Shown in pieces: positions 1 to 64,000 of a stretch of 64,000 bases of DNA. This DNA comes from a virus: positions 1-64,000 of the IMG/VR virus record IMGVR_UViG_3300032144_000007; one strand, written 5' to 3'. A program made the position numbers and the translations under genes. Position 1 is the first letter of the stretch. Every line of letters begins with the position of its first letter. Below the pieces are notes generated by a model. The model did no database searches. It was not told the origin of the DNA and was given only the letters and a program-made list of their open reading frames with translations.

Positions 1-116
1 CAAGAACTACCACTTTCGCAGTTTTGGAATTGGCCCTCTGTTGCAAAATCGGAAATTTGCCATTTCTGCAAGCATCGCTCAAAATTGGCGCAATAGCATC
101 GATCGGAGTTTTCGAC

Positions 117-569
117 ATGAAGGGCAATAAGCCGAAACTGGAACTGGTGAAAAAACAGGAAGGAAATCGCGGTCATCGCACAAAAGAGCAGCGCCGACCG
201 CCCATCGAGGCCATCGGCACGCTTGAAGCGCCGGACCACCTGTCACCAGCGGAAAAGACGCTTTGGGACTTCGTTTGCAGCGCTTTACCGGCTGGCGTGC
301 TTGCCAGGGCCGACCGGTCGATCATGGAGCGGTACGTGGTGGCTTGGTCGAGGTGGCGTGAGTGTGACGTGTCGATCAAGGCGGATGGCCTGATGGTTAA
401 GACCAGTCAAGGCTGGATCAAACACCCGCTGATGGCGACGATGACGGCGTTGGCGAAGGAGATGGGCGCGTGCGGCGCGGAGATCGGCATGTCGCCGGTT
501 GCTCGTCAGAGGATCGCGGCGACGAAGACCGATCCCGATGACGAGATGGGATGGTTGATGAACGGATAA
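117..569 (+). CDS. terS: Terminase small subunit (P27-like)
   Basis: This gene probably encodes the DNA-recognition subunit of the packaging motor, which hands concatemeric phage DNA to the large subunit. The start is set at Met32 of a longer open frame because GGAG lies just upstream and the basic N-terminus (MKGNKPKLELVKK, then a GNRG motif) is typical of P27-family small terminases. The middle has a helical segment rich in W and R, and the C-terminus is acidic (DPDDEMG). It is about 150 aa, usual for the family. The stop codon directly abuts the ATG of the large subunit. The family call rests on pattern and position, not on a search. Confidence 0.8.
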   Translation: MKGNKPKLELVKKQEGNRGHRTKEQRRPPIEAIGTLEAPDHLSPAEKTLWDFVCSALPAGVLARADRSIMERYVVAWSRWRECDVSIKADGLMVKTSQGWIKHPLMATMTALAKEMGACGAEIGMSPVARQRIAATKTDPDDEMGWLMNG

Positions 570-2180
570 ATGAACAGCACCTTTGCCGACCGCGAGCGGA
601 CACTTCGGCATCAACGCATGGCGGCGCTCGACGTGCCGCAGGAAGATTGGGATTTGCCATCGGGCAGGGCGATAGCGTTTGCCCATTCGCTCGTGGTGCC
701 AGCGGGCAAATACGTCAACACGCCGCTCCGGCTCCGGCTGTTCCAGATGGACTTCATCCGGGACGTCTACAATCCGATCCGGCCTGACGGTCGGCGCAAA
801 CGGCGGCAAGCGGTGCTGTCGGTCGGGCGTCGAGCGGGCAAGTCGCTGCTGGCGGCGATCCTCTTGCTGCTGCACCTGGTAGGGCCGTTCAAGAAACCGA
901 ACTCGACCATCGTGTCCGCCGCGACGACCCGCAAGCAAGCCGCCATCGTTCACCGCCTCGTCTCAGACATCATCGCCCGCAACACCGCACTCATCCGCAA
1001 GCTGAAGGTCATCCCGTCGTCGAAGGTCATCACGCACCGCGACGACGGCTCGACCTACACCGCGATCTCGGCGGACGCCGGAGCGGCGTTCGGCGAAGGC
1101 CTGGATTTTGTGATCTATGACGAACTGGCGCAAACCAAGGGCACGGCGCTCTATGACGCGCTGATGACCTCGCTTGGATCGCAGACCGAACCGCTGATGA
1201 TGGTGATTTCGACGCAGGCGGCGAATGACGAGCATATCCTCAGTGAATTGATCGACTATGGCCTGAAGGTGAAGGCGGGGCAGATCGAAGACGAGACCTT
1301 CACGGTGCACCTCTACACCGCCGACGCGGAATGCAAGCTGGATGATGAAAGCCAGTGGCTGAAGGCAAACCCGACGCTCGGCGACTATCGCGACATCGAC
1401 GAGTTCCGCACGATGATGCAGCGGGCGGCAAAGATGCCAGCGTTGCAGGCGTCAGTGAGAAACCTGTACTTGAACCAACGGGTGCAGGCGAAGGCACCGT
1501 TCATCACGCAAGGCATTTGGGCGAGGGGAAGCGAACCGATCAACGAGGCGCTGTTCTATGACGGGCGCAAGGTCGGGGCAGGGCTCGACCTGTCGGCTCG
1601 CGTGGACTTGTCGGCGCTGGTGATGGCGGCTGAAGACGACGACGGCATCATCCACCTGATGCCGCGCATCTGGACGCCGGACGACACGCTGGACGCTCGT
1701 GCGATCCGCGACCGCGCGCCCTACCGCGCATGGGCGGACAAAGACCTGATGATCCCGGTGCCGGGCGAAGCGCTCGACTATGACTTCCTCGCCGCCGACA
1801 TCGGCGAACTGTCGCGCACCGTGCCGTTCCACAGGATCGCATACGACCGCTGGCGCATCGACGTGTTCAAGCAGTCGCTGGCGCGGCAAGGGCTGATCAT
1901 TCCGCTGATGAGCCACGGACAGGGTTTTAAGGATATGGCACCGACACTGGACCTGTTCGAAGAACTGGTTTTGCAGGGTAGGATACGGCACGGCAATCAC
2001 CCGGTGTTGAAGTGGGCGATGTCGAATGTGGTGGTAGCTTTCGATGCGGCCTATAACCGCAAGCCTGAGAAGGCGAAGAGTACCGGGCGCATTGACCCGG
2101 CTGTGGCCGCATTCATGGCGATTGCGGCGCTCAAACTGGAGACCGAAGCGGCTGTCGATGTCGCCGCCTTGATCGCCTGA
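570..2180 (+). CDS. terL: Terminase large subunit
   Basis: ATPase and nuclease of the packaging motor; it cuts concatemers and pumps DNA into the prohead through the portal. The 536-aa length is normal. The N-terminal ATPase has a Walker A-like VGRRAGKS near residue 90 and a Walker B FVIYDE near residue 185, followed by an ISTQA coupling motif. The C-terminal half has acidic positions (GLDLSARVDLSALV; IAYDRWRID) expected of the RNase H-like nuclease. It starts on the base after the terS stop. Portal and capsid genes lie more than 11 kb downstream instead of directly after it. Confidence 0.95.
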   Translation: MNSTFADRERTLRHQRMAALDVPQEDWDLPSGRAIAFAHSLVVPAGKYVNTPLRLRLFQMDFIRDVYNPIRPDGRRKRRQAVLSVGRRAGKSLLAAILLLLHLVGPFKKPNSTIVSAATTRKQAAIVHRLVSDIIARNTALIRKLKVIPSSKVITHRDDGSTYTAISADAGAAFGEGLDFVIYDELAQTKGTALYDALMTSLGSQTEPLMMVISTQAANDEHILSELIDYGLKVKAGQIEDETFTVHLYTADAECKLDDESQWLKANPTLGDYRDIDEFRTMMQRAAKMPALQASVRNLYLNQRVQAKAPFITQGIWARGSEPINEALFYDGRKVGAGLDLSARVDLSALVMAAEDDDGIIHLMPRIWTPDDTLDARAIRDRAPYRAWADKDLMIPVPGEALDYDFLAADIGELSRTVPFHRIAYDRWRIDVFKQSLARQGLIIPLMSHGQGFKDMAPTLDLFEELVLQGRIRHGNHPVLKWAMSNVVVAFDAAYNRKPEKAKSTGRIDPAVAAFMAIAALKLETEAAVDVAALIA

Positions 2181-2198
2181 AACCATAGGGGAAGTCCG

Positions 2199-2399
2199 AT
2201 GATCGGAACATTCATCTATCTGGTCGTGGTGTGCGCCGTCGCGGCGCTGGTCTATTGGGCCGTCGATGCGTTGGGGACGCCGGAGCCAATCGCGCGCATC
2301 GTCAAGGTGGCGGCGGTGGTGATCGCCGTCCTGATCATCATCCTGATCTTTCTCAGGATGCTTGGAATGGCTGACGGCATCACCATCCCGGCGCTATGA
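2199..2399 (+). CDS. Small membrane protein with two hydrophobic segments
   Basis: A 66-aa protein of unknown role. Residues 3-22 and 35-55 are two hydrophobic segments joined by a short loop with a DALGTPEP turn; the second is very rich in I, V and L. A ribosome site (AGGGGA) lies 7 bases upstream. It follows terL in the same direction and converges with the minus-strand cluster that ends at 2403. Such two-pass proteins are common in phages and could be a holin or superinfection-related membrane protein, but nothing here decides this. Confidence 0.6.
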   Translation: MIGTFIYLVVVCAVAALVYWAVDALGTPEPIARIVKVAAVVIAVLIIILIFLRMLGMADGITIPAL

Positions 2400-2402
2400 G
2401 CG

Positions 2403-2633
2403 TCAGGTGAATTTCCAGTTCCAGTCTTCGTCACAGGCGGCGTTGATGCGGATGCCTGTGCCTTCTTCCGCCATCTTCTTCGCGGCCAGCGCCAGCCGGG
2501 CGATCTCGACCCGGTCGAGGTTGGTGACGTTCTGTTCCGCCGCCGTGCGCTCGCACAGTATTTCGAAGAAGGATTGAGCATTCCGGGCCGTCTCAACGCG
2601 CTTCCGGTTCATCCGCATATCGATGATCGTCAT
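2403..2633 (-). CDS. Hypothetical small protein
   Basis: A 76-aa soluble protein starting MTIIDMRMNRKRVETARNA and ending with a Trp-containing tail (DEDWNWKF). I recognise no family. The start is fixed by a 4-base ATGA overlap with the gene upstream at 2630, which indicates translational coupling. It is the last gene of a minus-strand run that begins near 4269. Confidence 0.55.
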   Translation of the reverse strand: MTIIDMRMNRKRVETARNAQSFFEILCERTAAEQNVTNLDRVEIARLALAAKKMAEEGTGIRINAACDEDWNWKFT

Positions 2634-2863
2634 GCCTGCTCCCTGTGGACGGTGAGACCAAGGCAAAAGGCGGCGGCTTGGATTTCCAGCGCTTCCGCCA
2701 GCAGCGGACTGGTGATGTCGCCATGCACCCGGTAAACGCGGAACTCGCCCTTGCCGGTGACCCTGTCGTGCCAGACGGCACAATCGACATGCCAGACCAT
2801 GCCCTCATGTTCGATGCGGCGATGGTTCTCGCTGAAGACTTTCTTGCGGGCTGCAATTTTCAT
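2630..2863 (-). CDS. Hypothetical small protein
   Basis: A 77-aa protein with a basic N-terminus (MKIAARKKVF) and an aromatic core (VWHVDCAVWHDR, FRVYRVHG). No known domain is recognised. It overlaps the following gene by ATGA. A longer open frame extends upstream, but the ATG at 2863 with a nearby AGGAGCAG ribosome site is the sensible start. Confidence 0.55.
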   Translation of the reverse strand: MKIAARKKVFSENHRRIEHEGMVWHVDCAVWHDRVTGKGEFRVYRVHGDITSPLLAEALEIQAAAFCLGLTVHREQA

Positions 2864-2871
2864 GACTGCTC

Positions 2872-2958
2872 CTACAGGCGAAAGAGTTGTCGGATGAAGA
2901 CGTAGAAGGCGGCGGCGATCACGAGCCAAGCGCATGCCCAAATCAGAATCGCTTCCAT
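2872..2958 (-). CDS. Tiny single-pass membrane protein (28 aa)
   Basis: A 28-codon frame (MEAILIWACAWLVIAAAFYV, then FIRQLFRL) forms one hydrophobic helix followed by a basic C-terminus, the positive-inside pattern of a single-pass inner-membrane protein. Its ATG lies two bases after the stop of the upstream lipoprotein gene, so it would be translated by coupling. It fills an otherwise empty gap between two real genes. Function unknown. Confidence 0.5.
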   Translation of the reverse strand: MEAILIWACAWLVIAAAFYVFIRQLFRL

Positions 2959-2960
2959 GG

Positions 2961-3299
2961 TCAATAGTCCAGTCGCTTGTCACGGACGTTGTACGGCGTC
3001 GCCTTTCCGTCCGCGTGGCGGTAGCGCAACGAATATCCATGACGATAGAAGCAGTTTCGCAGATCGTCGATCTGGCCGCTGAAATCGGCAAACTGGCCGT
3101 AGAGATAATCCTGCGTTCCGCTGATCGACTGATAGCGTGCGCCGCATCCCTTGCGGACAGGCTGCAACGCCGGATCGCTGATCGGCACCTTCTTGTTGTC
3201 GGACAGCCGGACGTACTCCGGCTTCCCGATGGAGATGTTGGGATCGGTGACGCACCCGGCGAGTGGGATGAGTGCGGCGAGCGCGATGATCCGTTTCAT
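2961..3299 (-). CDS. Putative lipoprotein
   Basis: A 112-aa exported protein. The N-terminus MKRIIALAALIPLAGC is a lipoprotein signal peptide with lipobox LAGC, predicting lipidation at Cys16. The mature part is polar, with a Cys-containing middle (KGCGARYQS, LRNCFYRHGY) that could form a disulfide. No family is recognised. It lies in a minus-strand run with a second lipoprotein upstream. Phage lipoproteins sometimes act as outer spanins or superinfection-exclusion factors; neither can be claimed here. Confidence 0.65.
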   Translation of the reverse strand: MKRIIALAALIPLAGCVTDPNISIGKPEYVRLSDNKKVPISDPALQPVRKGCGARYQSISGTQDYLYGQFADFSGQIDDLRNCFYRHGYSLRYRHADGKATPYNVRDKRLDY

Positions 3300-3311
3300 G
3301 ATGTGATCCTC

Positions 3312-3590
3312 TCAGCCGTGACCGGCGCAAGCTTTGAGACGGGCGATCTCGCCTTCATTGTCGGAGCCGGACATGGAGCCAAGCGGAAGGCCGATCAGGA
3401 AGACGCCGATGGCGTCGGTGTTGGCGGCGGATTGCTGCACGGCGGACAGTTCCTTCAGGCGCTGCTCGGCTTTGGCAACGGGCGGGCAGTTCGTCTTGTA
3501 GGGGAGCGGCTTGATCCGGCCCGGTGGTGTGGCGCAACCGGCGATCAGAGCAGCGACGGCAACGGCGATGACGGTAGTGGTTTTCTTCAC
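3312..3590 (-). CDS. Putative lipoprotein, GTG start
   Basis: A 92-aa protein starting at GTG (VKKTTTVIAVAVAALIAGC), a clear lipoprotein signal with lipobox IAGC. The mature part is short, starts with a proline-rich linker (TPPGRIKPLPYKTNCPP), then a helical segment and a hydrophobic stretch IGVFLIGLPLGSMSG, and ends in KACAGHG. The much longer frame upstream is low-complexity Ser/Pro/Thr and is not real coding. It is the second of two adjacent lipoprotein genes. Confidence 0.6.
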   Translation of the reverse strand: MKKTTTVIAVAVAALIAGCATPPGRIKPLPYKTNCPPVAKAEQRLKELSAVQQSAANTDAIGVFLIGLPLGSMSGSDNEGEIARLKACAGHG

Positions 3591-3600
3591 GGTGATTGTC

Positions 3601-3981
3601 CTACTTCGCAGGGTAGATGGCGGCGATGGTGAAGGCGTCCGCCTCAAAGGTGATTTCGAGATCGCGGCCATCGCAGGCGGTGTTGATGATGAAGGCGGCT
3701 TCAATGAACTCGACGCCATCGTCGCCGCCGAAGGTGTTCTCCTTCGCGTGCCACCAGACATCGAATGCCATCGTGTCTGGATTGCACTCGCGGGCGTAGA
3801 TGTGGTTTGGCGTGCCGCGCTCTTCGCCATTGTGCATCAGATAGACGCCTTGATCGCCGACCAGCCAGAAACCAGCGCCGGTCTCTTGATCCCATTGAGG
3901 CCTGACGCCTTTCGGCCACTGGTTGGTCGCGTCTTTGACCAGTTCGATCAGGTCGGCGTTCGCGAAGGTGAGTTTGTTCAT
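3601..3981 (-). CDS. DUF3085-like protein
   Basis: A 126-aa soluble protein. The central segment GAGFWLVGDQGVYLM followed by an NG turn resembles DUF3085 proteins that I know from rhizobial genomes and plasmids; their function is unknown. The C-terminus alternates hydrophobic and acidic residues. It sits between a secreted protein and a lipoprotein in the same minus-strand run. The family name is from memory of the motif only. Confidence 0.6.
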   Translation of the reverse strand: MNKLTFANADLIELVKDATNQWPKGVRPQWDQETGAGFWLVGDQGVYLMHNGEERGTPNHIYARECNPDTMAFDVWWHAKENTFGGDDGVEFIEAAFIINTACDGRDLEITFEADAFTIAAIYPAK

Positions 3982-3990
3982 GGCCGCGAC

Positions 3991-4269
3991 TCAGAAGCAG
4001 TTGCCGTAGGCGTCGCAGGACCACGAGTTGCCCTTCGAACTCCAGCCATTCGTGCGACCGGTCGAGCCGTTGGTGCGCTGATTCCACATCGTTCCGGTGT
4101 TGTAATTGTAGCCTTGCGTGGTCGAGTTGCCGTACGTGTCGCGGCGAGTCGTGTAGCTGTTGCCGCTCTGGTAGTCATAGCAGCGCGTGGTCGAGCCGAA
4201 CGAGTTGCACCCTGCATAGGCAGGAGCGGCAATGAGGGTCGCAGCGACGGCGATGATGAGCTTCTTCAT
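3991..4269 (-). CDS. Secreted Asn/Thr/Tyr-rich protein
   Basis: A 92-aa protein with a cleavable signal peptide (MKKLIIAVAATLIAAPAYA, cleavage after AYA) and a mature chain made almost wholly of N, T, G, S, Y and R with four cysteines. The composition (NGSTGRTNGWSSKGNSW) suggests a surface or periplasmic polypeptide without enzymatic domains. A ribosome site lies upstream (AAGGAAAATCACC). It could be a lysogenic-conversion gene, but no family is recognised. Confidence 0.6.
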   Translation of the reverse strand: MKKLIIAVAATLIAAPAYAGCNSFGSTTRCYDYQSGNSYTTRRDTYGNSTTQGYNYNTGTMWNQRTNGSTGRTNGWSSKGNSWSCDAYGNCF

Positions 4270-4307
4270 GGTGATTTTCCTTGGTGAGTTGGTTTGACGG
4301 CGGCTTG

Positions 4308-5417
4308 TTAAGCGGCCTTCTTGGAATTGTTGAACGCTTCGATGATGTCGGCGAGCGGGGTGAGGGCGTCCAGCTTCGGCTCGATCAGCAGCGCCTCGAA
4401 ACCCTTGAACATACCGAACACGGATGCCAGCTTCATCTTCTGGCTTTCGTCCTGTGCATTGTCGGGGTGCAGGCACGACAGCACCTTGCGGAACTGTGCC
4501 TTCGTCATGATGCCCTTCTCGTGCGAGCGGACGATCTGCTCGGCCAGTTCGATGCGGCGACCGTAGACCGGAAGGACGCTGTTGTTGATGAAGGTCTCGA
4601 TGCCAGCAGCGATGCGACCGCCGACTTCCTTCTCCAGTGCGCGGCGCTCGACCTTCAGTGCGGCCTCGACACGCTTGGCGATCTTCTTTTCCAGCTTTTC
4701 ATCGACCGGCTTTGCTTCCGGCTCGACATGCGTCAGCTTCAGCGGATCGATCTCGGTCGGCTTGACGACGGGCTCGATGGCGGGGCGCTTGTTGAGCCAG
4801 CTACCGTCAGTTGCGATTTCGGAATTATTCCGCTTCTGCATCACGCGGCTCACTGTCGCAGCGTTGACGCCGACTTCGTCAGCGGCTTCCTTCTGCGTCT
4901 TGCCTTCGGAAACCAGCGCGACGATCTTCTTGTTGCGGTCTTCCTCCAGCAGTTCGCGCGTCTCGGCAGTGATCTTCGTCGCCGACGATTCGGACACGCC
5001 GAACATGTCGGCGACTTCCTTCAGAGAGAACCCGTCGAAGACGAGATCGTTCATCATCTGGTCGCGCTGCTGGCGGGTGAGGTGGCGACGGCCAAGGTTC
5101 TGCGACAGGGCGAACCGGCGCGCGGCTTCATCGTTCGGGAAGTCGATGAAGGCGACCGGAACCTGATCGTCCTTGCCGATCTCCTTCAGTGCCGTCCATC
5201 GCGAACGGCCATCGACGATTTTGTTCTGGCCGGAATAGACGATGATCGGCGACGTCGCGTTGAAGCCGTGGTCGAGGATCGAACGCTTCAGCGTCTGGAA
5301 ATCTTCGTCGGACGGGAAGGGGAAAGCCGATGCGGCCTGATGGATTTCGAACTCGACGGCCTTCGGGTTTACGTACTGGATTGTAGCGGCGAAACCGCAG
5401 ATAACCATGTCAGTCAT
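4308..5417 (-). CDS. ParB-like DNA-binding protein
   Basis: A 369-aa protein with a ParB/Srx-type N-terminal domain (hydrophobic core IIVYSG, then the family signature VDGRSRWTAL) and a helix-turn-helix region near residues 140-200 (LKEVADMFGVSESSATKI; a second repeat QKEAADEVGVNAATVSRV). The C-terminal half is charged and helical. ParB-like proteins bind centromere-like sites or act as regulators; no ParA partner is visible. The start at 5417 was chosen because AGGAG lies 7-8 bases upstream; extension to 5516 would run through the promoter region. It is divergent from the Y-RNA array. Confidence 0.85.
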   Translation of the reverse strand: MTDMVICGFAATIQYVNPKAVEFEIHQAASAFPFPSDEDFQTLKRSILDHGFNATSPIIVYSGQNKIVDGRSRWTALKEIGKDDQVPVAFIDFPNDEAARRFALSQNLGRRHLTRQQRDQMMNDLVFDGFSLKEVADMFGVSESSATKITAETRELLEEDRNKKIVALVSEGKTQKEAADEVGVNAATVSRVMQKRNNSEIATDGSWLNKRPAIEPVVKPTEIDPLKLTHVEPEAKPVDEKLEKKIAKRVEAALKVERRALEKEVGGRIAAGIETFINNSVLPVYGRRIELAEQIVRSHEKGIMTKAQFRKVLSCLHPDNAQDESQKMKLASVFGMFKGFEALLIEPKLDALTPLADIIEAFNNSKKAA

Positions 5418-5455
5418 TGCCTTGCTCCTGTTTTGCAGCCCTACGCCGCGTTGAT

Positions 5456-5490
5456 GTACATAGATGTAAATTACCCTCACGGTAAATGCA
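5456..5490 (-). promoter_or_regulatory. Probable ParB-like gene promoter with operator
   Basis: Reading the minus strand, TTGCAT (-35) and TACATC (-10) are separated by 17 bases. The inverted repeat TTACC-N5-GGTAA (5471-5485) lies exactly in that spacer and would be a natural autoregulatory operator. A GTACATA box (5456-5462) overlaps the -10 region and recurs upstream of other regulators at 11854, 11887 and 49622. Confidence 0.4.
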
Positions 5491-5494
5491 AGTG

Positions 5495-5522
5495 TTGCAA
5501 TCGAACAAATTTGCATTTAAGG
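5495..5522 (+). promoter_or_regulatory. Candidate promoter of the Y-RNA array
   Basis: TTGCAA (5495-5500) and TTAAGG (5517-5522) are spaced by 16 bases. Transcription would start near 5529-5530, exactly at the 5' strand of the first RNA's terminal stem. The -10 is weak, so the call rests mainly on position. Confidence 0.3.
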
Positions 5523-5529
5523 AATGATT

Positions 5530-5602
5530 GTCGGTGTGGCGAAAGATCGCGGTTACTTCCTTTGAACGGAACCTCGTACCGCTTTCGTTTATTCCCATCG
5601 GC
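5530..5602 (+). ncRNA. Y-RNA-like ncRNA 1 (short form)
   Basis: The ends pair as GTCGGTG (5530-5536) with CATCGGC (5596-5602), 7 bp including two wobbles. Inside is an asymmetric internal loop with TGGCGAA on the 5' side and TTATTCC on the 3' side. A second helix can form as CGAAAG/CTTTCG and CGGT/ACCG around an ATCG bulge. The motif GGTTACTTC follows at 5551-5559. The apical part is short and has no tRNA-like insertion. The scaffold is shared with three neighbours and matches the general plan of Y RNAs (paired ends plus internal loop for Ro binding). Confidence 0.6.
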
Positions 5603-5617
5603 GCTTCGGACGATTTC

Positions 5618-5751
5618 GTCTGGCGTGGCGTAGAGATCGGTTACTTCATGTAATCTGTGGGTCGTCGGTTCGAATCCGGCTCCGGCTTTGCCGGGTAGCT
5701 CAGTGGTAGAGCAACGGAAAAAAGCCCGAACTCGCTTCATTCCCGCCAGAC
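5618..5751 (+). ncRNA. Y-RNA-like ncRNA 2 with permuted tRNA-like module
   Basis: The terminal stem GTCTGGCG (5618-5625) / CGCCAGAC (5744-5751) is 8 perfect bp. After the TGGCGTA internal loop, GAGATCGG pairs with CCGAACTC (7 of 8 bp). Beyond GGTTACTTC comes a circularly permuted tRNA: half of an anticodon stem TCTGT (5654-5658), T arm GTCGG-TTCGAAT-CCGGC (5664-5680), acceptor 3' strand TCCGGC, a TTT loop, acceptor 5' strand GCCGGG, then TA, D arm GCTC-AGTGGTA-GAGC (5698-5712) and the other anticodon-stem strand ACGGA (5714-5718). Known bacterial YrlA RNAs carry such a tRNA-mimic module; the next gene encodes the Ro protein. Confidence 0.8.
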
Positions 5752-5764
5752 CTCAATGACTGCG

Positions 5765-5832
5765 CTGACGTGGCGTAGGACGCGGCTACTTCTTTCAAAT
5801 GGTGGACGCCGCTATCCGTTTGTTCCCGTCAG
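5765..5832 (+). ncRNA. Y-RNA-like ncRNA 3 (short form)
   Basis: CTGACG (5765-5770) pairs perfectly with CGTCAG (5827-5832). The 5' internal-loop strand is TGGCGTA and the 3' strand contains TTGTTCC. GGA plus GCGGC pair with GCCGC plus TCC across a small bulge. GGCTACTTC (5784-5792) keeps the family motif with one change. At 68 nt it is the shortest copy and has no inserted module. Confidence 0.6.
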
Positions 5833-5841
5833 AACCGTCAA

Positions 5842-5971
5842 GTCGGGCGTGGCGAAAGGACCGGTTACTTCGGAAAAGCAGTTGGTTAACAGCCGACTGT
5901 GAGTGGTCTTCAAAGTCCACAGCACCATGCTTAGGATGGTGTGTTAACCGACCTGATTTTTCCCGCCCGAC
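5842..5971 (+). ncRNA. Y-RNA-like ncRNA 4 with a different three-hairpin module
   Basis: The terminal stem GTCGGGCG (5842-5849) / CGCCCGAC (5964-5971) is 8 perfect bp. The conserved TGGCGAAA, GGTTACTTC and TTTTTCCC elements are present. The insertion contains hairpins CAGTTGG/CCGACTG (5879-5899, 7-nt loop), GTGG/CCAC with a TTCAAA-containing loop (5903-5920, faintly T-arm-like) and CACCAT/ATGGTG (5923-5941). GGTTAAC (5884-5890) can alternatively pair with GTTAACC (5943-5949). It is not a clear tRNA. It ends about 60 bases before the rsr start. Confidence 0.6.
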
Positions 5972-6029
5972 CCTCGTCCCTTCGCGCCCTGGTACGCCTC
6001 GATCGACGATCGAAAACAGGAGACCAGGC

Positions 6030-13311: not shown

Positions 13312-13340
13312 TTGTAAAGCGGTAATCGGTCATGTATACT
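13312..13340 (+). promoter_or_regulatory. Promoter of the small HTH gene
   Basis: TTGTAA (13312-13317), a 17-base spacer and TATACT (13335-13340) make a good sigma-70-type promoter. An opposing candidate on the minus strand (TTTACA, 17-base spacer, TAGATG) overlaps it and would serve the XRE gene, so the two promoters compete. Confidence 0.5.
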
Positions 13341-13370
13341 GTTGCCACTCTCAAAAGCATGGGGACGCGC

Positions 13371-13583
13371 ATGTCGGAAGTCGATCTCGCCGCGATAATC
13401 GCTGGCCTTGAAGCCACAGGAATGTCGCGAACAGAGATCGCCACCGAAGCGAAATTGTCCCGCAATACCGTCTGGCGCATGGCGCAGGGCGAAGTCCGCG
13501 ATCCGAACTATTCCACCGTCATGCGGATAAAAAATCTGTCAGATCGACGAACTGTTCGACACGCCGAACAAAAACGGGCGTAA
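13371..13583 (+). CDS. Small HTH protein (Cro-like)
   Basis: A 70-aa protein with an HTH at residues 15-45 (MSRTEIATEAKLSRNTVWRM) and a basic tail. The ATG at 13371 was chosen over 13332, because the latter lies upstream of the TATACT -10 box, and GGGGA precedes 13371 at normal spacing. It is probably the partner of the divergent XRE protein. Confidence 0.65.
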   Translation: MSEVDLAAIIAGLEATGMSRTEIATEAKLSRNTVWRMAQGEVRDPNYSTVMRIKNLSDRRTVRHAEQKRA

Positions 13584-13619
13584 ATAGACGCGCAACTCTC
13601 TCAACAGAGGTTGCGCATC

Positions 13620-15641
13620 ATGGACATTCGCTACCGCTCGGCAAAGCAGTCCGACAAGAACCCATCCGAATACATCCTGTCCGACGAAACCGTTGATCGC
13701 TATGGCGACGTCATCGTGGCTTCCGGTTGGGATTTGTCCCACTTCAAGAACAATCCGATTGCGCTGTTCAACCACGACAGCGACGAAGTGATCGGCACGT
13801 GGGAGAACGTCCGCATCGAGGGCAAGCGCCTGATCGGCAAGCTGAAGCTTGCTGCTGAAGGCACGTCGCCGACAGTGGACAAGGTCCGCCGTCTGGTGGC
13901 GCAAGGCATCCTTCGCGCCGTTTCGGTCGGCTTCCGCCCGGTCACATATGAACCCCTCGACGAAAAGGCCGACTCGTTTTGGGGGCCGTTCCGCTACCTG
14001 AAGCAGGAACTGCTGGAAACATCCGTCGTTTCCGTCCCGGCTAATCCGAACGCTCAACAGCTTTCGATGCGCGGTGTCAGCACGACGCCGCCAGACGCGA
14101 TTGAAGGCCTGCCAGGCCTTCCGCTTCCTGTCGCACAGCAACTCTTCGGCAAGATCGCCAATGAAGAGCGCAGCGCGGCACCTGCACCCGGCAAGATCGC
14201 CGTTCCCGCTGTTATCCCATCCAAGCCAAAGGGTACTCCCATGAAAATCAGTGAAAAGATCGCTGGTGTGCAGAAGCATCTGAATGACCTTCGCAACCAG
14301 CTGACCGAACTCGTCGCCAACGACATCGAAAACCTGTCCGATGACGACGCAACGATCCTCGAAAATCTGCCGGGCGAAATCGAAGCTGCTGAAAAGCGCC
14401 TCACCAGCCTCCAGAATGCCGAACGCGCCCTCATGCCAGCCGCGCAACGCGGTGCTGCTCCGGTTGCTGATGATGATGACGAAGCACGCCCGCAGCTTCC
14501 GGCTCCGGTCGTCGTCGATAGCCCGACCAAGCTTTACACGGTCGGCCCGAAGAAGCTTCGTCCCGCCGACCTCATCATCCGTCAGGGCGTCGTCAACTTC
14601 CTCGCTCACGTCACCAAGGCATCGCCGCTGGCAATCCAGCAGAAGATGTATGGCCGTGACGAAGCGCTGGCGATGGCCGTCAAGGCAGCTGTCAATCCGG
14701 CCATGACCACGGTCACCGGTTGGGCGGCGGAACTGGTGCAGGAATCGGTCGCGGACTTCCTCGACATCCTGTATCCGGTTTCGCTCTATCCGCGCCTTGC
14801 CGCCGCTGGTGTGCGCCTGTCGTTCGACACGAACGGATCGATCAAGATTCCGTCGCGCCTGACGACGCCGAACCTTGCCGGTTCGTTCATCGCTGAAGGT
14901 GACCCGATCCCGGTCCGCCGCCTCGGCCTGACCTCGATCACCCTGACGCCGAAGAAGATGGCCGTCATCTCGACCTTCACCCGCGAGATGGCAGCACACT
15001 CGACGCCGCAGATCGAAAGCCTCATCCGTGGTGCCATGGTCGAAGACACCGCGCAGGTGATCGACACCTATCTGCTCGACGCAAACCCGGCGACCGCCGT
15101 GCGCCCGGCTGGTCTGCTGAATGGTGCGACCGATGTGCCTCCCGGCGATGAGACCGATCCGCTGGCAATGGTGGCCGACCTCAAGAACCTCGTCAAAGCC
15201 ATCATCCCGAATACCGGTGGCGTCGTCCGCAACATCGTCATCCTGCTCAACCCCGCGCAGGCGCTGTCCATCGTCACCCAACAGACCACGACCGGCGATT
15301 TCGTCTTCGCTGGCCTCACCGATCTGGGTGGCCGGATCAACGTGACGTTCATGGAATCCGGTAACGTCCCGGACAAGACGGTGATCGCACTGGATGCGAC
15401 CGACTTCGTCACGGTGACGGGCGACACGCCGGAGTTCGACGTCTCCGATCAGGCGACGCTTCACATGGAAGACACCGCACCGCTTCCCATTGCAACGGGT
15501 GCACCCGGCGCAGCGGTTGTCGCGACGCCTATCCGTTCGCTCTGGCAGACGGCTTCCATCGGCGTCCGCATGATTTGGGATATCAACTGGGCGATGCGTC
15601 GCACCGGTATGGTCGCCAAGATCACCGACGTCACTTGGTAA
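13620..15641 (+). CDS. Fused prohead protease and major capsid protein (HK97 fold)
   Basis: A 673-aa polyprotein. Residues 1 to about 180 are an S78-type prohead protease (DRYGDVIVASGWDLSHF; NPIALFNHD with the catalytic-type His; RAVSVGFRP and LETSVVSVPANPNA near the active Ser). Residues 208-300 are a helical, charged delta/scaffold-like region with coiled-coil pattern. Residues about 325-673 are the HK97-fold coat (KAAVNPAMTTVTGWAAELV; FIAEGDPIPV; RSLWQTASIGVRM). An in-frame ATG at 14241, with AAAGGG upstream, could start a separate delta-capsid protein. Such fusions are known in some phages. Confidence 0.9.
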   Translation: MDIRYRSAKQSDKNPSEYILSDETVDRYGDVIVASGWDLSHFKNNPIALFNHDSDEVIGTWENVRIEGKRLIGKLKLAAEGTSPTVDKVRRLVAQGILRAVSVGFRPVTYEPLDEKADSFWGPFRYLKQELLETSVVSVPANPNAQQLSMRGVSTTPPDAIEGLPGLPLPVAQQLFGKIANEERSAAPAPGKIAVPAVIPSKPKGTPMKISEKIAGVQKHLNDLRNQLTELVANDIENLSDDDATILENLPGEIEAAEKRLTSLQNAERALMPAAQRGAAPVADDDDEARPQLPAPVVVDSPTKLYTVGPKKLRPADLIIRQGVVNFLAHVTKASPLAIQQKMYGRDEALAMAVKAAVNPAMTTVTGWAAELVQESVADFLDILYPVSLYPRLAAAGVRLSFDTNGSIKIPSRLTTPNLAGSFIAEGDPIPVRRLGLTSITLTPKKMAVISTFTREMAAHSTPQIESLIRGAMVEDTAQVIDTYLLDANPATAVRPAGLLNGATDVPPGDETDPLAMVADLKNLVKAIIPNTGGVVRNIVILLNPAQALSIVTQQTTTGDFVFAGLTDLGGRINVTFMESGNVPDKTVIALDATDFVTVTGDTPEFDVSDQATLHMEDTAPLPIATGAPGAAVVATPIRSLWQTASIGVRMIWDINWAMRRTGMVAKITDVTW

Positions 15642-15654
15642 TTGGGGGCTCAAC

Positions 15655-16749
15655 ATGTCGAGCCTATCGCAGGAAATGGGCTTCGCGCGGACCTTCCGTC
15701 CGCGCATGCCTTCCAACGCACCACAGGCGCGTGAAGTCATCGCGCGTGGCATTGCGGCCCGTTTCATGGCGTGGGCTCGCAGGCGCTCCATCGAAGAGAT
15801 TGTCGCCGAAAAGTTCGGCGGCAATGACCTTGTCATGAAAGCAGCCGTCAACCCGGCGATGACCAATGTCCCTGGTTGGGCGCAGGAACTCGTCGGCGAT
15901 GCCATCGGCCCGTTCGTGGCGCTGGCACCACAGTCGGCTTATGCGCAGCTGGTGTTGCGCGGCGCACGCATGTCGTTCACCAACAACGGCAAGATCGCTG
16001 TTCCCGCGACCACCTTCGACACGACCGGTTCGCTGTTCGTCCCTGAAGGTGCGCCGATCCCTGTCCTGAAGGGGGTAGGGGCCGCTGCATCGCTGGAGCC
16101 ACGCAAGGCGGCGGCAATCGCCACCGCCACGCGGGAACTGGCGAAGGCGACGCCGTTCACCCTGACGTCGATGTTCGCGCAGCTGCTCGGCAACTTCGTC
16201 GCCATGCAGGGTGATGCCGTCCTGCTCGGCGCAGGGGCCGGTTCGGCATCGCAGCCGCCCGGCCTCGGCAACGGCGCAATCGCGGTGACCGCTGCAACGT
16301 CCGGCACGCCGGATGAACGGATGCTGGCCGATCTGCATGCCATGGCGTTGGCGCTGTCGGAAGAAGGTGGCCTGATCGCGCCGGTCTACATCATGAGCCA
16401 AGCCAACAAGCTGGCGGTCGATCTGGCATATGCCGGGCACGATCTCGACATCATCGCCTCTCCGGCGCTGGTCGGGGCCGAAGCTTCCACCATCCTGCTC
16501 GTCGATGCCGCCTCGTTCGTCTCGGCTGAAGGCGACACCGCCGATGTCGATATCGGCGAGGAAGCCACGCTGCACATGGAAGACGCGACGCCTTTGCCCA
16601 TCAATGCCGGAACCATGGCGACACCAGTTCGTTCGCTCTGGCAGACGGCATCGATCGGGGTGCGCGTCATCAACCAGATGGATTGGGCGATGAGCAGTGC
16701 GAACAAGGTCGCGACGCTGACCGAAGAATGGTTCGACACCACGCCTTAA
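15655..16749 (+). CDS. Second major-capsid-like protein (HK97 fold paralogue)
   Basis: A 364-aa protein aligning along its length with the coat part of the gene just upstream: KAAVNPAMTNVPGWAQELV, FVPEGAPIPV, LHMEDATPLPI and RSLWQTASIGVRV each have a near-identical counterpart there. It has no protease and no delta domain; its N-terminal 60 residues are basic and helical (FMAWARRRSIEEIV). It may be a minor coat subunit, a decoration role or the second component of a two-protein capsid. It starts 13 bases after the fusion gene stop. Confidence 0.85.
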   Translation: MSSLSQEMGFARTFRPRMPSNAPQAREVIARGIAARFMAWARRRSIEEIVAEKFGGNDLVMKAAVNPAMTNVPGWAQELVGDAIGPFVALAPQSAYAQLVLRGARMSFTNNGKIAVPATTFDTTGSLFVPEGAPIPVLKGVGAAASLEPRKAAAIATATRELAKATPFTLTSMFAQLLGNFVAMQGDAVLLGAGAGSASQPPGLGNGAIAVTAATSGTPDERMLADLHAMALALSEEGGLIAPVYIMSQANKLAVDLAYAGHDLDIIASPALVGAEASTILLVDAASFVSAEGDTADVDIGEEATLHMEDATPLPINAGTMATPVRSLWQTASIGVRVINQMDWAMSSANKVATLTEEWFDTTP

Positions 16750-16772
16750 ATCCTTTCCATGGAGGAATACCA

Positions 16773-17117
16773 ATGACCAAGGTTGTTCGTGCAGTTTACG
16801 GCCCGGTTCGCGGCATCATGACCCTGTCGGACGAAGAAGCCGACAAGGCGATCAAGGATGGATGGGCGGTCGATGCCTCGACCACCTATGCAGTCGCCGA
16901 CGATTTCGACGTCGAGAAGGCCACCAAGGCAGCAGAAGCTTTCGACAAGAAGCGCCGGGAAGCCGATGCACCGAAGGAAGAAAAGCCAGCCGCGAAGAAG
17001 GAGGCTGAAAAGCCTGTGGAACCGGTCAAGGCTGATGAAAAACCGGAAGGCGATACGACGGCCAAATCGACGGAATCCGCCGCCTATCAGACGCGGGTTT
17101 CCAAGCCGAAGGAATGA
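16773..17117 (+). CDS. Small head-associated protein, charged tail
   Basis: A 114-aa protein with a compact start (MTKVVRAVYGPVRGIMTLSD) and a long K/E/A/P-rich disordered tail. A good GGAGG site precedes the start. Placed between capsid and portal genes it is probably a head accessory protein, but no family is recognised. Confidence 0.6.
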   Translation: MTKVVRAVYGPVRGIMTLSDEEADKAIKDGWAVDASTTYAVADDFDVEKATKAAEAFDKKRREADAPKEEKPAAKKEAEKPVEPVKADEKPEGDTTAKSTESAAYQTRVSKPKE

Positions 17118-17120
17118 CCC

Positions 17121-18578
17121 ATGGCCGACAAGCCGCGTATCCGCGTCCCGGCGCATTCGCAACCTGTGAAGGCTGTTGAAGGTGAACCGCGAGATGGTCC
17201 GTGGCATGTCCACTGGCCTGACGGTCTGTTGCCGGACTCGTGGGGCCAGTATTGGAACTACTGGCAGATGGGCCGCGATCCTATCGCTGGCTTTGATGGT
17301 GTCGCGGTCGTCGAGGCATGTGTAAACGCGTATGCGCAGACAATCGCGCAATGCCCTGGCGATCACTGGCGGGCAACGCCGGATGGTGGACGTGAGCGTG
17401 TCACCAATTCGGCGCTGTCCCGCATCTTGCGGAACCCGAACAGCTACCAGACCCGGTCGGACTTCCTCCTGATGCTGGTGCGCAACCTCTACATGGATGG
17501 CAACAGCTATCATCTGGCCGAACGCAATGCCCGGTTCGAACCTTCCGCGCTGCATCCCTTCGATCCACGTCGTTCCAAGGCTGTCGTCGGCGCGGACGAA
17601 GCGATCTTCTATGAATTGGCCGGAAACAATGTGCTGGAGGGCAGCTACACCGGGCAGTTCAACAACTCGACGCTAAAGTACATCGTGCCAGCCCGCGACG
17701 TCCTGCACGTGAAGCTGGAAACAGAGCGCGACAACTGGCTGAAGGGCGTGCCGCCGCTTCGCCATGCCGGTGACGCGATCCTTGCACAGCGGATGATCGG
17801 CCAGCGGCTGATCTCCATGTTCGCTTCCATGGGCAAGCCGCCCGGCGTGATCGAAACATCCTTGAATCTGACGGCAAGCCAGATTTCCGAATTGCGCGCC
17901 AAGATCAACGAGACGTGGCGCGGCGTCGATGACATCAACTCCGGTCCGCCGATCCTGACAAACGGTTTGCAGTTCAAGGGCATCTCCATGACGGCGCAGG
18001 AAGCGGAACTCGCCAACCTGTCGAAGCTGACGCAGGACCAGATTTTCATGGTCTACGGCGTGCCGCCAGCGATCCTCGGCCTGACGGATCGTGCGACGTT
18101 CTCATCGACGGAAGCGCTGATGCAGTTCTGGCTTTCGCGCGGTCTCGGCTTTGCGATCAACCACGTCGAAACCGCCTTCGATCAGTTCTTTGGTCTCAGA
18201 GGATGGCCGGATGAGTATGTGGAACTCGACACGCGGGCGCTTCTTCGCGCGGCTTACAAGGATCGCATCGAAGGATTGGTCCGTGGCGTACAAGGCGGCG
18301 TTTACTCGCCGGACGAGGCACGAAATTCGGAAGACCTACCGAAGACGCCATATGGCAGTGAACCCCGCGTGCAGCAGCAAGTCGTGCCGTTGTCAGCATG
18401 GGCGCAAACATTGAACCAACCGGCGACGCCGCCAGCACCGGCACCCGATCCAGCGCCGCCAGCGTCGCCGGATGAAGGTGAGCCGGTCGAGGATGAAGCC
18501 AAGGCAATCGAAGATAAAAGCGTCAACTTCGACGAAAGCAAACTCATGCGAACGATCGAGGGGCAGGTATGTCACTGA
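17121..18578 (+). CDS. Phage portal protein (HK97 family)
   Basis: A 485-aa portal that would form the dodecameric ring at the capsid vertex through which DNA passes. Recognisable segments are [43 protein letters not shown] and the stem-to-crown part [20 protein letters not shown]. The C-terminus is a proline- and acid-rich tail ([20 protein letters not shown]). The gene is displaced downstream of the capsid genes; in most relatives portal precedes protease. Confidence 0.92.
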
Positions 18579-19858
18579 AAGATGAATTTGATCGGCTGAC
18601 AGAAAGTGCTGGCCGAATCATCGGGCAACATCTGGACAAGATGCGCGCTTCGTTTGCTGATCTTCGTGCAGAGTTCAAGGATATTGTTCTCGACCTCAAC
18701 GAGCGTTCGAACGAGCTTCGGGACCGTCTCGCGGAACTGAAGGATGGCGCACCTGGTCGCGACGGCGAACGTGGCGAACGGGGTGATCCCGGTCCGCAAG
18801 GGCTGGCGGGCGATAGTGGGCCGCAAGGGGAGCCGGGATCGCCGGGGGAAAAAGGCGATCCCGGTCCGTCTGGCGAAAGCGGCCCGCAAGGCGAGCGCGG
18901 CGAGAAGGGTGATCCCGGCGAGAAGGGTGAGACTGGACCGCAGGGCGAGCCCGGCCCGCAAGGCGAACCGGGTGAAAAGGGCGAGCGTGGCGAAGACGGC
19001 GCGAACGGCGTTGACGGTCGCGATGGTGCGCCCGGTGAAAAGGGCGAGAAGGGTGACGCTGGCGATGCCGGTGAGCGTGGCGAAACCGGGCCGCAGGGTG
19101 AGCGCGGCATGGATGGTGCCGATGGCGAGCGCGGTGAAAAAGGTGATCCCGGCGATATCGGTCCGCAAGGTGAGAAGGGCGAGCGTGGCGATCCCGGTGA
19201 GCGCGGCGAGCAGGGCGAACGCGGCCTTCAGGGTGAGCGTGGCGAGATCGGACCAGTCGGCCCGGTAGGGGACACCGGCCCGCGTGGATTCCGTGGCGAG
19301 CAGGGACCGCCCGGTCCGCAAGGTGAGCGTGGCATTCAGGGCGAGCAGGGCACGATCCCGGACATCCATGTTTGGGAACCGGGCAGTGTCGCGCTGAAGG
19401 GCCATCTCTACAGCCATAAAGGATCGACCTTCTACGCCAAGGCGATCACGGCACATGCACCGGATGATGACAACGAAGCATGGGCGATGGTCGCGCAGAA
19501 GGGCGACGATGCCTATCCCGGCATTGCCAAGGGCCGCTTCGATCCCGACAGCGAATATCGCGCCCGCGATTGCGTCGCTCATGACGGATCGTTGTGGATG
19601 GCGAAGCATGACAATCCCGGCCAGTGCCCCGGTGAAGGCTGGATGCTTGCCGCCAAGGCCGGATCGAAGGGCAAGCCGGGTGATGCCGGTCCGCCCGGAC
19701 CAGCCGGTCCGCGTGGCGCTACAGGTCGTGGTTTCGCTGGTGAGCCAGAACTGGACTTGAAGAACTTCCGCTGGATCATCCCGACGACAGACGGTGATCC
19801 GATCATTCTTGACATGAAGCCTATGTTCCAGCGCTTCCTTGACGAGACCAACCCATGA
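18569..19858 (+). CDS. Collagen-like structural protein
   Basis: A 429-aa protein. Residues 1-55 are a coiled-coil-like helix ([20 protein letters not shown]). Residues about 58-270 are continuous G-X-Y triplets rich in GER, GDP and GPQ, expected to form a collagen triple helix. A globular part follows ([18 protein letters not shown]; repeats of W and Y as in small carbohydrate-binding folds), then a second short G-X-Y stretch and an acidic tail. It overlaps the portal gene by 10 bases. It is probably a trimeric head fibre exposed on the virion. Confidence 0.85.
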
Positions 19859-20748
19859 ACGTGATGCCGAAGAGTGATGACCTCGAAAAGAGCAGGGCGG
19901 CGCGAGTCCTCCTTGTTCCAGAGGAAGGTCATGACTTCATCGGCAGTGAACTTCACGAACTTCTCTATGACCTCGATCGTCAAAAACTGCTCGTCAACGG
20001 CGTCGATCTCGTCGAGGAAGCGCCGCTGGACGGCAAGACCTACGGTCGGAACATGGGGGCATGGGTAACCGTTGGCGGCGGCGGGGGCGGCGGCGGCACT
20101 GGCGATGGATCGCAGGGGCCACCCGGCCCGCCCGGTCCACCGGGGCCGCAAGGCCCGAAGGGCGACACAGGCGCGACAGGTCCAAAAGGCGACACAGGAC
20201 TTCAAGGGCCACAGGGACCGCAGGGCATTCAAGGTCCGCCCGGCGCTGACGGCATTGATGGCGCAGACGGCGCACCCGGCGCGCAAGGTCCGCAAGGCGA
20301 TCCCGGACCACAGGGGCCGGAAGGTCCGCAGGGTCCGCAGGGCGATACCGGCGCACCCGGACTTCCCGGTATGGACGGCGTTTCGATGACATCCGGTAGC
20401 GGTGATCCGACCGCGCCAGGGCAGGAGATCGGCGACAGCTATGTCGATAGCGACACTGGCGCGATCTGGACATGGGATGGAACAAGCTGGACCAGCACAG
20501 GCGGTAGTCTTGAAGGTCCAGCCGGACCGCAGGGGCCACAAGGTGATCCCGGCGCACAAGGGCCAGAAGGTCCGCAGGGCGAGCCCGGCCCGCAGGGCAT
20601 CCAAGGTCCACAAGGGCCGCAAGGCATTCAAGGTCCAGCCGGGCCGGGACTACCGTTGCCGCCATCTGACGGCAAGACTTATGCGATGAAGAACGGTGTC
20701 TGGACCGAAATCATCATCCCGACAACGATGGACGCGATAGGTGCATGA
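19855..20748 (+). CDS. Second collagen-like protein
   Basis: A 297-aa protein. After an N-terminal globular segment of about 75 residues there is a Gly-rich linker ([11 protein letters not shown]) and G-X-Y repeats at about 85-175, a short linker with two Trp ([16 protein letters not shown]), a second G-X-Y block and the C-terminal motif [15 protein letters not shown]. The DGKTYxxxxGxW motif also occurs before the linker ([13 protein letters not shown]), so the protein is internally duplicated. Its ATG overlaps the upstream stop. It is probably a fibre partner of the first collagen-like protein. Confidence 0.8.
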
Positions 20749-21302
20749 TGTCGAACAACTGGTTTGTTCTCACTGTTGATCGGACGACCCTTCCGGGCGA
20801 TCTGTTGCCGATGTTCAAGACGCATTGCCGGGTGACGTTCGCAGACGATGACGCCTACCTGACGCTGTGCCTGCAACGGTCCATCGATCTGTTTGAACGT
20901 CATGCCGGATGGTTCGTGTTCGGCAACACGACCGTTTGGGTGCCGCTGGTGACATCAACGACGACTCGCGTCGCACTACCGGTGCAGCCTGTCTCCGACT
21001 TCATCGTCACGCTCGACAGCGTCGATATCTCAGACGAGTACCGGATGCTTCGCGGATCGACGGCAACGACGCCATGGTATCTTGAGCGCAAGGACGGCGG
21101 CGTCATTCCGTCAGGGCTGGAGAACACGCTGACGGTAGGCTATGCGGCCATGGCCGACCTTCCGCCATCGGTCATCGACATCGCTTTCAGGATCGGAGGA
21201 TTCTTCTATGAGAACCGCGAGTCGATCTCGTCCTACACCCTCGATCAGGTGCCACAGTGGATGAACGATCTGCTCCTTGGAAACTGGATACCACGAGCAT
21301 GA
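20745..21302 (+). CDS. Head-tail connector (gp6-like)
   Basis: A 185-aa protein. The N-terminal segment ([38 protein letters not shown]) has the helical DNA-tunnel connector pattern of HK97 gp6-like proteins, and a later part ([20 protein letters not shown]) is the usual closing helix. It would sit below the portal. It overlaps the collagen gene by ATGA; a second ATG follows immediately at 20748. Confidence 0.75.
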
Positions 21303-21311
21303 GGACTCCAC

Positions 21312-21740
21312 ATGAGCGCGAAACTGAAAACGGTCGAATTGCAGAATCGGAGAAAATCCGAAAGCGCAGCGACAGTCGTCGCGATCCGGGAATCCTCGAT
21401 AGCGACACTCGCAGCCCATGGGCTCTTGGACGCCGAACAGGTCTCAGCAGCACTGCACTTTCGCGACCTATGGGAACGCTATATCAGCCTGTCCAGACCA
21501 ACGATGGCCTTCGAACGCATCGATCGATCCCATACCCCGGACGGCCAAAGCGCCAAGGCTGATGCCAAGAAGGCGCTTGCCCATATCCGCCAAACGACAG
21601 GCGTCTATGGCTTCCAACTTCTCGCGAAGGTTTGCGGTGACGGCTATCACATTCGCGACCTCTACAGCGGTCGTCGAGATCGCGATACTCACACTGATCT
21701 TTTGCGTATTCTTCTGACGCAGATCGCGTCATCGCGTTGA
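21312..21740 (+). CDS. Hypothetical protein, possibly DUF6456-like
   Basis: A 142-aa helical basic protein. VSAALHFRDLWERYISLSRP, then IDRSHTP, and the C-terminal LLAKVCGDGYHIRDLYSGRR recall DUF6456-type domains that I know from rhizobia and their phages; this is a weak match. It is followed by its own strong terminator, and it interrupts the connector genes, so it looks like an inserted regulatory gene. Confidence 0.5.
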   Translation: MSAKLKTVELQNRRKSESAATVVAIRESSIATLAAHGLLDAEQVSAALHFRDLWERYISLSRPTMAFERIDRSHTPDGQSAKADAKKALAHIRQTTGVYGFQLLAKVCGDGYHIRDLYSGRRDRDTHTDLLRILLTQIASSR

Positions 21741-21796
21741 CCTTCGTGCACGCTTGGCGCATGGTTATGGCATTCCTGATAACTGTCAGATGAGAG

Positions 21797-21824
21797 CCCC
21801 CCGGTCACCAACCGGGGGGTTTTT
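21797..21824 (+). terminator. Strong intrinsic terminator inside the head operon
   Basis: CCCCCCGGT-CACCA-ACCGGGGGG is a perfect 9-bp stem followed by TTTTT. It lies between two head-tail connector genes on the same strand, so late transcription must pass it by antitermination, partial readthrough or a new promoter. Confidence 0.9.
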
Positions 21825-21844
21825 CTTTGTGCGCGAGGTGAGCC

Positions 21845-22195
21845 ATGCCAGCCAAGTTCGGCGCGGGACAAATGCGCGATCTCATGTCGTTCCAGAGCCG
21901 CGAAGTCCTGAATGACGGATACGGGAACCGTGTCGCTGGCGACTTCGTCGAGCGCTTCCGCGACAACGCGAAGATCACGAACCTTCGGGGTAGCGAAAGC
22001 GTCATGGCCGCGCGCCTCGATAGCCGCAACGTCGCCCTGATGCAGGTGCGGACGTCGCAGCAGATGGGGACGGTAACGACAGACTGGCGCGTCGTCGATG
22101 TGCGCCGGGGCGTTGAATACAACATCCGGGAAATCCACCAAGACCGTTCGACCGCCATTTACGAAATGATGATCGAAACCGGTGTCGCAACGTGA
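21845..22195 (+). CDS. Head-tail adaptor (SPP1 gp16-like)
   Basis: A 116-aa protein with the layout of phage head-closure proteins: MRDLMSFQSREVLNDGYGN at the start, then beta strands ending in WRVVDVRRGVEYNIREI. It would form the stopper ring joining head and tail. A typical ribosome site (GAGGTGAGCC) precedes it. Confidence 0.8.
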   Translation: MPAKFGAGQMRDLMSFQSREVLNDGYGNRVAGDFVERFRDNAKITNLRGSESVMAARLDSRNVALMQVRTSQQMGTVTTDWRVVDVRRGVEYNIREIHQDRSTAIYEMMIETGVAT

Positions 22196-22205
22196 GGAAG
22201 CAAAC

Positions 22206-22427
22206 ATGTGGGTACGGTTCATCAACACCTTCAACTGGCGTCCGCGTCCCGGTGTCATTCAGGCGTTCACACCCGGCACGGAAGCAAGCGTCACCCATGA
22301 CTGTGGCGAGCAGGCTGTCGCAGGCGGCTATGCGGTGAAGCTGAAAGCCCCACGGCGCGGCGAGAAGAAGCAGGCTGTCAAGGAAACACCGACAGAGGAA
22401 GCGAAAGCGGATGGCACTGACGGCTAA
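22206..22427 (+). CDS. Hypothetical small connector-region protein
   Basis: A 73-aa protein: an N-terminal beta-type core (MWVRFINTFNWRPRPGVIQA) and a lysine/glutamate-rich disordered tail. The start at 22206 follows GAGGAAG at normal spacing. It overlaps the next gene by 17 bases. No family recognised. Confidence 0.55.
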   Translation: MWVRFINTFNWRPRPGVIQAFTPGTEASVTHDCGEQAVAGGYAVKLKAPRRGEKKQAVKETPTEEAKADGTDG

Positions 22428-22947
22428 AATGATCGGGCGCGACCGGGTGATGAAGATGTTCAATCTCGTCGAACCGAACATTGCCACCGCACTGGCTGGC
22501 ATGCAGATGAAGGTTGCGCGCGATCTGGCTGACAAGATCAAGACCTATGCGCCGGTCGAAAGTGGCGACTATCGCGACAGCATCCATGCCGACCGTCTGG
22601 CGAACAGGCCAGACGCGAAGATCGTCGGCAACTTCAACAAGACCACCGACCCGAATGCGACCGGCGTCTTTGCCGCCTGGTACTGGCACATGATCGAGTT
22701 CGGCACCAAGGCGCACATCATCAAAGCAAAGAACGCGCCAATGCTCGCCTTTGATGGGCGTGATGGCAGGGTGAAGTATGTCAGGCAGGTTTCCCATCCG
22801 GGCACAAACGCGCAGGCGCACATCTTCCCGATCTATCGCTCTGAGAAAAAGAACATGCGCCGCCGCATGGCGCGCGTCGTCAATCGTGCGCTGAAGAAGG
22901 CCATCGAAAACCAGCAGACGACCAAAGCCGATGGGGAGATCGCCTGA
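22411..22947 (+). CDS. HK97 gp10-like head-tail joining protein
   Basis: A 178-aa basic protein. YAPVESGDYRDSIHADR is the classical gp10-family turn (P-x-x-S/T-G-x-L/Y-R-x-S-I), followed by WYWHMIEFGTKAH, the conserved ExGT motif, and AHIFPIYRS. It would cap the tail at the head interface. It overlaps the next gene by one base. Confidence 0.85.
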   Translation: MALTAKMIGRDRVMKMFNLVEPNIATALAGMQMKVARDLADKIKTYAPVESGDYRDSIHADRLANRPDAKIVGNFNKTTDPNATGVFAAWYWHMIEFGTKAHIIKAKNAPMLAFDGRDGRVKYVRQVSHPGTNAQAHIFPIYRSEKKNMRRRMARVVNRALKKAIENQQTTKADGEIA

Positions 22948-23366
22948 TGGCAATATCACCGGACCTCGAATTGCAGGGGCTGATCGTCACGACGCTGGAG
23001 AACGACGCGACCGTCAGCGCGCTCGTCGATGGGCGTATCTATGACCGCATCGACAATGGAGATACCGACGTCGAGTTCCCTTATGTGAACTTCGCCAATT
23101 CCAACGAAGTCGAGGATGACGCCGACTGCATCAACGGTTCCGGCATCTTCGTCCAGATCGATGTCTGGTCGAGGGCACCCGGCTTTCCCGAATGCAAGCA
23201 GATCGCCAGCGCCGTCCGCGATGCGCTGCATGACCGCGATCTGCAACTCACTGTGAATGCGCTTGTCCAGCTTCGGTGCCAGCGCATCCGCGTCTTCCGC
23301 GATGGCGATGGCCTGACAAGTCACGGCGTCGTGGAATTAGAAGCGCTCGTCGAGCGTCGTCCTTAA
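22947..23366 (+). CDS. Tail terminator / DUF3168-like protein
   Basis: A 139-aa protein: LIVTTLENDATVSALVDGRI, then FPYVNFANSNEV, VQIDVWSRAPGF and a C-terminal helix pair, as in DUF3168 tail-completion proteins. It is probably the ring ending tail tube polymerisation. Its position directly before the tail tube gene is typical. Confidence 0.8.
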   Translation: MAISPDLELQGLIVTTLENDATVSALVDGRIYDRIDNGDTDVEFPYVNFANSNEVEDDADCINGSGIFVQIDVWSRAPGFPECKQIASAVRDALHDRDLQLTVNALVQLRCQRIRVFRDGDGLTSHGVVELEALVERRP

Positions 23367-23382
23367 TCGAAAGGGAGCCCCA

Positions 23383-24087
23383 ATGGCACAGCCAACAACC
23401 GCCAAATTTGGCAAAATGCGCATCCTGCTCGGGGCTTACCCCGACGTTCTCGTATCGATCACCAGTATGTCGAACACCAACCCGGCGCAGGCCACCGTCG
23501 CGTCAGGCGATATCGGCAAGTTCCATGACGGCCAGTCGGTCACCATCTCCGGCCTCACCACCGACATGGTTGCCGGTAACGGCGTCCACAACATCACGGC
23601 GGTCGGTTCTCCAGCCAACACCTTCACGTTGGTCGGCGTCGATCTGTCCGCAGCAGCAGCGGCGCAGACGACCGGCAACGCGACCGTCAAGGATACGTCC
23701 GGCACGGTTACCTATGTTGCGCCGTGCGGCCTGACGACCAAGAACCTGCAAATCTCCAAGAACCTTCAGGAAGTCGATATCCCGGATTGCGACGATCCTG
23801 ATGCGCCGTCGTGGATCGCCCGCGACGTCCAGAACCTGTCGATCACGATCTCCGGCGACGGCGTTGCCGCAGCGGAAAGCGTGCCCGACTGGAATGCCGC
23901 CGCCATCTCAACGGCGTCGGTTCCGATGAAGGTCGAAATCGAGTTCTCGGTCGGCGTCAAAACCTTCACTGGTGACTTCGTTGTCGATCAGCTGACCTTC
24001 GGTGCAGAGCAGGGCGGTCGCGTGACCCTCGCCTTCAATGCGCAGTCGGACGGCCAGATCGCCGACGTCTGGACACCAACGCCGTAA
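23383..24087 (+). CDS. Major tail tube protein
   Basis: A 234-aa protein expected to form the tail tube as stacked hexamers. LQISKNLQEVDIPDCDDPDA is typical of TP901-1/GTA-like tail tubes, followed by a beta-rich C-terminus (MKVEIEFSVGVKTFTGDFVV). The N-terminal half contains an extra Ig-like or decorating insertion (residues about 25-110, rich in T, S, V, A) compared with short tail proteins. Confidence 0.85.
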   Translation: MAQPTTAKFGKMRILLGAYPDVLVSITSMSNTNPAQATVASGDIGKFHDGQSVTISGLTTDMVAGNGVHNITAVGSPANTFTLVGVDLSAAAAAQTTGNATVKDTSGTVTYVAPCGLTTKNLQISKNLQEVDIPDCDDPDAPSWIARDVQNLSITISGDGVAAAESVPDWNAAAISTASVPMKVEIEFSVGVKTFTGDFVVDQLTFGAEQGGRVTLAFNAQSDGQIADVWTPTP

Positions 24088-24100
24088 CGGGGTGTGACGA

Positions 24101-24487
24101 ATGGCAAATCGTGACGCCAGAATCACGGAAGACTTCGCGGATGGCACCTATGAGTTCTGCATGAACTACGGGGCCATCCGCATGCTTCAGGAAGCTCGCG
24201 AGATGGGGCCGCTATTGCTTTACGGCGTCCTTCAGTCGAGCGCCTGGCGCGTCGAAGACCTTCGCGAAATCATTCGGTGCGGCCTCATCGGTGCGGGCAT
24301 GTCGCCAGCGCAAGCCGTGAAACTTGTCCGCCTCTACGTCGAGGAACGTCCGCCCATGGAAAGTGTGGCGCTCGCCACCAGAATCCTTGGCGCTGGTCTC
24401 ATCGGCGCACCGGATGAAAACGTGGGGGAGTCCTCAGCGGCAAATCAGCCAGTGACCGGGCCGACGATCTTCCCGGTGGTCAACTGA
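24101..24487 (+). CDS. Tail assembly chaperone-like protein (GTA gp10 type)
   Basis: A 128-aa protein. FADGTYEFCMNYGAIRMLQE then LREIIRCGLIGAGMSPAQAV is the pattern of gene-transfer-agent-type tail assembly chaperones that load the tape measure. It ends at a TGA inside which the downstream chaperone frame continues in the -1 frame, so a fusion by frameshifting is likely. Confidence 0.75.
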   Translation: MANRDARITEDFADGTYEFCMNYGAIRMLQEAREMGPLLLYGVLQSSAWRVEDLREIIRCGLIGAGMSPAQAVKLVRLYVEERPPMESVALATRILGAGLIGAPDENVGESSAANQPVTGPTIFPVVN

Positions 24488-24714
24488 GGTTTGCCGCGAT
24501 CTATGGCAGTGGCGCAGCAATCGGTTTCTCGCCTGATCAGATCGACAGGATGTCGATGTGGCAGTTCACGGCAGCAGTCGAAGGATGGGTGAAGGCAAAC
24601 AGCACGGATGAAGACGGTCCTTCCGGTTCAACGATGAGCGACGCTCAGGCCGATGAAATCTGGAAGTGGATGCAGGACAAGCGGGACGTTCCGCTCACCG
24701 GTATGAGGCATTGA
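24487..24714 (+). CDS. Downstream tail chaperone frame without a start codon
   Basis: A frame of 75 codons (RFAAIYGSGAAIGFSPDQID, then RMSMWQFTAAVEGW, ending TGMRH) fills the gap between the first chaperone and the tape measure. The FSPDQIDRMSMWQF pattern fits the second GTA-type chaperone (Phage_TAC_6-like). There is no ATG, GTG or TTG near its 5' end; the first in-frame ATG is at 24550. It is in -1 relative to the upstream gene and stays open upstream of the TGA, so it is probably reached by -1 frameshifting; I see no canonical heptamer. Confidence 0.6.
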   Translation, partial: RFAAIYGSGAAIGFSPDQIDRMSMWQFTAAVEGWVKANSTDEDGPSGSTMSDAQADEIWKWMQDKRDVPLTGMRH

Positions 24715-24715
24715 G

Positions 24716-27085
24716 ATGGCGAACGAAGCTGACACAAAACTGGTCCTGCAAATCGAGGCGAATATCAAATCGCTGGAACGGTCGCTGAAGCAGGCCGGTC
24801 TTCTCGAAAAGCAGTTGAACACGGAAATCCAGAAGGATTTCACCAAGACCAGCAACGTCGTCGAGCAGCAGTCGCAGTCGATCAGCCGTTCGATGCGCCA
24901 GACGCAGCAAGCGACACAGAACCTGTCGTTCCAGTTCAACGACATCGCACAAGGGCTGCTGTCTGGCACGTCGCCGTTCACGATCATGATCCAGCAGAGC
25001 GGGCAGGCGGCTCAAGCAATCGAGGGCATCGGCAAGGGCAACGTGCTTCGTGGCGTCGGACAGGCGCTCGCCAGCATGTTCTCTCCGGCGTCGCTGGCGA
25101 TCTCCGGCCTCATCCTCGGTTTCGGCTTTCTGGCACAGGCGGCGTCGGACTATTTCAGCAGCGGCGAGAAAGAGGCGAAAGACCTCAACGAAGAACTGCT
25201 GAAACAGGTCGATATCCTCAACACCATCCGCGAACAGCAAGGCCTGTCGAAGGTCTCGACCGACAACATGTCATCGGTCGAAATCTTCGTCGCGATGCGG
25301 GATGCGCTTGCCAAGAGCAAGGAAGCAGCGACCAGCCTTGCCGACACGCTCAACGATTTGCAGGACGAAATCCTTGGCATCCCGGTCGATGAGTTCGAAG
25401 GGCAGACCTACGTCATCCAGACGCTCGACAGCGAATTGAGCAAGCTTCAACAAGGAATCAAAAGGGGTGATGCCGACTTCGAAGCGTTCGCCCGGCGCAT
25501 GCAGGAAATCGAGAAAATTCCGCTACCGGATCGGATAAAGGAACTGGTGACACAGGTCATCGACCTTTCATCGAAGGCGGCACTTTCCAAGGAAGCGCTC
25601 GACAAGCTGAAGGCCGCGATGGCCGGTGTGAACGATGGCGTACGCGAACTCAACGCGTCGATGATCCAGTTCCAGCCGCTGTCGCCGATCACGTCGGACA
25701 TGATCCAGACGAACGAATTTTCACAGCGCGTCGGCGAGTTCCGCCGTCTTGCCGGTGAGGCGAAAGGCATCACCGCCGACTTCATCAAAGACCGTGAGCA
25801 GTTCCGCACCCATGCCTATTGGGATGTGAATGCATGGCGCGTCGGATTTGGCAGTGACACCTATGTCGATAGCATGGGCCAAATCCAGAAGGTGACCGAA
25901 CAGACCGTCGTCACCCTCGACCAGGCAAACGCCGATCTGGCGCGGCGCATCGGCGAGTTCCAGCGTGGCGTCATCGGCGCTATCGGGCCGGACCTCTGGC
26001 GGTCGCTCGACGAAAAGCAACAAGCGGCTCTGACATCCATTGCCTATAACTACGGCTCGTTGCCGGGCCGGATTGCCAAAGCGATCAAGACTGGCGACCG
26101 TGGACAAGTGGCAGACGCCATCGCGGCGCTTGGTGGCGACAACAAGGGCGTCAATCGTGGACGTCGCCAGATGGAAGCCGAACTCTACGGCGGTGGCAGC
26201 TATGACGCGAAGAAGAAGTCCATCGACGACCTCATCCTCAGTGAGCGTGAGCAGTTGGTGCTTCAGCAGCAGATCAACGAGATCAATGCGAATGCCGCAC
26301 TCACCGATGAGCAGCAGCAGTTCCAGATCGATAAGCTGACGGCCTCGACGAAGCTGCTCAATCAGGCAAAAGCCGAAGGCATCGTTCTCACCGATGCGGT
26401 GCGCACGAAGATCGAACAGCAAGCGACGGCCTATGCCGCAGCAGAGCAGCAGCAACGCCAGCTGGCGCTGACGCAGAAGGACAGTGTGACGGCGGCGAAG
26501 GAACTGGCCGCTGCACAGGAACAACTCGGCCAGCAATACACCAACATCGCCAAGAGCGCGCTGTCGGGCTTCATCAACGATCTGCGCAATGGCGTGAGTG
26601 CCGGTGAAGCCTTCAAGAACATGCTCAACCGGGTGATCGACGGCATCATCAACATGACCATCGAAGCGCTGTTCGCGAAGAACGCACTTGGCGGCGTCTT
26701 CTCCAACTTGTTTGGTGGTGGCAGCGGTGGTTTGGGTGTCGGCCTTTATCACCGTGGCACAGGCGGCGGCACGCGGGACATGCGCAATGTCAGTCCGGCA
26801 ATGTTCGCTGGCGCACCACGGCTGCACAACGGGCTCAATCCCGGTGAGTTCCCGGCAATCCTTCAGCAAGGCGAGCGCGTCGTGCCTCGATCGACTGTCC
26901 GGCGCGGCGGCGGCGGTGGTGGCGGCAACACCTATCTCGGCGACGTCTCGATCGATGTCCAGACCGGCATGGTGACGGCATCGAATGATGACGCGCGCGA
27001 TCTCGGTCGCCAGATCGATGTCGCCGTTCAAGCCGTGCTGGTGCGCGAAAGTAGGCCGGGCGGTTTGTTGAAGAGGGCTGGATAA
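24716..27085 (+). CDS. Tape measure protein with internal GH24-like lysozyme domain
   Basis: A 789-aa protein that sets tail length and helps DNA entry. The N-terminus is coiled coil, followed by the lambda-H-type segment FNDIAQGLLSGTSPFTIMIQ. Residues about 355-490 resemble T4-type lysozyme: REQFRTHAYWD places Glu and Asp nine apart as in the catalytic pair, then WRVGFGSDT, and ALTSIAYNYGSLPGRIAKAI is the conserved helix. The Thr of the catalytic triad is Arg here. The C-terminus has a hydrophobic helix and Gly-rich runs. The domain would locally open peptidoglycan during injection. Confidence 0.85.
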   Translation: MANEADTKLVLQIEANIKSLERSLKQAGLLEKQLNTEIQKDFTKTSNVVEQQSQSISRSMRQTQQATQNLSFQFNDIAQGLLSGTSPFTIMIQQSGQAAQAIEGIGKGNVLRGVGQALASMFSPASLAISGLILGFGFLAQAASDYFSSGEKEAKDLNEELLKQVDILNTIREQQGLSKVSTDNMSSVEIFVAMRDALAKSKEAATSLADTLNDLQDEILGIPVDEFEGQTYVIQTLDSELSKLQQGIKRGDADFEAFARRMQEIEKIPLPDRIKELVTQVIDLSSKAALSKEALDKLKAAMAGVNDGVRELNASMIQFQPLSPITSDMIQTNEFSQRVGEFRRLAGEAKGITADFIKDREQFRTHAYWDVNAWRVGFGSDTYVDSMGQIQKVTEQTVVTLDQANADLARRIGEFQRGVIGAIGPDLWRSLDEKQQAALTSIAYNYGSLPGRIAKAIKTGDRGQVADAIAALGGDNKGVNRGRRQMEAELYGGGSYDAKKKSIDDLILSEREQLVLQQQINEINANAALTDEQQQFQIDKLTASTKLLNQAKAEGIVLTDAVRTKIEQQATAYAAAEQQQRQLALTQKDSVTAAKELAAAQEQLGQQYTNIAKSALSGFINDLRNGVSAGEAFKNMLNRVIDGIINMTIEALFAKNALGGVFSNLFGGGSGGLGVGLYHRGTGGGTRDMRNVSPAMFAGAPRLHNGLNPGEFPAILQQGERVVPRSTVRRGGGGGGGNTYLGDVSIDVQTGMVTASNDDARDLGRQIDVAVQAVLVRESRPGGLLKRAG

Positions 27086-27477
27086 TGGCAAGTTTCGATG
27101 GCACCACACCTTGCTGGATCCCGGACGTTCCTCTCACGCGGGAAGACAGCACGCGCATCCGTGTCGCGCAGTTCGGCGACGGCTATCAGCAGCGCACACT
27201 GGACGGCATCAACGCCGTCAACACCAAGTTCTCGTTGCAGTGGGTGAACCGCAAGAACGACGTCATCAACGCGATGGTCGCATTCTTCGTCGCGCAGAAG
27301 GGCGAAAGCTTTCTCTATCGCGAACAGCAGACACAGGAAGTCTGGCAGGTGGTTTGCGACGAGTGGCGCATCTCGTGGGATATCCGCCGCCGCAACTTCA
27401 TCGGTTTCGTCTCGGTTCCGCTCTACTACGGCACGCTGTCGGCAGAGTTCAAGCGCATCTACGGGGTGACGGCATGA
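27085..27477 (+). CDS. Minor tail protein M homologue
   Basis: A 130-aa protein with the lambda gpM pattern: VPLTREDSTRIRVAQFGDGY, then QQRTLDGIN and CDEWRISWDIRRRNFIGFVS. gpM is a distal-tail component between tape measure and the tip complex. It overlaps its neighbours by 1 and 4 bases, in the canonical lambda order. Confidence 0.85.
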   Translation: MASFDGTTPCWIPDVPLTREDSTRIRVAQFGDGYQQRTLDGINAVNTKFSLQWVNRKNDVINAMVAFFVAQKGESFLYREQQTQEVWQVVCDEWRISWDIRRRNFIGFVSVPLYYGTLSAEFKRIYGVTA

Positions 27478-28172
27478 CGGTCAGGACAGACGTCCACCAA
27501 CTTGGTCCGCTGGAGATGGTCGAGATGTTCGTCTTCGACGCGACGGCCATCGGCGGGCAGGTGTATCGCTGGCATCCCGGCACCACCAACACCGGGGCGG
27601 CAATCACATGGCAGGGGCAAATCTACAATCCGATGCCGATACAGGCGGAAGGTTTCGAGGTGTCGGCGGTCGGCAAGTTGCCGCGCCCGACCTTGCGCGC
27701 ATCCAACATCAGCGGCGAACTCGACAACTATCTGAGATCGGTCAACGACGGCCTCAACGCCAAGGTGACGAGAAAGCGGACCCTGGGAAAGTACCTCGAC
27801 GCAGTCAACTTTCCTGATGGCAATCCCTACGCCAATCCAGCGACGTCGTTCCCTGACGAAATCTACTATGTGTCGCGCAAGGTGACGGCCAATCCGATCT
27901 TCGTCGAAGTCGAACTTGCGGTGAAGTTCGATACCGAAGGCGTCATGCTTCCGCGTCGGCAAGTGATCGCTGGCATCTGCCAGTGGGTCTATCGCTCGGC
28001 GGAATGCTCCTATGCCGGACCGCCAGTGCAGGACATCGACGGCAACCCGACGACCGATCCGGCGAAGGACAGGTGTCGGAAGACGCTGACGGCGTGCCAA
28101 GCCCGGTTCGGCGTCAACGGCGTGCTGCGCACATCCGCATTCCCGTCATCCTTGCTTGTGAGGCAGTCATGA
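27474..28172 (+). CDS. Minor tail protein L homologue (Cys-rich)
   Basis: A 232-aa protein with an N-terminal tip domain and a C-terminal region with four cysteines (GICQWVYRSAECSY, RCRKTLTACQARFG). In lambda gpL the equivalent cysteines bind an iron-sulfur cluster; all four are kept here. The start at 27474 overlaps the M-like gene by ATGA. Confidence 0.85.
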   Translation: MTVRTDVHQLGPLEMVEMFVFDATAIGGQVYRWHPGTTNTGAAITWQGQIYNPMPIQAEGFEVSAVGKLPRPTLRASNISGELDNYLRSVNDGLNAKVTRKRTLGKYLDAVNFPDGNPYANPATSFPDEIYYVSRKVTANPIFVEVELAVKFDTEGVMLPRRQVIAGICQWVYRSAECSYAGPPVQDIDGNPTTDPAKDRCRKTLTACQARFGVNGVLRTSAFPSSLLVRQS

Positions 28173-28924
28173 CGTTTGAGCCGACCGACGACATCATCAA
28201 AGCGGTTCTGGCGCATGCGGCGGAATGCGATCCATACGAATGTTGCGGTGTCATCGCCGATGGCACGTTCATGCCGATCACGAACAACGCAACCGACTTC
28301 GACACGTTCGTCATGAACATGACCGAATACCTGGCAATCGCGAAGAAGCACAAGATCGAGGCCATCGTTCATAGCCACATCTACGGACCGCCCGTACCGT
28401 CCGAAGCCGACAAGGCGATATGCGAAGCGACCGGCAAGCCGTGGTTGATCGTCTCGTGGCCGCTCGGCACATGGGGCGTGATCGTGCCGACCGGATACAA
28501 GGCACCGCTGATCGGTCGCCAGTGGGTCTATGGCGCGCACGATTGCTATGGCTGCATGCGTGACGGTTTCGAGCATTTCACCGGCATCAAAATCCCGGAC
28601 TTCCCGCGCGACTGGCTATGGTGGGAAAACGGCGAGAACATCATCGAAGGCCAGTTCGCGGAAGCCGGTTTCAAGCAGGTGACCGGCGAGTGGCGACACT
28701 GCGATGTCATCGGCATGAAGGTCTGGCCGTCGAAGGTCGTCAACCATCTCGGCCTGTTCGTCTCGCCCGATCTTATCCTGCACCACCTGTTCGGTCGGTT
28801 GTCGGCGCGCGAAGTCTATGGCGGCGTGTATCAGATGACGACGGTGCTGCACTTGCGCCACGAAAACTTCATGGATGCACCGCCGCCATTGCCAGCTGGC
28901 TACACGCCGTGGGGGTGGACATGA
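28169..28924 (+). CDS. Tail assembly protein K homologue (JAB + NlpC/P60)
   Basis: A 251-aa two-domain hydrolase. The N-terminal JAB/MPN part has ECCGVI and HSHIYGPPVPSEADK, the HxH...SxxD zinc motif. The C-terminal NlpC/P60 part begins YGAHDCYGCM, with the catalytic Cys, and has the His in VVNHLGLFV. It probably processes peptidoglycan or a tail protein in tip assembly. Both active sites look intact. Confidence 0.9.
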   Translation: MTFEPTDDIIKAVLAHAAECDPYECCGVIADGTFMPITNNATDFDTFVMNMTEYLAIAKKHKIEAIVHSHIYGPPVPSEADKAICEATGKPWLIVSWPLGTWGVIVPTGYKAPLIGRQWVYGAHDCYGCMRDGFEHFTGIKIPDFPRDWLWWENGENIIEGQFAEAGFKQVTGEWRHCDVIGMKVWPSKVVNHLGLFVSPDLILHHLFGRLSAREVYGGVYQMTTVLHLRHENFMDAPPPLPAGYTPWGWT

Positions 28925-29679
28925 TCACGCAAGACCTGATCACCATCCGCATCCATGGGCCGCTCGGCGACAAGTATGGCGTCGAGCATCATTTCGCCGT
29001 GTCATCGCCAAAAGAAGCGATCGATGCGCTCGACGCCAACTATCCGGGCTTCCGTGGCGACTTCCTTGCGATCCCGTCCTATGGCCTTCTGGTGGACGGT
29101 GACTGGCGGGACGAGGGCAACTGCCCTGATGTTGCCAATGCGCCGGTTGCCAAGGAACTGGACATCTGCCCGATTATCGAAGGCCGCATCTTCGGAGCCA
29201 TCGTCTCGGCGGTCACCGCCATCACCGGCCTGACAGGGATCGCGGCGACCGTGATCGGCGGCATCATCACCCTTGGCCTGATGACCGGCATTTCTCTGCT
29301 CTTGGCACCGAAGCAGAAGAAGACCTCTACGGACTCGCAGAAAAACGAGAACTACATGTTCGCCGGGCCGGAGAACGTCACCGAACAGGGTGCGCCAGTT
29401 CCGCTGGTCTACGGTCATTGCTTCGTCGGTTCGGTGGTGATCTCGGCTGGTTTCGAAGTGGCCGATGGCGTCGGTACGACGATCAATGACGAATACATCT
29501 GGCCGCAGAACGATCCCGCCTTTGCGATGATGACGATGGAGAAGGTGAGCATCAGCGACAAGCTGGCGGCATCTCGCCAGACACCAGCTGACCCGGATGA
29601 AGCGATCTCGCCACCCTTTGAAGAGCCAGACCCGTTCTCGGTCTGGCGCAAGCCGCGCTGGATTGGGGATAACGCATGA
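28921..29679 (+). CDS. Tail assembly protein I homologue
   Basis: A 252-aa protein: ubiquitin-like N-terminus (TIRIHGPLGDKYG), central hydrophobic Gly/Ile-rich segment (AATVIGGIITLGLMTGISLL), and VTEQGAPVPLVYGHCFVGSV, the signature of lambda gpI-type tail proteins. The C-terminus is extended and proline-rich. It overlaps both K-like and J-like genes by ATGA. Confidence 0.85.
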   Translation: MITQDLITIRIHGPLGDKYGVEHHFAVSSPKEAIDALDANYPGFRGDFLAIPSYGLLVDGDWRDEGNCPDVANAPVAKELDICPIIEGRIFGAIVSAVTAITGLTGIAATVIGGIITLGLMTGISLLLAPKQKKTSTDSQKNENYMFAGPENVTEQGAPVPLVYGHCFVGSVVISAGFEVADGVGTTINDEYIWPQNDPAFAMMTMEKVSISDKLAASRQTPADPDEAISPPFEEPDPFSVWRKPRWIGDNA

Positions 29680-32600
29680 ACCAACACCTCACGCCATTCG
29701 GGATTGTTGGCGCTGGCGGCGGCAAGAAGAAGAGCGGCGGTGCGACCGAACAGCCGAACTCGCTGCACTCGAAACAGATCGCCCGCATCGTCGATCTCCT
29801 GTCCGAAGGACCAATCGTCGGGCCGGTGAACGGTGCCAAGTCGATCTACTTCGATGGCGTGCCGATCATCTCGCCGGACGGAACGAGCAACTTCACCAAC
29901 TATTCCATCGTCGGCGCTGGCGGGTGGCCCGACCAGGACGTGCTGAAGGGCTTTGCCCAACAACAAGCAGAGACCGGCGTCGGTGCGCAGGTGAAGAAGC
30001 CGACGCCGATTACACGCACGATCATCAATGGTGATGTTGACCGGGCGCGCATCACCGTATCCGTTCCGGCATTGCAGATCGTCAACACGTCGAGTGGCGA
30101 CATCAGGGGCACAAGCGTTGTCTTCGATGTCTTCCTGCAATCGAATGGCGGCGGCTACCAGCTGGTGACCCGGCACGAAATTTCCGGCAAGACCAACACC
30201 CGCTATCAGCGCGCCCTGTCGTTCCCGCTGACGGGCAGCCCGCCGTGGAATATCCGCGTCACCCGCGTCACGGATGACTCGACCACGACCAATCTGCAAA
30301 ACGATCTCTATTGGGATAGCTATACTGAAATCATCGACCAGAAGGTGAATTACACCCTGTCGTCGGTGATCGGCGTGACGGTCGATTCCGAGCAGTTTCA
30401 GTCGGTGCCAAAGCGGACCTATGAGATCAAGGGTCTCATCATCAACGTGCCGTCGAATTACGATCCTGAAACGCGCGTCTATACCGGCGTTTGGGACGGC
30501 ACCTTCAAGGCGGCATGGACGAACAATCCGGCGTGGATTTTCTATGACCTCGTCACCAATTCCCGCTACGGGCTTGGTCGCTTCATCAGCCAGACCGAAG
30601 TCAACAAATGGGCGCTCTACAAGATCGGCCAGTGGTGCGATGTGAATGTCTCTGACGGCAAGGGTGGTGTCGAGCCACGCTTCGTTTGCAACGTCGTCAT
30701 CAACACGCTTCAGGAAGCCTATGATCTGCTCAACACCATGGCCGCGACATTCCGGGGCTCGGCCTATTGGGCAGGCGGCGAGATGGTGGCGACGGCTGAC
30801 ATGCCGTCCGATCCCGTCGCGCTCTACACCAACGCCAACGTCATCGACGGCACGTTCAACTATCACGGCTCCGACCTTCGTTCCCGCCACAACATGGCGG
30901 TCGTCGCTTGGAACGATCCCGACAACCTTGGTGAGAACCGGCTATCCATCGTCGAGGGCGACATCGACAGCATCGCCCGGCTCGGCATTCAGAAGGTTGA
31001 TCTCGCCGCCGTAGGCTGCACATCGGAAGGGCAGGCGATCCGCACCGGGCGCTGGCAGCTTTACACCGATACCTATGAAGGCGAGTCGGTCGATTTCGTC
31101 GCTGGCCTCGATACCGCATGGGCGCGACCGGGCGAGATCGTCAAGGTGGCCGACATCAATGTCGGCGGTCAACGTCGCGGTGGCCGCGTCATCGCATCGA
31201 CGACAATATCCATCACGACCGATGCGCCGATCCCGATGCAGGCCGGTGTGCAGTATGCGGTATCCGTCATGCTGGCTGGCGGCATCGTCGCCACGTCGCA
31301 ATACATCTCCAACATCGACGCCGACGTCACCGTTATCCCACTGTCGCCACCACTGGCGTCAGCGCCTCTTCTCGATTCGATTTTCGTGATCACCTCAACC
31401 GATCTCGACGCGACCCTCTGGCGGGTGGTGACGACTCGCGAGCGCGACGGCGACAAGTATGAAATGACATGCATCCGCCACTTCCCCGGAAAGTGGGATG
31501 CTGTCGAGAACAACATACCGCTGGCGATTCCCGACATCTCGAACATCGGTATCATCGATCCCATCACCAACCTCAACGTCACCGACTATCTGGTGGCGCT
31601 TTCGACAATCTCTGTCGGCGTCCGCATGCTGATCTCGTGGACGTCGAGCGCACCGCAGTTCGAAGTGGCAATCCGACCGAAGAACGGCAACTGGATGCGC
31701 GCCGTTATCAGCCAGACGGCTTATGACATCGAAGCGCTGGAATCGGTTTACGACGTCTGGATCACACCGATGAACCTGCTTGGTCGCAGGGGGGCAACAA
31801 CCAAGATCACTTACGAAGTCATCGGGCGATCCGCGCAACCAGCCGACGTGACGAACTTCCGCATCAACATCGTCAATGGCGTTGCCATGTTCCAATGGGC
31901 ACCGGCAACCGACATCGACGTCATTATCGGCGGCACGTTCGAAATCAGGTATTCACCGCGCACGAGTGGCGTCACCTGGACAAGTTCCAACACCCAATTG
32001 CAAGCCATTCCCGGCACTGCAACGAGTGTCGAACTGCCCTACAGGGCTGGCACATATCTGATCAAGGCAAGGGATATTCTCGGCCTCCAGTCGAAAAACC
32101 CGGCGATGATCACGGCCACGCAATCAGATCAGGCGACAACGACATTCGTCCGCATCTGTGAAAGCCCGACGTGGCCCGGCACGAAATCCAACGTGCAGGT
32201 CCAGATGCCGCAGGAATGGCTGATCATCACCGACAGCGGTACTGGTCCCGGCATCTACACGTTCCAACAGAAGATCGACATGGGCGGAACGTTCCCGGTC
32301 CGGCTCTATGTCGATATGCTGGCGTTCCCGTACTATGAAGACGACATCTTCATCGACAGCAGAACCGACCCGGTCGATACATGGCAGAGTTGGGATTCGT
32401 CGCAGGACGACGGGCTAGGCTCCGTCACTATTCAGGTCAGCCAGACCAACGACGATCCGGCGAGCGGTAGCGCAGTCTGGTCCGACTGGACGCAATTCAT
32501 CGGTTCCGATTACACCGGTCGCGGCTTCCGCTTCCGCGCTTGGCTCGACGCGCCGGACGGCCAGAACGTCGCCATCGAACAGCTATGCATCATCGCCGAC

Positions 32601-32849
32601 GTCTCAGCCAAGATGGACTATGGTTCCGACATCCCATGGCCCGCTGCGACGACGATCATGCACATCTCTTACGCCTTCAATTTCGTCTATGAACCCGCGA
32701 TCTCGATTGCGGTGCAGGAAGGCGTGCCCGGCGACACGTTCAAGATCACCAACAAGACGCAAGGCGGATTCGATCTGCAAATCCTGAAATCTAATGGCAC
32801 TCCGGTCGGGGCGAACCGCACCTTCGACTGGACCGCGCAGGGGTACTGA
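29676..32849 (+). CDS. Host-specificity tail tip protein J homologue
   Basis: A 1057-aa central tail fibre/tip protein. The N-terminus carries a Lys/Gly-rich lead (GGGKKKSGG), then KQIARIVDLLSEGPIVGPVN, IYFDGVPI and NPAWIFYDLVTNSRYGLG, all lambda J-type. From about residue 620 there are fibronectin-like repeats (ADVTNFRINIVNGVAMFQW). The last 150 residues are the likely host-binding end (RTFDWTAQGY). No collagen-like repeats occur here. Confidence 0.92.
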   Translation: MNQHLTPFGIVGAGGGKKKSGGATEQPNSLHSKQIARIVDLLSEGPIVGPVNGAKSIYFDGVPIISPDGTSNFTNYSIVGAGGWPDQDVLKGFAQQQAETGVGAQVKKPTPITRTIINGDVDRARITVSVPALQIVNTSSGDIRGTSVVFDVFLQSNGGGYQLVTRHEISGKTNTRYQRALSFPLTGSPPWNIRVTRVTDDSTTTNLQNDLYWDSYTEIIDQKVNYTLSSVIGVTVDSEQFQSVPKRTYEIKGLIINVPSNYDPETRVYTGVWDGTFKAAWTNNPAWIFYDLVTNSRYGLGRFISQTEVNKWALYKIGQWCDVNVSDGKGGVEPRFVCNVVINTLQEAYDLLNTMAATFRGSAYWAGGEMVATADMPSDPVALYTNANVIDGTFNYHGSDLRSRHNMAVVAWNDPDNLGENRLSIVEGDIDSIARLGIQKVDLAAVGCTSEGQAIRTGRWQLYTDTYEGESVDFVAGLDTAWARPGEIVKVADINVGGQRRGGRVIASTTISITTDAPIPMQAGVQYAVSVMLAGGIVATSQYISNIDADVTVIPLSPPLASAPLLDSIFVITSTDLDATLWRVVTTRERDGDKYEMTCIRHFPGKWDAVENNIPLAIPDISNIGIIDPITNLNVTDYLVALSTISVGVRMLISWTSSAPQFEVAIRPKNGNWMRAVISQTAYDIEALESVYDVWITPMNLLGRRGATTKITYEVIGRSAQPADVTNFRINIVNGVAMFQWAPATDIDVIIGGTFEIRYSPRTSGVTWTSSNTQLQAIPGTATSVELPYRAGTYLIKARDILGLQSKNPAMITATQSDQATTTFVRICESPTWPGTKSNVQVQMPQEWLIITDSGTGPGIYTFQQKIDMGGTFPVRLYVDMLAFPYYEDDIFIDSRTDPVDTWQSWDSSQDDGLGSVTIQVSQTNDDPASGSAVWSDWTQFIGSDYTGRGFRFRAWLDAPDGQNVAIEQLCIIADVSAKMDYGSDIPWPAATTIMHISYAFNFVYEPAISIAVQEGVPGDTFKITNKTQGGFDLQILKSNGTPVGANRTFDWTAQGY

Positions 32850-32851
32850 CC

Positions 32852-34081
32852 ATGGCACAGCACGACTATGTAATCGACAACGGTCCCGGCCTGACGGTCC
32901 GCACCGATATCAACGCCGCCTTTGCCGCGATCAGGTCATCGAACTCCGGCGCGGTCGCGCCAGCATCCGTCGTTGCCGGTCAGTTATGGTTCAACACCAC
33001 GACCGGGCAGCTTCAGATGCGCAATGCCGGGAATACCGCTTGGGTCGGCATGACGTCGGAAATGGGCGGCAACGTCGCCATCGACACGACCAACAACTAT
33101 CTGCAATTCACCGGCACGACGCCGAACGTCGGAACGGCGCTTTTGGCCGTTCGCGATAACAGGACAACCACCACCACAACCGGCAATGCCGTTTTCTCGG
33201 TCAAGCGTCAAAACAGCACGTCGGATAGCCTGCTTCTTGGCAACGACGGCAATAGCGCGGCGTTGATCGGCGGCGCGAATGTGCCAATGCGGTTCGGCAA
33301 TTGGGTGAGCGGCGTTTTCACGGAAAGCCTGAATGTCTCAGCGGCGGGCCAATACACGTTTTTGTCGGGTTCGGCAGATGTAATCATCGGTGCCGGATCG
33401 GGTATCGAGATTGTCGGTGCAGCCCCTAACATCAAATTCACCGACAACACCGCGAGCGCCTATGATTTTTGGGCGCATGCCGATGGAAACACCTTCTATA
33501 TTCTCGTTGACCGCGATGGCAACGGTTCGTGGGATACGCCGCACCCGCTGTCGTTGGCCGTCGCGACTGGCGTTGGACAACTATTCGGTAACACGATCTA
33601 CACGACCGCGAACCTTCCGCCCTATCCCGTTGGCGTCGTGGAATCGACCGGCAGCACGATTGTTGCGCGTGATCCAAGCGGCGACATCAACGTGCGGCTC
33701 GTCAAGTCGGAATACGATGTAACCAATGCGTCAATCGGCTTCATCATGACGCAGATCGATACCGCCACAAATAACTACGTTCGACCATCGACGCCCGCAC
33801 AAGTGGCCGCCGCCTTGAGCGGCATGATCTCGCCGCCGATGTATACCGGCAGCAACTCAGGAGAAACGAACTTCCCGGTCGGAACAATACTGGCGGCCAC
33901 GGTGGGGACCGGGGAAGGTATCAGAAACCAAGCACACACCCTCAGAATTTGGTCAGAGAATGCTGGCCAGTATGTAACGGTGGCGGTCGGTGGAACGGGC
34001 GCAAACTTGTCTGGAACATGGCGATGCCGTGGAATGACGTCCTACGCTGGGTCTGAGGTTCTATTCCAGCGTGTCGCGTAA
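32852..34081 (+). CDS. Tail fibre protein
   Basis: A 409-aa T/N/G/S-rich fibre. The first 60 residues (VIDNGPGLTVRTDINAAFAA, VAGQLWFNTTTGQLQMRN) form an attachment domain seen in many fibre proteins of such phages. The middle is beta-helical in character, and the C-terminal 80 residues (FPVGTILAATVGTGEGIRN to the end) are a likely receptor-binding knob. It probably trimerises at the tail tip. Confidence 0.8.
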   Translation: MAQHDYVIDNGPGLTVRTDINAAFAAIRSSNSGAVAPASVVAGQLWFNTTTGQLQMRNAGNTAWVGMTSEMGGNVAIDTTNNYLQFTGTTPNVGTALLAVRDNRTTTTTTGNAVFSVKRQNSTSDSLLLGNDGNSAALIGGANVPMRFGNWVSGVFTESLNVSAAGQYTFLSGSADVIIGAGSGIEIVGAAPNIKFTDNTASAYDFWAHADGNTFYILVDRDGNGSWDTPHPLSLAVATGVGQLFGNTIYTTANLPPYPVGVVESTGSTIVARDPSGDINVRLVKSEYDVTNASIGFIMTQIDTATNNYVRPSTPAQVAAALSGMISPPMYTGSNSGETNFPVGTILAATVGTGEGIRNQAHTLRIWSENAGQYVTVAVGGTGANLSGTWRCRGMTSYAGSEVLFQRVA

Positions 34082-34098
34082 AAAACGGAGATATCAGA

Positions 34099-34614
34099 AT
34101 GACATTGGATGACAATATGCCGCTGAATGAAGAGCCGGTTATCTATCCGCTCTTGATCACAGTGCATTCAGCAACGGAAACAGCCACCGCTGGAACTCTC
34201 AGCATGGACGTAACCATGCAAGTCTCAGCCGATGGCGTCGAAGAACGTACCTCCTATGCGTACAACGAGACCGACCCTTACGGGCTTTCGCCGCAGATAA
34301 GGCAATGGCTCGCCGACAATCCCGATTTTCCGATTGCGCCATACGTGCCGCCGACCATCGAGGAATTGCGCGCGGGATCGGCACCGATCCCGCGCATCGA
34401 TTTTCGCAACCGGGCGCTTGAAATCGGTATTACCACCACCGTCATCAACGAATATCTGGCGAGCATCAGCGACCCGTTGCACCAAGAGGAGATGCGAATC
34501 TTTTGGGAAGATTCGCAGTGGTTTCAACGCCTGGATACCTTCTGCGTCGAGCTAGGCGAATATGCCGGGAAGACGCCGGAAGAGATGGACACGATATGGC
34601 GGATCACAGCTTGA
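34099..34614 (+). CDS. Fibre-associated or fibre-assembly protein
   Basis: A 171-aa protein with a beta-rich N-terminus and a helical C-terminus. DPYGLSPQIRQWLADNPDFP then IAPYVPPTIEEL looks like the Tyr/Pro linkers of fibre-assembly proteins, and the helical end is acidic. It directly follows the fibre gene, so a fibre chaperone is the most reasonable reading. Confidence 0.55.
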   Translation: MTLDDNMPLNEEPVIYPLLITVHSATETATAGTLSMDVTMQVSADGVEERTSYAYNETDPYGLSPQIRQWLADNPDFPIAPYVPPTIEELRAGSAPIPRIDFRNRALEIGITTTVINEYLASISDPLHQEEMRIFWEDSQWFQRLDTFCVELGEYAGKTPEEMDTIWRITA

Positions 34615-34667
34615 ACGGATTCAAGGAATGATAAGTGAAGCAGGACAGTCCAGCGCAGGAAAACGAT

Positions 34668-34943
34668 ATGTCGCTACCAGACGCCATTGAACGAAGCGTC
34701 GAGACGGTGACAGGAGGCTTGCGGGGAAACCCGCTTTGCCTCGCTGCGGTCCTGCTGTCGGCCCTGTTCGGCCTGCTCACCTATTACTCTTTGACGAATG
34801 AACGACAGGAGCAGCACGCGCGGATGATGCGCCTGCTCGACGCCTGCCTTCCGATCAAGGGGTCGCCAGCCACGATCCCGGACAGTTACCTTCGCGGCGG
34901 ATTGGATACACGGCCACAAGGAGGCCAGCTGGCCGACTTTTGA
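34668..34943 (+). CDS. Small membrane protein, possible holin
   Basis: A 91-aa protein with one hydrophobic segment (LCLAAVLLSALFGLLTYYSL) near residue 25, a charged middle and a polar tail. Its place after the tail genes is where holins often sit, but no endolysin is beside it; the GH25 endolysin is 18 kb away. The ATG at 34668 follows AGGAAAACGAT; a GTG at 34635 would add 11 residues. Confidence 0.5.
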   Translation: MSLPDAIERSVETVTGGLRGNPLCLAAVLLSALFGLLTYYSLTNERQEQHARMMRLLDACLPIKGSPATIPDSYLRGGLDTRPQGGQLADF

Positions 34944-35013
34944 ACTGATGGGTATGATGGGAGCCGACAAGGCGCAAGAAGACGCTGTACGCGTCGCTGT
35001 GAAGGGAAGAGCA

Positions 35014-35262
35014 ATGAACGAGCATGCAAAGCCGGAACCTTTACCAGAACGCATCCCGTTCGAAACGAACATGAACCTGACGATGCGGACGCCAAAGCTG
35101 CCGCCGACATACAAGTATGCGCCGCTACCGGATATCACGGCGCTTGAAGTGGCGTATCTGCTGGAGTTTTGCATCGCGGCGGTTTCAAATAGCCCGCTGG
35201 AAAAGCTGTATGAAAAAATGCCGCCAGAGGCGCGGCGTCATCTTGAAGTGGTCGAGGGATAG
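35014..35262 (+). CDS. Hypothetical protein
   Basis: An 82-aa protein with a proline-rich first half (KPEPLPERIPFETN) and a helical second half (ITALEVAYLLEFCIAAVSNS). The start at 35014 was chosen over 34948 because AGGGAAGAG precedes it. No family recognised. Confidence 0.5.
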   Translation: MNEHAKPEPLPERIPFETNMNLTMRTPKLPPTYKYAPLPDITALEVAYLLEFCIAAVSNSPLEKLYEKMPPEARRHLEVVEG

Positions 35263-35333
35263 CCGGGCAGTGGCCGGTGCCCTTGCCGTGGTGGCGTAGG
35301 GAACGACACCGGCCCGCCACCTGTCCGGTTATG

Positions 35334-35367
35334 GACGGCGCAGCCAAAGTGCTTCAGCTGCGCCGTC
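35334..35367. terminator. Perfect hairpin between convergent genes
   Basis: GACGGCGCAGC (35334-35344) and GCTGCGCCGTC (35357-35367) form an 11-bp perfect stem with a 12-nt loop. It lies between the end of the late operon and the end of the integrase gene. There is no T-run, so if it terminates transcription it does so without a canonical U-tract. Confidence 0.5.
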
Positions 35368-35372
35368 ATCAT

Positions 35373-36644
35373 TCAGGCCCGATGCTGCTCCAGCATCACG
35401 ACGTTGTTCTCTCCCATGCAGATGCGGCGCACGGCGCTTTCCCACTTCAGCATCGCCTCGTACTTCTCTTCGAAATAATCATAACGGTTATAGATCGCAG
35501 CGACGCCGGAGATCGTGCCGGAGCGGTGGTTCAAGATCGCTTCGACCACGTGCGGCGGAATCTTCATCCGCGCCATGCCGGTCGCAGCGGTGCGGCGCAG
35601 ATCATGGAAGGTCCAGTGATCCATCGGTTCGATGAGTTGGGCGTCGGCACCAGCGGCCTCGGCTTCCTCGCGTTTGATGTCGATGATGTGCTGGTCAAGT
35701 GCAACCTTGGCGACACCATAGGCCGTCGCGGCGGTCGTGCGGCGATGGGTAAAGACATGCGTCTGGTCGTCATCCCTTGGCAGCGCATTGAACAGCGTGA
35801 GCAGCATGCCTGTCATCGGAACGACGTGGTCATCCTTCTTGTTCTTCGTGCGGTGTTTCGGGATCGTCCAGATGGGCATGTTGGTCTGGTAGTCTGGATC
35901 GCCAAGAAGTTCGTCGAACGTGGCACCGCCGACTTCCATCTTTCGCTGGCCGGACAGGATCAACGCCTTCGTCACCAGACCGTAAGGGTAGCCAAGGCGA
36001 TCCGCCGCCAGCCAGACGAGACGCAGTTCGTCGTTGGTGAGAACGCGGGAACGGCTCTTCTCTTCGTTTGGTTGCTTGGCTGTGGCGAGCGGTGAAAAGT
36101 CGATCAGGTCGCGATTGACGCACCATGCAAAGAAGGTGCGCAGGATCGAGAATATCCGGTTCGCTTGAACAGGTGCGCCACGGTCGGTGATCGCATCGAG
36201 AAGAACGACCACGTCACGGCGGCGGATGTCGCTGACGCGCTTGTTGCCCCATGCTGGCTTGATGTCGTTCTTCCACGCCGCCTTGCACAGGCGGTTATGG
36301 GATTCGCCATTGGCCTTCATGTAGCGCGTGATGAAATCAGGAAAGACCGAACTCAACAGCGTGACTTCCGGCTTCATCTCTTCGCGAGGATCGCGCCCGC
36401 TGGCGACGGCGAGGAAGATTTTGCGGGCGATGTCGCGGGCGTCCTTCAGTCCAATCTTGGGATAGGTGCCGATGGTCTGCTTGATCGGCTTGCCGCCGAA
36501 ACGGTAGCGCGCGGCCCACGACTTTGCGCCTGACGACTGCACGACGAGATAGAAGCCCGGAAGGGTCGCGTCGGCGATCTCCTTGCGGTTGGCGGGGGTC
36601 GGGACGTTCAGGACATACTTGTCGGTGAGATTGACAGCGGCCAT
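35373..36644 (-). CDS. int: Tyrosine-family phage integrase
   Basis: A 423-aa P4-like integrase. The N-terminal DUF4102/arm-binding part contains LPGFYLVVQSSGAKSWAARY and GTYPKIGLKDAR. The SAM-like core binder spans about 100-190. The catalytic domain has the Arg in LSGQRKMEVGG, HDLRRTAATG (HxxR), the His in NHRSGT and the Tyr in YNRYDYF. It would integrate and, with an excisionase, excise the phage. It points away from the repeat-rich attP-like region at its 5' end. Confidence 0.95.
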   Translation of the reverse strand: MAAVNLTDKYVLNVPTPANRKEIADATLPGFYLVVQSSGAKSWAARYRFGGKPIKQTIGTYPKIGLKDARDIARKIFLAVASGRDPREEMKPEVTLLSSVFPDFITRYMKANGESHNRLCKAAWKNDIKPAWGNKRVSDIRRRDVVVLLDAITDRGAPVQANRIFSILRTFFAWCVNRDLIDFSPLATAKQPNEEKSRSRVLTNDELRLVWLAADRLGYPYGLVTKALILSGQRKMEVGGATFDELLGDPDYQTNMPIWTIPKHRTKNKKDDHVVPMTGMLLTLFNALPRDDDQTHVFTHRRTTAATAYGVAKVALDQHIIDIKREEAEAAGADAQLIEPMDHWTFHDLRRTAATGMARMKIPPHVVEAILNHRSGTISGVAAIYNRYDYFEEKYEAMLKWESAVRRICMGENNVVMLEQHRA

Positions 36645-36987
36645 TTGTGCTTCCTTTGGCGAGTTGCAAAACCGGAATTTTTACGGGGCTGCAAATTCCG
36701 GGGTAACCCTTGGGGTAACTGGCTATCTGTATACTCGTGTATTCAACTGTTGTCTACTGTTGCCAGTAAGTACCGGAACGTATTGGGTAATTCTGGTGTT
36801 TTGTATGTCTACTGTAGTCTCGTGGGGTAACAAGTTTGGCTATTTCTGTTGATCGTTCGTCACTTGATTCGCCAAAAAATATGCCGCCTTTTCAATTAGA
36901 TAGGTCTATGGGGCCATGTTCGGGGTAACAGTCGGGTGAAAAATGCAGCTGTTAGCCACTGTAGTCTCGTGTCGGGTAACGTTGCCA
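36645..36987. other. Gene-free region with integrase-type repeats (attP candidate)
   Basis: Six GGGTAA(C) boxes occur at 36701, 36713, 36785, 36825, 36923 and 36974. ACTGTAGTCTCGTG is repeated exactly at 36811-36824 and 36958-36971, each followed by a GGGTAAC box after 0 and 2 bases. TGTCTACTGT also recurs. The composition is AT-richer than the neighbours. Such arrays beside an integrase gene are typical arm-type sites. The crossover core cannot be identified from this sequence. Confidence 0.55.
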
Positions 36988-37263
36988 TCAGTCGTCATCC
37001 TTCGGCGGCTTCAGCCCGGCGAAATAGAGCAGATCGTCTTCCGTCGTCTCGGCCAGATTGAGGATCGTGATCTTATCGGCGACATCGATGCCGAACCGTG
37101 GTTCCCATGTCGCGTCGCAGTAGCTGGTCGCCACGCGCTCGTCCGGGCGATCCACCGGATAAAATTCGAGCCGGTAGCGGTGGCGCTCCGGCTCATAAAA
37201 GACCTTCAGGTGGTGATGGCGCGACGTGGACTCGTAGACCAGTACGCCGGTCGGTTCGGTCAT
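36988..37263 (-). CDS. Hypothetical protein
   Basis: A 91-aa protein, beta-rich (VFYEPERHRYRLEFYPVDR) with an acidic C-terminus. No family recognised. It overlaps the gene upstream by ATGA. It is the last gene of a very long minus-strand early run. Confidence 0.5.
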   Translation of the reverse strand: MTEPTGVLVYESTSRHHHLKVFYEPERHRYRLEFYPVDRPDERVATSYCDATWEPRFGIDVADKITILNLAETTEDDLLYFAGLKPPKDDD

Positions 37264-37436
37264 GGTTTCTTCTCCTTGTAAGCGATCATCAGCGCCGCGC
37301 CGGTCGCAGCAGCTTCGCGCCTGGCAGCGGCCTCGTCGTCAAAATAAATCCAGCCGTCCGCAAAGTCTTTCACGAACCATGCGTCGGGCTTGCGCCGCTC
37401 CAGAGCGTCGGGAAACATCTTGAACTCGCCGGTCAT
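37260..37436 (-). CDS. Hypothetical protein
   Basis: A 58-aa protein starting MTGEFKMFPDALERRK. The segment WFVKDFADGWIYFDDEAAAR repeats a pattern also seen in the product of 38021-38149 (GWIYDDRQPP). No family is recognised. The start is set by ATGA overlap with the gene upstream. Confidence 0.5.
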   Translation of the reverse strand: MTGEFKMFPDALERRKPDAWFVKDFADGWIYFDDEAAARREAAATGAALMIAYKEKKP

Positions 37437-37705
37437 TCGGCCCTCCTGTCCTTCGCGGCCAGTGCCGCCGCTTTCAAGATTGCCGTCGCGCAGAGCGGGC
37501 ACAGATCGGTGAAGTCCAGCCGCTCCTTGTTGCCGTAAGCGTCGGCGTCGCGGGTGCCCTCGATCCGGCACGAGCCCCAATCCTTCGGCTTGGAATACTT
37601 GACGCTCGCCATGCCGCCGCCGCTGTAATCCTTGTGGCCCGTCTTCTCGACGGTGGCACCGCAGTTGTCGCAGCTGATCTTCGGGATGATCTCGACGTCA
37701 GCCAA
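37433..37705 (-). CDS. Zinc-ribbon-like small protein
   Basis: A 90-aa protein with CDNCG near residue 12 and CPLC near residue 69, the two halves of a zinc ribbon separated by a positively charged loop. It is probably a nucleic-acid or protein-binding early protein. No specific family. Confidence 0.55.
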   Translation of the reverse strand: MADVEIIPKISCDNCGATVEKTGHKDYSGGGMASVKYSKPKDWGSCRIEGTRDADAYGNKERLDFTDLCPLCATAILKAAALAAKDRRAE

Positions 37706-38021
37706 TTTTCAGTTCCCCCTTCACATTTAGGGTGACGTCGTGAACTTTGTGGTCCGTATCCTCATCGACCATCGCTTCCCGCAGCGCGTAGTTGATCATG
37801 TTCAGGTTCATGCCGTGATTGCACGACAGCGCTACACTCATCGGCGACGCTCGACCGTCTGGCCCGCGCCCGACAATGACTGTGATGAGCAATGTCGTGA
37901 CGGCCATATCGACGCCGTCCGATAGGTTGTTCAATTCGAACTCGCCCTTCGCCCAAACTTCCGGCGCATGAATTTCGAGCCGACTGGCAAGTTCTTCGAC
38001 CTTCTCTTCTATCGTCGCCAT
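37698..38021 (-). CDS. Hypothetical protein
   Basis: A 107-aa acidic protein of mixed fold (VAMAVTTLLITVIV-like strand; LREAMVDEDTDHKVHDV). No family recognised. It overlaps both neighbours by 4-8 bases. Confidence 0.5.
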   Translation of the reverse strand: MATIEEKVEELASRLEIHAPEVWAKGEFELNNLSDGVDMAVTTLLITVIVGRGPDGRASPMSVALSCNHGMNLNMINYALREAMVDEDTDHKVHDVTLNVKGELKIG

Positions 38022-38149
38022 CACCGTTCCTCCTTCTTCCGTGTTTCGAAAACATAGACGGCTTCAGCATGCCAAGGCGGTTGCCGGTCGTCATAAATCC
38101 AGCCGCCGTGCGGCCCGCGCCAGCGCCAGCCGACGTGCTTGAAGATCAC
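38021..38149 (-). CDS. Small Trp-rich protein, GTG start proposed
   Basis: A 42-aa protein (IFKHVGWRWRGPHGGWIYDD in the first half) starting at a GTG one base after the upstream stop. A longer open frame to 38248 exists but overlaps the Lar-like gene by 98 bases in another frame; the GTG is the tidy choice. No family recognised. Confidence 0.4.
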   Translation of the reverse strand: MIFKHVGWRWRGPHGGWIYDDRQPPWHAEAVYVFETRKKEER

Positions 38150-38150
38150 G

Positions 38151-38513
38151 TCAGTAGGTGGAATACGAGCGTCGGTTTCGGACGTAGATTTCGACAAACC
38201 GGATCGGTGTTTTGATGTGGCCGACAGTGATGGCTCCAGAGATTCCACGTTTCAATTCCCTCGCAATATGTTCGCTGACAAACCCGGCGTGCGACAGGCC
38301 GGATGGTTCTCGGTCGTTCCACGCTTCCGCCGCCGCCGTCTCGCTTTCGCACCAGCCGATGGGATAGTTGTTGCGGCCATGGGCGTGACAGTCGTTGCAG
38401 AACACGTGCATCGCATAGGAGTGCGACGGATCGTCTTCGGCATAATCCTTGCGGATCGACAGGTCGGTGCCTTGACAGAACGGGCAGGGGAGAAGGACAG
38501 GGGCTTCAGACAT
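38151..38513 (-). CDS. Lar-like restriction-alleviation protein
   Basis: A 120-aa protein starting MSEAPVLLPCPFCQGTDLSI, with a second Cys/His set (VFCNDCHAHG) and a conserved TAAAEAWNDRE segment. The LxPCPFC...C..C...A..AW.R layout is that of the Lar/restriction-alleviation family. Members are named from Rac prophage Lar, which modulates type I restriction; most phage members are untested. The C-terminus is extended. Confidence 0.7.
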   Translation of the reverse strand: MSEAPVLLPCPFCQGTDLSIRKDYAEDDPSHSYAMHVFCNDCHAHGRNNYPIGWCESETAAAEAWNDREPSGLSHAGFVSEHIARELKRGISGAITVGHIKTPIRFVEIYVRNRRSYSTY

Positions 38514-38931
38514 TGACCTCGTCCGGCTTGGTGGCCGCGATCTTCGCCGCGACGTTCCAGCACGCTTGGCAGATGTCGTTCATCGATGAGCGCCTGCGTT
38601 CGTGGTAGTCCGCCCGGTAGCTCTGCTGCTGCGTCTCTGTCATCAGCGACCGGTTCTTCTCGTACAGGCCGCGCTGTTCGATGGTGCCGATGAGGAAGCT
38701 GTCATAGGCGGCGGCATAGCTGGCGATCCCTTCAGGCGTCTTCCAGATCGCCTCATAGGCCCGCTTCAGTTCGTCGGCTTCCATCGATGGCACCGGCATG
38801 CCGTTCCCGGCGTCGTTGACGAAATACATCGCTTCCAGCATCCGGTCGGCGATGATCACCGCCTCGACTTCGGTCGCGCGGAAGGTGATAGGGTCTGACG
38901 GATTGACCAGTTCCCAAAGCTTCTTTTCCAT
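38506..38931 (-). CDS. Hypothetical protein
   Basis: A 141-aa acidic helical protein (MEKKLWELVNPSDPITFRAT at the start). It has a C-terminal DICQACWNVA with two cysteines. No family is recognised. It overlaps the Lar-like gene by 8 bases. Confidence 0.55.
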   Translation of the reverse strand: MEKKLWELVNPSDPITFRATEVEAVIIADRMLEAMYFVNDAGNGMPVPSMEADELKRAYEAIWKTPEGIASYAAAYDSFLIGTIEQRGLYEKNRSLMTETQQQSYRADYHERRRSSMNDICQACWNVAAKIAATKPDEVNV

Positions 38932-38946
38932 TGCACTTCCTCCTGC

Positions 38947-39309
38947 TCAATAGAGCGCCAGTCGCGGATCAAGTCCGAGACGCAACGCGGTTCGGGGCGG
39001 GCAGATGCCGCCCTCTTTTTCAGCTTGCAACTGCCATTGGCATTCATGGGCGCGCGGGCAGTCATAGTCGCGCGGCTCGCGGGCGTCGGTGCGCTTCGGC
39101 TGGTTTGGCCCGGCGACCGGAACCGGCTGGCCGTGCGCGGCGCTACCGATCTGGTCATGGGCCATGTTCGCGCCGTCGCAGCAGCCTCGGCGATTGTCGT
39201 ACCAGGCGCACGCTTTCGAGCGGCGCGGACAGGGATGGTTCTTCTGGCCGGTCCAAGGCGAGCCGTCAGGGGCGATCAAAGGGCACATGGTGGCTGGACA
39301 CATCGTCAT
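38947..39309 (-). CDS. Cys-rich hypothetical protein
   Basis: A 120-aa protein with about nine cysteines (MTMCPATMCPL; HPCPRRSKACAWYDNRRGCC; YDCPRAHECQW). The spacing suggests one or two metal centres. No family is recognised. The start at 39309 has AAAGGCAAG upstream; a second ATG lies at 39303. Confidence 0.5.
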   Translation of the reverse strand: MTMCPATMCPLIAPDGSPWTGQKNHPCPRRSKACAWYDNRRGCCDGANMAHDQIGSAAHGQPVPVAGPNQPKRTDAREPRDYDCPRAHECQWQLQAEKEGGICPPRTALRLGLDPRLALY

Positions 39310-39472
39310 CACAACTTGCCTTTCAGGTACGCATTCATCCGATAATATTATTCGAAGGCGATCGATGTACATCCGCACTCGAAAGACAGGCAAAACTGTC
39401 GCAAGGATTATGAATGAAAGGTTATCAGCAGCATTCACCAAGTGATCGTAACGGCACCACCAAAAGTGTGAA

Positions 39473-39537
39473 TTGACAGCGCTTGGCGTTGCGATAATCA
39501 CCGTGGGTTATGCACGCAAGCCCTTGCATGCATAACC
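39473..39537 (+). promoter_or_regulatory. Promoter with inverted-repeat operator for the small secreted protein
   Basis: TTGACA (39473-39478), a 16-base spacer and TAATCA (39495-39500) form a good promoter. Downstream, GGTTATGCA (39506-39514) and TGCATAACC (39529-39537) are a perfect 9-bp inverted repeat at the expected transcription start, either an operator or a 5' hairpin. Confidence 0.5.
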
Positions 39538-39566
39538 CTCACCACAATCATGTACTGAGAACTGCT

Positions 39567-39704
39567 ATGAAAATCCTTATGACTGCCGTGTCAATCGTTT
39601 TGGCCGGTTTTGTGGCACTTGCTGAGAAGAAGGAACTTTGCAACGCCATCGATCCTACCGTCTGCGTTGTTCTTGACGCGATCCACACCGGCCTCAACAC
39701 CTGA
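39567..39704 (+). CDS. Small exported protein (45 aa), moron-like
   Basis: MKILMTAVSIVLAGFVALAE is a signal peptide or membrane anchor; the rest (LCNAIDPTVCVVLDAIHTG) has two cysteines that could form a disulfide. The gene runs against all its neighbours, with its own promoter and terminator, the usual layout of a lysogenic-conversion moron. No homology is recognised. Confidence 0.6.
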   Translation: MKILMTAVSIVLAGFVALAEKKELCNAIDPTVCVVLDAIHTGLNT

Positions 39705-39712
39705 TGATGGAG

Positions 39713-39736
39713 GGGCGGTCTCACGACCGCCCTTTT
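39713..39736 (+). terminator. Intrinsic terminator of the small exported protein gene
   Basis: GGGCGGTC-TCAC-GACCGCCC is an 8-bp stem with a tetraloop, followed by TTTT; it begins 8 bases after the stop. Confidence 0.9.
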
Positions 39737-39939
39737 CATTCCGGCCCTTTCCCACGGTGCCTTTTCTCCCATTCCTCCAGTTCTGAAACCTTGAAATACC
39801 AGCGCCGTCCGACGACCAGCGGCTGAGGAAATTCCAGTTCCGGGTTACGCACCCATCGTTGCAGCGTCACCGTGTTGATGTTGTCGTAACGCTTGCAGAC
39901 CTTGGCGCTCGTCAGGTAGACGTCCTGCTCTTCTGTCAT
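39736..39939 (-). CDS. MerR/AlpA-type helix-turn-helix protein, excisionase candidate
   Basis: A 67-aa protein with the HTH_17 pattern: YLTSAKVCKRYDNINTVTLQ, then RWVRNPELEFPQPLVVGRRW and YFKVSELEEWEKRHR. Such small proteins are often excisionases or transcription activators. The integrase lies 3 kb away, so a role as recombination directionality factor is possible. Confidence 0.75.
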   Translation of the reverse strand: MTEEQDVYLTSAKVCKRYDNINTVTLQRWVRNPELEFPQPLVVGRRWYFKVSELEEWEKRHRGKGPE

Positions 39940-39983
39940 CTTTTCTCACCATGTTTGACGCCTTGCCTTTCGTGGTTGATCGT

Positions 39984-40259
39984 TCACGCGTGATGTATCT
40001 GGTCATCCTCCAAACCGGCCATCGGGTGCGGCCCGCCAAACAGTTCTTCCTCGAAAGTCGGGATCATGCTTTCGGTCGCTATACGCAGCGACTTGAAAAC
40101 GTGCTTGCGGATTTGCGGCGCGTGGCCCGCGAGATAAAGCGCCATCAGCTGGCAGAGCGCCGCACCCTGGATGGACGGATCGCGGCCCTCCAGCGCCTGA
40201 CGGCACTGCTCGACGATCTCTTCCATTTCGTTAAATTCTTCGGCTGTGACGTTGCTCAT
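39984..40259 (-). CDS. Hypothetical acidic helical protein
   Basis: A 91-aa helical protein (MSNVTAEEFNEMEEIVEQCR at the start). No family recognised. The start is set by an ATGA overlap with the upstream gene. Confidence 0.5.
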   Translation of the reverse strand: MSNVTAEEFNEMEEIVEQCRQALEGRDPSIQGAALCQLMALYLAGHAPQIRKHVFKSLRIATESMIPTFEEELFGGPHPMAGLEDDQIHHA

Positions 40260-40603
40260 ATCCAGACCTTTTTTTCGAACAGGACCATCGGACCGACGAT
40301 CCACGGCATGGTGCGCGGCTCGTATTCCTTTGGTGCGTGGACCCGGACATTGTTGTGATAGATCGCGGTCGCCGCCCGGTTGACTGGCAGACCGATGATG
40401 TGACCTTCCTCGTGCACGAACGCATCGAGATATTCCGCCTTGGTGTCCGTCCAGAACGGCCAGAACACGTTCACATGCTCCAGCAGTCTCGTGGTGACCG
40501 GATCGACGATGCGGTGGATGTGGTTGATGTTGCCGGGCTCGCACTCGACGACCCGGACCTCGTCCATTCCGTTCGGCCAGTAGATGCGGACATGCATCCT
40601 CAT
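40256..40603 (-). CDS. Hypothetical protein
   Basis: A 115-aa protein with an aromatic core (VRIYWPNGMDEVRVVECEPG; VNVFWPFWTDTKAEYLDAF) and an HxxGH-free His-rich middle. No family recognised. It overlaps its neighbours by 4 bases each. Confidence 0.5.
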   Translation of the reverse strand: MRMHVRIYWPNGMDEVRVVECEPGNINHIHRIVDPVTTRLLEHVNVFWPFWTDTKAEYLDAFVHEEGHIIGLPVNRAATAIYHNNVRVHAPKEYEPRTMPWIVGPMVLFEKKVWI

Positions 40604-40803
40604 GGCTGCTGCACCATGAAATCGTGCGCCCAATTCTGATGATACTCGCCGCACTGGCAGACCCATCCGCCAGTCGTCGCGATCAGTTCCCGGTGCCCGG
40701 CGCACTCCGGCTTGCCGCCCGGACAGGTGAACGGATGAAACTGGCCGTTCTTCTGCCAAGCATTGAGCCGGGCGACATCATCTTCGGTGAATGGAGCCTT
40801 CAT
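40600..40803 (-). CDS. Zinc-finger-like small protein
   Basis: A 67-aa protein with TCPGGKPECAGHRE and a second WVCQCGEYHQNW, a Cys/His arrangement consistent with a zinc site. No specific family; one of several early zinc-binding candidates. Confidence 0.5.
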   Translation of the reverse strand: MKAPFTEDDVARLNAWQKNGQFHPFTCPGGKPECAGHRELIATTGGWVCQCGEYHQNWAHDFMVQQP

Positions 40804-40812
40804 GACACATCC

Positions 40813-41088
40813 TCATCCAAGCGTGATGGTCGATGGGTGCACGCCCATCTCGTTCGCCAGTGCGGCGCGTTGCAGTTCGGCTTCTTCAGCCGCCGACTGC
40901 GTCACCGCGTCGATGTATTCTTCCTTGGTGAAAACGCCCTTGGCGATGAGAAGATCGACAAGCCCCTTCTGATCGGCCTTGCTCATATCTATGCCGACGC
41001 GAAGGTGTTTTGGCTCCAGTGCCTTCTTGTTCGGATTGTAGCCAATCGCCGCCTGCACCTTCTTGGCGGATTGCTGATAACTGTCCAT
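40813..41088 (-). CDS. Hypothetical protein
   Basis: A 91-aa protein. VGIDMSKADQKGLVDLLIAK, then GVFTKEEYIDAV, looks like a helical protein-protein module; the C-terminus (ALANEMGVHPSTITLG) resembles an HTH turn. Function unknown. Confidence 0.5.
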   Translation of the reverse strand: MDSYQQSAKKVQAAIGYNPNKKALEPKHLRVGIDMSKADQKGLVDLLIAKGVFTKEEYIDAVTQSAAEEAELQRAALANEMGVHPSTITLG

Positions 41089-41098
41089 CGTCGCATCC

Positions 41099-41356
41099 TC
41101 ACTTGCTATAGACCGACGCCTCGACCCTACTCATCGCGTCGGCGAAATCCGGTTCGAACCATTCGGAGATCGGCTCCTTGCCGACGCCCTCTATCAATTG
41201 GTGACCGCACTGTTTGCATTCCCATAGGTCACCGGCCCAGACCTTGTATGCGCGCCAGCCGAGTTTCGGTCCGACAGTCGGGACCATTTCGCAGAAGACG
41301 AAACCGTTCTTCTTCGGATGGTAAAATGCCCGGCAATTGACGCATATCGGTCTCAT
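41099..41356 (-). CDS. Zinc-ribbon-like protein
   Basis: An 85-aa protein beginning MRPICVNCRAFYHPKKNG, with a second pair CKQCGH near residue 50. The two CxxC pairs imply a zinc ribbon. The start at 41356 overlaps the small membrane gene upstream by ATGA. Confidence 0.5.
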   Translation of the reverse strand: MRPICVNCRAFYHPKKNGFVFCEMVPTVGPKLGWRAYKVWAGDLWECKQCGHQLIEGVGKEPISEWFEPDFADAMSRVEASVYSK

Positions 41357-41445
41357 CGCTCTTCCCTTGCCACCTGCCAAATCGCTACCAAGGCGATCCA
41401 GATGACGATCCCGATCACCACGAAGGCGATCTCATCCAGCCCCAT
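41353..41445 (-). CDS. Tiny single-pass membrane protein (30 aa)
   Basis: MGLDEIAFVVIGIVIWIALV followed by AIWQVAREER is a single hydrophobic helix with a basic C-terminus. It overlaps the following gene by ATGA and fits neatly in the gap to the upstream gene. It is one of several nested ultra-small membrane proteins in this genome. Confidence 0.5.
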   Translation of the reverse strand: MGLDEIAFVVIGIVIWIALVAIWQVAREER

Positions 41446-41455
41446 CGTTCCCCCA

Positions 41456-42013
41456 TCATTCCTTGCCGTGCATCATCCGATCTTTGTAGCGCACCAGTTC
41501 TTCGGCGATTTCGTCGAACGCCGTCCCGAAGATAACGGTGTCGCTGTCAGGATCGTCGTTCGCCGTGATCAGAATGGTCATCGCGGATGCCGCGCCATAG
41601 TAGAACAGGCGGCGGAACTCACGCTGGACGTCAGGCGGCGCTTTCGTTGTCAGCTTGCCGCCGTAGACCTCTTTCTCCATGCGGTGGAAAGCTTCGTCGA
41701 GCGGGCCGAGCGACGTTCGCTCCGGCTCCGGTGGTGCCTTCGCTTTCGCTTCGCGCTTCTCCTTCAGGTCGAGCCACGCCTTGCGAATGAACGCCATCTT
41801 CTCGTCGCTGGCGATGTAGTCGTATTCCTTGCTGTTCGGCTTGCGTAGACCGCCGTCAACGAACGACGCGAACACCGCCCATTCACCGCAACGGAAGCAC
41901 ATGGAGATGTCGCCATCGTTCGGTTTCTTTCCATTGTCGGTGACGCACGACGCCGCTTCCGCCTTGTATCCGCAGAACGGGCAGCACGTGTTGCTGTCAA
42001 TGGCGTTTAGCAT
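41456..42013 (-). CDS. Zinc-ribbon protein with helical tail
   Basis: A 185-aa protein. The N-terminus has CCPFCG and CFRCG, a zinc ribbon of the kind seen in phage early proteins. The rest is helical and charged and contains a conserved-looking FDEIAEELVRYKDRM end. No specific family recognised. Confidence 0.55.
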   Translation of the reverse strand: MLNAIDSNTCCPFCGYKAEAASCVTDNGKKPNDGDISMCFRCGEWAVFASFVDGGLRKPNSKEYDYIASDEKMAFIRKAWLDLKEKREAKAKAPPEPERTSLGPLDEAFHRMEKEVYGGKLTTKAPPDVQREFRRLFYYGAASAMTILITANDDPDSDTVIFGTAFDEIAEELVRYKDRMMHGKE

Positions 42014-42269
42014 CTTCGCCTCCTTCGAAACGGGCGATCTGCTCCTTGAGCAGGCGCACAACGTCGTCGCGCTGGACGTTGGAAATGTAATTGGCGCGGC
42101 CCAATTCATCGCCGATGGGAAAGACCATGAGGATGAACCCGTTCTCGGCATCCTTGCGGAAAGCTTTGCCGTTCAGGACTTTATCGACGCCTTCAGCAAG
42201 TCCCTGCATCAGTCTGGTGTAGCGCTCTTCAATCGGCGTATCTCCGAGTCGCTTCTGGTCGTCGCTCAT
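41997..42269 (-). CDS. Hypothetical helical protein
   Basis: A 90-aa protein (MSDDQKRLGDTPIEERYTRL at the start), mostly helical. No family recognised. It overlaps its neighbours by 4-17 bases. Confidence 0.5.
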   Translation of the reverse strand: MSDDQKRLGDTPIEERYTRLMQGLAEGVDKVLNGKAFRKDAENGFILMVFPIGDELGRANYISNVQRDDVVRLLKEQIARFEGGEDAKRH

Positions 42270-42574
42270 GATTTCGTTCCCCCTACGGTGATGGTGGCGC
42301 TCGACGCTTCTTCCGGCATTTCGCCATTCAGATGTTGCGCGGTGATCCGCAGCAGCTTGGCGACCTCGTTGATCGGCTGCGTCCGGTTGAAGGTGCAGGT
42401 GCTGGCGATGACCCTTGCGCCATCCGCATCGACCTCGATCCCGGCGACGATGACGATGGGCACATAGAACAGGGTGTCGGTATTGGCCTCATGGCAAACC
42501 TCGCTCAAATCCTCCAGCGCAGCGCCAGCCAGCAGACCGACCTTCTTCGTGGCGATCTTTGTCGACTCCGACAT
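42266..42574 (-). CDS. Hypothetical protein
   Basis: A 102-aa protein of mixed fold (TDTLFYVPIVIVAGIEVDAD then ASTCTFNRTQP). No family recognised. The start at 42574 is set by an ATGA overlap with the gene upstream; the longer frame above it is a shadow. Confidence 0.5.
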   Translation of the reverse strand: MSESTKIATKKVGLLAGAALEDLSEVCHEANTDTLFYVPIVIVAGIEVDADGARVIASTCTFNRTQPINEVAKLLRITAQHLNGEMPEEASSATITVGGTKS

Positions 42575-43224
42575 CACGCGGGCTCCTTCATGAAACGATC
42601 GAGGATGTTGGTGCGGAAGCGCTCGACGGTGGACAGCAGTTCTTCCACAGCTTCCCGACCTTCTTCCTCTGCCAGTTTGGTGAGGGCTGGCATGCCGGTG
42701 CGGATGCTTTCGATCACCTCGGCGCGCGTTGCCCGGCGACCTTCGCGCCAGAAGGTGACGGCCTCTGGATCGCCAACCTGCATCAGGATTCCGTGCGCCC
42801 GGAACACCGTGTAACTCTTCGTCGCCCATAGAGCGGTGACGCCTGGATTGCGTTCGATCATGATGCCGCCCGGATTGACGTGGTCGATGTCCGACACGTC
42901 GGAGCGCTTCGCCAGCGGCTTTGTCAGGAACGGGCAGGCGCGGGCCGCGAACTCGGCGCACTCGCGATGGCACGGCGGCTCGCTGGTCGTGCGCGTCACG
43001 GTGCACATCGGGCCAAGAACGAACGTCTTCAGCTTGCCGAGATGACCGCCGCAAACCCAACAGCGATGCTCCTTCAGGCATTTGGTGAACTTCGCCGGAT
43101 CGGCCACGCGGAAGTCCGGCTTGCCTTCGATCTCCATGGCGAAGTAGGGCACCGGATAGCCCTTCTCGTTGCGCGGCAAGTGCTTGATCGAATCTGGCAG
43201 GTAGTCGAAGTGCCTATTCAGCAT
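42574..43224 (-). CDS. Cys-rich protein of unknown function
   Basis: A 216-aa protein: a Pro/Tyr-rich start (NEKGYPVPYFAMEIEGKPDF), a metal-binding-like centre (CWVCGGHLG; PMCTVTRTTSEPPCHRECAE) and an acidic helical C-terminus. I recall similar proteins in phages of alphaproteobacteria without known function. Confidence 0.6.
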   Translation of the reverse strand: MLNRHFDYLPDSIKHLPRNEKGYPVPYFAMEIEGKPDFRVADPAKFTKCLKEHRCWVCGGHLGKLKTFVLGPMCTVTRTTSEPPCHRECAEFAARACPFLTKPLAKRSDVSDIDHVNPGGIMIERNPGVTALWATKSYTVFRAHGILMQVGDPEAVTFWREGRRATRAEVIESIRTGMPALTKLAEEEGREAVEELLSTVERFRTNILDRFMKEPA

Positions 43225-43435
43225 CGGCTTGCTCCTTGTATTTCCGTCCGCAGAACGGGCAGTAGGTGAGAAACATGCCGGTTGCCTTCTCCTTGCCGCG
43301 CCCGGTTTCGATCTGCTCTGTCCTAAGCAACAGCCTGTCGCCGACGTCGTCAGCGCCGAGCGTGAAAGCCTGATAGAGCCGCGTGTTGCGCGTCTTCAGC
43401 ATCGCGTTGATTTTCTCGACGCATTCGCATGTCAT
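43214..43435 (-). CDS. Small Cys-containing protein
   Basis: A 73-aa protein starting MTCECVEKINAML and ending with YCPFCGRKYKEQ. The N-terminal CxC and the C-terminal CPFC may share a metal site. It overlaps the next gene by 11 bases. Confidence 0.55.
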   Translation of the reverse strand: MTCECVEKINAMLKTRNTRLYQAFTLGADDVGDRLLLRTEQIETGRGKEKATGMFLTYCPFCGRKYKEQADAE

Positions 43436-43782
43436 TGGATTTCGCTTTCCGGGATCGACGTGCCGTCAGCCATGATGACGTTGCGCCGCAGCACCTTGTC
43501 ATCGACCTTGTCGAGCGCGCTGTTAAGCACGGACTTGAAGCCCTCGGCATCCATGCCGCCCGGCCCGGCGATGGCAACCCCGGCGAGGCCTGTATCGCCA
43601 CTATCGTCATCATAGCGGTGGCCGATTCCAATGATGAGAACGGGTATGCAGAAGGTGTTGCCGTCCGGGAAGGCGTCCGCGAACTTCGCGATCCATTCCT
43701 GTTCCAGCGCCTTGAACGTGCCGCCCATGTTGGACCTGATCAGTTTCTCGACGCGCTCGTGGGGGAAATCATCGTCGCTCAT
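43432..43782 (-). CDS. Hypothetical protein
   Basis: A 116-aa protein with a hydrophobic beta strand (TFCIPVLIIGIGHRYDDDSG) and an acidic helical start. No family recognised. The start at 43782 overlaps the small membrane gene upstream by ATGA. Confidence 0.5.
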   Translation of the reverse strand: MSDDDFPHERVEKLIRSNMGGTFKALEQEWIAKFADAFPDGNTFCIPVLIIGIGHRYDDDSGDTGLAGVAIAGPGGMDAEGFKSVLNSALDKVDDKVLRRNVIMADGTSIPESEIQ

Positions 43783-43946
43783 TTCGCTGGTCCTGCCTTG
43801 TTGACGAACGATGCCAGCCCGACCAAGCCAAGCAGCACCAGATCGAAGATGAAGTCGAAGACGGGCGGCACGATCAATTGCAGCATCACGACCGCGCCCG
43901 CGACCGTCAGCAGAACTTCGGTGGTTTTCTTCTTGAGCCAATCCAT
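43779..43946 (-). CDS. Small membrane protein with two hydrophobic segments
   Basis: A 55-aa protein: MDWLKKKTTEVLLTVAGAVV, then a hydrophobic stretch LLGLVGLASFV. The positive N-terminus suggests the end inside. It follows a leader region with two strong hairpins. A small-holin-like protein is conceivable; nothing confirms it. Confidence 0.5.
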   Translation of the reverse strand: MDWLKKKTTEVLLTVAGAVVMLQLIVPPVFDFIFDLVLLGLVGLASFVNKAGPAK

Positions 43947-43972
43947 TGCCTTGTTCCTTGAAAGAGAGGGGC

Positions 43973-44043
43973 GTGGAGCCGGAGCAGACTGCCGGTGCCC
44001 GGCTCCACTACGGCGGCGACGAAAGTTCCGAGTCAACGTCGCC
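43973..44043 (-). other. Tandem hairpins in the leader of the small membrane gene
   Basis: GTGGAGCCGG (43973-43982) pairs with CCGGCTCCAC (43999-44008), and GGCGACG (44015-44021) with CGTCGCC (44037-44043). Read on the minus strand they lie upstream of the ATG at 43946. The arrangement resembles that at 47858-47931. Confidence 0.45.
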
Positions 44044-44054
44044 ACCGATCTGGA

Positions 44055-44504
44055 TCAACCAGCGGCCAGCTTGTCATAGCTGACGTTGCAGATGTCGGCG
44101 ATTGAACGCATCACCGTTTCTTCCTGTGGCCCGATGCCGCCCTCGTCGGCGACGTCGAGGCAGGCGAGCAGGATCGCTTTGCCCATCTCGCCCGTCTTGT
44201 CGCGGGCGATCACTTGCGCAATCTCGGCCTTCAGTTCGCTCTTGCCGGACCGTGTCGCGGTCTTCGGCGTCATGCGGCTGAAGGTGCTTTCGATCTGCTG
44301 TAGGGTGAAGGCCGACGAGATCGCGGTGTTCGACCGGATCACCGTCAGCGTCTTTTCGAACTCGGCATCGTCGATGCCGCCTTCCGCCGCCGCCGTCAGC
44401 GCGCACGCCGCCGCCATGCCTTCAAGATAGTCGGTGTTGCCAGCGAACTTGTTGATCGCTTCCTTGGCATTGCCTTTGAACATATTTCCGAGCAAACCCA
44501 TCAT
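44055..44504 (-). CDS. TerB-like protein
   Basis: A 149-aa helical protein. DYLEGMAAACALTAAAEGGI, DDAEFEKTL, then AILLACLDVADEGGIGPQEE is the two-repeat acidic pattern of tellurite-resistance TerB proteins, which bind metal ions through such D/E residues. Stand-alone phage copies have no known role. A good AGGAGAAG precedes the ATG. Confidence 0.7.
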   Translation of the reverse strand: MMGLLGNMFKGNAKEAINKFAGNTDYLEGMAAACALTAAAEGGIDDAEFEKTLTVIRSNTAISSAFTLQQIESTFSRMTPKTATRSGKSELKAEIAQVIARDKTGEMGKAILLACLDVADEGGIGPQEETVMRSIADICNVSYDKLAAG

Positions 44505-44529
44505 CTTCTCCTGTGGTGGTTTTCGTTTT

Positions 44530-44799
44530 TCAGAGCGCCTGGCCGGTGTCGATCAGGTGGCGCAGCCGTTCAAATGACTTGCCCGTCTGCAACTGGACCG
44601 CCAGCACGGACGGAAGCGCCTGCTCAAAGCCATCGACGGCGTAGGAATACATCCCGACCTCGATGTGCGCGTTTGGACCATGCTTCTCCTTCAGGAAGCG
44701 CGCGAAGGCGCAGTCCCGGCAATGGTCATAGTCGTACTGGCCCGTCTGATCGTTGAGCCAGTAGCGGAACTCTTCAGTGATCGTCCGCATTTGCAGCAT
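44530..44799 (-). CDS. Hypothetical protein
   Basis: An 89-aa protein: aromatic N-terminus (FRYWLNDQTGQYDYDHCRDC), a CRDCAF motif, then SFERLRHLIDTGQAL. No family recognised. AAGGAG lies upstream of the start at 44799. Confidence 0.5.
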   Translation of the reverse strand: MLQMRTITEEFRYWLNDQTGQYDYDHCRDCAFARFLKEKHGPNAHIEVGMYSYAVDGFEQALPSVLAVQLQTGKSFERLRHLIDTGQAL

Positions 44800-44989
44800 C
44801 AGGATTCTCCTTCCGTTGGTATTTGCGTTTGATGCCCACGAAGTAGTCGTTGAGCGCTTCCAGAACGGGCGGTTCAATGGCGATGGAATGCAGCTGGTCG
44901 TCACGCTCTGTTTCCAACCAGATGTTCCAGCCGTCGAAGGACACATAGACGCCATCGCCGATGTAAGCCCTGTCAGTTCTTTCCTGCAT
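44774..44989 (-). CDS. Hypothetical protein
   Basis: A 71-aa protein with a beta-rich N-terminus (AYIGDGVYVSFDGWNIWLET) and a helical tail. It overlaps its neighbours by 17-26 bases. Function unknown. Confidence 0.5.
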   Translation of the reverse strand: MQERTDRAYIGDGVYVSFDGWNIWLETERDDQLHSIAIEPPVLEALNDYFVGIKRKYQRKENPDAANADDH

Positions 44990-45152
44990 TCGCCTTGCCC
45001 TTCCGGTTATCGACGCGCGCCTCGATCGCGACCATCGGCATCTGGCACCGGGCGCAATAGGGCGTGTCGTCGAGCATCGCCGCTTCCTCCAGCGACAGGT
45101 CGCGCCTGCCCTTGCAGGCGACGCACTCGATGGTGATGCCGCTCTTGGTCAT
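44973..45152 (-). CDS. Zinc-finger-like small protein
   Basis: A 59-aa protein with CVACKGRRDLSLEEA and CARCQ, a treble-clef or ribbon-type pair. The basic tail (RVDNRKGKANAGKN) could touch nucleic acid. It overlaps the recombination gene upstream by ATGA. Confidence 0.5.
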   Translation of the reverse strand: MTKSGITIECVACKGRRDLSLEEAAMLDDTPYCARCQMPMVAIEARVDNRKGKANAGKN

Positions 45153-46225
45153 TTGCGCACCTCCTTCAGCCGCTTTTCGGCCAGCGCCCATGCGTTGCGG
45201 CGACCGGCGTCGTCCTTCTCGAAATGCTTGTCGAGACCAAGGTTTTCCCAAATCTGATGCACGGTGGCTTCATCCTTGGCTTCGGCAAGCTGGCGCTTCA
45301 GGCGCTCAATTGGGTCGGCTGACGTGTTTGTTGAGGACGGAACGTCAGCCCCTTCCGTGCCCTTCCCTGTTGCGGGGGAAGGCGGTGTGGCACGGTCGGC
45401 ACCAGTAGCGGCGAAGGTGTCGAGCGACGCCGTGCTGGAGGATGGGGAATTGGGATCGGCACCAAGCGACGGGAAGGCGTCGTCGAGACTGGTCATGCCA
45501 TCTTCGACAGCCTTCATCGTCGCAACGATGCGGGCAATATCAGGGGCCAACCATTCGGCGTGGACACGGCCCATCACCGCTTCGACCCGCCGAATGTCCA
45601 GCTTTTCTGCAATGCGTTCGCCGACGCGCGTGCGCCAGCCGACCAAGTTGCGGCCAATCTTGTCGACAAGGGCGTTCTTGGCTTCCTCGAAAGCGAAGTC
45701 GGCATAGGTCTGGAGCGCGTTGACGACCACGTTGCGGATCGCCTTCGATGCGCCGATCTGGAATGCGATGTCCAGCCTGCGATCCTCGTCACCGCCCATG
45801 CGTGATGCGTTCTTGCGCTGCTGGAATGGCCGAACCAACGAGTATCCGCTTTCGAGATCGACGAAGCGGGCGTGGAACAGCCAGTGATCGCCCAAATCCT
45901 GCGCCCGGCAATCGACTTCGCAGTTGCCGTACATGCGCGACAGGTCGTTCGCCAGCTTGATCGATGGCCCTTCGATCCAGTCGGTGGTGCCCTTGGCTTT
46001 GTTCTTCACCGGGAATCTGTAATACCAATTTTCGCCAGCAGCAGCGGCCAGCACCTTCAGTTTGTGCAGCACTTCGGAATCGTCGCGCTTCACCGCAACC
46101 GCCTGTGCGCCGTGCACCTGGTCCGTCATCGACATCGCCGCCGACATCGGCTGGACCGCCACTTCCTGCTTCACGCTGGCTGCAAAATCGTCGAGCGCCG
46201 AGCGCCGGTCTTCACGCGTTTCCAT
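45149..46225 (-). CDS. Putative phage recombination (annealing) protein
   Basis: A 358-aa protein of a type found in phages of proteobacteria: NWYYRFPVKNKAKGTTDWIE, GPSIKLANDLSRMYGNCEVD, DLESGYSLVRPFQQRK and FQIGASKAIRNVVVNAL. It lies one gene away from a YqaJ-type exonuclease, the usual partner of single-strand annealing proteins. The C-terminal 100 residues are low complexity, ending in a small helical domain. The annealing role is inferred from context only. Confidence 0.55.
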   Translation of the reverse strand: METREDRRSALDDFAASVKQEVAVQPMSAAMSMTDQVHGAQAVAVKRDDSEVLHKLKVLAAAAGENWYYRFPVKNKAKGTTDWIEGPSIKLANDLSRMYGNCEVDCRAQDLGDHWLFHARFVDLESGYSLVRPFQQRKNASRMGGDEDRRLDIAFQIGASKAIRNVVVNALQTYADFAFEEAKNALVDKIGRNLVGWRTRVGERIAEKLDIRRVEAVMGRVHAEWLAPDIARIVATMKAVEDGMTSLDDAFPSLGADPNSPSSSTASLDTFAATGADRATPPSPATGKGTEGADVPSSTNTSADPIERLKRQLAEAKDEATVHQIWENLGLDKHFEKDDAGRRNAWALAEKRLKEVRK

Positions 46226-46236
46226 GTCTCAATCCT

Positions 46237-46761
46237 TCAGATTGTTCTCTGTGGCGCTTCGAACAAGTTCCACATAAATCCAGCATACTTGCCTTCACCG
46301 GGATCGACATCGACCCGGACGCCGCGCCGGTTTTGCGGCTCACGAACCGTCACCAGATAGCGGGTGATCAGATGGTCGCCGCCGCGTATCTGCGTTGTCA
46401 CCATCATCACGTCGTCGCGCTCGTTTGCAGGGCGATCACCCGGACGCACGTGGTTTTCCGGGAACTGGCCGTCCGGGCCTGCTTTTTCGGTCGCGACCCA
46501 TGCCTCGACGAGGTGCGAATAGGCGCGGGCGTTGGATACCTCCAGCAGCTTTCGAACGAACTTGGTCGAAACCATCTTCTCGAAATCGTTGCTCCAGAGC
46601 GTCTTCACCCAAATCAGATGCGAACCGTCGTCGATCACAAACAGGAACGGCACATTGCCGCGAAGGTCGAACTCCTTCTCGGCGAAGGCGACCAGCTTTT
46701 CGTGCAGTTCATGCGGCGTGATGCCGTGGTGATTTTCCGTCTGCCAAAGTTCCGGCAACAT
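46237..46761 (-). CDS. Hypothetical protein between recombination genes
   Basis: A 174-aa protein of mixed fold: helical start (HELHEKLVAFAEKEFDL), a beta core (VPFLFVIDDGSHLIWVKT) and a charged C-terminus. No family recognised. Its position between the annealing-like and exonuclease genes suggests a recombination accessory. Confidence 0.55.
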   Translation of the reverse strand: MLPELWQTENHHGITPHELHEKLVAFAEKEFDLRGNVPFLFVIDDGSHLIWVKTLWSNDFEKMVSTKFVRKLLEVSNARAYSHLVEAWVATEKAGPDGQFPENHVRPGDRPANERDDVMMVTTQIRGGDHLITRYLVTVREPQNRRGVRVDVDPGEGKYAGFMWNLFEAPQRTI

Positions 46762-46762
46762 C

Positions 46763-47671
46763 CTACTTCTCCTTCTCACGGCTGATGCGCAACACGCGGC
46801 TCGACGATGCGGGCACCTCGTATGCTTTCCTGACCGTCTCCTTGCATGTGATCTTCCATCCGGGAAAATTGGCCTGTTCGAACTCGCCCATCTTGTGCCT
46901 GATCTCGGCGTTGAGCGCGTCCACTTCCTCAATGTTCTCGCCGATCTGTGCCTTCAGCGCTTCCCGGCGTTCCAGCACTTCGCCAAGCATGTTGTCCTGC
47001 GACAGGTCGATGGCTTCCGGGCGCGCGTCTGGATAGAGCGCGTTGATGGTATCGGTGTCGCGGCGGTAGTTCGGCGCGGGCATCTTGCCAGCCGCCATGT
47101 CTTTCCAGAACTCGTCGGCGATCTCGCATATCCGGGATTCCGCAGCCGCATGGCGCGGAATGTCGAAGACGTGCAGATCGGCGGAATAGTTGCCAACCGC
47201 CAGCACCGCGAGGATGCCGTGATCGGCGTTGAGCAGCATGTTTTCAGCGGCCACCTGAAGCGTGTAGCTCATCGGCGGCTTGCCATCCCATGCCTCGAAA
47301 GAGGGCAGGGCAATCGTCTTGATCTGGACGTTGACCAGACCTTGATATTCCGGCGTCTCGGCGATGGCGTCCGGTGTCGCGCCGAGCCGGTGAACGTTTT
47401 CGAACAGAAAGACGTTCGGCTGCGTCACGCGCCAGTCCGGGAAATCCTCGCCGATATAAGTGAGTGCGGCCCTTTCGAAATTCCGGCCACGCCGCATGAT
47501 CGGGCTGTCCGGTTGGTTCTGGATAAGACCGCTCTTTTCGGCATAGACCGACAGGGGCGTGCGGTACTCATCGACGCCGCAGACGGCACCAAGTTCGGAG
47601 GCGCAAAGATAGGCACGCCGCCAGTCCAGCCATTCGGCCCTTGTCGTGACTGCTCTTCTGTGGACTTCCAT
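46763..47671 (-). CDS. YqaJ/lambda-exonuclease-like recombinase nuclease
   Basis: A 302-aa protein with the PD-(D/E)XK exonuclease layout: ELGAVCGVDEYRTPLSVYAE, RRGRNFERAAL (RG-x-x-x-E), LGATPDAIAETPEYQG with the catalytic Asp, then VNVQIKT (the QxK motif). The C-terminal region is a helical coiled coil. It would resect double-stranded ends for recombination with the annealing partner. Confidence 0.85.
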   Translation of the reverse strand: MEVHRRAVTTRAEWLDWRRAYLCASELGAVCGVDEYRTPLSVYAEKSGLIQNQPDSPIMRRGRNFERAALTYIGEDFPDWRVTQPNVFLFENVHRLGATPDAIAETPEYQGLVNVQIKTIALPSFEAWDGKPPMSYTLQVAAENMLLNADHGILAVLAVGNYSADLHVFDIPRHAAAESRICEIADEFWKDMAAGKMPAPNYRRDTDTINALYPDARPEAIDLSQDNMLGEVLERREALKAQIGENIEEVDALNAEIRHKMGEFEQANFPGWKITCKETVRKAYEVPASSSRVLRISREKEK

Positions 47672-47675
47672 TTCG

Positions 47676-47837
47676 TCACCTGATCAGCAGCCAGAGGATT
47701 GTTGCGAACTGGACGATCTCGGCGACCAGACAGGCGAAAACGACACGGTCATAGAAGTTGGTGGAACTTTCGAGATGTCTGATGCGGACGTTCGCTTCGA
47801 TCAGTTGTTCTTCTATCGACTTCATCTCGACTGGCAT
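47676..47837 (-). CDS. Small coiled-coil membrane protein
   Basis: A 53-aa protein. Residues 5-28 form a short coiled coil (SIEEQLIEANVRIRHLE), and residues 32-53 are hydrophobic (VVFACLVAEIVQFATILWLL). GGAGGATCAAGG precedes the ATG at 47837. A leader with two strong hairpins lies upstream. The layout resembles a small oligomeric membrane protein; function unknown. Confidence 0.5.
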   Translation of the reverse strand: MPVEMKSIEEQLIEANVRIRHLESSTNFYDRVVFACLVAEIVQFATILWLLIR

Positions 47838-47857
47838 CCTTGATCCTCCAGAATGGT

Positions 47858-47931
47858 GCGGGACGGCACCGGCAAGGCATTGCAGCGCCATCCCGCTTTC
47901 CCGCGCACGAAGGTAGGGCAACCGTGCGCGG
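47858..47931 (-). other. Tandem hairpins in the leader of the coiled-coil membrane gene
   Basis: CCGCGCACG (47901-47909) pairs perfectly with CGTGCGCGG (47923-47931); GCGGGACGGC (47858-47867) pairs with GCCATCCCGC (47887-47896) with one mismatch. No T-run follows either, so a plain terminator is not obvious. Confidence 0.45.
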
Positions 47932-47938
47932 AAATCTG

Positions 47939-49378
47939 TTACTCGACGGCCTCGATGATCCGCTGGACATCCTTCGCGACAGCTTCAATGGCCTTTTGCG
48001 GAGCCTCGTTGATGATGTCGGTCAGGCTGTCGGCCAGCACTTCACCCTTCGTCTTGGCAGGCGGAAGATCGGCGAGCAGGGCGAGGTGGCGCATGGCGCT
48101 TTCCGCCGCGATCAGCAGATCGTCTTCCGTCAGATCGCGCCGGTCTTCGGTGAGCATCGCCAGCTTGGCGCGCTTCACGACTTCGGCGATGGATGCCGGG
48201 ATTTGACCCGCCAGCCGTTCGCCTGTCGCCTCCAGTTTCACGTCGGCGGCAAGGGCGTCACCGGCGTAGTGGGTGATCAGGCGGGTGACGGCTTCCGCGT
48301 CCGGTGCGTCGATGGAGATCACCGCGTCGAGGCGACCGGGCCGCAGCAGCGCCTTGTCGATCCGGTCGAGGTGGTTGGTCGTCAGCACGGTCATGATCGC
48401 CGAGCCGAGCGGCACGAGGCCGTCGAGCAGGTTGACCAGATCGTTGACCTTCTCCTTGGTGCGGTCGCCGAACCGGTCGATGTCTTCGGCGAAGACGACG
48501 CATGGCTGGTAGCGGCGGGCGGTTTCGAGCGCGGCCTTCAGTCCCTGCGCCCGGTCGAGAACGATGAAGGTCCAGCCGTTGTCCTGCGCCACCTTGGCGG
48601 CGACGCGGGCGGTGAGCGACTTGCCGCAGCCATACCGGCCTTCAAGCAGGATGCCGCGCTTCAGCGAAATGTTGTTCTTGCGGCACGCTTCGGTGTGCTT
48701 CATCGGCGCAAGGATGGCGGTGCGGATAATCGCCTGCGTTGCACGATTGTAGATGGCGTCGGTTTCCTTGACGCCGGAGACGTCGAAGAAGTCCGGCTGT
48801 TCCGACAGGTCCAGATCGCCTTCGTCATCGACCTTCAAGGCGATGGCCTTGCCCTTGTAGATGGACGAGGTGTTGACGATCTCGCGGGCGCGGGTGGCGA
48901 TCTCGACGAGGCGGGCGCGGTCCTTCTTGTTGACCTTGCCGTACATGCGGACGCCGCCAGCGAAGATGGTGACGTTCACCGGATTTACCATGCCGGGAAG
49001 CGTCATCTGACCGACCGGAACCTGCACGACGTCGCTCGCCTTGATCCCGGTTTTCACCGTCAGGAACGACGGATCGCGCGGGCCGAACCATGTCATCACC
49101 GTCTTCGGCAGCACGACGCCATAGATGTCCTGCATGGCGAGGAAGGCGGCGACGGCGGCGTCCCACGGAAGGCCTTCGATGGTTTCCATCGCGTCGAAAG
49201 TTTGCTTGTTCGACTGGTCGATGCGGTGAAGCGTTTCGATGGCGGACTCGATTGGCATCTCGCCCGGCTCGCCTGGCAGAACAATTTTCTTGCCGCGATA
49301 TTCGATGCCGGTATCCAGCTTCGTCCAGTCGATTTCCTGATCACGGTCGGCGATCACTGGCGTCTTGTGCACGTTCAT
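47939..49378 (-). CDS. AAA+ ATPase (FtsH/Cdc48-like module)
   Basis: A 479-aa protein. The N-terminal 200 residues are a beta-rich substrate or adaptor domain (VVQVPVGQMTLPGMVNPVNV). The AAA module follows: Walker A LEGRYGCGKSL near residue 240, Walker B VVFAEDIDRF near 290, and the second region of homology LTTNHLDRIDKALLRPGRLD with its arginine fingers. No protease domain is present, so it is probably a remodelling ATPase. The start at 49378 is favoured over the longer frame, which runs through the promoter region. Confidence 0.85.
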   Translation of the reverse strand: MNVHKTPVIADRDQEIDWTKLDTGIEYRGKKIVLPGEPGEMPIESAIETLHRIDQSNKQTFDAMETIEGLPWDAAVAAFLAMQDIYGVVLPKTVMTWFGPRDPSFLTVKTGIKASDVVQVPVGQMTLPGMVNPVNVTIFAGGVRMYGKVNKKDRARLVEIATRAREIVNTSSIYKGKAIALKVDDEGDLDLSEQPDFFDVSGVKETDAIYNRATQAIIRTAILAPMKHTEACRKNNISLKRGILLEGRYGCGKSLTARVAAKVAQDNGWTFIVLDRAQGLKAALETARRYQPCVVFAEDIDRFGDRTKEKVNDLVNLLDGLVPLGSAIMTVLTTNHLDRIDKALLRPGRLDAVISIDAPDAEAVTRLITHYAGDALAADVKLEATGERLAGQIPASIAEVVKRAKLAMLTEDRRDLTEDDLLIAAESAMRHLALLADLPPAKTKGEVLADSLTDIINEAPQKAIEAVAKDVQRIIEAVE

Positions 49379-49837
49379 CTGGTAGCTCCTGTTTGGGCGA
49401 GGGTTTTGTGAAATCGTGCCTTTCGCCCCCCTCATGGCGCACGGCATCGCTGTCGCAAAAAGGGTGGTTCCCCTTGCGAAATCGTATGTGTGTAAAACCT
49501 GTGGAAAAGTCGTCTTGAGTTGTGGATGATAACCGTTCAGGCGAACGTGGCAAGCCAAAAACCGCCACTGATTCGCCATCGATCGTTAAGCCTTCGGAAC
49601 GGTTATCGAATTTTTAACGGCGTACATAAATCCGTCATCTATGCGAAATTGCATCGTTGGAAACGGCGCTCATTTTTGCAGTTCGGTAAAAATTACTGGT
49701 ATGCATTAGGCCACAGTAGGCAACAAAAGCCTACTTCTGGCAACTTTGTAACACATTGAAATCGTTGATGTTCCATTGCATCCGCTGTGATGATCAATTA
49801 CCGTCTGGTTTAACCACCAACGCCGGGAGCAGACGAT
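49379..49837. promoter_or_regulatory. Gene-free divergent promoter region
   Basis: No convincing gene is seen in this stretch. GATAACCGTT (49528-49537) and AACGGTTATC (49598-49607) form a perfect 10-bp inverted repeat with a 60-bp spacing. A GTACATAAA box lies at 49622-49630. TGTGGAAAA (49500) and TGTGGATGA (49521) resemble DnaA boxes with one or two mismatches. The region separates the AAA+ gene (minus) from an XRE regulator (plus) and is the likely early control region. Confidence 0.5.
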
Positions 49838-50044
49838 ATGCACCCTATCCGAGAATACAGGTTGAAGCAGCCGATCCCGCTTAGTCAGTCATCGATCGCT
49901 GACCGGATCGGCGTGAGCGCCCAACTGGTTTCGCGTTACGAGACCGGGCAAAAACGCGTGACCGCCGAAAAGGCCGTCATCATCGAGAAGGCGCTCGGCA
50001 TTCCGCGAGAAGTTCTCAGACCCGACATTTTTGCCACAGACTAA
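49838..50044 (+). CDS. XRE-family regulator (Cro-like)
   Basis: A 68-aa protein with a complete HTH (LSQSSIADRIGVSAQLVSRY, then ETGQKRVTAEKAVIIEKAL). The final segment IPREVLRPDIF recurs in YdaS/Cro-type phage regulators. It is the first gene of the plus-strand replication block and faces the inverted repeat upstream. Confidence 0.8.
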   Translation: MHPIREYRLKQPIPLSQSSIADRIGVSAQLVSRYETGQKRVTAEKAVIIEKALGIPREVLRPDIFATD

Positions 50045-50108
50045 ACCGACCTGATCCCGTCCATTTCGGCTGCGCTTCCGCGCACCCTTTGTCGTGTCTG
50101 GAACAATC

Positions 50109-50315
50109 ATGCTCAAACTCGCCAGCATCGAACCGACCGAACTGCTTCCCCTTCACGCCCTTCCGCAGCAGTCCTGCAAGTACCCGGTCGAAGAGAACTG
50201 GAACGTCGCGGGCCACTTCCTGTTCTGCGCAAAAGCGACACGTCCAGCCGAACGCTATTGCCCGCATCACATGCAGCGCTGCTACCGCGCACCAGAGCAG
50301 AAAAGGAAGGGCTGA
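50109..50315 (+). CDS. GcrA-like C-terminal-type protein
   Basis: A 68-aa protein. QSCKYPVEENWN, then FLFCAKATRPAERYCPHHMQ and RCYR, is the C-x(n)-FC-x(n)-YC-xxH pattern of the C-terminal domain of GcrA, the alphaproteobacterial cell-cycle regulator that binds sigma-70 and methylated DNA. The N-terminal HTH of GcrA is missing. The ATG at 50109 is preferred. It is followed at once by a DNA methyltransferase gene. Confidence 0.65.
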   Translation: MLKLASIEPTELLPLHALPQQSCKYPVEENWNVAGHFLFCAKATRPAERYCPHHMQRCYRAPEQKRKG

Positions 50316-50872
50316 TGGGCAAGCGGTCGAACTTCGCACGCCGGAAGATGGACGCCTACCAGACGCCGCACAAGCCGGTCGTGCCGCTCATCCCGTACCT
50401 GCGCCGCGACGGTATCCAGACCTTCGATGAACCCTGCGCCGGGCTCGGCGATCTGATCGATCATCTGCGCTGTTTTGGTTTCGATTGCCTCTACTCCGGC
50501 GACATCCAGAACGGTTTCGATGCGCTCGACGTGCCGAAGTTCCGGGCCGACGCCGTGATCACAAACCCGCCCTGGACCCGCCAGCTGATGCACCCGCTGA
50601 TCTGGCACTTCATGCGCAACGCTCCGATCACATGGCTGCTGTTCGACAGCGACTGGTGCCACACCAAGCAGGCGACAGGGCTTTTGCAGCACTGCACCGA
50701 CATCGTCAGCGTCGGTCGGCACAAGTGGATTCCGGGCTCCAAGCACAGCGGCAAGGACAACGCTGCATGGCATCGTTTCGTCGCCAGCCATCGCGACGGG
50801 CCGCACTTCCATAGTCAATGGCAACCGGTGGCTGCTTCTGAAAACAAGGTCAAATTCGAGGTGCGCGTATGA
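50315..50872 (+). CDS. N6-adenine-type DNA methyltransferase
   Basis: A 185-aa protein. DEPCAGLGDLIDHL is an AdoMet-binding motif I variant and AVITNPPWTRQLM is motif IV (NPPW), as in adenine or exocyclic-amino methyltransferases; both fall in the expected order. It is short, so the target-recognition part must be small or absent. The start overlaps the previous stop by one base. The target sequence cannot be predicted. Confidence 0.8.
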   Translation: MGKRSNFARRKMDAYQTPHKPVVPLIPYLRRDGIQTFDEPCAGLGDLIDHLRCFGFDCLYSGDIQNGFDALDVPKFRADAVITNPPWTRQLMHPLIWHFMRNAPITWLLFDSDWCHTKQATGLLQHCTDIVSVGRHKWIPGSKHSGKDNAAWHRFVASHRDGPHFHSQWQPVAASENKVKFEVRV

Positions 50873-51387
50873 CTCTTCTCATGGGCCTCGATCCTTCCAA
50901 GACAGCAACCGGCTGGTCGCTCTTCGACAAGCGCGATCTGGTCGCGTCCGGCACGATCCGCTCTGACGGCGCGCTCGACTTCGCGGGCAAGTTTCACATG
51001 CTGCTCGTCGAGTTTCGACCGTCCGTCATCGCCTATGAGCAGGCGATCCGCTCCATCCGCACCTATGGCCGCAAGACGCTGATGCCGGGTGAAGCCGCAT
51101 GGTCGGGGCCGAACGCGGGGCAAATGATCCTGCTCGAAATCCAGGGCGCGATCCTCGGCCTCTCTAAGGCAATGGATATCCATACCCTGCCAGTGTCGGC
51201 CTCGACGTGGCGCTCGGCGATCCTGAAGGACGGCAAGCTGTCGCGCGACGTCGCCAAGCAACGGGCGAAGGAAACGTGCAAGGCGCTCGGTCTGAAGTTC
51301 AAGTCGGTGGACGAGGCTGAAGCGATCCTGATCGGCCTATGGGCGTCGCAAACCATGGAAGTCAAATATTGGGGCCAGCAGCGATGA
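50869..51387 (+). CDS. RuvC-like Holliday junction endonuclease
   Basis: A 172-aa protein of the RNase H fold. LLMGLDPSKTATGWSLFD carries the first catalytic Asp, SVIAYEQAIRS the Glu, and KSVDEAEAILIGLWA the C-terminal Asp pair. Phage RuvC-like enzymes resolve branched DNA before packaging. It overlaps both neighbours by ATGA. Confidence 0.85.
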   Translation: MTLLMGLDPSKTATGWSLFDKRDLVASGTIRSDGALDFAGKFHMLLVEFRPSVIAYEQAIRSIRTYGRKTLMPGEAAWSGPNAGQMILLEIQGAILGLSKAMDIHTLPVSASTWRSAILKDGKLSRDVAKQRAKETCKALGLKFKSVDEAEAILIGLWASQTMEVKYWGQQR

Positions 51388-51731
51388 CCGACGAGAAGAT
51401 CACGCCCATTGGCATCGGTTACAAGCAACCGCCAAGCGAAGACGAGGGCCAGTTGCGCATCGTGCGCTATGACGGCTGCAATCACCGTTACCATTGGGTC
51501 GGCGGCAAGATGAATGACGCCCATTTCTTCATCCGCGAAGGCGAGACGGAAGTCGAGTGCGGCCTATGCGGCACCAAACTCGACCCGATGTTCGTGCTGC
51601 GCCACCTCGCATCCGAAGAAAGCCAGTGGCAGACGAAGCGCCGCGCCTATCAGGACGAGATGAAGCGGCTCAACGAGCGCATGAGAACCAAGTGCCAGCA
51701 CTGTGAACGGATGACGAGGATCAAACGATGA
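51384..51731 (+). CDS. Zinc-binding hypothetical protein
   Basis: A 115-aa protein with CGLCGTKLD in the middle and CQHCERM near the end, plus a His-rich segment (GCNHRYHWVGG). Possibly two half-sites of a zinc centre. No family recognised; it sits in the replication operon. Confidence 0.55.
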   Translation: MTDEKITPIGIGYKQPPSEDEGQLRIVRYDGCNHRYHWVGGKMNDAHFFIREGETEVECGLCGTKLDPMFVLRHLASEESQWQTKRRAYQDEMKRLNERMRTKCQHCERMTRIKR

Positions 51732-52507
51732 ATGCACTATCGCGTATCGACGCTATCAGCACTCTTCCCTCATTGGTCAAGAAGGCTGCTGATCGACTTG
51801 CCAGTGCAGCAACCGCTGCTGAAATCCTCGACGCAAGAGACATGGCTTCCGTTGCATACGACGCCGCGAAGAAGGCCGCGAGGATGGCGAGGGCCAAGCA
51901 AGCACACGACGAGATCATCGCGAAAGTGGCGCATGCGCAAGCCGACGCACTGGAGATCGAAGCGACGGCGAAGCGCCGCCTTGCTGACGAATACGATGCG
52001 GCGCAAGAGCGCGGCGAGGTGGCGAGTAACGGGCAACGCGGGAAAGCTGTTCCAGATGGGAACGGCTTTTCGCCACCGACCGCCGCCGACATCGGTATCA
52101 CCCGCAAAGAGGTGCACGACGCCCGCCAAATCCGCGATGCCGAGAAAATCCAGCCGGGCATCGTTCGACGCGTTCTGGACGAGCGGATCGCCAGCGGACA
52201 AGAACCCAACCGTGCCGCTCTTCGGGAAGCTGTGATTGAAGTTGCAAGGCGCGGCCAGAACGACACGTCTGGCACGCCGTCGAGGAACCCGCTTTACCAG
52301 TTGCCAACAGTGAATGGTGCCGCCTGGACGCACCTATACGGTGCCTGCCGGGCTCTCAGTGAATGGAGCGAGAAGGACGAAAACATGATCGCTGCCCTTC
52401 GCGGGATGAAGGAACGGCGCGACGATCAAAAGTTGAACGTCGCCGCTGTCAGAAAATGCGCAGCAACCTTGAACCGTTTCCTTGGGGAGTTGGAAGATGC
52501 TCAATGA
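51728..52507 (+). CDS. Coiled-coil protein of the replication operon
   Basis: A 259-aa protein. Residues 30-95 are an Ala-rich coiled coil (AEILDARDMASVAYDAAKKA). The middle GFSPPTAADIGITRKEVHDA and RQIRDAEKI looks like a ParB/KorB-type HTH start as seen in phage proteins often annotated only as hypothetical. The C-terminus is helical. Function unknown; DNA binding possible. Confidence 0.55.
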   Translation: MNALSRIDAISTLPSLVKKAADRLASAATAAEILDARDMASVAYDAAKKAARMARAKQAHDEIIAKVAHAQADALEIEATAKRRLADEYDAAQERGEVASNGQRGKAVPDGNGFSPPTAADIGITRKEVHDARQIRDAEKIQPGIVRRVLDERIASGQEPNRAALREAVIEVARRGQNDTSGTPSRNPLYQLPTVNGAAWTHLYGACRALSEWSEKDENMIAALRGMKERRDDQKLNVAAVRKCAATLNRFLGELEDAQ

Positions 52508-52961
52508 CAAACTGAATACATTCTATCATCTGGTAAACGAGGCTTGCGTTATTCATGGCCTCAATGCGCCGCTTGTTGCAGATGAAATCATCGCAGCGGC
52601 ATTTCCAGAAACGACTTCGGCGGCTAGAGCCGAAGGTGCAGACACGATGCTTCGCAACGGCGTCATCGCTTTCCTTGCCAAGTTCTTCAAGAAGACCGCT
52701 CCGGCAACCGAAAGCAGCGGAAGCCAACTTTCCTTCATGCCGATGATCCCGGAGCCGCTTGCGCCAATAGTGGCGCGACTGAAGGCCGAAGCACACTATG
52801 TCGAATCCCTCGCCGAATACATCCCAGTGGCTCTTCTCATAGCCAATCCTGAATGGCTGGACGATGCCCGCAAATACAAGCGGCGCAAAGGTGAAGAGAC
52901 AATCGCGGAAGCGACAATCCTTGACGAACTTTATGCCGCGATCACGGAAGGTGAGGTGTAG
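52497..52961 (+). CDS. Hypothetical protein
   Basis: A 154-aa mixed helical protein (MLNDKLNTFYHLVNEACVIH at the start; VESLAEYIPVALLIANPEWL in the middle). No family recognised. The start at 52497 overlaps the previous gene by 11 bases. Confidence 0.5.
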   Translation: MLNDKLNTFYHLVNEACVIHGLNAPLVADEIIAAAFPETTSAARAEGADTMLRNGVIAFLAKFFKKTAPATESSGSQLSFMPMIPEPLAPIVARLKAEAHYVESLAEYIPVALLIANPEWLDDARKYKRRKGEETIAEATILDELYAAITEGEV

Positions 52962-52965
52962 TCGC

Positions 52966-53019
52966 ATGACGATGACCCACTACCACGAGCGCCGGTCGCG
53001 CATTTCCGTGAAAGGATAG
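52966..53019 (+). CDS. Possible 17-aa peptide before the endolysin gene
   Basis: MTMTHYHERRSRISVKG lies in the short gap before the endolysin start. It may be a leader peptide or chance; its coding content is too small to judge. Confidence 0.15.
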   Translation: MTMTHYHERRSRISVKG

Positions 53020-53022
53020 ACC

Positions 53023-53760
53023 ATGCCAAATCCTGTCATCATCGACATTTCGCATCACCAGCCCGACCCTATCGATTGGGGCAAGGTCAAGTCTGGCGGC
53101 ACGGTCGGCGTGATCCTGAAGGCCACAGAAGGCACCTCTTACACCGATCCGACCTATGCAAGTCGCAAACAGGCGGCGCTCGCCGCTGGCCTGACGGTGT
53201 CGTCTTATCACTTCTTCAAGAAGGGCAACCCGACCGGGCAGATGTCCTACTTCCTGAAGGTGGTGAAGCCGGTCGAAGGCGAGCGTGTCGTCATCGATCA
53301 TGAGACCGACGCCTCGCTCGACGAACTGAAGCAGGCCGTCCAGTGGCTGATGACCAACGCGCCGGAAGTCGAGATCACCATCTATTCCGGGCACACGATC
53401 AAGGATCAACTCGGCTCCAAGAAGGACGATCTTCTGGCAGAGAACACCTCGCTCTGGATCGCGCAATACACGTCCGCCGCGTCGCCATCGTGGCCGAAGG
53501 GCACATGGCCGACATGGTCGCTCTGGCAATACACGGACAAGGCGTCGGTCTCCGGCATCAGTGGTCCTGTCGATGGCAACAAGTTCAACGGCTCGTCCGC
53601 CAACGCTGTGAAGTGGATGGGGCCGGTTGCCTCGCCGCCAGAACCGGAACCCGCGCCGGAGCCGACGCCGGAGCCGGAGGAAAAGCTGGTGACCATCGAT
53701 CTCGACGTGCCGGAGGGCGTCGATGTTCGTATCCGCGTCAATGGCAAGGACGTGATGTGA
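53023..53760 (+). CDS. GH25-family endolysin
   Basis: A 245-aa muramidase. VIIDISHHQPDPIDWGKVKS, ILKATEGTSYTDPTY, SSYHFFKKGNPTGQ and VVIDHETD contain the GH25 (Chalaropsis-type) acidic catalytic residues (DISHHQ and DHE). The catalytic domain ends near residue 205; a Pro/Glu linker (EPEPAPEPTPEPEE) leads to a 25-residue beta tail (VTIDLDVPEGVDVRIRVNGK), a possible wall-binding or membrane-contact piece. There is no signal peptide, so a holin is needed. It is set among replication genes, not next to the late lysis region. Confidence 0.88.
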   Translation: MPNPVIIDISHHQPDPIDWGKVKSGGTVGVILKATEGTSYTDPTYASRKQAALAAGLTVSSYHFFKKGNPTGQMSYFLKVVKPVEGERVVIDHETDASLDELKQAVQWLMTNAPEVEITIYSGHTIKDQLGSKKDDLLAENTSLWIAQYTSAASPSWPKGTWPTWSLWQYTDKASVSGISGPVDGNKFNGSSANAVKWMGPVASPPEPEPAPEPTPEPEEKLVTIDLDVPEGVDVRIRVNGKDVM

Positions 53761-53770
53761 GCGCTGGCCG

Positions 53771-54892
53771 ATGCGATACCTTGATCTCTTCTCCGGCATC
53801 GGCACGGCGTCGGTCGCCTTCGATCCGCTTGGCTGGCAATGCGTCGGCCATTCGGAGATAGACCGGTTCGCGTCGGCGGTTCTCAGCTATCGATATCCCG
53901 ACGTCGCCAATTTCGGCGACATCAACCGCTTTGAGGAATGGCCCGATGTCGCAGTTGACCTTGTTTGCGGAGGAAGCCCCTGCCAGGCGTTCTCAATCGC
54001 CGGATTGCGCGATGGACTGGCTGACCCGCGCGGCAAGCTCATGCTCACATATCTTGCCGTCGTTCGCCGCTATCGTCCCCGCTGGATCATTTGGGAAAAT
54101 GTCACCGGAGTCCTGTCACTTCACAGAGGGAAAGCGTTCGAAACGCTTCTCAGAGGGCTGGCGGAATGCGGGTATCATGCGTCATGGCGAGTGCTTGACA
54201 GTCAATATGTGCGAGTGGACGGCTACCCTCGTGCCGTGCCCCAACGACGGAACCGTGTCTTCCTTGTCGGACATTCTTCAGACTGGCGATATCCCGCGCA
54301 AGTTCTTCTTGAGCCCGAAAGCCTGCGCTGGAGTGCTGCGCCGGGCCGACAAGCGTTCGAAGGTAATCCCGAACGGGATGCGGGCGGCGCTGGAACAGGT
54401 AGCGTCCCGGATGTCGCCAACGTCCTGACCAACCGCATGCACAAGGGCGTCAACACGACGATGGACGAGGGCCAGACGATGATCCCCGTCGATGTCGAGG
54501 ATGTCAGCTATGCCCTGACGTCGGGCATGCACCACAGCGCAAACCGGGTGCCAAGCGAGCAGGGGACTCTGGTGCCGGTCGGTTTCGACAGTAAGCGCCA
54601 CGGTCATCAGGAAGGCGTCGCGCCAGCCTTGCGCGCCATGGGCCATTCAGGATCGCACGCCAACGCAGGCGGACAGATGGCGGTCGCGCACGGCACCATG
54701 ATCCGCCGCCTGATGCCGATTGAGTGCGAGCGCCTTCAGGGGCTTCCCGACGACTGGACCAACATACCGTGGCGGGGCCGCGATCACGCGCCGGACGGAC
54801 CTCGATACAAGGCCATCGGCAACGCATGGGCGGTGCCTGTCGGGCGATGGGTGGCCCGGCGCATCGAAATGGTCGAGGCGTTCAATGCTTGA
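53771..54892 (+). CDS. C5-cytosine DNA methyltransferase
   Basis: A 373-aa enzyme with the canonical motif order: motif I LDLFSGIGTASVAF, motif IV GGSPCQAFSIAG with the catalytic Cys, motif VI WENVTGVLS, motif VIII YPRAVPQRRNRVF, and motif X GPRYKAIGNAWAVPV. The variable region between VIII and X (about 100 residues) is the target-recognition part. No cognate endonuclease is adjacent, so it is probably a protective orphan methylase. Confidence 0.93.
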   Translation: MRYLDLFSGIGTASVAFDPLGWQCVGHSEIDRFASAVLSYRYPDVANFGDINRFEEWPDVAVDLVCGGSPCQAFSIAGLRDGLADPRGKLMLTYLAVVRRYRPRWIIWENVTGVLSLHRGKAFETLLRGLAECGYHASWRVLDSQYVRVDGYPRAVPQRRNRVFLVGHSSDWRYPAQVLLEPESLRWSAAPGRQAFEGNPERDAGGAGTGSVPDVANVLTNRMHKGVNTTMDEGQTMIPVDVEDVSYALTSGMHHSANRVPSEQGTLVPVGFDSKRHGHQEGVAPALRAMGHSGSHANAGGQMAVAHGTMIRRLMPIECERLQGLPDDWTNIPWRGRDHAPDGPRYKAIGNAWAVPVGRWVARRIEMVEAFNA

Positions 54893-55388
54893 GAAACTGG
54901 TCGAGTTGTCGGATCGGGATTTCGCGCGCCTGCTCGCCGCGATTGGCCGTGCCAGGCTCGCCGACGCCTTCGCCTCGTCGATCGTCGAGGACGAGGAACC
55001 CGACCCGATCATGGTCCGGCTGGCGGAAGAATACCGGTCGTCAGGAGGATTCAAGCCGCGCAATGGCAAGCCGCCGAAACCGCCAGATTGGCATGCGCTT
55101 TTGACGAAAGATGCCAAGGGCATCATCGAAAAGGGTATGGTGAATGTTCTCATTGCGATGCGTGAAGACCCGGCGATTTCGGGCGTCCTTGGTTACGAGG
55201 ACAGAATTGGCAAGGTGGTGCTGAAGGGTCGGCTTCCCGACGATTGGGAGCCGGATTTCCAGATGCGTGTGATCGAAGAGCGGGACTTCCTGTCGCTCTA
55301 TGAATACCTCGTTCGATGCGGCTTCCGGCTGACGAAGGACGAGATGAAGACCGTCATCCGCAAGGTAGCCCGCGAGAATCCGTTATGA
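54885..55388 (+). CDS. Hypothetical protein, VapE-N-terminal-like
   Basis: A 167-aa protein. VNVLIAMREDPAISGVLGYE, then ERDFLSLYEYLVRCGFRLTK and TVIRKVAREN, resembles the region before the ATPase core in VapE/D5-type replication proteins. The ATPase itself would be the gene at 56850. The start overlaps the methylase gene by 8 bases. It may assist replication initiation; this is an inference. Confidence 0.5.
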   Translation: MLEKLVELSDRDFARLLAAIGRARLADAFASSIVEDEEPDPIMVRLAEEYRSSGGFKPRNGKPPKPPDWHALLTKDAKGIIEKGMVNVLIAMREDPAISGVLGYEDRIGKVVLKGRLPDDWEPDFQMRVIEERDFLSLYEYLVRCGFRLTKDEMKTVIRKVARENPL

Positions 55389-56839
55389 GCATCGGCGAAA
55401 GCCTTCTCAATCCAGACCAGCAAAAGGCGGTCGAGAACTGCGCCGGGAAACTTCGCGATGGCGAATGGGCGCGGCTGGAGGGACCGGCTGGCACCGGCAA
55501 GACGTTCACGGCTGGCAAGGTTCTTCCGCGCATCCCGATCATGGCGCGCGACGTGCTTGGCTGCACCCTGTCGCATACCGCCGCCAAGCAGCTGCGCAAC
55601 CGCGTCAAGTTCTCGGTGACCACCGTGGCGTCGTCTATGTACAAGCATGTCAAGGTGGACACGACGCAATCCGACATGGCCTTCAAGGCGCTGGAGCGAT
55701 CCGTGGTCGGCGGCGACATCGACCGGGAAAGCGACCGATACCGCGATCTCTATGACGATGCCGAAGCGCTGATGGATGACGCCTTCGTTCTCAATCCAGA
55801 AGGCCGAGTCGCCAGCCTGACGGAAGATCAGCTGCTGATCATCGATGAGCATTCCATGGTGCCGCCAGAGGTTTTGCCGTACCTTCGCGAACACCTTAAA
55901 TGCCCGTTGCTCTTGCTCGGCGACAGCTTTCAGCTTCCGCCGCCTGGTTACCGTGAAGGCGCTTTCGTGGACGTTCCGATCACTCATGAACTATCGACGA
56001 TCATGCGTGGCCTTGGCACCAACATCCCTGAGATCGCCATGCGCTTCAGGAAGGGCGCACCGCGCTTCATGGATGGCAAATATGGTGACTTCGGCGTCCA
56101 CACCCTGAATGCGCCGGACCGGCAATTCTGCCTTCGACAGTCGGCATGGAAGAAGATCGGCGAGCAGTCGGACATCGTTCTCGCGCCGCATCACGCCACT
56201 CGCATGCACATTATCAAGAACGTCCGCCATGCGCTCTACGGCTGTGGACTGGATCGCCCGGTCATGCCGGGCGACCGATTCCTTGTGAAGTCGCGCAACG
56301 ATCTCGGACTGGAAAAATCCACGCTGATGACAGTCGGAAAGCAGCTGGCATTCCCGCCGCCAGACGCCGAACGTCCGCCGTCAGGATATCTGCGCCTCGA
56401 CATCGTCGATCAGGAGATGCTTGCCGAGTTCTGGCACTCACGCCGGTTCAAGGGCATCGTTGCCGGTCGCACGCCGGAGAAGTTCCCGCCAGAGCCGGTC
56501 TACTTCCCGGTGACGATGCTGCAATGGGCGTATCAGTCGAGCAACCAGCGCCACGGCTATGACCGGGCGCTCAACATGGCCCGCAGCAGCGCCGCCCGCT
56601 TCAAGCGCAAATATTCGGGCTACATCACGGACGAATGCGGGATGGTGGCGGTCATCGAATATGGATGGGCGGTCACCGTGCATAGCGTTCAGGGAGGTGA
56701 ATATGACCGAGTCTTTCTCTTCTACCCCGGATGGGGCGCACTCCCAACCGGGCACGAAGCTCGACGCCTCGTCTACACCGGAATCACCCGCGCCAAACGC
56801 AATATATGGCTTTTACGAACGCCCGGCTGTTTCGATTAA
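55385..56839 (+). CDS. RecD/Dda-like superfamily 1 helicase
   Basis: A 484-aa helicase. Walker A GPAGTGKTFTAG near residue 38, Walker B LIIDEHSMV near residue 165, GDSFQLPP (motif III) just after, and the C-terminal UvrD_C_2 part TVHSVQGGEYDRVFL and VYTGITRAKRNIWLL. Such helicases act in phage replication and recombination. The start at 55385 overlaps the upstream stop. Confidence 0.88.
   Translation: MSIGESLLNPDQQKAVENCAGKLRDGEWARLEGPAGTGKTFTAGKVLPRIPIMARDVLGCTLSHTAAKQLRNRVKFSVTTVASSMYKHVKVDTTQSDMAFKALERSVVGGDIDRESDRYRDLYDDAEALMDDAFVLNPEGRVASLTEDQLLIIDEHSMVPPEVLPYLREHLKCPLLLLGDSFQLPPPGYREGAFVDVPITHELSTIMRGLGTNIPEIAMRFRKGAPRFMDGKYGDFGVHTLNAPDRQFCLRQSAWKKIGEQSDIVLAPHHATRMHIIKNVRHALYGCGLDRPVMPGDRFLVKSRNDLGLEKSTLMTVGKQLAFPPPDAERPPSGYLRLDIVDQEMLAEFWHSRRFKGIVAGRTPEKFPPEPVYFPVTMLQWAYQSSNQRHGYDRALNMARSSAARFKRKYSGYITDECGMVAVIEYGWAVTVHSVQGGEYDRVFLFYPGWGALPTGHEARRLVYTGITRAKRNIWLLRTPGCFD

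Positions 56840-64000: not shown

Follow-up and report, generated by a model that had tools for sequence, protein, structure and literature searches.

The locus at 5618–5751 raises the question of how a tRNA-like body whose 3′ half precedes its 5′ half came to lie in a phage Y RNA, and what it does there. It was found in virus record IMGVR_UViG_3300032144_000007 (66,205 bases), of which positions 1–64,000, the whole stretch analysed and hereafter the window, were read; no tRNA gene was detected in the 66-kb record. The window encodes an integrase, portal, tape-measure and GpJ-like tail genes and an HK022-like terminase, and we therefore regard the virus as a temperate tailed phage. Two long genes between the portal and tail genes (18569–20742) carry collagen-like repeats. 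Directly upstream of a Ro60/Rsr-like gene, the stretch 5530–5971 comprises four tandem Y RNA units that share a 5′ motif (GGCGTAG or GGCGAAAG, followed by TACTTC) and a 3′ TTCCC box, each with a closing outer stem:

5530–5602, plus strand: Y RNA 1, plain, without a tRNA module (motif GGCGAAAG...GGTTACTTC, 3′ box TTTATTCCC, closing outer stem)
5618–5751, plus strand: Y RNA 2, YrlA-type, with the permuted tRNA module (Rfam RF02553 match, fold z −2.77)
5765–5832, plus strand: Y RNA 3, plain (Y motif, closing stem CTGACG/CGTCAG)
5842–5971, plus strand: Y RNA 4, with a different, multi-hairpin module (closing stem GTCGGGCG/CGCCCGAC)
6030–7334, plus strand: Ro60/Rsr-like gene, TROVE plus vWA (Pfam TROVE 1e-11, VWA_2 2.4e-6)

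The Ro60-like protein also matches the PHROG 850 RNA-binding protein (1e-46) and the solved TROVE proteins 9l5y and 9kop, and its gene starts 278 bases downstream of the end of Y RNA 2 on the same strand. Neither RtcB nor RtcA was seen among those window proteins that were scanned, a subset of all, and a ParB-like/HTH protein gene (4308–5516, minus strand) diverges from the Y RNA array. The Y motif reads CTACTTC in Y RNA 3 and TTACTTC in Y RNA 4. Y RNA 4 folds well (z −3.49; 0 of 200 shuffles equally good for 5845–5972) into a three-hairpin module, one loop of which, CTTCAAA, resembles a tRNA-Sec anticodon loop; as a carrier of an unpermuted tRNA it was dropped, its hairpins being devoid of T-loop and D-loop sequence.

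Y RNA 2 is built from the following elements:

5618–5625 and 5744–5751, plus strand: outer Y stem of 8 bp (GTCTGGCG/CGCCAGAC), present in the minimum free energy structure
5633–5640 and 5726–5733, plus strand: proposed inner Y stem (GAG-A-TCGG/CCGA-A-CTC), read from the sequence
5641–5647, plus strand: conserved Y RNA motif TTACTTC, common to relatives upstream of Ro
5648–5653, plus strand: anticodon-loop remnant ATGTAA, recognised on rejoining the halves
5654–5658, plus strand: anticodon-stem 3′ strand TCTGT, pairing with ACGGA at 5714–5718
5659–5663, plus strand: variable loop GGGTC, read from the sequence
5664–5680, plus strand: T arm GTCGG-TTCGAAT-CCGGC (pair probability 0.93–0.94; T-stem pairs co-vary in relatives)
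5681–5695, plus strand: acceptor hairpin TCCGGC-TTT-GCCGGG (3′ strand 5681–5686, 5′ strand 5690–5695)
between the acceptor 5′ strand (ending at 5695) and the D arm (starting at 5698), plus strand: U8-A9
5698–5712, plus strand: D arm GCTC-AGTGGTA-GAGC (pair probability 0.97)
between the D arm (ending at 5712) and the anticodon-stem 5′ strand (starting at 5714), plus strand: A26
5714–5718, plus strand: anticodon-stem 5′ strand ACGGA, supported by relatives and not by the single-sequence fold

The Y stem, formed by the TTACTTC side and the ATTCCC side, thus holds a complete tRNA body with its 3′ half first. A UUU loop bridges what were the tRNA ends, only these three nucleotides lying between the acceptor strands with no CCA encoded, and the Y stem enters at the anticodon arm, whose loop keeps six letters and has A at position 33. 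The arm order and helix strands described in the initial annotation were all found where it had placed them, and its location of the module within a Y-RNA stem agrees with the predicted outer stem and with the motif shared among relatives.

The Rfam YrlA model (RF02553) aligns to 5634–5735 over all 114 model positions with 48.1 bits (E=1.1e-9), below the gathering score of 69, which is a curation threshold and no biological feature; together with the adjacent Ro gene, this match upholds the assignment to YrlA-type Y RNAs. The model itself runs from T arm through acceptor hairpin to D arm, identical to Y RNA 2, and the view of the permutation as something special to 5618–5751 therefore had to be given up. 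YrlA was detected at the gathering score in none of 19 related loci (L001–L018, L020), and standard annotation by this threshold misses the Y RNAs of this phage family.

Folding of 5618–5751 gave −53.1 kcal/mol (z −2.77), with 1 of 200 shuffles equally stable. In the single-sequence ensemble the T and D stems form with the probabilities listed above and five acceptor pairs reach 0.95–0.97, while the sixth acceptor pair, a G-U, stands at 0.19 and the anticodon stem at 0.00, since the 5′ Y strand prefers a local fold. A fold constrained to contain the anticodon stem as well as the other three helices is less stable by about 6 kcal/mol (−47.2 versus −53.1), and support for this stem therefore comes from comparison with relatives. 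The initial claim that all helices pair accordingly stands for the T and D arms and five acceptor pairs; it does not hold for the anticodon stem in the fold, four of whose five pairs are nevertheless supported by relatives. The stretch from 5380 to 6060 contains no sigma-70-like promoter, as might be expected if these were chance hairpins in an untranscribed spacer; nonetheless, the YrlA match (E=1e-9), the fold z-score, the covariation reported below and the synteny with Ro leave that explanation a negligible likelihood.

Related loci were gathered by Ro protein similarity and, independently, by DNA patterns limited to the Y motif and to portions of the T and D arms. Covariation was assessed in 125 distinct relatives from which identical modules had been removed, relatedness being otherwise uncorrected. 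When the 7 bases 3′ of the T arm were paired with the 7 bases 5′ of U8-A9, the acceptor strands matched at 6.22 of 7 positions, compared with 3.31 for shuffled partners (maximum 3.64), and several standard pair types were seen at every acceptor position. The inner Y stem formed 6.46 of 7 pairs with its own 3′ strand versus 5.57 of 7 with the strands of other relatives. Covariation of the tRNA helices among relatives and formation of the T and D arms in the fold, both of which the permuted-tRNA reading of the initial annotation entails, were thus observed. A Ro ORF is present in 96 of the 123 module-bearing loci, most of which were retrieved by the DNA pattern alone and a minority via Ro itself. 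Where a Ro ORF was present, 124 of 127 permuted modules were no more than 2 kb away from it, and they invariably shared its strand.

For YrlA, the basal stem is known to bind Rsr while a tRNA-like domain is presented, a Y RNA tethers Rsr to PNPase, and Salmonella YrlA is modified by DusA and TruB, with dihydrouridine and pseudouridine as the modifications reported (PMC8394870). Y RNA 2 may attract tRNA-modifying enzymes in a similar way, as the initial annotation suggested. Putative Y RNAs upstream of the Rsr gene are strongly transcribed in Listeria phage CKA15 (PMC12282133). From the known YrlA/Rsr/PNPase relationships and these transcribed phage Y RNAs, we infer that Ro binds the Y stem and that the tRNA body docks a partner. 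The protein encoded at 6030–7334 would bind the Y stem of Y RNA 2, and the L-shaped tRNA body would serve as the effector end, docking a host protein with affinity for tRNA-like RNA; PNPase would be the most likely candidate, by analogy with the Deinococcus radiodurans RYPER complex (Y RNA/Rsr/PNPase), which would share with Y RNA 2 the tethering of Ro proposed here. During infection, the phage may in this way redirect how structured RNA is degraded or subjected to quality control. We hold it to be probable that Y RNA 2 is a phage YrlA-type Y RNA working along these lines with a PNPase-like partner, and a tether of Ro to a tRNA-binding protein such as PNPase is, by this analogy, its likely function.

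The anticodon stem divides the relatives into 46 of the window type (the window included) and 76 with a local hairpin. In the former, the two halves are joined by a stem whose pairs 27:43, 28:42, 29:41 and 31:39 exceeded all 500 shuffles, while 30:40 did not (0.70 versus a null of 0.63, maximum 0.76). In the latter, only 27:43 and 28:42 connect the halves, and the other three pairs close a 7-base loop as a local hairpin, so that a complete anticodon arm is present, into which the Y stem enters between positions 28 and 29. These 76 local loops carry U33 in 71, A38 in 72, A37 in 58 and U36 in 53 cases, U36 being somewhat more frequent than in ordinary tRNAs that share this D arm (55 of 114; p=0.004, kinship uncorrected). 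Most of the loops read CTNNTAA, in which U36-A37-A38 is the pattern of t6A-carrying tRNAs, and the anticodons in such loops are GUU, UGU, GCU, UCU and CUU. The retention of anticodon arms in the relatives suggests that some partner reads beyond the T, D and acceptor arms.

The conserved letters U33, A38, A37 and U36 would be needless for a plain tether, and they favour the idea that the module is a decoy sequestering tRNA-acting enzymes of host or defence origin, such as anticodon nucleases, with Ro merely stabilising the RNA; a role as competitive inhibitor has indeed been proposed for Salmonella YrlA (PMC7790460). However, the nuclease tested on Salmonella YrlA left it uncleaved (PMC7790460), and in the window copy the Y stem emerges directly from the anticodon loop, with six loop letters and A at position 33, so that no intact loop is offered for nuclease cleavage. 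A decoy fits the relatives with intact arms better than the broken-loop window copy, and we consider it unlikely. Tethering of Ro to a tRNA-binding partner is the function that we prefer.

The opposite circular order was encountered at no fewer than eight Ro-adjacent loci (L016, L017, L030, L032, L036, L038, L054 and L057). These run from the acceptor 5′ strand through the D arm, the Y 3′ strand, a loop and the Y 5′ strand to the anticodon 3′ part, the T arm and the acceptor 3′ strand. In effect, these are linear tRNA bodies that keep a full acceptor stem and accommodate the Y stem within the anticodon arm; across the eight loci, the acceptor stem has a folding probability of 0.74–0.99. L017 carries its unpermuted module at about 2763–2900 with CCA encoded, and L030 has two tandem opposite-order units on the minus strand (about 1372–1630) alongside plain Y RNAs. 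Of 15 reversed modules from loci with a Ro ORF, a count that includes low-quality calls such as that at L150, 14 were no more than 2 kb away from it, again always in the orientation of Ro. An extra −1:73 acceptor pair was considered as a mark of unpermuted modules and rejected, since it occurs in 19 of 22 modules but also in 412 of 641 ordinary phage tRNAs.

Opposite-order loci are scattered on the Ro tree, requiring seven changes for seven labelled rows, at least four of them forced by well-supported branches, on a quick tree of 90 proteins into which entry of loci was biased by the pattern search. Permuted RNA genes have been explained in the literature by tandem duplication and subsequent loss of the outer parts (PMC3978253). 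Since a tandem array of either order spans the other order at its unit boundaries, duplication and loss would switch the order; duplication of a tandem Y RNA unit with loss of the outer halves could in this manner have produced the permuted tRNA and would explain both orders in the relatives. On balance we incline to the view that in phage Ro loci whole tRNA bodies act as interchangeable effector modules of Y RNAs, in both orders, with repeated switching and often with a complete anticodon arm, the window copy being one permuted case.

Run directly on the window, ARAGORN reported no tRNA, and after rejoining of the two halves of Y RNA 2 it called tRNA-Thr(tgt). Rejoined modules were called as tRNA in 125 of 128 cases, compared with 170 of 636 for mismatched halves. 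The tRNA-Thr likeness noted initially is therefore reproduced, while a threonine origin rests on the loop letters TGT only. The nearest tRNA of the panel to the body of Y RNA 2 is Gly(gcc). Assignment of isotype by body similarity was rejected, as nearest-neighbour typing was correct for only 90 of 150 tRNAs in leave-one-out (60%), and for this inaccuracy no donor tRNA is claimed; Glu-like bodies stand apart in this typing. A recent acquisition of modules from tRNAs in their own contigs was likewise rejected, such a tRNA being nearest in only 1 of 53 cases.

That the body points to no single isotype in a 60% accurate test, and that a same-contig tRNA is so seldom nearest, could also be understood if a Y RNA had drifted towards tRNA-like arms without descent from tRNA. 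Such convergence is improbable in our opinion, as an unpermuted version of the body with a 7-bp acceptor stem occurs beside Ro genes, U8-A9, the variable loop, the D loop and the anticodon-loop letters are kept, and Y RNAs within one locus contain distinct tRNA types, e.g. Glu-like bodies (L001, L002). Because the helices covary, the halves rejoin into tRNA-like sequences, anticodon-loop hallmarks are retained and both circular orders exist, descent from a real tRNA accounts for the permuted body better than loose mimicry does, in line with the origin first suggested for the module.

The call of tRNA-Thr(tgt) on rejoining would equally suit a real permuted tRNA gene of the kind found in red algae, in which circularisation and processing of the precursor yield a functional tRNA. 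Against this, the acceptor strands are separated by the UUU loop only, with neither CCA nor a processing leader, the acceptor stem in the window is at most 6 bp, U33 is lost in the window copy, and the conserved Y stem sits where the halves would be joined. To our knowledge, the algal splicing endonuclease is absent from bacteria, and we regard a functional tRNA as a highly improbable product of this locus. Descent from a tRNA, followed by service within a Y RNA, is the reading that we retain.

Comparison with known systems places these features in context. Y RNA 2 resembles YrlA (RF02553; Salmonella YrlA, PDB 6CU1) in the succession of Y stem, T arm, acceptor-like hairpin and D arm, in the short helix at the place of the tRNA anticodon stem and in the adjacent Ro60/Rsr gene, whereas it differs in its 5-bp anticodon stem (by comparison), its retained anticodon-loop letters, its UUU-capped acceptor hairpin, its phage location and its sub-gathering score. 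With the permuted tRNA genes of algae and archaea it shares a 3′ half before the 5′ half and a likely origin from tandem duplication and outer loss (PMC3978253), but those genes mature to working tRNAs, while Y RNA 2 keeps its acceptor loop and its Y stem at the anticodon. Two-piece tmRNA is likewise a permuted tRNA-like RNA from a rearranged gene, from which Y RNA 2 departs in having no tag reading frame, another break point and, as we suppose, Ro in place of SmpB. In Rhodobacter phage RcXuper (L003), an unannotated permuted two-piece tmRNA match (2531–2947, 108 bits) adjoins a Y RNA-like match.

Y RNA 2 thus belongs to the known YrlA class, and, as far as our search extends, what is new lies in its relatives, namely the opposite order and the complete anticodon arms. 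Among the titles and abstracts listed by a literature search, with the primary YrlA papers outside its scope, none described the domain as circularly permuted, and with this caution we regard both features of the relatives as undescribed. In Xanthomonas phage 10KY502B, the segment annotated as tRNA-Thr (OQ622092.1 20624–20691; L001 2956–3023) is likely mis-annotated, since it covers the 5′ portion of a Y RNA that carries a permuted tRNA module, and some phage Y RNA copies are probably mis-annotated as ordinary tRNAs. A little-studied RNA class gains a concrete origin from these observations, and since both circular orders occur in related phages, the origin of YrlA-type tRNA mimics becomes directly testable.
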